From Acidobacteriota bacterium (GTDB taxonomy: Bacteria > Acidobacteriota > Vicinamibacteria > Vicinamibacterales > UBA2999): a DNA stretch of 41,799 bases. The position numbers and the translations under genes are program-made. Positions within the stretch are counted from its first letter, which is position 1. Every line of letters begins with the position of its first letter. Of the stretch, positions 1-41,799 are shown one piece after another. The notes under the pieces are model-generated. The model was not told the DNA's origin. It saw only the letters and a list, made by a program, of their open reading frames with translations, and searched no databases. The DNA lies in NCBI GenBank assembly GCA_016213695.1, contig JACQZV010000078.1, forward strand, positions 1 to 41,799, written 5' to 3'.

Positions 1-30
1 CTGTCCCGAGCGGCGCCGAGAGAGGGATGA
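1..30 (+). CDS. Possible 3' end of an upstream gene (partial)
   Basis: Frame 1 is open from the window edge to a TGA at 28-30, which overlaps the ATG of the next gene as ATGA. That overlap is typical of translational coupling. TlpA-like genes often follow a cytochrome c biogenesis (CcdA-type) gene, but only nine codons are visible, so the product cannot be identified. Confidence 0.3.
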   Translation: MSRAAPREG

Positions 31-602
31 GCCGCCGCACGCGCGCGTGGCTCGGCATGGGCGCCGTCTTTGTGGCGCTGGTGCTGTTGCTGATGCTGTC
101 CGGGCCGGCTCCCGACCCCGACGCGCCACCTCCGGCCGCGGGCGGCGGCGCCTCGACGGCCGCCGACAGCGCCGACGCGGGCCTGGTCGGCAAGCCGGCG
201 CAGCTGCAGTACACGCTCAAGGACATGAACGGCGTGGACGTCAACCTCGCGTCGTTCAAGGGCAAGGTCCTGCTGATCAACTTCTGGGCGACCTGGTGCG
301 GCCCGTGCCGCGTCGAGATTCCGTCTCTGGTCGAGCTCCAGCAGCAGTACACCGACGATCTCGTGGTCCTGGGCGTGTCGGTGGACGACACGGCGGAGAA
401 ATTGAAGCCCTACGCGAGCGAATTCAAGATCAACTATCCGCTGCTCATCGGCAACGGGCGCCAGGATTTTCAGGATGCGTACGGACCGTTCTGGGGCATT
501 CCCGTGTCGGTGTTCGTCGGACGCGACGGGAAGATTTCCCGGAAGCACTCGGGCATTGCGTCAAAGGAACAGTTCGAGCACGAGATCAAATCGCTGCTCT
601 GA
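27..602 (+). CDS. TlpA/ResA-like thioredoxin-fold protein, membrane anchored
   Basis: This is a thiol-disulfide oxidoreductase of the TlpA/ResA group. Such proteins reduce periplasmic disulfides, often during cytochrome c maturation or copper-centre assembly. Residues 8-25 form a single hydrophobic anchor. A Pro/Ala-rich linker follows, then a thioredoxin domain from about residue 58. The redox motif WCGPC has cysteines at 91 and 94, and a cis-Pro region (GIPVSVF) lies near the C-terminus. Length (191 aa) fits the family. The start is supported by a purine-rich GAGAGAGG just upstream and by ATGA overlap with an upstream frame. The specific electron donor and client are unknown. Confidence 0.88.
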   Translation: MSRRTRAWLGMGAVFVALVLLLMLSGPAPDPDAPPPAAGGGASTAADSADAGLVGKPAQLQYTLKDMNGVDVNLASFKGKVLLINFWATWCGPCRVEIPSLVELQQQYTDDLVVLGVSVDDTAEKLKPYASEFKINYPLLIGNGRQDFQDAYGPFWGIPVSVFVGRDGKISRKHSGIASKEQFEHEIKSLL

Positions 603-628
603 GGAGCGCCGCCGAGGCGTCCCGGTAG

Positions 629-650
629 ACAGCGCATACACAGCGCATAC
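629..650 (+). repeat. 11-nt tandem direct repeat before a -10 box
   Basis: ACAGCGCATAC occurs twice back to back (629-639 and 640-650), ending 4 nt before the TATGAT box of the next gene. The position suits an activator or repressor site, but nothing identifies the binder. Confidence 0.5.
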
Positions 651-654
651 GTAG

Positions 655-660
655 TATGAT
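655..660 (+). promoter_or_regulatory. -10 box TATGAT, leaderless spacing
   Basis: TATGAT lies 6 nt before the ATG at 667, so the expected transcription start falls at or next to the start codon. No Shine-Dalgarno sequence is present. Confidence 0.5.
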
Positions 661-666
661 CCCGGT

Positions 667-891
667 ATGTTGAAGGGCTTCACGCACGCCCGGCTCGCCT
701 GTGGCTGCCGGCTGACGTTCCGCGATGGCGTGGAGGGGAGCCCGGTGACCGTGGTCATCGAAGAGAAGGGCGCGCACTGCGTGATGTCGCTGCACGTGCG
801 CGATCTGCCGGTCTACGACTTTCGCGAGGCGCTCCGCCCGCCAACCCGCTTCCTCCCGCTCGAAGAAGAAGAGTACGAGGAAGAGGGGTAG
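667..891 (+). CDS. Small CGC-motif protein (74 aa), function unknown
   Basis: I do not recognise a named family. The protein has CGC at residues 12-14, a third cysteine at 38 within KGAHC and a histidine at 43. This gives CGC-x23-C-x4-H, a plausible metal or zinc-knuckle-like site, followed by a very acidic C-terminus rich in Glu. A second protein in this window (21732-21908) has the same pattern, including the LxCGC and KGxxC segments. The two are probably distant paralogues. The start is the ATG placed 6 nt after a TATGAT box. A cytoplasmic location is likely because there is no signal peptide. Confidence 0.7.
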   Translation: MLKGFTHARLACGCRLTFRDGVEGSPVTVVIEEKGAHCVMSLHVRDLPVYDFREALRPPTRFLPLEEEEYEEEG

Positions 892-914
892 CGCGCACGC
901 GTCACGCGTGCGCG

Positions 915-1631
915 TCAGGTAAACTCCACGTTCAGGTCCGCCACCAGCGGCAGATGATCTGAGGCCAGCAGCGCCAGGCGCGTCCTCGGCAGCTCCAGCC
1001 CGGCCACCTCCACCTTCCCCTCGTAGTAGATGTGATCCAGGTGCAGCACCGGAAACACTCCCGGATACGTCCGGCGGCGGCGGAGGTGCGCCCGGAGGTC
1101 GATGCTGCCGAGCCGCTCGCTCAGCATCTGCGTTGCCAGGCCGCGCATCCATTCGTTGAAATCACCAAGGACGATCTTGGGCTGGTCCACGCGGCGGTCG
1201 TGCACGATGGCGCTGAGGCGTCCCGCCTGGTACCGGCGTTCGCGGATCGCGGTGCCCAGATGCACGTTGTAGAGATGCAGCGTGTGGCCGCCGACGTCGA
1301 TGTCGACGCGCTGGCAGCACCGGGGCTCGCACGTCTTCCACGACAGGTCGTACTGCGTGTGGTGCAGGATCGGCAGCCGGCTGAGCACCACGTTGCCGAA
1401 CAGCGCGTGGCGCAGATGCCGGGTCGGCGCCATCGCCCAGCCCATGCCGAGCAGCGCGCCGATTTCCTCGGCGTGTCCCGCCGACGACGGGCCGGCGCCG
1501 ACGACCTCCTGCAGGGCGACGATGTCGGCGTTGATGCCGCGGATGACGTCGGCAATCCGGCCCGGGCTGGTCCGGCCGTCCAGCCCGCGGCAGCGGTGGA
1601 TGTTGTAGGTGGCGATACGCAGCGTGGGCAT
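915..1631 (-). CDS. Endonuclease/exonuclease/phosphatase (EEP) family hydrolase
   Basis: This is a metal-dependent phosphodiesterase/phosphatase of the EEP (DNase I/AP endonuclease) fold. Key motifs are in order: ATYNIHR (Asn10), LQEV (Glu42), the LGDFNEW block (Asp157, Asn159) and SDHLP (Asp225, His226). The length of 238 aa is that of a bare catalytic domain, with no signal peptide. The substrate could be nucleic acid, a phospholipid head group or a sugar phosphate; the sequence does not decide this. It is divergent from the zinc-ribbon-like gene at 1669. Three CCGACTA heptads lie in the shared upstream region. Confidence 0.85.
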   Translation of the reverse strand: MPTLRIATYNIHRCRGLDGRTSPGRIADVIRGINADIVALQEVVGAGPSSAGHAEEIGALLGMGWAMAPTRHLRHALFGNVVLSRLPILHHTQYDLSWKTCEPRCCQRVDIDVGGHTLHLYNVHLGTAIRERRYQAGRLSAIVHDRRVDQPKIVLGDFNEWMRGLATQMLSERLGSIDLRAHLRRRRTYPGVFPVLHLDHIYYEGKVEVAGLELPRTRLALLASDHLPLVADLNVEFT

Positions 1632-1637
1632 CAGGTG

Positions 1638-1658
1638 CCGACTACCGACTACCGACTA
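1638..1658 (+). repeat. Heptad repeat, three CCGACTA units
   Basis: There are three exact 7-nt units in the divergent promoter gap. The last unit runs into TAGAAT, the -10 box of the rightward gene. Confidence 0.75.
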
Positions 1659-1662
1659 GAAT
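1657..1662 (+). promoter_or_regulatory. -10 box TAGAAT, leaderless spacing; possibly bidirectional
   Basis: TAGAAT lies 6 nt before the ATG at 1669. It sits inside the near-palindrome GACTAGAATAGTC (1654-1666), so its complement gives TATTCT facing the minus-strand EEP gene. One site could therefore fire in both directions. Confidence 0.45.
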
Positions 1663-1668
1663 AGTCCC

Positions 1669-1971
1669 ATGGCCACGCTCAAGAGCGAGATCGAAGTGAT
1701 CTGCCCGTGCTGTCACTCGACGCTGGTGGTGGACACGAATCTCCGCCGCGTGGTCTCGCACCACGAAGCCGAACGCGCCGACAAGCCCCAGCTCAACGAG
1801 GCGGCGAGGATTCTGGCGGCGGAAGCTGCGCGGCGCGAGGCCGTCTTCGAGCAGTCGGTCGAGGCGGAGAAGGGGCGCGACGACGCGCTCACGCGGCGCT
1901 TCGAGGAGGCGCTGCGGAAGGCGAAGGAAGAGCCGGTCACCAGGCCGCTTCGCGACATGGACCTCGACTGA
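1669..1971 (+). CDS. Small protein with N-terminal CPCC motif, unknown function
   Basis: This 100-aa protein opens with a strand-like stretch and an ICPCCHSTL motif (cysteines 12, 14 and 15, His16). It resembles half a zinc ribbon. The rest is a long charged, Ala/Glu/Arg-rich helix that could form a coiled coil. No second CxxC is present, so a full zinc ribbon would need a dimer. I do not recognise the family. The start follows a -10-like TAGAAT by 6 nt and has no Shine-Dalgarno sequence. The convergent neighbour at 2006 leaves only about 34 nt between stop codons. Confidence 0.7.
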   Translation: MATLKSEIEVICPCCHSTLVVDTNLRRVVSHHEAERADKPQLNEAARILAAEAARREAVFEQSVEAEKGRDDALTRRFEEALRKAKEEPVTRPLRDMDLD

Positions 1972-2005
1972 GATCGGGGCCCGCGCCGCCGGGCACGGCC
2001 CTGCG

Positions 2006-2773
2006 TTATCCCCGGTAGCGGAATTCCGGCGGCAGCGCGGTCCAGCGTTCGCGCCCCCGGTAGTGCTTCCACGGCTTGTAGCCGTGCGCGGTGACGAACG
2101 CCCGGTACCGGCGCCGCAGCCGCTCGGCGCGCCGGTCGGATGAGGCGACGCTCCGGTGCGGCCACTCGAGGAGCATCCGCTCGGCCTTCCAGATATTGGT
2201 CTCTGCCAGCCGCCAGTCGTAGCGGCCGAGTACGCGCAGGTCGACCACCGCGTACGCCGAGATTCGTCCGGTGAAGTCGATATACCCCTCGAAATAGCTG
2301 AGCGCGAGCGCCCGCGGCGTGGCGAAGAGCGGCTTGCGTCCGTGCAGGCCGGGATCCCGCGAGCGCGCCACCGATCCCCACCCGCGCGGCCCTCGATAGA
2401 CGAACAGGACGTGGTCCAGCAGGTCGATCGACTCGAAGCTGAGCACGAGCGGCGGGTAGCCGTGCTGCTCGAGGACGACGGCGGCCGCCATCGCCGCTTC
2501 GAAGCAGTGCACGGTGCCCGCGCGGGCGATGCCGCGGAAGCTGCGGAGCGTCTCGCCGCCGCGCTCCGTGTTGTAGGGGAGGCTGTTGAGCCACCGCTGC
2601 ACCGCGTCCGGCGTCCGCAGCCGCGCGATCAGCCGGCGCTCGGCGGGCGTGAACGGCAGTGCCGGCGGAGTCGCGTCGCGAAGCGACGAGACGGCCGGTG
2701 CTGGCGGGACGGTCCGCTTCGCGGGCCGTCCCGGATCAGCGCGCGGGAGCAGACGCCTGTTCGAGATCGGCAA
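2006..2773 (-). CDS. Transglutaminase-like hypothetical protein
   Basis: The conserved part carries a transglutaminase-like triad pattern: Cys90 in TVHCFEAA, His121 in LDHVLFVY and Asp140 in SRDPG, numbered from the TTG at 2773. A role as a cysteine peptidase or transglutaminase relative is inferred from this pattern only. The start is unresolved. The TTG at 2773 overlaps the upstream SCO gene by 38 nt. An ATG at 2833 would overlap it by 98 nt, and a GTG at 2602 would remove the first 57 residues. None has a clear ribosome site. Downstream of SCO on the same strand, it may be translated from the same message. Confidence 0.6.
   Translation of the reverse strand: MPISNRRLLPRADPGRPAKRTVPPAPAVSSLRDATPPALPFTPAERRLIARLRTPDAVQRWLNSLPYNTERGGETLRSFRGIARAGTVHCFEAAMAAAVVLEQHGYPPLVLSFESIDLLDHVLFVYRGPRGWGSVARSRDPGLHGRKPLFATPRALALSYFEGYIDFTGRISAYAVVDLRVLGRYDWRLAETNIWKAERMLLEWPHRSVASSDRRAERLRRRYRAFVTAHGYKPWKHYRGRERWTALPPEFRYRG
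2703..2732. repeat. Strong GC hairpin after the SCO stop codon
   Basis: GGGACGG and CCGTCCC arms enclose a second stem, CCGC-TTC-GCGG, starting 4 nt past the SCO stop (minus strand). There is no U-tract, so intrinsic termination is unlikely. The shape resembles the REP-like elements found elsewhere in the window. It falls inside the uncertain N-terminus of the next gene. Confidence 0.5.
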
Positions 2774-3593
2774 CGAGGTCGGCCGGGGTCCACATGTTGC
2801 CCGAGCGGACGCTCGCGAGGCGGCCCTCGGCATCGATGATCGCCGTACGCAGGTTGTGCACGACGACGCCTTCCGATTCGCCCGGCTCGGTGAGGACGCC
2901 GAACCGTCGCGCGAAGGCGAGGACATCGTCTCTGGAGCCGGTGGCGAAATGCCAGAGCCGCGGGTTGGCGCCCGCCGCTTTCGCGTGCGCGCGGAGCACG
3001 GCCGGCGTGTCGAACCCGGGGTCCAGCGTGACGGAGACCAGACGCACGTCGGCCAGGTTCGCCGACGCGCCGATCTGCCGCTGGACCGCCGCGAAGTGTC
3101 TGTCCATGAGCGGACAGAAGTCGGGCAGCGGACACCGTGTGTAGATGAACGTGAGCGCCACGCGGTGGCCGCGCAGCGAGGCGAGCGGAAACGCGGCGCC
3201 CGTCTCGTCGACGAACGCGCCGCCTGGGACGGCCTCGCCCTCCTTCAGCAGATCCGCGTCGGTGATCGAGGGACCGGCCGCTCCGGCCCTGATCGGAGCG
3301 TGGCCGGTGGTCGCCATCGCCGACAGATAGGCCTGCACCTCTTCCACCACGAGCGTGGCGGTGATCAGATCGCCCGGCTGCCGGCCGTCGAGCATCGCCG
3401 GATCGCTGACCTTATAGGGCATCGTCATGGCCGGCATGAAGCCCTTGATGTCTTCGTGATCGACGAGGACCTCGCGGCGGTCGCGATCGATGCCGAGGAT
3501 CTGGCCGTGCAGCTCGTAGCGGCGCGGCTCCGGCGCGCGGCTGCACGAGGACGCGAGCAGCAGCGCCACGGCCGTCAGGCAGAGCCGAACCAT
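2736..3593 (-). CDS. SCO1/SenC-family copper protein with CusF-like N-terminal part, lipoprotein
   Basis: SCO proteins deliver copper to cytochrome oxidase CuA or act as thiol reductants. The protein starts with a lipoprotein signal (LLASSC, Cys17). Residues about 26-85 resemble a CusF-type copper-binding segment (HEDIKGFMPAMTMPY, rich in Met and His). The SCO thioredoxin fold follows, with the pair TRCPLPDFCP (Cys154, Cys160; a five-residue spacing rather than CxxxC) and the copper-ligand His246 in VVVHNL. I chose the ATG at 3593 over an upstream start because it opens the signal peptide and lies 7 nt after TAGAGT. Confidence 0.88.
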   Translation of the reverse strand: MVRLCLTAVALLLASSCSRAPEPRRYELHGQILGIDRDRREVLVDHEDIKGFMPAMTMPYKVSDPAMLDGRQPGDLITATLVVEEVQAYLSAMATTGHAPIRAGAAGPSITDADLLKEGEAVPGGAFVDETGAAFPLASLRGHRVALTFIYTRCPLPDFCPLMDRHFAAVQRQIGASANLADVRLVSVTLDPGFDTPAVLRAHAKAAGANPRLWHFATGSRDDVLAFARRFGVLTEPGESEGVVVHNLRTAIIDAEGRLASVRSGNMWTPADLVADLEQASAPAR

Positions 3594-3600
3594 CTTGTGT

Positions 3601-3606
3601 ACTCTA
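3601..3606 (-). promoter_or_regulatory. -10 box TAGAGT, leaderless spacing
   Basis: On the minus strand TAGAGT is followed by 7 nt and then the SCO ATG at 3593. There is no Shine-Dalgarno sequence in the gap. Confidence 0.45.
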
Positions 3607-3663
3607 GCAACTTTCGCTGGCACGAGCCACGGAGATGCCGAAGACACGGAGGCGATTGCGGCG

Positions 3664-4371
3664 ATGACAGTATGGGTCGGTACGTCGGGCTACAACTATC
3701 CTGAATGGAAGGGAACCTTCTATCCGCCGACGCTCGCGGCGGCGAAGATGCTGCCGTACTACGCCGAGCGGTTTCCAACCGTTGAAATCAACTACACGTT
3801 CTACCGGTCGCCCACCGAGCGGATCCTGGACGCGTGGAGCCGGGCGACGCCGGAGCGGTTCAGGCTGACGCTCAAGGCGCCGAGGCGGATCACGCATGAC
3901 GCGCGGCTGCGCGACTGCGCCGACCAGGTGCGCCAGTTCATCGCCACGGCGGCCACCCTCGGGCCGAAGCTCGGCGCGCTGCTGTTTCAACTGCCGCCGA
4001 CGCTCAGGAAGGATCTCGCGCTCTTCGACGACGTCCTCGGCGCGTTTCCCCAGGACGTCCGCGCGGCGTTCGAGTTCCGGCACGCGTCGTGGCTCGACGC
4101 CGAGGTGTATGCGCGCCTCCGGTCGCGCAATCTGGCGCTCTGCGTGGCCGACAGCGAGAAACTGTCCACCCCCGTGGAGATCACCGCCGACTACGCGTAC
4201 TTTCGCCTGCGGGACGAGGGGTACACGGCGGAGGACGTCGCTCGCTGGGCGGCCACGATTGAGGGCGCGACGCCGCACTGCCGCGACGTGTTCGTCTATT
4301 TCAAGCACGAAGAGTCGGGGAAGGGGCCGGAGCTTGCGCGGCTGCTGCTGCAGCACCTGCGATCGACATGA
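3664..4371 (+). CDS. DUF72 family TIM-barrel-like protein
   Basis: This is a DUF72 (YecE-type) protein. It opens with the family signature WVGTSGYNYPEWKGTFYP, followed by the FPTVEINYTFYR block and the later FEFRHASW and DYAYFRLR segments. The family adopts a TIM-barrel fold, but its biochemical function has not been settled, so I assign none. The length of 235 aa is normal. An in-frame ATG-like extension to 3595 adds low-quality sequence with no homology, so the ATG at 3664 is preferred. Heptad repeats begin directly after the stop. Confidence 0.87.
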   Translation: MTVWVGTSGYNYPEWKGTFYPPTLAAAKMLPYYAERFPTVEINYTFYRSPTERILDAWSRATPERFRLTLKAPRRITHDARLRDCADQVRQFIATAATLGPKLGALLFQLPPTLRKDLALFDDVLGAFPQDVRAAFEFRHASWLDAEVYARLRSRNLALCVADSEKLSTPVEITADYAYFRLRDEGYTAEDVARWAATIEGATPHCRDVFVYFKHEESGKGPELARLLLQHLRST

Positions 4372-4420
4372 ACAAGGCACAAGTCACAAGGCACAAGGCA
4401 CAAGGCACAAGTCACAACTG
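4372..4420 (+). repeat. Heptad repeat, seven ACAAGGC/ACAAGTC units
   Basis: Seven 7-nt units fill the gap after the DUF72 stop. The array runs into the 3' end of the convergent hydrolase gene, supplying its TGA stop codon at 4412-4414 on the minus strand. Confidence 0.85.
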
Positions 4421-5413
4421 GCCCGAGCCCTGGTGCGCGTGAGCGGTGGCAAAGCGCACCACCTCGCGCTCGGCCCAGTAGCCGTCCGAGCCGTCCACGG
4501 CGCGTTCGACGTAGGCGCAGTGTCCGCCGTGGGGCGTCAGCGCCACCGTGATGCGGGGATTGCCGGTCACGGCCGGGTGACGAAAGGGCGCGGGCGGCAC
4601 GAAGGGGTCGTCTTCGGCGGCCAGGATGAGCGTCGGCACGCGGATGCGGTCCACGACGCGCAGCGCGCTGGCCCGGTAGTAGTAATCCGCCGAGTCGCGG
4701 AACCCGTGGTGCGGGGCGGTGTACACGTCGTCGAATCGGCGGACGGTCCAGACGCGGCCGAGCGGCTCCAGCGCATAGACGCCGGGGACCGCCGCCGCCT
4801 TGCGGCGCATCCGCGCCTTCAGGTTGCGGACGAAATTCCACTGGTACACGACATTGCCGCGGCGGTCGAGCGCGTCCACGCACCGGGCCAGGTCGATCGT
4901 CGGCGACACCGCGCACACGGCCCTGAGCGCGGCCGGCGCGCGATCGCCGAGCTCGCCGGCCAGTTTGAGGGCGAGGTTGCCGCCGAGCGAGTAGCCCGCC
5001 ACGGCGATGGCGGCGATACGGTCGCGGTCGATCAGCTCGCGGACCACGAAGAGGGCGTCGTGCGTCAGGCCCGAGTGGTACAGGCCGCGGCTCAGGTGTT
5101 CGGTGCCGCCACAGTTGCGCTGGTTGAGCCGGACGACGTTCCAGCCGGCCGACCAGGCTTTCTCCGCCACGCCGCAGATGTAGTGCGCCTGGCTCGAGCT
5201 CTCGAGGCCATGCAGCAGGAGCATCGCCGGACGATCGGCGGGCGCCGGCTGCCAGTGGCAGTGGGCGAGCACGCGGGCATCGTCCGCCACGTCGAAGTAC
5301 CGCGTCTCGGGCGGCGGGAGGCGCGGGAAGCGGCGCCGCCGCGCCCACGCGTACAGCGTCTGCCGGTGACCGCCGGTGAAGAGCGGCCGGAACTCGGAGG
5401 CGACAAATGACAC
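4412..5413 (-). CDS. YheT-like alpha/beta hydrolase
   Basis: This serine hydrolase belongs to the YheT-like branch of the alpha/beta fold. An N-terminal GGHRQTL segment is typical of that branch. The oxyanion region LLLHGLESSS comes next. The nucleophile is Ser142 in GYSLGGN, and the acid and base are Asp269 (AEDDPF) and His298 (PHGGH). At 333 aa the protein has family length. The substrate is unknown; esters of lipids or small molecules are typical. The start is a GTG at 5413. The last codons come from a heptad repeat array, so the C-terminal tail probably differs from relatives. Confidence 0.87.
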   Translation of the reverse strand: MSFVASEFRPLFTGGHRQTLYAWARRRRFPRLPPPETRYFDVADDARVLAHCHWQPAPADRPAMLLLHGLESSSQAHYICGVAEKAWSAGWNVVRLNQRNCGGTEHLSRGLYHSGLTHDALFVVRELIDRDRIAAIAVAGYSLGGNLALKLAGELGDRAPAALRAVCAVSPTIDLARCVDALDRRGNVVYQWNFVRNLKARMRRKAAAVPGVYALEPLGRVWTVRRFDDVYTAPHHGFRDSADYYYRASALRVVDRIRVPTLILAAEDDPFVPPAPFRHPAVTGNPRITVALTPHGGHCAYVERAVDGSDGYWAEREVVRFATAHAHQGSGQL

Positions 5414-5430
5414 GGTCGTGATTTTCAGCT

Positions 5431-5436
5431 TACCAT
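5431..5436 (+). promoter_or_regulatory. -10 box TACCAT, leaderless spacing
   Basis: TACCAT is followed by 7 nt and the ATG at 5444. A TTGACA-like ATGACA lies at 5407-5412, 18 nt upstream. Confidence 0.45.
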
Positions 5437-5443
5437 CGCGGCC

Positions 5444-7478
<2,035 letters not shown>

Positions 7479-7488
7479 TATTCAGACT

Positions 7489-7989
7489 TCAGAATGCCGG
7501 CTCGTCCGCGCTCGGCCCGTAGATGGAGGGCACCGGGACGTCGAGCAGGCGGAGGTAGACGGTCAGCTGTCCGCGGTGATGAATGAGGTGGCTGAACACG
7601 AAGGAGCGCAGCACCGTCGTCCGCGGCATCGAAAAGAGCGTCTTGCCGTTGCGCGTGAGCGACCAGATCGCCGTGAGCTCCGCATCGGTCTTCCCGGCGA
7701 GCGCGGCGCGGGCGGCGGCGGCGGTCCGATCGAACGACGCCAGCAGCGCCTGCTTCGACGCCGGCGCGGCGGGCGGCCGCTGGTCGCCGCCCACGTCGAA
7801 CGCCGTGCGGGTGAGCGTCTCGGTGCCCCAGTCGGGCAGCGCGGCCACGTGCGAGGCGAGCGCGCCGAGCGAGAACGACTTCGCGTGCGGCTTCCAGTCG
7901 AACTTGTCCTCCGGCACTCGCTCCAGCACCGTGCGCGTCGTCGTCATCTCGCGATCGAACTCCGGCAGCAGCGCGTCGACGATAGCCAT
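7489..7989 (-). CDS. DinB-fold protein
   Basis: This is a second DinB superfamily protein (166 aa) in the window, only distantly similar to the one at 5444. It has the expected helices and histidines: His47 in LGALASHVA, and His134, His137 and His138 in SHLIHHRGQL. An FDWKPH segment is common in this group. Damage-inducible or thiol-transfer roles are known for some relatives only. I chose the ATG at 7989 over a GTG at 8001 because GAGGTG lies 5 nt upstream of it. The promoter-side DNA is a heptad array (8006-8047). Confidence 0.82.
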   Translation of the reverse strand: MAIVDALLPEFDREMTTTRTVLERVPEDKFDWKPHAKSFSLGALASHVAALPDWGTETLTRTAFDVGGDQRPPAAPASKQALLASFDRTAAAARAALAGKTDAELTAIWSLTRNGKTLFSMPRTTVLRSFVFSHLIHHRGQLTVYLRLLDVPVPSIYGPSADEPAF

Positions 7990-8005
7990 ACCGCACCTCA
8001 CTCCT

Positions 8006-8047
8006 GAGCCTGGAGCCCGAAGCCTGAAGCCTGAAGCCTGAAGCCTC
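8006..8047 (+). repeat. Heptad repeat, six AAGCCTG-type units
   Basis: Six 7-nt units (GAGCCTG, GAGCCCG, then AAGCCTG copies) fill the gap between the LemA stop and the DinB start on the minus strand. The order, with one GCCCG variant preceding two AAGCCTG units, is shared with the copy inside the radical SAM gene at 15689-15730. Confidence 0.85.
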
Positions 8048-8049
8048 TC

Positions 8050-8625
8050 CTATCGCTGCCGGCCGAAATCGACGCGCGGCACGCGCTCGGCCTCGGGCGG
8101 CGCGTTGAAGAGGGGATACTCGCGGAAGCCGAACATACTCGACGTGAGGTTCGAGGGAAACTGCCGCCGGAGCGTGTTGTAGCCCTGCACGCGCTCGTTG
8201 TAGCGCATGCGCTCGACGGCAATCCGGTTCTCGGTCCCCGCCAGCTCGTCCATCAGGCGGTTGAACGTCTCGCTCGAGCGAAGCTGCGGATAATTCTCGA
8301 CGACGACGAGCAGCCGCGCCAGCGCCGCGCTCTGCTCGTTGGCGGCCTGCATTCGCTGTTCGGGCGTCTGCGCGCCGGCGAGCTTCGCGCGCGACTCCGC
8401 GATCTGGCCGAACACGTCGCGCTCCTGCTGCGCGATCCCCTTGGTCGTCTCGACCAGGTTGGGGATGAGATCGTTGCGTCGCTGCAGCTGGTTCTCGACC
8501 TGCGCCCACTGCGCCTTGATGCCCTCTTCCTGCGCCACGAACTCGTTGTAGGAGCATCCGGGCGCGACTGCCGCCATTACGAGCAGCAGCAGTCCCACGC
8601 CCGGTCTGTGAAACCGTCGAGCCAT
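8050..8625 (-). CDS. LemA family lipoprotein
   Basis: LemA proteins are membrane-tethered four-helix proteins of unknown biochemical role, often encoded next to TPM-domain proteins, as here. The sequence has a lipoprotein signal (VAPGC, Cys24). Helical signatures follow: AQVENQLQRRNDLIPNLVETTKG, where the RRNDLIPNLV block is diagnostic, and the C-terminal YNTLRRQFPSNL. The length of 191 aa is normal. I chose the ATG at 8625 because AGAGGTGA lies 5-12 nt upstream. The longer open frame reads through repeat DNA and the TPM gene's Gly-rich tail and is not coding. Confidence 0.9.
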   Translation of the reverse strand: MARRFHRPGVGLLLLVMAAVAPGCSYNEFVAQEEGIKAQWAQVENQLQRRNDLIPNLVETTKGIAQQERDVFGQIAESRAKLAGAQTPEQRMQAANEQSAALARLLVVVENYPQLRSSETFNRLMDELAGTENRIAVERMRYNERVQGYNTLRRQFPSNLTSSMFGFREYPLFNAPPEAERVPRVDFGRQR

Positions 8626-8645
8626 TGCCGTCACCTCTTTACGCA

Positions 8646-8692
8646 TTGTGCCTTGTGCCTTGAGCCTTGTGCCTTGTGCCTTGTGCCTTGAT
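8646..8692 (+). repeat. Heptad repeat, TTGTGCC units
   Basis: Six 7-nt units (one variant TTGAGCC) lie between the TPM stop and the LemA start. The unit is the reverse complement, circularly permuted, of the ACAAGGC array at 4372-4420. Confidence 0.85.
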
Positions 8693-9517
8693 CTACCACC
8701 CCGCGCCCCCGCCTCCGCCCCCGCTTCTGCCGCCGCCGAAGCCGCCGAAGCCGCCGCCGAACCCTCCGCCTCCGCCCCCGAAGCCGCCAAATCCGCCGCC
8801 GAACGGTCCGACGCCGCTCGTCCAGCCACCCATCGGCCCGCCCCAGTGCCGCCCGAACCGGCGGTCGCGTCTGGTGCGCGCGGCGAGCGCGTTCAGGACG
8901 ACAAACACGATGAAGAGGGCCAGCAGGACGCCGCCCACCGAGCCGACCTCGCGCCGGTCCGGCGTCGCCTCGCGCGGCACGCCCTGCAGCGTGACGCGGC
9001 GGCGCTCCGCAATGCGGGTCACGATCCGCGACACGCCGGCCAGCAGTCCCGCGCCGTACCGGCCGCGGCGGAACTCGGGCGCCATGTACTGGCGGCTGAT
9101 CTCGCCGGCGAACCCGTCGGTGATGAACTGCTCGAGATCGTAGCCGACTTCAATCCACACCTGCCGGTCCCTGACGGCGAGCACCACGAGCAGCCCGTTG
9201 TCGCGCCCTCGCGCTCCGACGCCGCGGCCGCGGTTCTCGAACAGCGTGACCGCGTATTCGCGGATATCGGCGTAGGGCGCGAACGTGTCGACCACGGCCA
9301 CGACGACCACATCGCCGCTGGCGCGTTCGAGCGCGCGGCTCAGCGCGTCGATGGCCTCAGCGCTCGAGGCGTCCACCGCATGCGCGACATCGTTGACCGG
9401 CTGGGTGAGTTCAGGGAGCTCCTGGGCGCGAGCCGGGACGGCGGCCATCGCCACGAGCAGGATCCACGCACGAAGCCCACGAAGGCCACGAACACAAGAG
9501 GGATGATTCGCGATCAT
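8693..9517 (-). CDS. TPM-domain protein (YgcG-like) with Gly-rich tail
   Basis: TPM-domain proteins are exported, membrane-anchored proteins that commonly pair with LemA. Residues 1-31 look like a signal peptide ending ARA. The TPM domain runs to about residue 165 (VNDVAHAVD, then NGLLVVLAVRDRQVWIEVGYDLE and the GR.. block). One transmembrane segment lies near residues 195-215 (GGVLLALFIVFVVLNAL), followed by a Gly/Phe-rich low-complexity tail. The N-terminus before the hydrophobic core includes a 9-nt repeat (CACGAAGGC-type), so the true start could be later than the ATG at 9517. It is likely co-transcribed with lemA. Confidence 0.85.
   Translation of the reverse strand: MIANHPSCVRGLRGLRAWILLVAMAAVPARAQELPELTQPVNDVAHAVDASSAEAIDALSRALERASGDVVVVAVVDTFAPYADIREYAVTLFENRGRGVGARGRDNGLLVVLAVRDRQVWIEVGYDLEQFITDGFAGEISRQYMAPEFRRGRYGAGLLAGVSRIVTRIAERRRVTLQGVPREATPDRREVGSVGGVLLALFIVFVVLNALAARTRRDRRFGRHWGGPMGGWTSGVGPFGGGFGGFGGGGGGFGGGFGGFGGGRSGGGGGGAGW
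9468..9498 (+). repeat. 9-nt repeat CACGAAGGC-type inside the TPM signal peptide region
   Basis: About three imperfect 9-nt units (CACGAAGCC, CACGAAGGC, CACGAACAC) encode the RGLRGLRAW part of the predicted signal peptide. A related motif, CACGGAG, is seen near 3635-3650. Confidence 0.45.
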
Positions 9518-9547
9518 CGTGCCCTTCGTGGTTGACGGCATGCCGCG

Positions 9548-10252
9548 TCAGCCGCGCCAGCCGTCCACGGCGCGCGCGAGCTGTTCGACGGCGGCCAGAT
9601 ACTCGGGAAACAGCCGCGCGGCGTCGGTCATCGGGACCGCGGGACGATGCTCGAGGGCGAGGATGTCGTTGACGACCGTGTCGGAGAGCCCTGCAGCGCG
9701 CGCGCCCTCGCGGGTGGCGTCCACGCGCCCGGCGATGGTGCTCCCGCTCAGCCGGGCCGCATGGCGGAGCAGCGCGGCGAAGGCCGGCGCGGACGAGGTC
9801 ACCAGCGCGGCAATCGCCTGGGGACGTCCGGCGGCCTCGATGAAGCTTTCGCGCAGGTGTACGAGATGGCTCTTGACCTGCGTCTCGCAGGCGCGGCGCA
9901 GGTCCTCGCGCGCGATGGCCGCCTCGTCAAACGGGTCGCCGCCGAAAACGCGCTCGCGGGTCCGGAGAATCTCGCTGTACTCGAGCGGGAACGCGTCGAG
10001 CGATCGCCGGAATTCCTCCTCGGACAGGAGGAGCGGCGTGGCCAGATGGCGGCGCGCCCACGCCGGCGACAGCCGGGCGCACGCCTCGAGGTCGCTCAGG
10101 CCGAGCGAGTCGACGAGCGCCAGACACGTCAGCGCGCTCGTGTCGTCGCCGTCGAGGCGTCGTCCGTACGCGACGACCGACCGGAGCCGGCCGGCGAACA
10201 CGTGCGTCAGGTCGGCGACGAGCGCTGCGGCAGCCGCGCGCCACGCATCCAT
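9548..10252 (-). CDS. Degenerate nucleotidyltransferase-like protein
   Basis: This 234-aa protein is helix-rich and lacks a signal peptide. The N-terminal segment FAGRLRSVVAYG followed by TCLALVDSLGLSDLEAC resembles the first strands of a polymerase-beta-type nucleotidyltransferase. The metal-binding GS and DxD residues are missing, so if related it is probably inactive. The fold assignment is inference; I recognise no named family. I chose the ATG at 10252 because the upstream extension overlaps the divergent YvcK gene. A GATACT box lies 7 nt before this ATG. Confidence 0.6.
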   Translation of the reverse strand: MDAWRAAAAALVADLTHVFAGRLRSVVAYGRRLDGDDTSALTCLALVDSLGLSDLEACARLSPAWARRHLATPLLLSEEEFRRSLDAFPLEYSEILRTRERVFGGDPFDEAAIAREDLRRACETQVKSHLVHLRESFIEAAGRPQAIAALVTSSAPAFAALLRHAARLSGSTIAGRVDATREGARAAGLSDTVVNDILALEHRPAVPMTDAARLFPEYLAAVEQLARAVDGWRG

Positions 10253-10288
10253 GACTCCTAGTATCCGCCGAACGGCGGGGAGTCGGTC

Positions 10289-10294
10289 TAGAAT
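10289..10294 (+). promoter_or_regulatory. -10 box TAGAAT, leaderless spacing
   Basis: TAGAAT is followed by 7 nt and the ATG at 10302. The divergent gene at 10252 has GATACT in the mirrored position, so the 49-nt gap appears to hold two back-to-back leaderless promoters. A small CCGCCGAACGGCGG hairpin lies between them. Confidence 0.5.
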
Positions 10295-10301
10295 CGATCG
10301 A

Positions 10302-11306
10302 ATGCATCTGCGGGAGCTGCGCATCGGCTGCGTCGGAGGCGGCACCGGACTGCCGAGTCTGCTGGGCGGCCTCAAGATCAATCCGTGGCTCACGCTGAAC
10401 GCCGTGGTCACGATGTTCGACAGCGGCGGGAGTTCGGGCCAGCTGCGGGACGAGCTTGGCGTGCTGCCGCCAGGCGACGTCCTCAAGTGCGCGCTGGCGC
10501 TCGCGCGCAATGAGGGCGAGGCGCGCCGCGTCCTGCTGTCGCGCCTCCCGATGCTCGAGCATCACGCGCGGCTCGCCGGCCACACGGGCGGCAATCTCCT
10601 GCTGTCGATGATGGAGCAGTACAGCGGCGACTTCGTGGCCGCGGTGGACGGGCTGCGGGCGCTGCTCGGCTGCAGGGGACGCGTGTGGCCCGTCAGCACG
10701 GAGCCCGCGTCGATTTGCGCCGAGTACAGCGACGGCACCGAAACCCGTGGCGAGGTCGAGGTCGACGCGGGGCAGTCGCGCGGGCGTCAGGTGCGGCGCG
10801 TCTGGCTCGAGCCGCAGGTCTCGATTCACCACGCAGTCGCCGAGGCGATTCGCGGCTTCGATGCCGTGGTCATCGGGCCGGGGAGCTTCTTCACGAGCCT
10901 GATGCCGCCGCTGCTCGTCCGCGGCGTGAAGGAGGCGCTGGCCGAGGTGCGCGGGCCGGTCATCCTGATTGCGAACCTGCTGACCGAGGGGCGAGGGATG
11001 GCGGGCTTTACCGCCGCCGACGCCGTCGCGTGGGTCTCGCGCGCCATCGATCGGCCGGTCGACGTCGTCATCGCCAACACCGGCCGGCCGTCGGACGAGG
11101 CGCTCGCGCGCTACGCCTCCGAGCACAAGGAGCCACTCGAGCCGGGCGCCCTCGGCCGCGACATCGAGCTCGTGCTCGGCCGCTTCTGGTGCACCGACAT
11201 CGCACGCCACGATCGGCGGCGGCTGTCATTTGCGGTCTGGTCGGTGCTCAGCCAGCGCCTGCTGCACGACCAGCAGGCGCTGCGCGAAGTACAGCGGGCG
11301 CTCTGA
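10302..11306 (+). CDS. YvcK/CofD-like protein
   Basis: The protein belongs to the YvcK (gluconeogenesis factor) branch of the CofD-like family. In firmicutes YvcK binds UDP-sugars and supports growth on gluconeogenic carbon and cell-wall synthesis. The signature CVGGGTGLPSLLGGLK is at the N-terminus, followed by DSGGSSGQLRDELGVLPPGD, HTGGNLLL and the later VVIGPGSFFTSLMPPLL. The length of 334 aa fits. It has no glycolytic or cell-wall neighbours here, so its role in this organism is inferred from family only. The long upstream open frame from 9519 is antisense to another gene and is rejected. Confidence 0.88.
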   Translation: MHLRELRIGCVGGGTGLPSLLGGLKINPWLTLNAVVTMFDSGGSSGQLRDELGVLPPGDVLKCALALARNEGEARRVLLSRLPMLEHHARLAGHTGGNLLLSMMEQYSGDFVAAVDGLRALLGCRGRVWPVSTEPASICAEYSDGTETRGEVEVDAGQSRGRQVRRVWLEPQVSIHHAVAEAIRGFDAVVIGPGSFFTSLMPPLLVRGVKEALAEVRGPVILIANLLTEGRGMAGFTAADAVAWVSRAIDRPVDVVIANTGRPSDEALARYASEHKEPLEPGALGRDIELVLGRFWCTDIARHDRRRLSFAVWSVLSQRLLHDQQALREVQRAL

Positions 11307-11312
11307 TCCGAT

Positions 11313-13058
11313 CTAGAAGAGCGACCCCTCCGCGCCTCCCAGCATCTGCCGCCGGACGAGCGGAATCGGCGGGCCGCCGTAGGTGAGAAAGCGGTCGTGG
11401 AACTCGCGCCAGGCCAGCCGGCCGCCGCGCGCGGCCGACCAGTCCTCCCGCAGCTTGCGGATCATCAGCTTGCCCATCGTGTAGTTGAGGTACGCCGGGT
11501 CGTAGGTGCCGCGCGTCGACTGCTGCCGTGCGGTGCCGACGTCCATGAACGCCTCCTCGCGGAACATGCGCTCGGACTCCTCGACCGTCATGCCTTTCGT
11601 GTGCAGCCCGATGGCCGAGAGAAAGCGGACGTTCCGCATCAGCGCGTTCGACAGCTGGCCGATGTGAATCTCGGGGCTGCCGCCGCCGAGGCCCATCTCC
11701 CACATCGTCTCTTCGGCGTAATGCGCCCACCCTTCGGCAAACGCGTAGCCCACGAACAGCCGGCCGACGATCGAGGGGTTGCGGTTGGAGTGCAGAAACT
11801 GGAGGAAGTGCCCCGGCCACACTTCGTGCACCGAGGTAAACAGCAGGTCCGCCTGCCCGGGCACGTAGTCGCGCTGCTCGGCCGCGGTCCACGCGGGGTC
11901 GGGCGGCGCGATGTAGTAGGTGGCCGGCAGCCCCTTTTCGTACGGACCGGGAATGTCGATGTAGGCGAAGTTCGCGCGGTTGTACGGCGGCGCCTCGGCG
12001 ACCTGCGCCTCCTCGGTGCCCGGAATCGTGGCCACCCCGGCGTCCCGCACGAATGTCCGCAGGACGGTGAGCTGCTCGCGCGCGCCGCCGACGGCGCCGC
12101 CCTTCGGCTTGTTGGCGTTCATCTTCGCGATGCACGCCGGAATCGCACTCCCCGGCGCGTACTGCGCGCACGCCTCGCGCAGCGCCTGCTGGTTGCGGGC
12201 GAGATCGGCGCGGCCGGCCGCCTCCAACGCGGCCAGCGGGGTGTTCACGCCCTCGGTCATCTGCAGCATCTTCGCGAAGGCGGCGGCGCCGAGCGCGTAG
12301 CTGCCGGTAGCCGTGGCGCGCTGCGCCTCGAGCCAGGAGGCCAGGTCGCGCATGGCCGCGGTCGCCGCCGCGTTCGCGTCGCGGAAATCCCGCTGCGCCG
12401 CCGCGTCGGTGACGCTCGCGAAGACGGCCGGCACGTCCTTCTCGTAGAAGTCCGCGAAGCCGCGGAAGGCCGAGACGCCGCGGTCGAGAAGCGGCCGGGC
12501 CAGCGGCGCGCGCATGTTCGCCCTGATTTGCGCGGCTGCCTGCGGGACGGCGCGCGCGTACGACGCATAGGCGGCCATCCGCTTGTCGAGCGGCGCGTAG
12601 GTGCGCGTGAGATAGGGCGCCGGGTCGAGGTTGTCGACAATCCAGTCCAGGTACCAGGCGGGGTTGAGGAACGGCGCCTGGGCGTCCTCGATCCAGAAGA
12701 GATCGCGGTCGAAGCGCGCCACCAGATAGTCGCGCTCGAAACGGGCGGTGTCGCTCAAGGCGGCGTCGGCCACCGCCGTCGCCCGGTCGCGCGCGGCGTG
12801 GAGCCGCTTGATCTCGGCCGCAATGCCGGCGGCACTCCAGTCGGGCAGCCGGCCGTCGAACTCGTGGCGGCCCGCCACGACGGCAAACACAGGGTGCGCC
12901 TGCAGGTAGTCTTCGATCAGGGCGTCACGGACGACTGCCCAGCTCTGCGCCTCGCCCGCGCCGGACGCGGGGGCGGGCGATGAATCAGTCCGGCCGCACG
13001 CCGCCACGGCGGCGAGTGTCATCAGCGAAACCAGTACGGTGCACAGGCGTGTGGTCAT
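11313..13058 (-). CDS. DUF885 family lipoprotein, putative metallopeptidase
   Basis: DUF885 proteins are zinc-peptidase-like enzymes, usually exported. The protein starts with a lipoprotein signal (AVAAC, Cys21). The active-site signature HEVWPGH is at about residue 410, and a downstream Glu is supplied by FAEGWAHYAEE. The length of 581 aa is typical. The substrate is unknown but is probably peptides in the periplasm. The ATG overlaps the stop of the upstream phosphoesterase gene by 4 nt (ATGA), so the two are translationally coupled. A POT-type peptide transporter at the head of the cluster fits a role in peptide scavenging. Confidence 0.87.
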   Translation of the reverse strand: MTTRLCTVLVSLMTLAAVAACGRTDSSPAPASGAGEAQSWAVVRDALIEDYLQAHPVFAVVAGRHEFDGRLPDWSAAGIAAEIKRLHAARDRATAVADAALSDTARFERDYLVARFDRDLFWIEDAQAPFLNPAWYLDWIVDNLDPAPYLTRTYAPLDKRMAAYASYARAVPQAAAQIRANMRAPLARPLLDRGVSAFRGFADFYEKDVPAVFASVTDAAAQRDFRDANAAATAAMRDLASWLEAQRATATGSYALGAAAFAKMLQMTEGVNTPLAALEAAGRADLARNQQALREACAQYAPGSAIPACIAKMNANKPKGGAVGGAREQLTVLRTFVRDAGVATIPGTEEAQVAEAPPYNRANFAYIDIPGPYEKGLPATYYIAPPDPAWTAAEQRDYVPGQADLLFTSVHEVWPGHFLQFLHSNRNPSIVGRLFVGYAFAEGWAHYAEETMWEMGLGGGSPEIHIGQLSNALMRNVRFLSAIGLHTKGMTVEESERMFREEAFMDVGTARQQSTRGTYDPAYLNYTMGKLMIRKLREDWSAARGGRLAWREFHDRFLTYGGPPIPLVRRQMLGGAEGSLF

Positions 13059-13807
13059 CGGGATTTCCTTGCCGGGGTTTTGCGGCGGGTCCGCGCCCCA
13101 CTCTTGTCGAGGGGCGTGGAACCGGCCCTGCGTGCTGAGATGTCGAGCGCCCGCGCGATGATCGTTTCGAACATCGCGCCCGTGTCGCCCCCCTTGGCCG
13201 GACGCTTCGATCGCCAGACATCCGGATTCTCGGCGGACAGGATGTCGGCAAAGTCGCTGCGGCTCTTGACGCTGAGCGGTGCGAACTCGGCGATGTCAAC
13301 CGGTCCGGCCCAGTGGTCGCGGTGCTTGATGAGCAGCCAGGCGCGGTCGCCGCCGCCGCCCCATCTGCCGCCTTTCGTGCGCACGAGCACCCACGAGCCT
13401 TTCAACTTGAAGCCGTCGAGGGCGAACTTCAGGTCTCCCTTCGTCAGCGCGGCGTCCACGTCGTCCACCTCCGGAGTCCAGGTGCCGTAATCCCAGAGCA
13501 TCACGATGCCGGCGCCGTAGCCGGAGGGGATGACGCCTTCGAAGTCGCCGTATTCGATCGGGTGATCCTCGACGTGCATCGCCAGCCGCTTCACGGCGGG
13601 ATCCAGCGAGGGGCCTTTCGGCACGGCCCACGACAGCAGGACGCCGTTGTGCTCGAGACGGACGTCGTAGTGCAGATGGCTCGCCAGATGTTTCTGGACG
13701 CAGAAGTAGCGCGGCGTGCGGCCGGGCGGTGACGGGCGCGGCTGCGCGCCTGCCGGCTCCGGTGACGAGCCGAAATCCCGCTTCCGTTTGTATTCGTCGA
13801 GCGCCAC
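13055..13807 (-). CDS. LigD-type 3'-phosphoesterase domain protein
   Basis: This is a stand-alone version of the phosphoesterase domain of the NHEJ ligase LigD, which trims 3'-phosphates and ribonucleotides at DNA ends. Expected residues are present: HLHYDVRLE (His44, His46, Asp48, Arg50), AVPKGPS, and His82 in VEDHPIEYGDFEG. The length of 250 aa is slightly longer than the domain because of a basic tail. I prefer the GTG at 13807, giving an N-terminus of ALDEYKRKRDF, because it begins 5 nt after the transporter stop codon. No ligase, polymerase or Ku gene is present in the window. Confidence 0.87.
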   Translation of the reverse strand: MALDEYKRKRDFGSSPEPAGAQPRPSPPGRTPRYFCVQKHLASHLHYDVRLEHNGVLLSWAVPKGPSLDPAVKRLAMHVEDHPIEYGDFEGVIPSGYGAGIVMLWDYGTWTPEVDDVDAALTKGDLKFALDGFKLKGSWVLVRTKGGRWGGGGDRAWLLIKHRDHWAGPVDIAEFAPLSVKSRSDFADILSAENPDVWRSKRPAKGGDTGAMFETIIARALDISARRAGSTPLDKSGARTRRKTPARKSR

Positions 13808-13811
13808 GGAG

Positions 13812-15299
<1,488 letters not shown>

Positions 15300-15323
15300 G
15301 GGGAAGAATACCCCCTATCTTCA

Positions 15324-15329
15324 TACAAT
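15324..15329 (+). promoter_or_regulatory. -10 box TACAAT, leaderless spacing
   Basis: TACAAT lies 6 nt before the GTG at 15336. The divergent transporter has TATTCT on the opposite strand within the same 36-nt gap. Confidence 0.45.
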
Positions 15330-15335
15330 GGGGAG

Positions 15336-16700
15336 GTGCGGGCGCTCCTCATCTCCACTTACGACCTGGGCCGCCAGCCGTTCGGCCTCGCGTCGCCCGC
15401 CGCCTGGCTGCGCCGCGCCGGCGTTGACGTGGACTGCGCCGATGCCTCGCGCGACCCGATCGCCGACGATCGGATCGCCGCGGCGTCGATGGTGGCCTTC
15501 TATCTCCCGATGCACACCGCGACGCGGCTGGCGGGGCCGCTCGTGGACCGCGTGCGCCGCCTCAATCCGTCGGCGCGTCTGGCGGCGTACGGCCTGTACG
15601 CCCCGCTCAACGCCGCATGGCTGCAGGAGCGCGGCGTGAGCGCCGTGCTCGGGCCCGAAGCCGAGCAGGCGCTGGTGGATTTCGCCCAAAGCCTGAAGCC
15701 TGATGCCCGAAGCCTGAAGCCTGAGGCCCAAGGTCTTCCACGACTGGCGTTCATCCAGCCGGATCGTGCCGGACTGCCCGCCTTGGATCGGTACGCCTCG
15801 GTGCAGATGCCGGACGGGAGCCGCCGCGTCGCCGGCACGACCGATGCGACGCGCGGCTGCAAGCACCTGTGCCGGCATTGCCCGATCGTTCCGGTGTATC
15901 GCGGCCAGTTTCGCGCGGTCCCGCTCGACGTCGTGCTGGCCGACATCCGGGCGCAGGTGGACGCCGGCGCCCAGCACGTCTCCTTTGGCGATCCCGATTT
16001 CTTCAACGGACCGTCGCACGCGCGCCGGCTGGTGGAGCAGGTCGGCCGGGAGTTCCCGGGGCTGTCCTACGACGTGACGATCAAGATCGAGCATCTCCTG
16101 CAGCACGCCGGCCTGCTCCCCGTCCTGCGCGACACCGGCTGTCTGTTCGTGACGAGCGCCGTCGAGTCGATCGACGATGACGTGCTCGCGCAGCTCCGGA
16201 AAGGACACACGCGCGCCGATTTCGTGCGGGCCGTCGGGCTGTGCCGGGATTCGGGGCTCACACTGGCGCCGACATTCATCCCGTTTACGCCCTGGACGAC
16301 GATCGAGGGGTATCTCGAGCTGCTGGCATTGCTGGAGACACTCGACCTCGTCGAGCAGGTGGCCCCCATTCAGCTCGGCATCCGGCTGCTTGTCACTGCG
16401 GAATCACCGCTGCTCGAACTGGCCGACGTGCAGCGCTGCATCACCGAGTTCGATCGCGCGTCGCTCAACTGGCCCTGGCGTCACGACGACCCGCGCGTAG
16501 ACCGCCTTCAGACCGAGGTGATGAGCGTGATCGCGGCTGCCGCCGGCCGGCCGCGGACCGACGCGTTTGCGGCCATGGCGACGCTGGCGCGCGAACGGGC
16601 GGGGCTGCCCGCCGCCGCGGCCGTGGTGCGCGCGCGGCCGCCGGTGCCGCACCTGAGCGAAGCGTGGTACTGCTGCGCCGAGCCGATGGAGGCCATCTGA
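15336..16700 (+). CDS. B12-binding/radical SAM protein with CCAEP tail
   Basis: The N-terminal ~115 residues look like a cobalamin-binding Rossmann domain. A radical SAM core follows, with GCKHLCRHC (Cys175, Cys179, Cys182) binding the 4Fe-4S cluster. The extreme C-terminus reads YCCAEPMEAI (CCAEP at 446-450), the hallmark of a group known as CUAEP/CCAEP-tail radical SAM proteins, in which the second cysteine is selenocysteine in some members. The substrate of this group is unknown. A 42-nt heptad array is inserted in frame between the two domains (residues 119-132). The ATP-grasp gene overlaps by 4 nt. Confidence 0.88.
   Translation: MRALLISTYDLGRQPFGLASPAAWLRRAGVDVDCADASRDPIADDRIAAASMVAFYLPMHTATRLAGPLVDRVRRLNPSARLAAYGLYAPLNAAWLQERGVSAVLGPEAEQALVDFAQSLKPDARSLKPEAQGLPRLAFIQPDRAGLPALDRYASVQMPDGSRRVAGTTDATRGCKHLCRHCPIVPVYRGQFRAVPLDVVLADIRAQVDAGAQHVSFGDPDFFNGPSHARRLVEQVGREFPGLSYDVTIKIEHLLQHAGLLPVLRDTGCLFVTSAVESIDDDVLAQLRKGHTRADFVRAVGLCRDSGLTLAPTFIPFTPWTTIEGYLELLALLETLDLVEQVAPIQLGIRLLVTAESPLLELADVQRCITEFDRASLNWPWRHDDPRVDRLQTEVMSVIAAAAGRPRTDAFAAMATLARERAGLPAAAAVVRARPPVPHLSEAWYCCAEPMEAI
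15689..15730 (+). repeat. In-frame heptad array inside the radical SAM gene
   Basis: Six 7-nt units (AAGCCTG, AAGCCTG, ATGCCCG, AAGCCTG, AAGCCTG, AGGCCCA) total 42 nt, divisible by both 3 and 7. The insert preserves the frame and encodes SLKPDARSLKPEAQ in the interdomain linker. The unit and its internal GCCCG variant match the intergenic array at 8006-8047. Confidence 0.85.
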
Positions 16701-17971
16701 CGCGCGTCCTCCTGCTCGCCACGACGACCGGGTACCAGATTCGTTCGTTCGGCGAGGCCGCCGGGCGGGCCGGCGTGCGCCTCGTGTTTGCCAGCGACCG
16801 CTGCGATCGCCTCGAGGATCCGTGGTGGGACGGGGCCATTCCGGTTCGATTTCACGACGAGACGCGATCGGTTGACTCGGTGATGGCGGCCATGGACGCG
16901 GCCCGGCCCGATGGCATCATCGCGGTGGGAGACCGGCCGGTCGTGCTGGCGGCGCGGCTGGCGCGCGCGTTCGGGCTGCCGGGACACCCGCCGGATGCCG
17001 CGGCGACGAGCCGGCACAAAGTGCTGACGCGCCGCGCGCTCCAGGCGGCGGGCCTGCCGACGCCCTGGTTCGAATCGGCATCGCTCGACGGCGCGCTGGA
17101 CGCCCTCGCGGCCCGCGCGCCGTATCCGGCGGTGGTCAAGCCGGTCGCTCTCTCCGGCAGCCGCGGCGTCATGCGCGTCGACACGCCGGAGGCGTGCGCG
17201 GCGGCGTTCGAGCGCCTGCGCCGGCTGCTGGCGCTGCCGGACGTGCGGGTCGAGCGCGACGAGGCGCATCGCGAGGTGCTCGTCGAGAGCTTCATCCCCG
17301 GCGCGGAGTACGCGGTGGAAGGCCTGCTCGATCGCGGCGCGTTCCGCGCGCTCGCCATCTTCGACAAGCCGGATCCGCTGGATGGGCCGCTCTTCGAGGA
17401 GACGATCTACCTGACGCCGTCGCTCGCGCCGGAGGCGGTCCAGCGGCAGATCGTCGCGGCAATTGCCGGCGCGGCGCGCGCGATCGGGCTCCACCATGGG
17501 CCGATCCACGCCGAGTGTCGCGTGAACGCCGACGGCGTCTACGTGCTCGAGGTCGCGGCCCGGCCGATTGGCGGCCTCTGCTCACGGGCGCTGCGGTTCC
17601 GGTCCGGAGGCCTTCAGGCAACCGGGTCCATGTCGCTCGAGGAACTGCTGCTGCGACACGCGGTCGGCGAGGACGTGACCGGGGTGGCGCGCGAAGGCGC
17701 CGCCTCGGGCGTCATGATGATCCCGATTCCACAGCGCGGCATCTACAGGCGCGTCGACGGGGTTGAGCAGGCGCGCGAGGTGCGCGGCGTGGAGGACGTG
17801 CAGATCACCGCGAAGAGGGACGCGCCGATCGTCCCGCTGCCGGAGGGGAGAAGCTATCTGGGATTTATTTTCGCGCGCGGACCCGAGCCGCGCATGGTGG
17901 ACCGGGCGCTGCGCGATGCCCACGCGCACCTGCGCTTCGAGATCGATCGCGATCTGGCGGTCGTCCCGTAA
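16697..17971 (+). CDS. ATP-grasp family ligase, partner of the CCAEP radical SAM protein
   Basis: This 424-aa protein has an N-terminal Rossmann-like segment (TRVLLLATTTGYQIRSF), an ATP-grasp core (PYPAVVKPVALSGSRGVMRV, ESFIPGAEYAVEG) and the metal-site region HAECRVNADGVYVLEVAARPIGG. Such enzymes join a carboxylate to an amine or thiol through an acyl-phosphate. Overall it is nearest to the longer, dipeptide-synthase-like ATP-grasps, but the substrate is unknown. The likely start is a CTG at 16697, overlapping the previous TGA by 4 nt with GGAGG 4 nt upstream. No ATG, GTG or TTG is available before the first beta strand. Tight coupling implies a shared pathway. Confidence 0.82.
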   Translation: MTRVLLLATTTGYQIRSFGEAAGRAGVRLVFASDRCDRLEDPWWDGAIPVRFHDETRSVDSVMAAMDAARPDGIIAVGDRPVVLAARLARAFGLPGHPPDAAATSRHKVLTRRALQAAGLPTPWFESASLDGALDALAARAPYPAVVKPVALSGSRGVMRVDTPEACAAAFERLRRLLALPDVRVERDEAHREVLVESFIPGAEYAVEGLLDRGAFRALAIFDKPDPLDGPLFEETIYLTPSLAPEAVQRQIVAAIAGAARAIGLHHGPIHAECRVNADGVYVLEVAARPIGGLCSRALRFRSGGLQATGSMSLEELLLRHAVGEDVTGVAREGAASGVMMIPIPQRGIYRRVDGVEQAREVRGVEDVQITAKRDAPIVPLPEGRSYLGFIFARGPEPRMVDRALRDAHAHLRFEIDRDLAVVP

Positions 17972-18295
17972 TCAGGTTTTCGCCTGCTGCGGCACGTAGC
18001 CTGGCGGCAGCGCCGCCCCTTCGCCGAAAAAGAAGTCCTCCATCTGCTTGGCGATGAGCTCCTGCGCTTCCTTCTGCCACGGCATCAGGCGGTACTCGTT
18101 CAGCAGCATCTTCATCCGCTCTTCCCAGAGCTTCCACGCCTGCGTCGAGACGTGCTCGAAGATCCGGCGTCCAAGCTCACCGGGCCAGGGCGGAGCGTCG
18201 AGGGCCGGCAGATCCTTCTGGAACTTCACACAGTGAACCGTCCGGCCGCCGGTGCTGGCCGCGGCCGCGGCGTCCGATCGTGGAGCGTCGTCCAT
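17972..18295 (-). CDS. YggX-like Fe(II)-trafficking protein
   Basis: YggX-family proteins protect iron-sulfur clusters and are linked to oxidative stress and iron handling. The family signature is complete: VHCVKFQKDLPALDAPPWPGELGRRI (active-region Cys22), then STQAWKLWEERMKMLLNEYRL and a terminal GYVP. The protein is 107 aa, with an N-terminal Ala/Asp-rich extension of about 17 residues beyond the usual 90-aa form. The ATG at 18295 lies 7 nt after TACCAT. The longer reading frame upstream overlaps the molybdopterin gene and is rejected. Confidence 0.9.
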   Translation of the reverse strand: MDDAPRSDAAAAASTGGRTVHCVKFQKDLPALDAPPWPGELGRRIFEHVSTQAWKLWEERMKMLLNEYRLMPWQKEAQELIAKQMEDFFFGEGAALPPGYVPQQAKT

Positions 18296-18302
18296 GGTAT
18301 GG

Positions 18303-18308
18303 ATGGTA
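18303..18308 (-). promoter_or_regulatory. -10 box TACCAT, leaderless spacing
   Basis: On the minus strand TACCAT is followed by 7 nt and the ATG of the YggX-like gene at 18295. Confidence 0.4.
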
Positions 18309-18354
18309 ACCCGGTTTTGCGATCGCCCACCGGTCGGGGCCCGCGCGTTGTCGC

Positions 18355-20397
18355 TTACCTGCCGGGGGGCCGGGTCGCGATCGCGTCGCGTTCCACCTGC
18401 ACCCGGGCGTCGTTGAAGCAGGCGCCGCCACCGAGATCGGTGAGCGAATCGGGCACGAGCGCGTTGGCCGTGTAGCCGTTGGCGGTGTGCCGGCGCCACA
18501 GGCCTTTCGGCAGGGACACCGTGCCGGGCGTGATCCAGCCTCCCACCGCGAGCGTGCAGCGCACGTCGCCGAGCGTGTTGAACACGCGCACCGCGTCCCC
18601 CTCGCTCAACCCGCGCGCCCCCGCGTCGTCGGGATGCATCAGCAGGCGGACTTCGGGCCGCGGCAGCTCGGCGAGCGTCGAGCTGATCGTCCGCTCGCTG
18701 GCCGGCGAGATGAGCGCCAGCGGGTACTCGGGCGTGGCGGGATCCGGCCGGTACCCGTACAGGCCCGCGGGGGCCTGCGCGTCGAGCTCCTCGGCAAACA
18801 GATTCACCTTGCGGTCGGGCGTCAGCGGCCAGACCGTCTGGAATTGCACCGGCCGGCCGTCGAAGGGCGGCGTGGCGGCGCCGCGCTCGCTGATCTCGGC
18901 GCCGGCGGCCCCGGGCAGTTTCGACAGGACGTCGAGCATCTCCTCGAGCTCGCCGCTTGGATCGCCCTCGCGGCGCAGATCGAGCCGCGTGAGCAGTTCG
19001 CCGAACACGTCCGCATTCGGACGGGCCTCGCCGGCCGCATCAACCACCGGCTGACCGAGGCGCAGGCTCAGCGTGCCGTAGCTGCGCGCGATCTCGTACC
19101 CCTCGAGGAAGGTCGTGGCGGGCAGGACGAGGTCGGCGTAGCGGGCCGTGTCGGTCATCACCTGCTCGAAGACCACCGTGAACAGATCCTCGCGGTCGAG
19201 GCCGCGCAGCACACGGCGCTGGTCGGGCGTCGTGACCGCCGCGTTGTTGTTGTAGACGAAGAGCACCTTGACGGGCGGGTCGCCGTCCTCGAGCACGCGT
19301 CCGAGCTGGTTCATGTTGACGAGGCGGGTCGGCGGTTCCTCGCTTCCGATCCACGTCCGGTCGATTCTCCACGAGGCCGAATTGCTCATCGTGTAGCCGC
19401 CGCCACGAACGCCAAACTTCCCCGCCACCGCCGGCAGTGCCAGGATGGCCATGGACGCGCTTCCGCCGTTGCGGTTGCGTTCCGGGCCCCAGCCGCAGCG
19501 AATGAGCGCCGGGCTCGCGGTCGCGTAGGCGTCGGCGAAGGCGCGCAGCGCATCGGGCGCGACGCCGGCCTCGGCCGCGGCACGCTCGAACGTCCACGGC
19601 TGTGCGCGCTCGCGCAGCCGCTCGGCGCCGCGCGTGTGCGCGGTCAGAAACGCCCGGTCGGCGTGACCGTCCTCGAAGAGATGGCGATGGACCGCCAGCG
19701 CGACTGGAAGGTCGGTGCCGGGGCGTACGGCCAGGTGGATGTCGGCCTGTTTCGCCAGCGGCGTCGTGCGCGGGTCGATCACGACCAGCCGCGCGCCGCG
19801 CCGCTGCGCCTCGCGGATGTAGGGGACGAGATGGATGCCGGACGCGGAGGGGTTGCCGCCCCAGATCACGATCAGCTTCGCCTCCGGGAAGTCCTGGTAG
19901 ACGACCGACGGCATCTTGCCGTAGAGCGCGAGGTTCGCGACGCCGGTCGGGGCGGCACAGACGGTGCGCGCCAGGCGCGAGGCGCCGAGGCGCCGGAACA
20001 GCGTGGCGTCGCTCGTGTCCTGCGTCAGCAGGCCGTTCGAGCCGCCGTACGAATAGGGCAGGATCGATTCGCCGCCCCAGCGCTCGCGCGCCTCCCGCAT
20101 GCGCTCGGCAATCGTGGACAGCGCTTCATCCCACGACACGCGGCTGAAGGTGCCGGCGCCTTTCGGTCCCTTGCGAACGGCCGGGTAGAGGAGCCGGTCG
20201 GCGCCGTAGAGCCGCTCGGTGAACCGCCGCACCTTGGCGCAGATGTAGCCGCCGGTGATCGGATTGGCGTGCGACCCGTCGATGGCCGTGATCCGGCCCT
20301 CCTGCACCGTGACGTCGAGGCTGCACGAATCGGGGCAGTCGAGCGGACAGACGGTGGCGACCGTGTGTTCGGCGACGACTGAAGTTGCGGTTTTCAT
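18355..20397 (-). CDS. Molybdopterin-dependent oxidoreductase (DMSO reductase family)
   Basis: This is a 680-aa catalytic subunit of the DMSO-reductase superfamily. The N-terminal 4Fe-4S site is CPLDCPDSC (Cys17, Cys21, Cys25) with Cys53 in GYICAKV. Family blocks follow: [41 protein letters not shown] and a C-terminal molybdopterin-binding region. No signal peptide is seen, so it is probably cytoplasmic. No electron-transfer partner gene is adjacent; the substrate is unknown, with formate or an S- or N-oxide possible. The start ATG overlaps the ispG stop by 4 nt. The much longer frame reading back through ispG is an artefact. Confidence 0.88.
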
Positions 20398-21644
20398 GAA
20401 CGGTCCGAACGAACAGGATAATGCGTTTCGACGTAGTCCTCGACCAGCGTCCGGAACCCGTCCGCCAGTTCGTCGTAGGTGCCGCGGAGCGTCGTGACAT
20501 GCTCGCCGTCGATGTAGACGGGGCAGGTCGGCGCCTCGCCGGTGCCCGGCAGGCTGATCCCGATGTTGGCCGCCTTCGATTCGCCCGGCCCGTTGACAAC
20601 ACACCCCATGACCGCGAGCGTGAGCGTTTCGACGCCTTCGTGCCGGGCCTTCCAGTCGGGCATCCGCTCGCGGATGTACTCCTGCGTCCGCTCGGCCAGC
20701 TCCTGAAACGTCGAGCTCGTGGTGCGGCCGCATCCCGGACAGGCCGTGACGCTCGGCGAGAACGAGCGGAGGCCGAGCGCCTGCAGCAGCTCGCACGCGG
20801 CATACACCTCTTCGCGTCGATCCCCGCCCGGCTTCGGGGTGAGCGACACGCGGACGGTGTCGCCGATACCTTCGCTGAGCAGCACGCCCATGGCGGACGC
20901 GGACCACACGAGCCCCTTGGCGCCCATCCCGGCTTCGGTCAGCCCCAGATGCAGCGGCTGATCGGTACGGCGAGCCAGCTCGCGATAGATCGCGATGAGG
21001 TCGCGCGGCCGCGAGACCTTGCACGAGATGATGATCTGGTCCTTGCGAAGCCCCGTCTCGAGCGCCAGCGCGGTCGATTCGACGGCCGAGATCACCATGC
21101 ACTCGTTGAGGATCTCCTCCGAACCGCGTCCGAGGCTCCGGTCGGTGTTCTCCTGCATCTTCGCGACGACCAGCTCCTGGTTGAGCGAGCCGCCGTTCAC
21201 GCCGATGCGAACCGGCTTGCCATGATCGATGGCCACCTTGCAGATGGTCGAAAAGCGCTCGTCGCGGCGCGCGCCGGTGCCGACGTTGCCCGGGTTGATG
21301 CGGTACTTGTCGAGCGCGGCCGCACACGCCGGGTGCTGCGTCAGGAGGAGATGACCGTTGTAGTGGAAGTCGCCGATGAGCGGCGCCGTGCAGCCGGCGT
21401 CGAGCATCCGCCGCTTGATTTCCGGCACGGCGGCAGCGGCCTCGGCCGTGTTGACCGTCACGCGGACCAGCTCCGACCCCGCCTCCGTCAGTTCGACGCA
21501 CTGCGTCGCCGTGGCCGCCGCATCCGCCGTGTCCGTCAGCGTCATCGACTGGACCGCGACCGGGGCGCCGCCGCCGATTTGCACCGAGCCGACCCGGACA
21601 CCGACCGTCTTGTGCAGTTTGACGGCCGCGGAGGAACCGGTCAT
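20394..21644 (-). CDS. ispG: 4-hydroxy-3-methylbut-2-enyl diphosphate synthase
   Basis: IspG converts methylerythritol cyclodiphosphate to HMBPP in the non-mevalonate isoprenoid pathway, using a 4Fe-4S cluster. Cluster ligands are visible: CPGCGR (Cys302, Cys305) and [10 protein letters not shown] (Cys348, Glu355). The N-terminal [21 protein letters not shown] block is diagnostic. The length of 416 aa is that of the usual two-domain bacterial form, without the plant-like insert. I chose the ATG at 21644 because TATCAT lies 7 nt upstream; an in-frame ATG at 21653 overlaps that box. The downstream molybdopterin gene is translationally coupled. Confidence 0.93.
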
Positions 21645-21651
21645 GGGATTC

Positions 21652-21657
21652 ATGATA
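21652..21657 (-). promoter_or_regulatory. -10 box TATCAT before ispG, leaderless spacing
   Basis: On the minus strand TATCAT is followed by 7 nt and the ATG at 21644. The first in-frame ATG (21653) would lie inside the box. Confidence 0.45.
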
Positions 21658-21719
21658 CCCGGCGTGTGGCGGGTCCGCGTGCGCTTTGCCGGCGCGGAAC
21701 CCGCCCTGCGCATGCTGGG

Positions 21720-21725
21720 TAGAAT
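21720..21725 (+). promoter_or_regulatory. -10 box TAGAAT, leaderless spacing
   Basis: TAGAAT is followed by 6 nt and the GTG at 21732, the start of a short gene. Confidence 0.45.
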
Positions 21726-21731
21726 GGGACC

Positions 21732-21908
21732 GTGGCCGACAAGGGACGAACAACGCTCCCGTGCGGATGCGAGGTCAATGCCGCGCGCGATTTCCTGGGA
21801 CGGGTGGTGGGGACGGTCGTCACCAAAGGGGCCGCCTGCGCGCACGCGCTCCACGAGCCCGGCTGCGTCATCGTGATGCCGGGCCGCGAGCACGCGAGGC
21901 CTGAGTAA
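21732..21908 (+). CDS. Second CGC mini-protein (58 aa), function unknown
   Basis: This short gene starts at GTG and ends at TAA. It encodes a 58-aa protein with CGC at residues 11-13, Cys36 in KGAAC, His41 and Cys45. The pattern CGC-x22-C-x4-H matches the 74-aa protein at 667-891, including the flanking LP/LA-CGC, the V-x-x-KG segment before the third cysteine and an LH at the histidine. Metal binding is plausible but inferred. Support for expression comes from the TAGAAT box 6 nt upstream and from the paralogue. It lies just before tRNA-Leu. Confidence 0.65.
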
Positions 21909-21931
21909 CGATCCGATCGCGCCGCCGCGGG

Positions 21932-21937
21932 TATACT
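21932..21937 (+). promoter_or_regulatory. -10 box TATACT for tRNA-Leu
   Basis: TATACT ends 11 nt before the mature tRNA 5' end, consistent with a short precursor leader. The -35 region is weak. Confidence 0.5.
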
Positions 21938-21948
21938 GACGCTCTCCA

Positions 21949-22037
21949 GCCGGAGTGGTGAAACTGGCAGACGCGCCGGACTCAAAATCCGGTGGGGTTT
22001 ACCCCCCGTGTGGGTTCGATTCCCACCTCCGGCACCA
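21949..22037 (+). tRNA. tRNA-Leu (anticodon CAA)
   Basis: The acceptor arms GCCGGAG and CTCCGGC pair over 7 bp. The D-arm carries TGGTGAAACTGGCAGACGC, typical of leucine tRNAs. The anticodon stem CCGGA/TCCGG encloses CTCAAAA with anticodon CAA, which reads UUG. A long variable arm (class II) and the T-arm loop TTCGATT follow. The discriminator is A, and the 3' CCA is encoded (22035-22037). Confidence 0.96.
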
Positions 22038-22068
22038 TCGCTCGCTCACGCTGGTCGTGGATGACCCT

Positions 22069-22275
22069 GGAGCGACACGCTGTCGTACAACCTGTACCTC
22101 GATTCCCCGCGAGCGACAGTGGGGGGATGGAGCGCTGGGTACCGGCACACATGTGGATCTCGATCCGCTAAAGAATGCGGAGATGGACGGACCGGTGTAC
22201 GGCCGGATTCCCGCGAGGCAGAGCGTCGCCGACGGCCGCTATACGGACAATCTCATGGTCGTGATGGTCTTCTGA
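22069..22275 (+). pseudogene. Decayed fragment of a spore coat U (SCPU) domain protein
   Basis: Two adjacent frames together give the C-terminal half of an SCPU domain. The first reads TLSYNLYLDSPRATV (about 22079-22123). The second continues WGDGALGTGTHV and ends PVYGRIPARQSVADGRYTDNLMVVMVF at the TGA at 22273. The frames join at a G-run near 22120, consistent with a single-base deletion. No start codon, signal peptide or N-terminal half is visible. SCPU proteins are secreted or belong to chaperone-usher pili; none of those partners is nearby. The remnant sits about 30 nt from tRNA-Leu, a common site of insertion and loss. Confidence 0.65.
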
Positions 22276-22312
22276 CCATTGCGCGTGTCACCCCGGATGA
22301 GGAGCGTGCCTG

Positions 22313-22747
22313 ATGTTGAGTGACTTCAAGCGGTTCATCCTGCGTGGAAACGTGGTGGATCTGGCGGTGGCCGTCGTCATGGGGGGCGCATTCGGGACGC
22401 TCGTCACGTCGCTCGTCAAGGATCTCCTGACGCCGCTCATCGCGGCGCTGGTGGGCCATCCGGATTTTTCAGCCATCGCGGTGACCGTCAACCGCAGCAG
22501 GTTTCTGATCGGGAGCTTCGTCAACGCCGTGGTGACGTTTGTGCTGATCTCGGTCGCGATGTATCTGTTCATCGTCGCGCCGGTGAACGCCGTCCTGGGA
22601 CGCTTGCGCCGAGGTGAAGCGTCTGCCGATCCCACGACAAAGACCTGCCCCGAATGTCTGAGCGAAGTACCTGTCGGCGCGCGTCGATGCGCGTTTTGCA
22701 CCGTGTCCTTCCATACAGCCGGATCGCCAGGCGCTCACATCTTGTAA
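22313..22747 (+). CDS. mscL: Large-conductance mechanosensitive channel with zinc-ribbon tail
   Basis: MscL releases solutes during hypo-osmotic shock. The N-terminus (FKRFILRGNVVDLAVAVVMGGAF) and the pore helix are typical, followed by a second membrane helix (NAVVTFVLISVAMYLFIV). Instead of ending in the usual amphipathic helix alone, the C-terminus carries CPEC and CAFC (Cys112, Cys115, Cys126, Cys129), a likely zinc ribbon on the cytoplasmic face. The length is 144 aa. A GAGGAG ribosome site lies about 9 nt before the ATG. The 3' end overlaps the convergent DUF481 gene by 13 nt. Confidence 0.92.
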   Translation: MLSDFKRFILRGNVVDLAVAVVMGGAFGTLVTSLVKDLLTPLIAALVGHPDFSAIAVTVNRSRFLIGSFVNAVVTFVLISVAMYLFIVAPVNAVLGRLRRGEASADPTTKTCPECLSEVPVGARRCAFCTVSFHTAGSPGAHIL

Positions 22748-23481
22748 ACAACCTCCACCAGAACCGCGACGTCGTTCTTCTGCACCGTGGCGAGCAGCGG
22801 CTTGTTCTTATACGTGTCCAGCAGCTCGACCTTGAGCTGGGTTCGCGTCGACATCGCGGCCGCGAGGCCGATGCTGAAGACATGGAGTGCGTCCTCGACA
22901 TCCGTGGTCTTCCACAGCCCGGAAAACGATTGCGTCAACGACGTCGTCGCCGTCAGCGTCTGAGCCAGCTTCTCTCCCAGCGTCAGGGCTCCAGACCCTG
23001 CGACGTCCGCCCCGGGATTCTTTTCCCACACGCCGCCGACACCGCCATCGACGGCCAGCTTCGTCCGGGATGTCTCGACCAGCTTGTAGCCGATGCCTCC
23101 CGCAGGTGCGATGAGGTAGTCGATGCGCTTGAAGCGGTCCCGCAAGTACTGGTTCTGGCCGAAGACATATGCGCGATCGTTCAATCTGAGTTCGTCGCGC
23201 GCGTTGAGACCCAGCCGGTCGGCTGAGACTGTGTCCTCAGTCGTACCTCGAATCACCAGCCCGTCCGACTTGACGACGTTGCGTGTGTGCGGATCGTAGG
23301 TGATGTCGTACGAGGCATTCACCGTTGAGGTGTCCGCGTTGCCGCTGGTGAGCGCGAGGCCCGCTCCGGCGGCGACCGTCCATGTCTTCGGCGCGGGAGA
23401 GGGCGCCTGTGCCGTGGCTGGAGACGGGCACGCGAGAGCTGCCCACACCAGCGCGGAGAATGGAATCTGTTTACCCGTCAT
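22735..23481 (-). CDS. DUF481 family outer-membrane beta-barrel protein
   Basis: This exported protein of 248 aa has a signal peptide ending near ATAQA. Alternating strand patterns typical of DUF481 barrels follow ([30 protein letters not shown], then [22 protein letters not shown]). Members are outer-membrane proteins of unknown function, sometimes salt-stress induced, which fits the neighbouring MscL and NhaA. I chose the ATG at 23481 because the signal peptide starts there and AGGATC lies upstream. The longer frame has no homology and overlaps the rightward gene. Confidence 0.82.
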
Positions 23482-23529
23482 CGAAGATCCTGCTCTTTTC
23501 TTGCTCGACTGTATTGTACTGGTCGAATA

Positions 23530-23739
23530 ATGTCTCCAGCGACGAGGCACCCAGTGGCGAAGACGAAGGCTGCACGCGGCGACACCGGCGCGAACCCTGG
23601 TTTCGAGGCGACGCTGAAGCGGCTCATCATGGTCAAGCGCGTCCTGCGCAAGTACGGCTATCCGCCGGACAAACAGGAGAAGGCCACGCAGACGGTGCTC
23701 GAGCAGGCGGAACTGCTCTCGGAGCTGTGGGCGGCCTAG
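23530..23739 (+). CDS. Mini-protein resembling the C-terminal tail of type I restriction subunit HsdR
   Basis: The 69-aa product ends with a segment ([20 protein letters not shown], then [19 protein letters not shown]) very like the last ~45 residues of HsdR subunits that carry the DUF3387-type C-terminal domain. No motor or nuclease domain is present, and no hsdM or hsdS is nearby. It may be a remnant of a lost restriction system or a retained stand-alone helical protein. The frame is intact, with an ATG start, and the stop lies only 4 nt before NhaA, so the two may be co-transcribed. Confidence 0.6.
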
Positions 23740-23743
23740 GCAG

Positions 23744-24862
23744 GTGCGACGCTTCATCGACAACTCCGGTTTGCTGGTTGCGGGCGCGGCCGTCGCGCTC
23801 GTGTGGGCGAATGCGGCCCACGGCAGCTACGAGCGCCTCGCCGAGTCGCTGCGCTTCGTCGTCAACGACGTGGCGATGGTGTTCTTCTTCGCGCTCGCCA
23901 CCAAGGAAGTCGTCGAGGCGACGGCGCCGGGCGGGGCGCTTCATTCGCCGCGCCGCGCGTCGGTGCCGATGCTGGCGGCGGTCGGCGGCATGGCCGGGCC
24001 CGCCCTCATCTACGTCGCCATCGCCCTTGCCGGCGGCATGCCCGAGCTGCTCCGTGGCTGGGCGATTCCGTGCGCCACCGACATCGCCTTCAGTTACCTC
24101 GTCGCCCGGGTCGTGCTCGGCCCCAAGCACCCCGGCATCCCGTTTCTGCTCCTGCTCGCGATTGCCGACGACGCGCTCGGGCTGGTGATTCTGGCGGCGT
24201 TCTATCCCACCGGCGCCGTGCGGCCCGTCGAATTCGTCCTGCTGCTGGCCGTGGCGATAGGCATCGCCGCGTGGCTGCGCCGCGGACGGACGAGAAACTT
24301 CTGGCCCTATGTCGCTGGCGCCGGGCTGGTGTCGTGGGTGGCGTTTTTCCGGGGCGGCCTGCACCCGGCGCTGGCGCTCGTCCCGATCGTGCCGTTTCTT
24401 CCGCACGCGAAGCGCGATCCGGGACTCTTCGTCGAGGCGCCGCACGCCCACGATCCCCTCAACGCATTCGAGCACTGGTGGAAGCTGCCGGTTCAGGTGA
24501 TCCTGTTCTTCTTCGGCCTCGTGAATGCCGGTGTGCCGGTGTCGGGCGTCGGACCGGGCACGTGGACCGTGCTCGTCGCCATCGTCGCCGGCAAGCCGAT
24601 CGGCATCGTCCTGTCCACCGCGCTCTGCGTGGCGGCCGGCCTGCACAAGCCGGCTGGCGTGACGTGGCGCGACATGACGGTGCTCGGCATCATCGCGGGA
24701 ATCGGGTTCACGGTGGCGCTGTTTTTCGCGACGGCGGCCTTCCCGCCCGGCGAGCTGCTCGACCAGACGAAGATGGGCGCGCTCCTCAGCTTTGGCGCGT
24801 CGCTGCTGGCCATGGCGGCCGCGCGGGTCCTGCGGGTGGAGCGAAGCGGGCGCGCAGGCTGA
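23744..24862 (+). CDS. nhaA: NhaA family Na+/H+ antiporter
   Basis: This is a sodium/proton antiporter for pH and salt homeostasis. About eleven hydrophobic segments are visible. The family's key motifs are present: CATDIAFSYLVARVVLG (the catalytic Asp follows the ATD signature) and LLLLAIADDALGLVIL (tandem Asp). The protein is 372 aa, a little shorter than the E. coli form. The start is a GTG at 23744, 4 nt after the previous stop. The stop codon lies inside a hairpin (24852-24873). Confidence 0.92.
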   Translation: MRRFIDNSGLLVAGAAVALVWANAAHGSYERLAESLRFVVNDVAMVFFFALATKEVVEATAPGGALHSPRRASVPMLAAVGGMAGPALIYVAIALAGGMPELLRGWAIPCATDIAFSYLVARVVLGPKHPGIPFLLLLAIADDALGLVILAAFYPTGAVRPVEFVLLLAVAIGIAAWLRRGRTRNFWPYVAGAGLVSWVAFFRGGLHPALALVPIVPFLPHAKRDPGLFVEAPHAHDPLNAFEHWWKLPVQVILFFFGLVNAGVPVSGVGPGTWTVLVAIVAGKPIGIVLSTALCVAAGLHKPAGVTWRDMTVLGIIAGIGFTVALFFATAAFPPGELLDQTKMGALLSFGASLLAMAAARVLRVERSGRAG

Positions 24863-24873
24863 AGCCTGTGCGC
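24852..24873. repeat. REP-like hairpin containing the NhaA stop codon
   Basis: GCGCAGGCT and AGCCTGTGCGC flank a GA centre, giving a GGCTGAAGCC core. The TGA stop is part of the loop region. An 11-nt direct repeat (GCGCGACCACA) follows at about 24870-24893. No U-tract is present. Confidence 0.55.
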
Positions 24874-24926
24874 GACCACAGCGCGACCACAGCGCTGCCG
24901 AGGCGGTCCGTGCGATCATCGGGGCG

Positions 24927-25379
24927 ATGACCAACCTCTATCTTCTGTTGATGACGATGGCGGGCGCGGCTGCGGCGGCGCAGATCGCGATCAACGCGCG
25001 GCTGTTGTCGGTCACGGCGAGCGCGCTCTGGGCGTCGAACATTTCTTTCGCAGTGACGATGCTGATCGGCGTCGTCGTGCTCGCGGTCGCCTCGCTGCTG
25101 GGGTCGGCGCCGCCGCCCACCGCGGCCTTATGGAATGCGCCGTGGTGGATCTGGCTCGGCGGCCTGGGAGGCGCCACCTACGTGCTGCTGGCGATCGTCC
25201 TGGCCGATCGGCTGGGTGCGGCGCTGCTCTCGGCGGCCGCCGTGCTCGGTCAGCTCGGCGTGTCGCTGCTCATCGATCACTACGGCTGGTTCGGGATGCC
25301 CGTCCAGCGGCTGTCGGCGCAGCGGCTCATCGGCCTCGCCCTGCTGACGGTCGGCGTCGCGCTGATCCGCTGGAAGTAA
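24927..25379 (+). CDS. DUF606/YdcZ-like DMT-type membrane protein
   Basis: This 150-aa protein has about five hydrophobic helices (YLLLMTMAGAAAAAQIAINA, then SFAVTMLIGVVVLAVAS) and the DUF606 layout: half a DMT (drug/metabolite transporter) unit. Family members often occur as pairs or fusions and may dimerise; the substrate is unknown. The ATG at 24927 is preferred because the upstream extension overlaps nhaA and contains no hydrophobic start. A weak GATCAT lies 7 nt upstream. Confidence 0.82.
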   Translation: MTNLYLLLMTMAGAAAAAQIAINARLLSVTASALWASNISFAVTMLIGVVVLAVASLLGSAPPPTAALWNAPWWIWLGGLGGATYVLLAIVLADRLGAALLSAAAVLGQLGVSLLIDHYGWFGMPVQRLSAQRLIGLALLTVGVALIRWK

Positions 25380-25381
25380 GA

Positions 25382-25497
25382 TGGTCCGGCTGAAGCCGGA
25401 CACTACGTACGCGACATTAGTACGCGCCGTACATGGCGTCCGCTTCGGGCGGACCAAGCGTACAGAGGGTACGTAGTGTCCGCCTTCAGGCGGACCA
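25382..25497. repeat. Composite REP-like cluster: two inverted 29-nt arms plus a central hairpin
   Basis: Arm A (25382-25410) and arm C (25469-25497) are inverted copies of one element, each containing GTAGTGTCCG and a self-complementary stem. A central hairpin, GTCCGC-TTCGG-GCGGAC, lies at 25438-25454. The stem core is GGC-TTCA-GCC in A (read on the minus strand) and GCC-TTCA-GGC in C, a compensatory change. A third copy is at 38359-38383. Arm C ends 7 nt before the TonB receptor start. Confidence 0.82.
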
Positions 25498-25504
25498 AGG
25501 ATCC

Positions 25505-27295
25505 ATGCGCAAGACGCAGTTTACCGTCGTGTTGTTGATCGCCCTCGCTGCGGTACCCGCCGCGGCGCAGAACACGTTCCGTCAGGAGGTCGTGGTCACC
25601 GCGGCCGCCGTTCCAGTGGAGCTCGGCACGGTGACGCGCACGCTCACCGTGATTACGCGCGATCAGATCGCGCGGCTGCCGGTACAGAGCGTCGCGGACG
25701 TGCTGCGGCTGACCGGAGCGGTGGACGTCCGCGCGCGCGGCGTGCGGGGCGTGCAGACCGACTTCGCCATTCGCGGCGCCACCTTCGGCCAGGTCCTCGT
25801 GCTGGTCGACGGCGTCCGGCTGAACGACGCGCAGTCGGGCCACCACAACGGCGACATTCCGGTGCCGCTCGACGCCGTCGAGCGCATCGAGGTGCTGCAT
25901 GGGCCCGGCTCGTCGCTGTTCGGCGCCGATGCCTTCGGCGGCACCATCAACGTGATCACGCGCCGCGACGCGGTGCCGGCCTCCGGGTCGATTCAGACCG
26001 GGAGCTTCGGCCTGGTGGCGGGACGCGGCCAGGTGGGCGCCGGCCACGGCGACGTGCGCGAGACGCTGGCGGTCTCCCTCGATCGGTCGTCAGGCTTCAT
26101 GGTCGAACGCGGGTTCGTCACCGGCGGCGTCAGCTCGCGGACGACGATCGGGCGGCGAGGCAGCGTGCTGGCGTCGTTTGTCGGCAAGGATTTCGGCGCG
26201 AACGGGTTTTACGGCAACGCGCCGTCGCACGAGTGGACGAACCAGACCCTGCTGGCGGCCGACCAGCGCCTGGGAAGCTGGGCCGGATGGCGCGTGGACA
26301 GCACCCTGTCGTACCGCACTCACGGCGACCACTTCATCTTCGACGTGCGCCGGCCGTCGCTCTCCGAGAATCGCCATCGGACGCACGCCGTGCTGGGCGC
26401 CCTGCGCGCGTCGCGCGGCGTCGGCAGCCGGGCGTCGCTGACCGCGGGGGTCGAAGGCGGCGGCGACTGGGTCCGCTCGACCAACCTTGGCGACCACACG
26501 GTCTCCCGGGCGAGCGCGTTCGGCGAATGGCGCTACGCCGTGCGCGCCGATACGCAGCTCGACGCCAGCCTTCGCCTCGACCGCTACAGTGAGTTTGGAT
26601 CCGCCTGGAGTCCCGCGCTCGGGATCGGCTGGTGGCCCGCGTCGAGCCTCCGTCTCCGCGCGTCCACCGGCCGCGCCTTTCGCGTGCCGACCTTTACCGA
26701 GCGCTTCTATTCGGACCCGGCCAACTGGGCGCGTTCCGAGGTGGGCGCCGAAGCCGCCTGGGCAGGGGAGGGCGGGGCGGATGTGTTCCTGTCGAACGAC
26801 TGGACGCTGTCGGCCACGCTCTTCGGGCGCGCCGATTCCGACGTCATCGACTGGCTCCGGCCGACAACCGCGGAGCGCTGGCGCACCTACAACATCCGCG
26901 ACGTCAACACCGTGGGCGCCGAGCTGTCGGCCAGGCGAACATTCCCCGACGGCTCGTTCATGCAGGCGGGCTATACGGTCCTCGACGTCGAGGCCGCCGC
27001 CGTTACGCAGCTCTCGAAGTACGTGCTCGACTACGCGCCGCACAGCGTCGCGCTTGCCGCGTCAGTCGCGCTGCCGGGGGCGCTGCAGCTCGCGCCCCGT
27101 CTCGAATACAAGCATCGGACGCGCTCGACCGGAACCAGCGATTACGCGCTCGTCGATCTCCGCGTGAGCCGGCGATTCGGGCTCTACGAGGTGCGCGTGG
27201 AAGGCACGAACCTGGGCGGCGCGTCGTACCAGGAAATTGTCGGCGTCGCCATGCCGGGCCGCGCGGTCACGCTCTCGCTCGCCGTCCGCCCGTAG
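25505..27295 (+). CDS. TonB-dependent receptor (BtuB-like)
   Basis: This outer-membrane receptor of 596 aa has a signal peptide ending AAAQ. A TonB-box-like VVVTAAAVPVELG leads into a plug domain (TVITRDQIARLPVQSVADVLRLTGAVDV... VLHGPGSSLFGADAFGGTINVITRR). About 22 beta strands follow. Overall layout and length resemble cobalamin or vitamin-type receptors, but the ligand is not provable from sequence. The protein ends LSLAVRP instead of an aromatic residue, so the usual barrel-insertion signal is atypical. I looked for a cobalamin riboswitch upstream and saw only the REP cluster. Confidence 0.88.
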   Translation: MRKTQFTVVLLIALAAVPAAAQNTFRQEVVVTAAAVPVELGTVTRTLTVITRDQIARLPVQSVADVLRLTGAVDVRARGVRGVQTDFAIRGATFGQVLVLVDGVRLNDAQSGHHNGDIPVPLDAVERIEVLHGPGSSLFGADAFGGTINVITRRDAVPASGSIQTGSFGLVAGRGQVGAGHGDVRETLAVSLDRSSGFMVERGFVTGGVSSRTTIGRRGSVLASFVGKDFGANGFYGNAPSHEWTNQTLLAADQRLGSWAGWRVDSTLSYRTHGDHFIFDVRRPSLSENRHRTHAVLGALRASRGVGSRASLTAGVEGGGDWVRSTNLGDHTVSRASAFGEWRYAVRADTQLDASLRLDRYSEFGSAWSPALGIGWWPASSLRLRASTGRAFRVPTFTERFYSDPANWARSEVGAEAAWAGEGGADVFLSNDWTLSATLFGRADSDVIDWLRPTTAERWRTYNIRDVNTVGAELSARRTFPDGSFMQAGYTVLDVEAAAVTQLSKYVLDYAPHSVALAASVALPGALQLAPRLEYKHRTRSTGTSDYALVDLRVSRRFGLYEVRVEGTNLGGASYQEIVGVAMPGRAVTLSLAVRP

Positions 27296-27302
27296 CGTCG
27301 CA

Positions 27303-28367
27303 CTATCGCCCCCTGGCATCGTCCGCCCGTGCGGGTTCCTGTTGTGTCAGGCAGTGGATGGTCCCCAGTCCCCACACGAGGTCGACCGCATGGATGCCCA
27401 CCACGCGGTGCGACGGCATCAGCTCGGCCAGCGTGTTCAGCGCGACCCGGTCGTTCGGATCGTTGAAGGTCGGCATGAGCACCAGGCCGTTCGCGATGTA
27501 GAAATTTGCGTAGCTGGCCGGCAGCCGCTCCCCGTTCATCACCACGGGACGTGGAAAGGGCAGCCTGACGATCGCCAGGGGTTCCGCGCCGTCCGCCTTC
27601 GAGGCCGCTTCGAGCCGCCGCAGGTTATCCATCGACCGCCCGTGGTTCTCGTCGGCCGGGTCGTCCTCCACTGCCACCACCACGGTGTCCGCGCTCACAA
27701 AGCGCGCGACATCGTCCACATGGCCGTGGGTGTCGTCGCCCACGCACCCCTCGCCCAGCCAGATCGTTTTCCGGACGCCCAGCCAGTCGGCGAAGATGCG
27801 CTCGTAGTCCGCCCGTCCGAGCCCCGGGTTGCGCACCTGAACGTGGCTCAGCAGCCACTCTTCGGTGACGAGCAGCAGCCCCTGGCCGTTGACCTCGAGC
27901 CCGCCGCCTTCGAGCACGATCCGCTCGCCGGTGTCCGGCCGGAGCGGTTCCACCCGGCCGAGGCCGGCGAGCCGGCCGATTGCGGCGCCGACTTCGACGT
28001 CATGCCGCCAGTTCGGGTACTTCGCCCAGCCGTTGAACGACCAGTGCACCAGGATCACCTCGCCGGCGTCGTTGAAGGCCGCCGTTGGCGCTGAGTCGCG
28101 CAGCCAGACGCGATCGGTCAGGACCTGGTGGAGCGTGACGCGGTCGGCCCGCACGCCGTGGGCGTCGAGCGCCAGGCGGGCGCCCTCGAGCACGTCGTGG
28201 TTATGGCAGAGAATTTCGACCGGTTCGTGCTCGGCGAGCTCGCGCGCAATCTCGGCGTACACCCAGGGGATGGCCGCGAGCTTGCCGGGCCAGTCGGGCT
28301 CGTGGTGCGGCCAGGCGATCCATGTCGCCCGGTGCGGTTCCCACTCGGCTGGCATTCGGAAGGGCAT
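27303..28367 (-). CDS. aguA: Agmatine deiminase
   Basis: The enzyme converts agmatine to N-carbamoylputrescine and ammonia. The N-terminus MPAEWEPHRATWIAWPH and the motifs DRVWLRDSAPTA, LEGGGLEVNG and GDDTHGHVDD are those of the guanidino-modifying family. The catalytic cysteine is Cys339 in GLGTIHCLTQQ, which varies slightly from the usual GGGNIHCITQQ. The length of 354 aa is normal. The gene lies downstream of the amidase that uses its product, with a heptad array in the 54-nt gap. Together they make putrescine. Confidence 0.92.
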   Translation of the reverse strand: MPFRMPAEWEPHRATWIAWPHHEPDWPGKLAAIPWVYAEIARELAEHEPVEILCHNHDVLEGARLALDAHGVRADRVTLHQVLTDRVWLRDSAPTAAFNDAGEVILVHWSFNGWAKYPNWRHDVEVGAAIGRLAGLGRVEPLRPDTGERIVLEGGGLEVNGQGLLLVTEEWLLSHVQVRNPGLGRADYERIFADWLGVRKTIWLGEGCVGDDTHGHVDDVARFVSADTVVVAVEDDPADENHGRSMDNLRRLEAASKADGAEPLAIVRLPFPRPVVMNGERLPASYANFYIANGLVLMPTFNDPNDRVALNTLAELMPSHRVVGIHAVDLVWGLGTIHCLTQQEPARADDARGR

Positions 28368-28369
28368 AT

Positions 28370-28404
28370 CAAGTCACAAGTCACAAGTCACAAGTCGCAA
28401 GTCA
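28370..28404 (+). repeat. Heptad repeat, five CAAGTCA-type units
   Basis: Five 7-nt units (one CAAGTCG variant) lie between aguA and the amidase gene. The unit is related to the ACAAGTC variant of the 4372 array. Confidence 0.85.
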
Positions 28405-28419
28405 CAAGACTTGTGACTT
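28399..28419. repeat. Perfect hairpin at the end of the CAAGTCA array
   Basis: AAGTCACAAG and CTTGTGACTT are perfect 10-bp arms around a single A. The stem uses the last repeat unit and ends next to the amidase stop codon. There is no U-tract on the coding strand strong enough to call a terminator. Confidence 0.7.
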
Positions 28420-28421
28420 CT

Positions 28422-29294
28422 TCACACGAGGGACCGTTTGAGGATGGGCCCGTATGCATCGATGCGGCGGTCGCGGAAGAACGGCCAGTTGCGCCGCATG
28501 CTTTCGATCAGGGCGGGGTCGCACTGCGCCGTCACGATCTGTTCGCCCTCGCCGGCTTCCGCCACGTATCGTCCGAACGGATCCGCGATGAAGGAGTGGC
28601 CGAAGAACGTGATGCCGGCGGTTCCCGGCTCGTCCTCATGGCCGACCCGGTTCGGCGCCGCGACGTACACGCCGTTGGCGATCGCGTGCGCGCGCTGAAC
28701 GGTACGCCACGCCTCCACCTGCGCGCGCCCCCACTCGTCCATTTCGGAGGGATGCCAGCCGATGGCCGTGGGGTAGAAGAGCACCTGCGCCCCCATCAAG
28801 GCCGTGATGCGCGCCGCTTCGGGAAACCACTGGTCCCAGCAGATCAGCACGCCGATCGTCGCGTACCGCGTCTTCCACACCCTGAAGCCGCCGGCATCGC
28901 CCGGCGTGAAGTAGTACTTCTCGTGATAGAGCGGATCGTCCGGGATGTGCATCTTCCGGTACACGCCCAGCAGGCTCCCGTCGGCGTCGATGACGGCGGC
29001 GGAGTTGCGATAGACGCCGGCCGCCTGCCGCTCGAAGATCGGGACCACGATCACCACCGCCAGCTCGCGTGCCAGCGCCTGCATGGTTCCGGTCGTGGGG
29101 CCGGGGATCGGTTCGGCGAGATCGAAGCGGTCGGACTGCGGGGACTTGCAGAAGTAGAGCGAGTTGAACAGTTCCTTCAGGCAGATGATCTGCGCCCCGC
29201 GTCGCGCCGCGTCGCGCACGAGGCGCTCGGCGCGCCTGACGTTGCCGGCGATGTCGGCCTCGGCGTGGTCCTGAACGATGCCAATCGTAAACAT
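28422..29294 (-). CDS. aguB: N-carbamoylputrescine amidase (carbon-nitrogen hydrolase)
   Basis: This nitrilase-superfamily amidase hydrolyses N-carbamoylputrescine to putrescine, CO2 and ammonia. The Glu-Lys-Cys triad is Glu41 (CLKELF), Lys114 (YRKMHIP) and Cys152 (GVLICWDQWFPE). The CWDQWFPE block and YHEKYYFTPGD are characteristic of the plant and bacterial carbamoylputrescine branch. The length of 290 aa fits. Pairing with agmatine deiminase directly downstream supports the assignment. A TAGCAT box lies 8 nt before the ATG. Confidence 0.92.
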   Translation of the reverse strand: MFTIGIVQDHAEADIAGNVRRAERLVRDAARRGAQIICLKELFNSLYFCKSPQSDRFDLAEPIPGPTTGTMQALARELAVVIVVPIFERQAAGVYRNSAAVIDADGSLLGVYRKMHIPDDPLYHEKYYFTPGDAGGFRVWKTRYATIGVLICWDQWFPEAARITALMGAQVLFYPTAIGWHPSEMDEWGRAQVEAWRTVQRAHAIANGVYVAAPNRVGHEDEPGTAGITFFGHSFIADPFGRYVAEAGEGEQIVTAQCDPALIESMRRNWPFFRDRRIDAYGPILKRSLV

Positions 29295-29343
29295 CTGGCC
29301 CTATGCTAACGTTGGTGTTTCCGGTCTGCCACGGCTATTGTGC

Positions 29344-30609
29344 ATGAAGACACCACCGCTGCGCGTCGCGCTTCTCGGCTTCGGCACCGTGGGCGGATCG
29401 GTCGCCCGCATTCTGGTCGAACGGCCCGAGCTCGGCGACCGCATTCAGCTCACGCACATCTTCAACCGCGGGGTCGCGCGCAAGCGCACCGACTGGGTGC
29501 CGGCGTCGGTCACCTGGACTGACAGCATCGACGACCTGTTCGCGAGCCGGCCGGACGCCGTCGTCGAGGTGGTCGGCGGCCTCGAGCCCGCGGGCCAGTG
29601 GGTGCGCCGCGCCCTCACGCAGGGCGCCGCCGTCGTCACCGCCAACAAGATGCTGCTCGCGGCGCATGCCCCCGAGCTGCTGCACCTGGCCGCGACGCAC
29701 GGGACGCAGCTGCGGTTCGAGGCCGCGGTCGCCGGCGGTGTGCCGCTCATCCACGGCGTGCGCGAGGGGCTCGCCGGCGATCGCCTGCTGCGCGTGGCCG
29801 GCATCCTGAACGGCACGTCGAATTTCGTCCTCAGCACGATGGCCGGCGGCGACCAGCAGATGGGCGCCGTCCTGGACGAGGCGCGGCGCCTCGGCTACGC
29901 CGAAGCCGACCCGAGCGCCGATATCGACGGCGACGATGCCGGCGCCAAGCTCGTCGTGCTGGCGGGCATCGCGTTCCGGCGGCATCTCAGGCTCGCCGAC
30001 ATCCCGCGGCAGTCGATCAGGCCGATCGCGGCCGCCGACTTCCGCTACGCGCGCCGGCTCGGGTGCACCATCCGGCAGATTGCGATGGTCGAAACGAGCG
30101 GGGATCGCTTCCACGCGTGGGTCGGCCCGGCGCTCGTGCCGCGCAGCTCGCCCTTCGGGTTGAACGCGGGCGCCAACAACGTGGTGACGATCTCCGGCCA
30201 CTACGGCGGCGAGAACAGCTTCAGCGGACCGGGTGCGGGCGGACCCGCCACGGCCGTGGCCGTGGTCTCCGACCTCATGTCACTGACCCAGCGCACCCAG
30301 GATCGCGGCGAGGAGTGGCCGGCGGGATCGGTGACGGCGCCGCCCGCGCGTCCGTATTACCTGCGCTTCGTCGTGCACGACCACCCCGGCATCCTGGCCG
30401 GGATTGCGGCGGCGCTGGCGAGGCAGGGCATCAACCTGGATGCCGTCCTGCAGGAGCCCGGCTACCCGAAGGACGCGCTGCCGTTCGTCATTACGGTCGA
30501 ACCATGCGAGGCGGCGCAGCTCAAGGCAGCCCTCGACGAAATCGCGCGTTTCGAGTTCCACGCCGAGCCGCCGCTGTCGCTGCCGATGCTGTTCCACCCC
30601 GTCGCGTAG
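29344..30609 (+). CDS. hom: Homoserine dehydrogenase with ACT domain
   Basis: The enzyme reduces aspartate semialdehyde to homoserine for threonine and methionine synthesis. The Rossmann motif LLGFGTVGGSV is at the N-terminus. Catalytic-region blocks are TANKMLLA, AGILNGTSNFVLSTM and the GDDAGAKLVVLAGI segment. A C-terminal ACT domain (FVVHDHPGILAGIAAALARQ) suggests threonine feedback. The length is 421 aa. An upstream extension to 29278 overlaps the divergent aguB promoter and is rejected. The gene begins a hom-thrB-thrC block. Confidence 0.95.
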   Translation: MKTPPLRVALLGFGTVGGSVARILVERPELGDRIQLTHIFNRGVARKRTDWVPASVTWTDSIDDLFASRPDAVVEVVGGLEPAGQWVRRALTQGAAVVTANKMLLAAHAPELLHLAATHGTQLRFEAAVAGGVPLIHGVREGLAGDRLLRVAGILNGTSNFVLSTMAGGDQQMGAVLDEARRLGYAEADPSADIDGDDAGAKLVVLAGIAFRRHLRLADIPRQSIRPIAAADFRYARRLGCTIRQIAMVETSGDRFHAWVGPALVPRSSPFGLNAGANNVVTISGHYGGENSFSGPGAGGPATAVAVVSDLMSLTQRTQDRGEEWPAGSVTAPPARPYYLRFVVHDHPGILAGIAAALARQGINLDAVLQEPGYPKDALPFVITVEPCEAAQLKAALDEIARFEFHAEPPLSLPMLFHPVA

Positions 30610-30671
30610 GCGTGCGCGACGGGGGCGCCGGTGTTGGGCGCAGGCAACGGTCGTGATATCTTTTTTGATTC

Positions 30672-31646
30672 GTGTCACTTAAGAGCACATCAGGCGGGAC
30701 CAGCCCTCCGTACGCCGACATCACCGTGCCGGCGTCGGTGGCCAATCTCGGCGGCGGCTTCGATACGCTTGCCGTCGCTGTCCAGTTGTACCTTCGCCTT
30801 CGGATCGTCGATGTCAGGGAGGACGGAGGCGCGAAGCTCACCGTGGTCAAGAGCACGCCGCCCGTCCGGGGCAGAAACGCCATCGAGCGCGCCTACGAGG
30901 CGATTGCCCGCGCGACCGGCCTGCAGGCGCCGTCGGTGTCGGCGGAAGCCGACAGTGACATTCCAATGACGGCCGGCCTCGGCAGCAGCGCCGCCGCGGC
31001 GGTTGCCGGGTTGCGGCTGTTCGAACGCGTGACCGGGCCGCTGCCCGACGGCGTGCTGCTGTCGGTCGCGGCATCGCTCGAAGGCCACGCTGACAACGCG
31101 GCGGCCGCGCTGCACGGCGGCCTGACGTCAGTGGTCGAGCGCGAGGGGGAGGAGCCGATCGCCTTGCGGTGGCGCTGGCCCGAGGAGCTCCGGTTCGTCG
31201 TGGCGACACCGGCGGTGGGCTTGTCCACATTGAAGGCCCGTGCGGCACTTCCGGACATGCTGTCGCGGCAGGATGCCGTTTTCAACCTGCAGCGCGTGCT
31301 GGCGCTCGTGCATGCGCTTCACACCGGCGACTACGATCATTTGCGGGAGGCCGTGCGCGACCGGTGGCATCAGCGGACGCGCGCCGCGCTGGTGCCGCAG
31401 CTTGCCGACGTGCTGGCGCTCGAGGACCCGGCCATCCTGGCGTCGTGTCTGTCGGGCGCCGGACCGTCGGTTGCGCTCGTGGCGCAGCGCGACTTCGGAC
31501 GGCTCGAGCAGCTGCTGCAATCGATCTACGAGCGCGCCAGGTGTCCGGTGACCGTCCGCACGCTCGCGGTCCATCAGGTGCCGGAGGTCGTCGAACACGG
31601 AGGCCGCACGCCTCCGCTGGCGGCCGCGCAGGGGAGAGCCCTATGA
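30672..31646 (+). CDS. thrB: Homoserine kinase
   Basis: This GHMP kinase phosphorylates homoserine to O-phosphohomoserine. Motif 1 is DITVPASVANLGGGFDTL, the ATP-binding loop is MTAGLGSSAAAAV, and the C-terminal GAGPSVALV forms motif 3. The length of 324 aa is normal. The start is GTG at 30672, with TATCTT ending 9 nt upstream, so thrB may have its own promoter in the 62-nt gap after hom. The stop overlaps the thrC start (ATGA). Its place between hom and thrC confirms the assignment. Confidence 0.95.
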   Translation: MSLKSTSGGTSPPYADITVPASVANLGGGFDTLAVAVQLYLRLRIVDVREDGGAKLTVVKSTPPVRGRNAIERAYEAIARATGLQAPSVSAEADSDIPMTAGLGSSAAAAVAGLRLFERVTGPLPDGVLLSVAASLEGHADNAAAALHGGLTSVVEREGEEPIALRWRWPEELRFVVATPAVGLSTLKARAALPDMLSRQDAVFNLQRVLALVHALHTGDYDHLREAVRDRWHQRTRAALVPQLADVLALEDPAILASCLSGAGPSVALVAQRDFGRLEQLLQSIYERARCPVTVRTLAVHQVPEVVEHGGRTPPLAAAQGRAL

Positions 31647-32899
31647 AATTCGTCGCCGGATTGACGTGCCATCTGTGCGGCGCGAGGTATCCGGCCGAGG
31701 CATCCTGGGTCTGCGCCGAGTGCCTGGGCCCGCTCGAAGTGTCGTATGACTACGCCGCGGTCCGCGGCGCCATCAGCCGCAGCCTGATCGAGTCGCGGCC
31801 GCGTTCGCTCTGGCGATACCTCGAGCTGCTGCCGGTCAGCGAGCCCCGCACCGGATTCGACTCCGGCTTCACGCCGCTCGTTCGCGCCACGCGCCTCGCG
31901 CGCGAGCTGGGCGTCGCCGAGCTGTACCTCAAGGACGACTCGGTCAACCATCCGACGTTCTCGTACAAGGACCGGGTCGTCTCGATTGCGGCGACGCGCG
32001 CGGTGGAGCTCGGCTTCCAGGTGTTCGGGTGTGCATCCACCGGCAATCTCGCCGGCAGCGTCGCCGCGCATGCGGCGCGGCTCGGCCTCGCGTGCTACGT
32101 CTTCATTCCGCACGATCTCGAGCCGGCCAAAGTCCTGGGCGCGGCCATCTACGGGCCGACAGTCGTGTCCGTCGAGGGGAACTACGACGATGTGAACCGG
32201 CTGTGCACCCAGATCGCCGACCGCTACGGCTGGGGATTCGCGAACATCAACCTGCGCGCCTACTACGCGGAAGGCGCCAAGACGATGGCCTTCGAGATTG
32301 CCGAGCAGCTCGGCTGGCGCTTTCCGGATCACGTGGTGTCGCCGGTGGCGGGCGGCACGCTGCTGCCGCGCATCTTCAAGGGCTTCCGCGAGCTGCGCGA
32401 GGTGGGTCTGGTGTCGGGCACGCTGCCGAAGATTCACGCGGCGCAGCCTGCGGGGTCGGCGCCGGTCATCCACGCGCTCGACGCGGGCCTCGAGTTTCCC
32501 GAACCGGTGAAGCCCGACACGATCGCCAAGTCGCTGGCGATCGGCAATCCTGCGGACGGGTTCCAGGTGGTGAAGGTGGTGAAGGAGACCGGCGGGGCAG
32601 GCGCGTCGGCCACTGACGAGGAGATTCTGGATGCGGTCGGGCTGCTGGCGCGGACCGAGGGGATTTTCACCGAACCGGCCGGCGGAACCACGCTGGCGGT
32701 GGCGCGAACGCTGATTCAGCGAGGCGTCATCAAACCGACCGAGTCGGTGGTCATATGCATCACCGGGAACGGCTACAAGACGGCCGAGGTGATGTTCGAC
32801 CGGGTTGCCAGTCCCATCAGAATCGGGCGCAGCCTCGCGGAATTTGAGCGGGCGGTCGGCGCGCGGCTGCCGGCGCGGGCCGCAGGCGCGAGGGCGTAA
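31643..32899 (+). CDS. thrC: Threonine synthase with N-terminal zinc-ribbon-like segment
   Basis: This PLP enzyme converts O-phosphohomoserine to threonine. The PLP lysine is Lys109 in TFSYKDR, and GCASTGNLAGSVAAHAARLG and PVAGGTLLPRI form the cofactor pocket. Residues 9-27 contain CHLC and CAEC, a small zinc-ribbon-like segment found in one class of threonine synthases. The length of 418 aa is normal. A GGGGAG ribosome site and the ATGA overlap with thrB support the start. The gene closes the threonine block. Confidence 0.95.
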   Translation: MKFVAGLTCHLCGARYPAEASWVCAECLGPLEVSYDYAAVRGAISRSLIESRPRSLWRYLELLPVSEPRTGFDSGFTPLVRATRLARELGVAELYLKDDSVNHPTFSYKDRVVSIAATRAVELGFQVFGCASTGNLAGSVAAHAARLGLACYVFIPHDLEPAKVLGAAIYGPTVVSVEGNYDDVNRLCTQIADRYGWGFANINLRAYYAEGAKTMAFEIAEQLGWRFPDHVVSPVAGGTLLPRIFKGFRELREVGLVSGTLPKIHAAQPAGSAPVIHALDAGLEFPEPVKPDTIAKSLAIGNPADGFQVVKVVKETGGAGASATDEEILDAVGLLARTEGIFTEPAGGTTLAVARTLIQRGVIKPTESVVICITGNGYKTAEVMFDRVASPIRIGRSLAEFERAVGARLPARAAGARA

Positions 32900-32925
32900 G
32901 AAAGACGAATCAGGGCTTGGAACGT

Positions 32926-32954
32926 TTGACCATCCCGGCGGTTCGCTATAGAAT
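32926..32954 (+). promoter_or_regulatory. Sigma-70-type promoter of the siroheme/reductase operon
   Basis: TTGACC (32926-32931) and TAGAAT (32949-32954) are spaced by exactly 17 nt. The expected transcription start is near 32961, a few bases before the leader peptide. This is the best full promoter in the window, with the CarD one. Confidence 0.8.
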
Positions 32955-32964
32955 TCAGGCCATC

Positions 32965-33054
32965 GTGTCGAACATGTGCGGTTGCGAGTGCGCCTGTTGT
33001 TGTACGGGGACTCAAGTCCCGGCGCTCTCGGTCCGCCGTGCGGGTAGCGAATAA
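32965..33054 (+). CDS. Cys-rich leader peptide (29 aa) of the attenuator
   Basis: The frame runs from GTG at 32965 to TAA at 33052. It starts MSNMCGCECACCC, with Cys at positions 5, 7, 9, 11, 12 and 13, the last three being consecutive TGT codons. An internal ATG at 32974 is an alternative start that keeps all six. There is no evident Shine-Dalgarno, in keeping with the leaderless habit of this genome. Position and codon content point to a sensing role through Cys-tRNA supply rather than a functional protein. Confidence 0.72.
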   Translation: MSNMCGCECACCCTGTQVPALSVRRAGSE

Positions 33055-33081
33055 GAAGACCCGATAACACGAAACAGATCG

Positions 33082-33118
33082 AAAGCCCGGGACCAAAAGT
33101 CCCGGGCTTTTTTGTTTT
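33082..33118 (+). terminator. Intrinsic terminator before the siroheme operon (attenuator)
   Basis: A perfect 12-bp stem, AAAGCCCGGGAC with GTCCCGGGCTTT, closes a CAAAA loop (33094-33098). TTTTTTGTTTT follows. The next start codon is only 8 nt beyond, so termination here would switch off the whole operon. Confidence 0.93.
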
Positions 33119-33125
33119 GGTGCCC

Positions 33126-33680
33126 ATGTTTCCAGCCTTTCTGAATCTCGCGGCGCGACGGGTGGTCGTGGTTGGCGGCGGACCCGTGGCCGCCGGCAAG
33201 GTCGAGGCGCTTCTCGAGGCCGGCGCCGACGTGACGGTGGTCGCGCCGGACGTGGCGCCCGGGATCGAGCGGCCGGGTGTGACCGTGATCCGCCGGCCGT
33301 TCGACGAGGCGGATCTCGACGGCGCCTGGTGGGTGGTCGCGGCGGCGCCGGGCGACGTGAACCGGCGCGTGCGGGCCGCCGCCGACGCGCGACGGATTTT
33401 CGTCAACGCCGTGGACGACCCGCAGCACGCGACTGCCTATCTCGGTGGCGTCGTCCGGCGCGACGGCGTGACGGTGGCGATCTCGACCGACGGCCGCGCG
33501 CCGGCGCTCGCAGGGCTGCTGCGCGAGGCGCTCGACGCATGGCTGCCGCGGGACATCGATGAATGGCTGTCGGCCGCCGAGGCCGCCCGCCGGGACTGGA
33601 AGGCGCAGCACGTGCCGATGGAGCGCCGGCGTCCCCAGCTCCTCGAGACGCTGAACAGGTTGTATGCCGAACGCCGCTAG
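33126..33680 (+). CDS. Precorrin-2 dehydrogenase / sirohydrochlorin ferrochelatase (siroheme branch)
   Basis: This short (184 aa) Met8/CysG-N-type protein oxidises precorrin-2 to sirohydrochlorin and can insert iron to make siroheme. The N-terminal NAD-binding motif VVVVGGGPVAAGKVEALLEAGADVTVVAP is diagnostic. FVNAVDDPQHATAYLGGVVRRDGVTVAISTDGRAPALAG is the family's central block. The start ATG is 8 nt after the terminator U-tract. The stop overlaps the next gene by 17 nt. The function fits siroheme supply for the reductase two genes downstream. Confidence 0.92.
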   Translation: MFPAFLNLAARRVVVVGGGPVAAGKVEALLEAGADVTVVAPDVAPGIERPGVTVIRRPFDEADLDGAWWVVAAAPGDVNRRVRAAADARRIFVNAVDDPQHATAYLGGVVRRDGVTVAISTDGRAPALAGLLREALDAWLPRDIDEWLSAAEAARRDWKAQHVPMERRRPQLLETLNRLYAERR

Positions 33681-34470
33681 GGTGTCGCTCGTCGGCGCCG
33701 GGCCGGGCGATCCGGATCTCTGGACGGTGCGCGCGGTGCGCCGGCTCGAAGAGGCCGACCTGGTGCTGTACGACGCGCTCGTCGATGCCGACGCGCTGCG
33801 GCGCGTGACCAGGGCCCAGTGCTTCTGCGTGGGCAAGCGCGCGCGCCGCGACAGCGTGCCGCAGGAGACGATTCACCGGCTGATGATTCGAGCCGCAAAG
33901 CAGGGCAAGCGCGTCGTGCGGTTGAAGGGCGGCGATCCGTTCGTGTTCGGCCGCGGCGGCGAGGAAGCGCTGGCGCTGGCCGCGGCCGGTATCCCGTTCG
34001 AGGTCGTGCCGGGTGTCACGACTGCGGTGGCCGCGCCCGGGCTGGCGGGGATTCCCGTGACGCACCGGGGCCTGGCGTCCGGGTTTCTCGTGCTCGCCGG
34101 ACATACGTCGGCGTCGGTGGACAACGTGCTCGCCTCGGTGCGGCCGAACAGCGTGTCGGTGGTGATGCTGATGGGCGTCGGGGCGCGGGGCGAGCTGGCG
34201 TCGCAGCTTGTGGCGCACGGCTGGTCGCCCGCGACGCCCGCCGCGATCGTCTGCGAGGCGTCCACGCCGCGTGAGTGGACGTGGACCGGGCGGCTCGACG
34301 GGTTGGGCGGCGCCGAATCGCCTGCCGGAGCGACCGGTGTGCTGGTGATTGGTGAAGTCGTACGGGTTCGGGACGCGCTGGCGGTCGCATCGCGGTCTGC
34401 CGCACGTGAGGACAGCGCCGTCGCGGACACCCCGGGCGCAGACAACGAGGTGAAGTATGGCCGTGTTTGA
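33664..34470 (+). CDS. cobA: Uroporphyrinogen-III C-methyltransferase
   Basis: This SAM-dependent enzyme methylates uroporphyrinogen III at C2 and C7 to give precorrin-2, the entry to siroheme and B12. Motifs are VSLVGAGPGDPDLWT, LVDADALRR, RLKGGDPFVFGRGGEEA and PGVTTAVAAPGLAGIPVTHRG. The 268-aa length matches the stand-alone SUMT. It overlaps its neighbours on both sides by 14-17 nt, so the three genes form one tightly coupled operon. It could be called sumT; no isobacteriochlorin-specific features are seen. Confidence 0.93.
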   Translation: MPNAARVSLVGAGPGDPDLWTVRAVRRLEEADLVLYDALVDADALRRVTRAQCFCVGKRARRDSVPQETIHRLMIRAAKQGKRVVRLKGGDPFVFGRGGEEALALAAAGIPFEVVPGVTTAVAAPGLAGIPVTHRGLASGFLVLAGHTSASVDNVLASVRPNSVSVVMLMGVGARGELASQLVAHGWSPATPAAIVCEASTPREWTWTGRLDGLGGAESPAGATGVLVIGEVVRVRDALAVASRSAAREDSAVADTPGADNEVKYGRV

Positions 34471-36286
34471 TCAGGCGACCGCCGTCGGCCGCGATCGTCT
34501 CTCCTTTGCCGAGGAGCACGACATCGACGAGTTCGTCGACACGCTCGGCAAGTTCGAGCGGGGCGAGATCTCGGCCGAGGACTGGCGTAAGTTCCGTCTG
34601 GTGCGCGGCACCTACGGGCAGCGCCAGCCGGAAGCCGTGCACATGATGCGCGTGAAGATTCCGCAGGGCATCCTCACGTCCGCGCAGCTGCGTGCGCTGG
34701 CCGGCGTCGCCACCAGTTACTCGCGCGGCTTCGGCCACATCACCACGCGGCAGAACGTGCAGTTTCACTTCGTGCCTCTGGCCGACGTCGAGCCGGCCAT
34801 GCGGACGCTGGCCGACACCGGGCTCACCACGCGCGAGGCCTGCGGCAACTCGGTGCGGAATATCACGGCGTGCCCGTATGCCGGCGTGGCCGAGGACGAA
34901 ATCTTCGACGTGACGCCGTACGCCGAGGCGATGACCCGCTATTTCCTGCGCCATCCGCTGTCGGCGTCGCTGCCGCGCAAGTTCAAGATTGCCTTCGAAG
35001 GGTGCCCCGAGGATCACGCGGTGGCGGCCATTCACGACATCGGCTGGCGCGCCCGCATCGTCGACGGCCGGCGCGGCTTCCGGGTCACGGTCGGCGGCGG
35101 CACCGCGATTCTCGTCAACTCCGGGACGCTGCTCTACGACTTCCTTCCGGCGGACGAGATGCTCAACGTCGCGGAGGCGATCGTCCGCGTGTTCCACCGG
35201 CTGGGCGACCGGACGCACATGCAGCGGAACCGGATGAAGTTTCTCATCAGGTCGATCGGCTGGGACCAGTGGCGCGCCCGGTTCGACGAGGCGCTCGCCG
35301 GATTCCGCGCCGAAGGCGGCGCGACGCTGCCGTTTGCCACCGATGCGGCGCCCGTCGAGCAGGCGCCGGGCTGGGCGAAGCCGGCGCCGCCGACGCCGCA
35401 GATGGCCGCGGCGCTGGCGCAGACCGACGTCAGAGGTCCCGGCATCGTTCCGGGGAGCGTCCGGCTGCAGACGCTGCCCGACGCGTACGTCTGCTGGACG
35501 CAGCACAACGTTCGCCGCCAGCGGCAGGCGGGATACGTCTCGGTGACCGCGCGTCTGCCGCTCGGCGACTTCACCGCCGGGCAGGCCATGGTGCTCGCCG
35601 ACCTCGCCGAGGCGTACGGCGACGGGACGGTGCGCCTCACAATCGAGCAGAACGTGGTGTTCCGGTGGGTGGCGGCAAAGGCGGTGCAGGGCCTGTACGA
35701 CCGTCTGGATGCGGCCGGTCTGGCGGCGGGTGGCGCCGGCACGATCGCGGACGTGACAAGCTGCCCGGGCGCGGAGACGTGCCGGCTGGCCGTCACGCAG
35801 TCGCGCGGGCTCGGCCGTGTGCTCACGGAGTATCTGAGCGCCCATCCCGAGCTGGTGTTCGCGGTGCCGTCCGGCGACATCAAGATCAGCGGCTGCCCGA
35901 ACGGCTGCGGGCAGCATCACATCGCCGCCATCGGCTTCCAGGGGAGCGTCCGCAAGGTGGCCGGCAAGGCCGTGCCCCAGTATTTCGTGCTGGTCGGCGG
36001 TGGCATCACCGACAGCGGCGCGCACTTCGGCACGGTCGTCTCGAAAATTCCGGTGAACCGGCTGACCGACGCGCTGGACCGGCTCGTGGGGCTCTACCGC
36101 GACCAGCGGCAGGGCGGCGAGTCACTCGGCGCATTCTTCCGGCGCGTGCCGCCGGCGGTGGCCACCGACGCGCTCCAGGACCTGGCCGTGGTCCGGGCCG
36201 AGGGACTGACGGCCGGCGATTACGTCGATCTCGGCGAAACCCGGACGTTCGCGCCCGAGGTGATGGACGGAGAGTGCGCGTCCTAG
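34457..36286 (+). CDS. Siroheme 4Fe-4S sulfite/nitrite reductase
   Basis: The enzyme makes a six-electron reduction of sulfite to sulfide or nitrite to ammonia, with ferredoxin as the likely donor. It has two ferredoxin-like (parachute) domains and two siroheme/cluster-binding halves. Cluster and siroheme ligands are TSCPGAETC (Cys436, Cys442) and SGCPNGCGQ (Cys480, Cys484). GHITTRQNVQFH and RLTIEQNVVFR mark the active-site basic region. At 609 aa it is of family length. The upstream Cys-rich leader favours sulfite as the physiological substrate; sequence alone does not settle it. Confidence 0.9.
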   Translation: MAVFDQATAVGRDRLSFAEEHDIDEFVDTLGKFERGEISAEDWRKFRLVRGTYGQRQPEAVHMMRVKIPQGILTSAQLRALAGVATSYSRGFGHITTRQNVQFHFVPLADVEPAMRTLADTGLTTREACGNSVRNITACPYAGVAEDEIFDVTPYAEAMTRYFLRHPLSASLPRKFKIAFEGCPEDHAVAAIHDIGWRARIVDGRRGFRVTVGGGTAILVNSGTLLYDFLPADEMLNVAEAIVRVFHRLGDRTHMQRNRMKFLIRSIGWDQWRARFDEALAGFRAEGGATLPFATDAAPVEQAPGWAKPAPPTPQMAAALAQTDVRGPGIVPGSVRLQTLPDAYVCWTQHNVRRQRQAGYVSVTARLPLGDFTAGQAMVLADLAEAYGDGTVRLTIEQNVVFRWVAAKAVQGLYDRLDAAGLAAGGAGTIADVTSCPGAETCRLAVTQSRGLGRVLTEYLSAHPELVFAVPSGDIKISGCPNGCGQHHIAAIGFQGSVRKVAGKAVPQYFVLVGGGITDSGAHFGTVVSKIPVNRLTDALDRLVGLYRDQRQGGESLGAFFRRVPPAVATDALQDLAVVRAEGLTAGDYVDLGETRTFAPEVMDGECAS

Positions 36287-36304
36287 CCCGTCTCCGTTCC
36301 TTCC

Positions 36305-36310
36305 TATAAT
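36305..36310 (+). promoter_or_regulatory. -10 box TATAAT, leaderless spacing
   Basis: A consensus TATAAT is followed by 6 nt and the GTG at 36317. No -35 resemblance or ribosome site is seen. Confidence 0.55.
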
Positions 36311-36316
36311 CGGTCT

Positions 36317-37321
36317 GTGGTCAAGTTCGAATCCCTGGATCCGGAGATCCGGGGTGTGCTCGGCAAGAAGGTCAGCGAGCTGGGCCTTCGCGTCGAGGGG
36401 TCGCCGGTGGAAGGCTACGTCCGGCAGCTCTACCAGGAACTCGAGCGCCGCGGCTTCCGAATCTTCCGGCCGGTCTGCTACCTCACCGACGAGTGGGGCT
36501 GTCCGGACCAGCAGCCGGTACTGGGCATCCCCTTCTACCTGGCCGATCCGAAGCTGCGGCGGCTCGAACGCGCCGTCGATACGCTCGAGACCGAGCGGCA
36601 GATCATGATGTACATGCGGCACGAGGCCGGGCACGTGTTCAACTACGCGTACCGCCTCTATACGACGCCCGAGTGGCGGCACCTGTTCGGCCCGTTCTTC
36701 CGCACGTACCGCGAGACCTACCGCCCGGTGCCGTTCAGCCGCAACTACGTGCGGCACATCGAGGGGTGGTACGCGCAGAAGCACCCGGACGAGGATTTTG
36801 CCGAGACGTTCGCCGTCTGGCTGACGCCGCGCAGCGCCTGGCGCCGCCGGTACAAGGGATGGCCCGCCATGCGGAAGCTGCGCTACGTCGAGCGCGTGGC
36901 GCGGGCCCTGGCGGACGTGGAGCCGATCGTCAAGACGGGCGACGTGGACATCACGCCGGCCGACATCGGCGTCACCGTGGAACAGTTCTACGAGCAGGCC
37001 GCCGAGGAGCGGCAGGCGCGCATCGACATTGCGCTCGACGCGCACCTGCCGGAGATCTTTCTGACGCGCAAGCGCAGGGAGTCCAGGCCCGCCGCCGATA
37101 TCGTCGGCAAGCACCGCGCCGCGCTGGTGGAGAAGATCACCTACTGGACCGGCGCGCCGCGTCCGGTCGTCCGCGGATTGATCGACACGATCTCCAGGAC
37201 GTGCGAGCGCATGAAACTGTGGGCGGAGGTCGGCGAGGAAGCGCGGTATCGGGTGGAGATGACGGCGCTCGCGACGACGCTCGCGATGAATTTTCTGACG
37301 CGCGGGCGCTTCGACACGTAG
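36317..37321 (+). CDS. Putative zinc-binding metallopeptidase (Peptidase_Mx-like)
   Basis: This is a 334-aa cytoplasmic protein with a zinc-peptidase site MRHEAGHVFNYAYRLY (His102, Glu103, His106) and a downstream DEDFAETFAVWL (Glu163) as likely third ligand. It has no signal peptide. The family has no assigned substrate. It is followed 13 nt later by an ATP-grasp ligase and probably shares a promoter. A peptidase and a peptide-bond-forming enzyme together suggest making and trimming of a small peptide or peptide tag. That link is inference from position only. Confidence 0.78.
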   Translation: MVKFESLDPEIRGVLGKKVSELGLRVEGSPVEGYVRQLYQELERRGFRIFRPVCYLTDEWGCPDQQPVLGIPFYLADPKLRRLERAVDTLETERQIMMYMRHEAGHVFNYAYRLYTTPEWRHLFGPFFRTYRETYRPVPFSRNYVRHIEGWYAQKHPDEDFAETFAVWLTPRSAWRRRYKGWPAMRKLRYVERVARALADVEPIVKTGDVDITPADIGVTVEQFYEQAAEERQARIDIALDAHLPEIFLTRKRRESRPAADIVGKHRAALVEKITYWTGAPRPVVRGLIDTISRTCERMKLWAEVGEEARYRVEMTALATTLAMNFLTRGRFDT

Positions 37322-37324
37322 AAT
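37319..37324 (+). promoter_or_regulatory. -10-like TAGAAT at the stop of the peptidase gene
   Basis: TAGAAT overlaps the peptidase stop codon (TAG) and lies 10 nt before the ATG at 37335, so the ATP-grasp gene could also be transcribed alone with a very short leader. Confidence 0.35.
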
Positions 37325-37334
37325 TGAACCGCAG

Positions 37335-38354
37335 ATGGGCAAGTTGAAAGTCGTCGTGCTCTACGATCGCATGCTCGTTGACGAGAGCGAGGAGCCGGCA
37401 TCGAGCGACAAGTCGCCCGTCGTCCGTACGCTCGACAAGAAGGAAGTCGAGGAGGAGGTCGCCGAGGCGCTCACGAAGCTGGGGCACGAGTCGGTGCTGT
37501 ATGAGCTGGACGGCACGCAGAAGAGCCTGCTCGGACTCGCCCGTGTCGAGTGCGACGTCGTGTTCAACCTGGCGGAGTCGTTTGCCGACGACGACACGTC
37601 GGATTTCAAGATTGCGGCGTTCCTGGAGCTGCTCGGGAAGAACTACACGGGCGCCGCGAGCAACGGGTTGATGCTGGCGCAGGATAAGGCCGTGGCCAAG
37701 AAGATCTTCGCCTTCCACGGCATTCACACGCCGACGTTTGCCAAGTGCTTTCGCGGCCGGCTCGACTTTTCCCACGACCTGCAGTTTCCGGTCATCGTCA
37801 AGCCGTCGCGCGAGGACGGATCGATCGGCATCGAGTTCAGCGCGGTGGTCAACTCGATCCGCGAGCTGATGGAGCGGATGGACTGGCTCCACGCGAACTT
37901 CGACTCGCCGGTGCTGATCGAGGAATACATCGAGGGCCGCGAGATCTACGTCGGTGTCATCGGGAACGACAAGCCGGAGGCGCTGCCGGTCATCGAGCTG
38001 GATCTGTCGAAGCTGCCGGAGGGGACGCCGCGGATCGCCGCGGCGGAAGTCAAGTGGGGGAAGGGAACGCGCGCCTACCGCGACACCAAGTCGGCGATCG
38101 CGACCGACCTGCCGGACGAGACCGAGCAGCTCCTCCAGCAGACGGCGATTGCGGCGTTTCAGGCGGTGGAACTGCGCGACTACGGCCGCGTCGACATGCG
38201 CCTCCAGGCCGACGGCCGCGTTCACGTGATCGAAGTCAACCCGAACCCGTGGCTCGCCTCGCGCGCGGAGTTCGCAATGGCGGCGCGCAAGGCCGGCCGC
38301 ACCTACACCCAGCTCATCGAAGAGATTCTGGAACTGGCCGTCGCGCGGGCGTGA
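37335..38354 (+). CDS. ATP-grasp ligase related to D-alanine-D-alanine ligase
   Basis: This 339-aa protein has the three-domain ATP-grasp layout of the D-Ala-D-Ala ligase superfamily. The N-terminal domain contains CDVVFNLAESFADDD, matching the family's substrate-binding region. PVIVKPSREDGSIGIEF is the ATP-binding loop, and VDMRLQADGRVHVIEVNPNPWL forms the metal site. It is divergent from housekeeping Ddl, so the substrate need not be D-alanine. Pairing with the upstream zinc peptidase is the only context. Cell-wall genes are absent nearby, which argues against a plain ddl. Confidence 0.83.
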   Translation: MGKLKVVVLYDRMLVDESEEPASSDKSPVVRTLDKKEVEEEVAEALTKLGHESVLYELDGTQKSLLGLARVECDVVFNLAESFADDDTSDFKIAAFLELLGKNYTGAASNGLMLAQDKAVAKKIFAFHGIHTPTFAKCFRGRLDFSHDLQFPVIVKPSREDGSIGIEFSAVVNSIRELMERMDWLHANFDSPVLIEEYIEGREIYVGVIGNDKPEALPVIELDLSKLPEGTPRIAAAEVKWGKGTRAYRDTKSAIATDLPDETEQLLQQTAIAAFQAVELRDYGRVDMRLQADGRVHVIEVNPNPWLASRAEFAMAARKAGRTYTQLIEEILELAVARA

Positions 38355-38358
38355 TGTT

Positions 38359-38383
38359 CGTAGTGTCCGGCTTCAGCCGGACC
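38359..38383 (+). repeat. REP-like palindromic element, third copy
   Basis: This 25-nt sequence is identical, in opposite orientation, to 25383-25407. It contains the stem TCCGGC-TTCA-GCCGGA and sits just upstream of the toxin-antitoxin promoter, 5 nt after the previous stop. Confidence 0.8.
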
Positions 38384-38431
38384 GGGGACGTCGGCCGGGT
38401 GCTGCGGACCCGGCGCATGGTTGCAGCGATC

Positions 38432-38460
38432 CATGTTGGTCATCTAAAATGACCAACATG
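38432..38460. promoter_or_regulatory. 12-bp inverted-repeat operator over the toxin-antitoxin promoter
   Basis: CATGTTGGTCAT and ATGACCAACATG are perfect inverted repeats separated by CTAAA. TAAAAT (38445-38450) lies at the centre as the likely -10, 7 nt before the ATG at 38458. Binding of the antitoxin here would block its own promoter, the usual autoregulation of type II modules. Confidence 0.85.
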
Positions 38461-38700
38461 GGTACGCGGACGAAGCGGACGCACCAGTACAACGTCGGCG
38501 AAGCCAAAGCGCGTCTGCCGCAGCTCGTGCGCGAAACGCTGGCCGGCGACGACGTCGTCATCGCGAAGGACAACAAGCCCCTTGTCAAGCTGGTGCCGGT
38601 ATCTGGAGGCCAGCGAAAGCCCGGGACCGGTAAGGGGCTGATCCTGTACATGTCACCCGATTTTGACGCGCCACTCGAGGATTTCGAAGACTACATGTGA
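38458..38700 (+). CDS. Type II antitoxin, Phd/YefM-like
   Basis: This is an 80-aa antitoxin-like protein. The N-terminal half (YNVGEAKARLPQLVRETLAGDDVVIAKDNKPLVKLVPV) matches the Phd/YefM DNA-binding fold. The C-terminal acidic tail (SPDFDAPLEDFEDYM) would wrap around the toxin. The ATG at 38458 is chosen over the one at 38449 because it lies 7 nt after TAAAAT, and the earlier ATG falls inside that box. The stop overlaps the toxin start (TGATG). A perfect palindrome overlaps the promoter. Confidence 0.88.
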   Translation: MGTRTKRTHQYNVGEAKARLPQLVRETLAGDDVVIAKDNKPLVKLVPVSGGQRKPGTGKGLILYMSPDFDAPLEDFEDYM

Positions 38701-39083
38701 TGGGGGTGCTGCTCGACACGCACGCGTTCCTCTGGTGGTTCCAGGACGATCGCCGGTTGTCGCAACCGGCCCGCGAGGCCATCGCGGACGCGACGGAAGG
38801 GTTTCTCAGCATCGCGAGTTGCTGGGAAATTGCCATCAAGGTGAGTCGCAGGAAGCTCACGCTCGCCAAGCCGATTGAGCGAGTGGTACCAGAGCAGCTC
38901 GGCCTGAACGGGTTTCAGCTGCTCCCGGTCGATCTCGACGATGTGGCTCGCGTGGCCGCGCTGCCGTTCCACCATCGGGACCCATTCGATCGCGTGCTCG
39001 CCGCGCAGGCCCTCAGCGACGAGCTCACGATCGTGTCGGCGGATCCGATCTTCAGAAAGTACGGGGTGAGACGGGTCTGGTAG
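38700..39083 (+). CDS. PIN-domain toxin (VapC-like)
   Basis: This is a PIN-domain ribonuclease toxin of 127 aa. The acidic site is typical: Asp6 in LLDTHAFLWW, a Glu in SCWEIAIKV, and the Asp residues of HRDPFDRVLAAQAL and SADPIF. Such toxins cleave RNA or tRNA when the antitoxin is degraded. The start overlaps the antitoxin stop by one base; a GTG at 38697 is a possible alternative. The stop is inside a heptad repeat. This is a typical accessory module. Confidence 0.9.
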   Translation: MGVLLDTHAFLWWFQDDRRLSQPAREAIADATEGFLSIASCWEIAIKVSRRKLTLAKPIERVVPEQLGLNGFQLLPVDLDDVARVAALPFHHRDPFDRVLAAQALSDELTIVSADPIFRKYGVRRVW

Positions 39084-39112
39084 TCGGCAGTGGGCAGTGG
39101 GCAGTGGGCAGT
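39082..39112 (+). repeat. Heptad repeat, AGTGGGC units
   Basis: Four 7-nt units and a partial one begin at the toxin stop codon. The unit matches the variant in the 5933-5991 array. Confidence 0.85.
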
Positions 39113-39127
39113 CTGGCGGAAGATTCC

Positions 39128-39652
39128 CTACGGCTTCATGTTCCAGAGATATAACGTCCGGGACAGGCCATCCGCGCTCGTGAAGACATCCACGACGTCC
39201 GGCTCCCAGTCGCCGATCGTGAAATTGTGCGACACCACACGGGCACCGGGCCGGAGCTGGCTCGCCAGGCGCGGACGCAGCTTCACGTTGAGCGCCGACA
39301 CGAGGTACAGCGTGACCACGGTCGCCTCGGACACGTCCGTCTCGAGGGCATCCTGCACCCTGAAGGTCACGAGGCGCTCGACGCCGGCTGCCTTGGCGTT
39401 GGCCCGTGCCTCATCGATGCGTACGGGATCGATGTCGACGCCGACGCCGCGGGCGCCGAACCGGCGCGCCGCTGCGATGACGATGCGGCCGTCGCCGCAA
39501 CCGAGGTCGTAGACGACATCCTGCGGGCCGGTCTGGGCGAGCCTCAGCATGCGGTCGACCACGTCCGGCGGTGTCGCGACAAACGGCGCCCGGGGCGCCT
39601 GGGCTGGAGCCAGGGAGGCTGCCAGAGCGGCGGCGAGGAGGACACTCGGCAT
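39128..39652 (-). CDS. Exported class I SAM-dependent methyltransferase-like protein
   Basis: The 174-aa product has a methyltransferase Rossmann core: motif I YDLGCGDGRIVI, then GVGVDIDPVRI and VTFRVQDAL. It lacks the usual C-terminal substrate domain, so the acceptor is unknown. The first ~19 residues (LLAAALAASLAPAQA) look like a cleavable signal peptide. That would place a SAM-binding fold outside the cytoplasm, where SAM is not normally available. It may instead be a retained fold with a new role. TAGAAT lies 7 nt before the ATG. Confidence 0.78.
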   Translation of the reverse strand: MPSVLLAAALAASLAPAQAPRAPFVATPPDVVDRMLRLAQTGPQDVVYDLGCGDGRIVIAAARRFGARGVGVDIDPVRIDEARANAKAAGVERLVTFRVQDALETDVSEATVVTLYLVSALNVKLRPRLASQLRPGARVVSHNFTIGDWEPDVVDVFTSADGLSRTLYLWNMKP

Positions 39653-39659
39653 CCAACCG

Positions 39660-39665
39660 ATTCTA
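39660..39665 (-). promoter_or_regulatory. -10 box TAGAAT, leaderless spacing
   Basis: On the minus strand TAGAAT is followed by 7 nt and the ATG at 39652. Confidence 0.45.
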
Positions 39666-39890
39666 TGAGGTCGGACCCGGTTCCAGGGGTCGGACCCGGG
39701 AACAGCTCGTCACCAGGGTCCGACCCCGGAACGGGACGTATCAACTTCCTGATACGAGACGACTCAACCCGTTGGAACAGCGTGCGCAGCGGTCCGCAAG
39801 TAACAGGTCTTCCGTGAGTTAACGCCTCAACCCAAGGCGTGCGGCCGTGCGGGCAACGGCCGTGCCGCCGGGTTGAACTGCTCAAAATGG
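39666..39890. repeat. Repeat-rich intergenic stretch before carD
   Basis: I see no gene here. The DNA holds two direct copies of GGTCGGACCCGG (near 39669 and 39688) and an inverted copy near 39716. A CGTATCA-ACTTCC-TGATACG hairpin lies at 39737-39756, and a CGGCCGTGC-type inverted repeat at about 39840-39868. Confidence 0.65.
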
Positions 39891-39892
39891 CA

Positions 39893-39910
39893 GTTTTTTG
39901 GCCAAAAAAC
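39893..39910. promoter_or_regulatory. Perfect 18-nt palindrome next to the carD -35
   Basis: GTTTTTTGGCCAAAAAAC is perfectly self-complementary and ends 1 nt before the -35 hexamer. It could be an A/T-rich upstream promoter element, or a dimeric regulator's operator. Confidence 0.7.
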
Positions 39911-39911
39911 G

Positions 39912-39940
39912 TTGATCGTGCGGGATCTCTGCGGTATACT
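39912..39940 (+). promoter_or_regulatory. Sigma-70-type promoter of carD
   Basis: TTGATC (39912-39917) and TATACT (39935-39940) are separated by exactly 17 nt. The expected start near 39947 gives a 5' UTR of about 56 nt before the GTG at 40003. Confidence 0.8.
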
Positions 39941-40002
39941 CACTGGTGCTGTTCCCGGCGGCGAGATCGCTCCCACCGAACTCTTCCTTCAGCGGGGGAA
40001 AC

Positions 40003-40593
40003 GTGACATTCCAGGTCGGCGACAAGGTCATCTACCCGAATCATGGGCTCGGCATCGTCGAGCGAGTCGAAGAAAAGACCATTCTAGGCACGACGTGCGG
40101 CTTTTTCCATCTGCGGATCGTGTCAAACGACACGACCGTCCTTGTTCCCGTCGCCAACGTCGACAACGTGGGGCTGCGGAAGGCGATCACCGACGAGGAA
40201 GTCGAGCGGCTGTTTTCGCTCCTGGGTGACGGCCGGATCGACAACCATCAGAACTGGAAAGGCCGCTTCAAGGACAATTCGGACAAGATGCGGACCGGGT
40301 CGATCTACGACATGGCCGACGTGCTCAAGAGCCTGACGTTCCTGAGCAAGTCCAAGAGCCTCTCGTTCCGTGAAAAGCGGATGCTCGATCGCGCCCGGGC
40401 GCTCATCATCTCCGAGGTGTCCGAGGTCGTGCGTGAAAAGGCGCTGGAAATCGAGCAGCGGGTCGACCGGGCGCTCGAAAAGTGCTTCATGATGAAGGCG
40501 CGCAACATCGCGCGCGCGGCCGCGCGCGCCAAGATCGCCAAGCCCGTCAAGGCGTCGGTGATTGTCGCCCGCCGGACGGCCCGCGCGTCGTAG
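40003..40593 (+). CDS. carD: CarD family transcription regulator
   Basis: CarD proteins bind RNA polymerase beta through an N-terminal Tudor-like domain and stabilise open promoter complexes. The opening TFQVGDKVIYPNHGLGIVE is the diagnostic start of that domain. A helical C-terminal part of about 110 residues follows, ending in a basic Arg/Lys/Ala tail that may contact DNA. The length is 196 aa. GTG at 40003 is chosen because GGGGGAAA precedes it and the domain starts there; the upstream ATG at 39946 falls at the predicted transcription start. A strong terminator follows. Confidence 0.92.
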   Translation: MTFQVGDKVIYPNHGLGIVERVEEKTILGTTCGFFHLRIVSNDTTVLVPVANVDNVGLRKAITDEEVERLFSLLGDGRIDNHQNWKGRFKDNSDKMRTGSIYDMADVLKSLTFLSKSKSLSFREKRMLDRARALIISEVSEVVREKALEIEQRVDRALEKCFMMKARNIARAAARAKIAKPVKASVIVARRTARAS

Positions 40594-40628
40594 CGGCTCC
40601 GCCTTCTTCTTGCCTGGCCTTCTTCGCC

Positions 40629-40662
40629 CGCCCGGGGGCACGTCCCCCGGGCGAATTTTTTG
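40629..40662 (+). terminator. Intrinsic terminator after carD
   Basis: A 10-bp GC stem, CGCCCGGGGG with CCCCCGGGCG, closes a 5-nt CACGT loop. AATTTTTTT follows. It separates carD from the acyltransferase gene. Confidence 0.92.
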
Positions 40663-40668
40663 TACAGT
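40663..40668 (+). promoter_or_regulatory. -10-like TACAGT after the carD terminator
   Basis: TACAGT is 9 nt before the ATG at 40678, implying a new transcript with almost no leader. Confidence 0.35.
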
Positions 40669-40677
40669 CATCCCTCG

Positions 40678-41409
40678 ATGCACGAATCGGCCGCCGCCCT
40701 TCGCTCGGTCCTGACCTATCTCGTCATCCTCGCGTACATCGCCGTGGCGGGGCCGGTCGGGCTGCTCGTTGGCGCCGCGTTCCGGTGGAAGCGCGGCCTC
40801 TATGCGCTGGGGCACGCCGGCGTCTGGCTCGCGCTGGCGCTGGCCGGCATCCGGTTCCGGGTGGCGGGCCGGGACCATGTGCCGGCATCGGCGGTCGTCT
40901 TCTGCTCGAACCATGAAAGCAACGTGGACCCGCCGGTGCTGTTCCGCGCCCTCCATCCGTTCCTGCATGTGCTGTACAAGGCGGAACTCCACAAGTTCCC
41001 CATCATGGGCACCGTCTTCGATGCAGGCGGCTTCGTGCCCATCGATCGAGGCGACCGCGAAAAGGCCCTGGCGTCGATTGCCAGGGGCGCCGCATCGCTC
41101 GGGCGCGGCAATTCGTTTCTCATCTTCCCCGAGGGGACGCGCAGCCGTACGGGGCAGCTCCTGCCGTTCAAGAAAGGGGGCTTCATCATGGCCATCGAGG
41201 CGCAGGCGCCGATCGTGCCGGTCGCGGTGCAGGGTGGCCGCGCGTCCATGCGCAAGGGGAGCGCCGTGGTGCGCCCGGTCCGGGTGAGCGTGCGCATCGG
41301 GTCGCCCATCCCGACAGCCGGCCTGACTTCGGCGGACCGCGACGAGCTCATCGCGCGGGTGCGGGGGGAAGTGGAAAAGCTGCTGCAGGAAGGGTCGCTC
41401 TGGCCCTAG
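40678..41409 (+). CDS. plsC: 1-acyl-sn-glycerol-3-phosphate acyltransferase
   Basis: PlsC adds the second acyl chain to make phosphatidic acid at the inner membrane. Two N-terminal hydrophobic segments (LTYLVILAYIAVAGPVGLLV and LALALAGIRF) anchor it. The catalytic HX4D is NHESNVD, and the substrate-binding block is FPEGTRSRTG. Near the end, IVPVAVQGG is also a family block. The protein is 243 aa, normal for the family. The ATG at 40678 is preferred over an upstream TTG because the latter overlaps the terminator. The stop overlaps the stop of the convergent gene at CTAG. Confidence 0.92.
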   Translation: MHESAAALRSVLTYLVILAYIAVAGPVGLLVGAAFRWKRGLYALGHAGVWLALALAGIRFRVAGRDHVPASAVVFCSNHESNVDPPVLFRALHPFLHVLYKAELHKFPIMGTVFDAGGFVPIDRGDREKALASIARGAASLGRGNSFLIFPEGTRSRTGQLLPFKKGGFIMAIEAQAPIVPVAVQGGRASMRKGSAVVRPVRVSVRIGSPIPTAGLTSADRDELIARVRGEVEKLLQEGSLWP

Positions 41410-41799
41410 CCGCCGACGGCGAAGGTGAACGTCCACGGCTGCACGGGCGCGCCGTCAAACGTCCTGATACCTTCGAGGATCTCGACCTGCACCGTCCTGA
41501 ACGACTCCGGCGGGCGGGTGAGCCGGATCTCGATGGCGCGCGTTGCCGCATCGTAGGAGAACGTGAAGGCGAGCGGCTCGGGCGGCCCGGGCGTCTGCCC
41601 GACGCCGGCGTACGCGACACGGATCCGGTCGGCGAGCGACGCGGGGTCCAGGCCCCGTGAAAACTGGACGCGCACGGGGCTCCCCGGCGACACCTGCGTC
41701 TCGCCGTCAGTGGGGGAGGAGAACACCACTTCGCCCGCCTCCGGCGGCGGCGCGGCCGCCGGCCCCGCGGCCGCGGCCGGCGCCGGTGGCGCCGGCGCC
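41406..41799 (-). CDS. Ig-like (SbsA/Big_5-type) domain protein, 5' truncated by the window
   Basis: The visible C-terminal part has an Ig-like bacterial surface-domain pattern: FSSPTDGETQVSPGSPVRVQFSRGLDP, then AFTFSYDAATRAIEIRL and a terminal WTFTFAV. Such domains are usually in exported, cell-surface proteins. The preceding residues are Ala/Gly/Pro-rich, and the frame stays open to the window edge. The GTG at 41729 is therefore not taken as the start. Overall function is unknown. Confidence 0.72.
   Translation of the reverse strand, partial: APAPPAPAAAAGPAAAPPPEAGEVVFSSPTDGETQVSPGSPVRVQFSRGLDPASLADRIRVAYAGVGQTPGPPEPLAFTFSYDAATRAIEIRLTRPPESFRTVQVEILEGIRTFDGAPVQPWTFTFAVGG

Follow-up and report, generated by a model that had tools for sequence, protein, structure and literature searches.

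A probable cysteine-codon transcription attenuator before the sirC-cobA-nirA operon of Acidobacteriota

Results

Genes and leader features of the locus

The window analysed here is a stretch of 41,799 nt and lies in contig 20 of the genome assembly of an Acidobacteriota bacterium, probably of the order Vicinamibacterales (G000; 3.75 Mb, 203 contigs, 90.6% complete). Its forward strand carries sirC (cysG N-terminal domain, precorrin-2 dehydrogenase; 33126-33680; PF13241, TIGR01470 above cut-off) as the first gene of an operon, cobA (cysG C-terminal domain, uroporphyrinogen-III C-methyltransferase; 33664-34470; PF00590, TIGR01469 above cut-off) and a gene for a ferredoxin-type sulfite/nitrite reductase of the NirA family (34457-36286; PF01077, PF03460). 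A siroheme/sulfite reductase operon had been proposed in a preliminary description of this DNA, and the three sets of domains agree with it, the sulfite part being read from the context of relatives. Against NCBIfam, the equivalogs listed for the window NirA all scored below cut-off, leaving sulfite versus nitrite undecided, and we read the enzyme as an assimilatory sulfite reductase because the operons of some relatives hold cysH, sat-cysC or TauE. Siroheme synthesis and sulfite reduction lead to cysteine, the end product that matches the codons of the leader.

The leader element is located on the forward strand between thrC, whose stop is at 32899, and sirC. It begins with a -35 box (TTGACC, 32926-32931) and a -10 box (TAGAAT, 32949-32954) spaced by 17 nt, which form the top promoter by simple consensus count within the 110 nt preceding the Cys run. 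A GTG start 10 nt downstream of the -10 box opens the leader peptide frame (32965-33054; VSNMCGCECACCCTGTQVPALSVRRAGSE; TAA stop at 33052-33054), in which an ATG at 32974 is an alternative start. Cysteine occupies codons 5, 7, 9, 11, 12 and 13 of this frame, as TGC at 32977, 32983 and 32989 and as three consecutive TGT at 32995-33003; these probable regulatory codons have their counterparts in the Cys runs of relatives. Further downstream follow a hairpin enclosing the stop codon (33037-33071, with 33037-33045 pairing with 33059-33071), supported by the fold and by an alignment of the close family, and an intrinsic terminator with a perfect 12-bp stem (33082-33110; 33082-33093 with 33099-33110). 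The U-tract spans 33108-33118, with a T-run reaching 33113 and TTTT at 33115-33118, and the probable sirC start is the ATG at 33126. The promoter, the short frame with its six Cys codons and the terminator with its U-run before the first gene were all part of the preliminary description and are borne out by the sequence, base for base.

Three alternative pairings can be drawn between these landmarks. Segment 1 (32985-33011) consists of the Cys-codon stretch and GGGAC, pairs with 33016-33030 in the minimum free energy (MFE) fold and covaries with segment 2 in the representative leaders described below. According to folding and swap tests, segment 2 (33016-33033) has either segment 1 or segment 3 as its partner. 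Segment 3 (33077-33093) would be the 3' arm of an antiterminator with 16 pairs to segment 2, as seen in the fold and the swap tests, and includes the terminator 5' arm (33082-33093), which therefore does double duty. The early hairpin that had been noticed at 33007-33020 is present (GGGAC/GTCCC, 33007-33011 with 33016-33020), but as a stand-alone element it is weakly supported in relatives. Likewise, GTCCCGG at 33016-33022 is fully complementary to CCGGGAC at 33087-33093, as had been described, but this competing pairing is part of an antiterminator of 16 pairs rather than 7.

When positions 32600-33500 of the window were searched at the DNA level against the own genome, the matches were the query itself and two short, weak ones to parts of sirC, and there was no second copy. 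Scans around seven other loci for PLP enzymes in this genome found no leader, and PF01507 (cysH/cysD) had no match in the assembly, which is 90.6% complete, although it contains the reductase operon. With the Rfam 15 covariance models at gathering score, the window and 18 relative loci gave tRNA matches only. Elsewhere in the window, a small ORF overlaps a PIN-domain gene (PF01850) at 38449-39083 in a toxin-antitoxin-like layout; Pfam gave no domain for the small ORF at E 1e-5. On the reverse strand, at 27303-29294, a PAD_porph gene (PF04371) adjoins a carbon-nitrogen hydrolase gene (PF00795), a pair which we take to resemble the agmatine-to-putrescine pathway.

Folding of the window leader

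The leader RNA of the window was predicted to fold more stably than its dinucleotide shuffles (z -5.08), none of 200 doing better, and its ribosome-free MFE fold combines the 1:2 pairing with the terminator at -71.1 kcal/mol. Stalling was modelled by masking 11 nt past the A-site codon. Whichever of the three TGT codons the ribosome was placed on, and with the complete terminator sequence present, the best predicted fold (-40.2 kcal/mol) was the antiterminator, in which 33016-33033 pairs with 33077-33093 and the loop holds the stop-codon hairpin. The model thus reproduces the earlier proposal that a stall over segment 1 frees segment 2, except that segment 1 consists mainly of the Cys stretch at 32985-33011. 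When the ribosome was placed at the stop codon, the predicted fold contained the terminator; all upstream bases were masked here, so that this state is silent on 1:2 pairing behind the ribosome. In the ribosome-free leader whose terminator 3' arm is not yet made, 2:3 was likewise the best fold, and the outcome in that state therefore hangs on kinetics or translation.

RNAalifold on alignment A3 also paired the leader start (consensus GTGTTG; window 32965-32970) with a conserved CAACAC (33065-33070). This pairing competes with the stop-codon hairpin and could mask the start codon once the leader has been translated a first time.

Occurrence among relatives

Among the 59 genomes nearest to that of the window, 40 had a nirA homologue (E up to 0.001); at E up to 1e-60, 79 of 162 genomes from the order had one, as did 65 of 396 from the phylum, the own genome being included in each count. 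The stretches upstream of these homologues, the window included, made up a sample of 90 sequences. A strict scan, defined by an intrinsic terminator and a preceding short ORF that has adjacent Cys codons and, within 15 codons, no fewer than 3 Cys, was positive in 55 of them. One leader with single Cys codons (L040) was added by eye. A relaxed scan covered 29 of the 35 strict negatives (those outside it being L040, L062, L114, L120, L121 and L122) and yielded eight matches, five of which were kept (L035, L042, L048, L097 and L105). The matches in L055 and L060 were set aside by position, within the coding sequence of sirC or cobA, and that in L084 for a weak stem and a U-tract that was not clear.

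A Cys leader with a terminator was found in a total of 61 of the 90 sequences: 48 of 68 in the order (including the window), 3 of 3 in the rest of the class and 10 of 19 in the rest of the phylum. Both the Cys codons and the terminator, whose retention in relatives was the comparison that the preliminary description had pointed to, are accordingly kept in these 61 homologous sequences. The scans found no leader in the other 29, at least four of which (L062, L074, L087 and L088) have less than 1 kb upstream of nirA. Sense-strand terminators of the 90 sequences were accompanied by a Cys leader in 56 of 68 cases, and antisense terminators in 4 of 12, three of these belonging to divergent genes (L049, L064 and L091); the antisense strict match in L120 is regarded as probably due to chance.

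Short ORFs with at least three consecutive Cys codons preceded 49 of the 68 sense-strand terminators, compared with 8 of 445 random positions (89 sequences). Leu runs before terminators (27/68) were taken as out-of-frame shadows of TGY runs, because the other frames have no suitably placed starts. The longest runs comprise seven consecutive Cys codons (L101 and L103). Runs of 3 to 7 consecutive Cys codons are seen in L100-L103 and L197, of which L197 and the contig of L103 are titled gp22. Judged by sequence comparison, the putative attenuator is common before the nirA operons of Acidobacteriota. Sampling was almost entirely upstream of nirA homologues, which defines the scope of the regulon considered here, and the tie to sulfur genes is therefore partly built in.

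Genomic context of the leaders

By BLAST to the window proteins or by eye, the leaders precede sirC-cobA-nirA. Other operons, assigned by Pfam, also carry them, with TauE (L047, L069 and L107) or cysH (L100) as the first gene; in L096 the leader stands before a cysH-sat-cysC reading frame and in L104 before nirA itself. In sequences whose thrC directly adjoins sirC, the position of the leader varied: it preceded thrC in L059, lay further upstream in L042 and stood between sirC and cobA in L035, and the scans found none in three sequences with this arrangement (L037, L043 and L060). In L091, a divergent operon with a JAB-fused cysteine synthase gene and a PAPS_reduct (cysD-like) gene by Pfam has a Cys leader of its own. 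The JAB-fused cysteine synthase gene lies on the strand opposite to the nirA operon (L091:3284-4654, +) and is accompanied by its own Cys leader and terminator. The same divergent arrangement was seen by eye in L049 (3633-3719, +) and on the opposite strand of L064.

Translation signals and codon use

The tests of frame, promoter and pairing used the strict-scan set together with leaders added by hand (L040, L173, L180, L187, L176, three divergent leaders and nine named loci), 72 in all; L173, L180, L187 and L176 were added after their spacing had been noticed. L176 was left out of the frame-placement set because no terminator was found, and 71 leaders remained. As the leaders were picked by a scan, the openness of the Cys frame is partly built in, while the distances of start and stop lie outside the selection. 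An ATG or GTG 6-12 nt past the -10 box was present in the Cys frame of 48/71 leaders and in 0/71 for each of the other two frames. A stop 20-36 nt before the terminator stem was found in the Cys frame of 63/71, compared with 11/71 and 24/71 in the other frames.

In the 43 representatives, the mean promoter score, a simple consensus count, peaked at a distance of 9-10 nt between -10 box and start; the distance in the window is 10 nt. The best distance was 6-11 nt in 28 of the 43, where about 6 were expected from a test that shuffles single bases. Transcription initiates about 7 nt after the -10 box, and together with these distances this leaves a 5' untranslated part of 0-4 nt. The leader is thus probably leaderless or nearly so, as far as promoter motifs can tell. 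L101, L103, L197 (21 nt) and several others did not fit the short distance, and L101, L103 and L197 are perhaps not leaderless.

Across the 55 leaders of the strict scan, 187 of the 323 Cys codons are TGT, compared with 77 of 443 in their sirC, cobA, nirA and thrC genes, where TGT is the less used of the two. The operon genes of the window contain 12 TGC and no TGT.

Pairing logic

For the swap test, the duplex energies of each leader's own partners were compared with those of swapped partners in 43 representatives (less than 62% identity within the 50 nt past the Cys run), using 20,000 permutations. The pairings of the Cys region with segment 2 (1:2; z -8.3), of segment 2 with the terminator 5' arm (2:3; z -8.1) and between the terminator arms (3:4; z -16.5) were each favoured, with 0/20,000 permutations reaching the observed value, p-values that, like those of the shuffles, ignore shared descent beyond the 62% limit. 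The control pairings 1:3 (z +2.4) and 2:4 (z +1.8) were not favoured and 1:4 only slightly (z -2.0). Compensatory change in 1:2, 2:3 and 3:4, the further comparison that the preliminary description had pointed to, is thus detected among the 43 representatives, while 1:3 and 2:4 do not covary.

The Cys-codon stretch by itself also matched segment 2 (z -7.0), while the bases just past the run were weak (z -2.16; 359/20,000). The local hairpin just past the Cys run, which had served as 1:2 in the preliminary description, had a mean z of -0.36 against shuffles, with 9 of the 43 representatives below -1. Being no better than shuffles and weak in the swap test, it was rejected as the main 1:2 pairing.

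Support for 2:3 was uneven among loci. Thirteen of the 43 representatives ranked in the best tenth, while L064, L161, L173 and L202 were worse than most swaps; against dinucleotide shuffles, p 0.05 was reached in 20 of 55 loci. In the close family of eight sequences, 93% of cells pair in both folds, compared with 22-53% when slid, and double changes occur at four pairs of the terminator fold and two of the antiterminator fold. Both of the latter sit in the stop-codon hairpin, the 2:3 helix of this family having no double change, and the covariation score of the whole antiterminator was equalled by 104 of 500 shuffles, so that the close family alone is not decisive on the antiterminator. Compensating changes in 2:3 are visible only between families. 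On these comparisons, the mutually exclusive pairings 1:2, 2:3 and 3:4 appear to be kept by compensating change, as classical attenuators require.

Leaders beyond the order

The wider sample consisted of 80 named genome contigs, the best 80 of at least 573 confirmed reductase matches. Contigs with relatives of the reductase were mostly metagenome-assembled genomes (MAGs), and many of the closest were titled Acidobacteria, including gp6 AA38 and SCN 69-37. The strict scan upstream of the reductase was positive in 16 of the 80, seven of which look like contigs already used. The nine further positives include Acidobacteria of gp2 (L161 and L167), gp13 (L209) and gp22 (L197) and one of the Terriglobia (L199), next to two Acidobacteria MAGs (L162 and L178), a Bacteroidetes-labelled MAG (L191, LCCACCCC) and a Chloroflexota MAG (L202, LCCMC), with the caution that MAG labels in this sample may be wrong. 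In three Chloroflexi (L173, L180 and L187), short leaders with two Cys codons each (KCVC, KCVC and TCAC) were seen by eye, and the order of promoter, start and terminator, suggestively, follows that of the other leaders; the 2:3 pairing is poor in L173 and L202. None of 20 loci titled Myxococcota or Deltaproteobacteria groups was positive in the strict scan, some of their stretches being short. According to these comparisons, many distant relatives appear to have the same kind of switch before the same operon, in diverged sequence.

In another Acidobacteria MAG (L176, about 5750-5850), the leader MFSLCSKTMCLMCCCR stops directly after the Cys run. The scan found no terminator in L176, which possibly represents another mode of control.

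Discussion

A proposed mechanism

According to our analysis, the element before sirC-cobA-nirA is very probably a transcription attenuator that works through the ribosome and senses charged tRNA-Cys. The comparison of relatives shows the Cys frame, the placement of its start and stop, the pairings and the genomic context. Transcription would begin at the GTG at 32965 or up to about 4 nt ahead of it, and we infer that ribosomes enter the emerging transcript directly at its 5' end. When Cys-tRNA is scarce, the ribosome would stall on the Cys codons at 32977-33003 and cover segment 1. Segment 2 (33016-33033) would then be free to pair with segment 3 (33077-33093), a switch in fold that the stall model predicts; the terminator would be blocked and sirC-cobA-nirA transcribed, allowing more sulfide and cysteine to be made. 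When Cys-tRNA is plentiful, the ribosome would reach the stop at 33052, inside the antiterminator loop, where it would block 2:3 pairing while present, and 1:2 could form behind it. Segments 3 and 4 would then form the terminator, and transcription would end near 33113. Cys-tRNA as the signal, leaderless initiation and the direction of regulation are what these features suggest in combination. The switch appears to let these soil bacteria turn on the genes from sulfite to cysteine only at low cysteine. Four points go beyond the preliminary description: the Cys stretch as the main part of segment 1, the greater length of the antiterminator, the start codon about 10 nt past the -10 box, and the frequency of the element before nirA operons elsewhere in the phylum.

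Alternative explanations

The placement of the element directly after thrC (stop at 32899) would also be expected of an ordinary post-operon terminator. It might simply end the upstream hom-thrB-thrC transcript, with a constitutive sirC operon and an incidental Cys frame. We consider this very unlikely, since a promoter is present between thrC and the terminator, and since leaders with terminators occur where no thrC match was found upstream of sirC (for example L045, L046, L051, L052 and L057) as well as before operons starting with cysH, a cysH-sat-cysC frame or TauE. In L059 the leader precedes an operon of thrC and sirC, in L035 it stands between sirC and cobA, and Cys runs before terminators are far more frequent than at random positions (49/68 vs 8/445). 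Regulation might instead be exerted by Rho or at the level of sirC translation, a mode of control that has been proposed for the poly-Cys frames of mycobacteria, with the hairpin as a by-product. Leaderless poly-Cys frames of mycobacteria have indeed been reported as attenuators, and the leader of L176 ends in MCCCR* where the scan found no terminator. Against such control, a terminator with a U-tract follows 71 of the 72 collected leaders, most of which were selected for having one, and the stop codon and the segments hold set positions with respect to the terminator; this explanation, too, has very little probability in our view.

A third explanation retains the RNA switch and places the sensor in the nascent peptide, where metal binding or a reaction with oxidants would arrest the ribosome. 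The CGCECACCC pattern of the window peptide could bind metal, and a nascent exported protein has been reported to signal copper through translational control (PMC9973294). However, the spacing and neighbours of the cysteines vary widely among leaders (MRGACCCR, CCCCCCC and KCVC), while the leaders preserve which codon is used and where it lies with respect to the RNA segments. The bias towards TGT fits decoding better than peptide chemistry, and the operons found are those of sulfur assimilation, though the loci were picked by nirA. We therefore regard a peptide sensor as improbable, if somewhat less so than the two preceding explanations, and retain the sensing of charged tRNA-Cys as our preferred reading.

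Wider significance

Beyond the single operon we posit only tentatively, and with rather more doubt than confidence, that sulfur assimilation in nirA-bearing Acidobacteriota has its ancient and principal regulator in a leaderless attenuator sensing Cys-tRNA. It would control more than one sulfur operon per genome, as where divergent cysK and sirC operons each have their own leader, and would be found, along with the ferredoxin sulfite reductase, in Chloroflexota and some Bacteroidota as well. Almost any change of its sequence would be tolerated, with codon identity, the placement of start and stop and the 1-2-3-4 pairing logic kept.

Acidobacteriota are abundant in soil. According to a 2010 survey (PMC2965389), hardly any of the attenuators predicted in this phylum had a function, and the element would supply one for a core nutrient pathway, read out at the level of codons and with a geometry open to test. 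It would add a probably leaderless, cysteine-specific form of four-segment attenuation, bearing on how ribosome and polymerase are paced given ribosome loading at the 5' end. The primary sequence drifts freely, and family-based RNA searches of the window and 18 relative loci therefore missed these leaders; many more could come to light in scans that look for the codon run, the position of the stop and the pairing logic. Among the matches listed in a search of the open-licence PMC literature, no cysteine attenuator was found for Acidobacteriota or before a sulfite reductase operon.

Comparison with known systems

The classical trp, his, leu and thr attenuators of enterobacteria combine a leader rich in codons for the end product, mutually exclusive 1:2, 2:3 and 3:4 pairings and an intrinsic terminator before the first gene. 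The element described here resembles them in its end-product codons, its four exclusive segments and its terminator before the first gene, and differs in the amino acid, cysteine, in its probable leaderless start and in the phylum, Acidobacteriota. The stop codon is also placed differently: in trp-type leaders it lies between segments 1 and 2, whereas here it follows segment 2 inside the antiterminator loop.

Poly-Cys short ORFs of mycobacteria, reported earlier (PMC4633059), have been presented as leaderless attenuators (Canestrari 2020, PMC8764745, as represented in texts that cite it) and described as acting by translation attenuation (PMC13236596). Like them, our element has a Cys-rich upstream ORF with genes of cysteine metabolism downstream; by promoter motif, this ORF would probably be leaderless as well. 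Unlike the mycobacterial attenuator, it has a 12-bp terminator with a U-tract in the window and terminators in relatives, while a comparative study detected no conserved terminator hairpins before mycobacterial cys operons (PMC1262725). In the uORFC-8-2 motif of Rhodobacterales, a uORF that carries Cys codons in tandem is combined with two stems and a U-run terminator, and ribosome-mediated attenuation has been proposed for it (PMC8632094). This alphaproteobacterial motif, with its Cys pair usually at codons 14-15, is described there as lying exclusively upstream of cysS (PMC8632094); it shares with our element the Cys-codon uORF and the U-run terminator, and differs in that the genes of the window are sirC, cobA and nirA. 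In the transcription attenuator trpL of Sinorhizobium meliloti, the ATG of the leader ORF is the 5' end of the RNA (PMC7298713). That system responds to another amino acid, Trp, in an alphaproteobacterium, and its likeness to the element described here lies in the start at the RNA 5' end, which is probable in our case.
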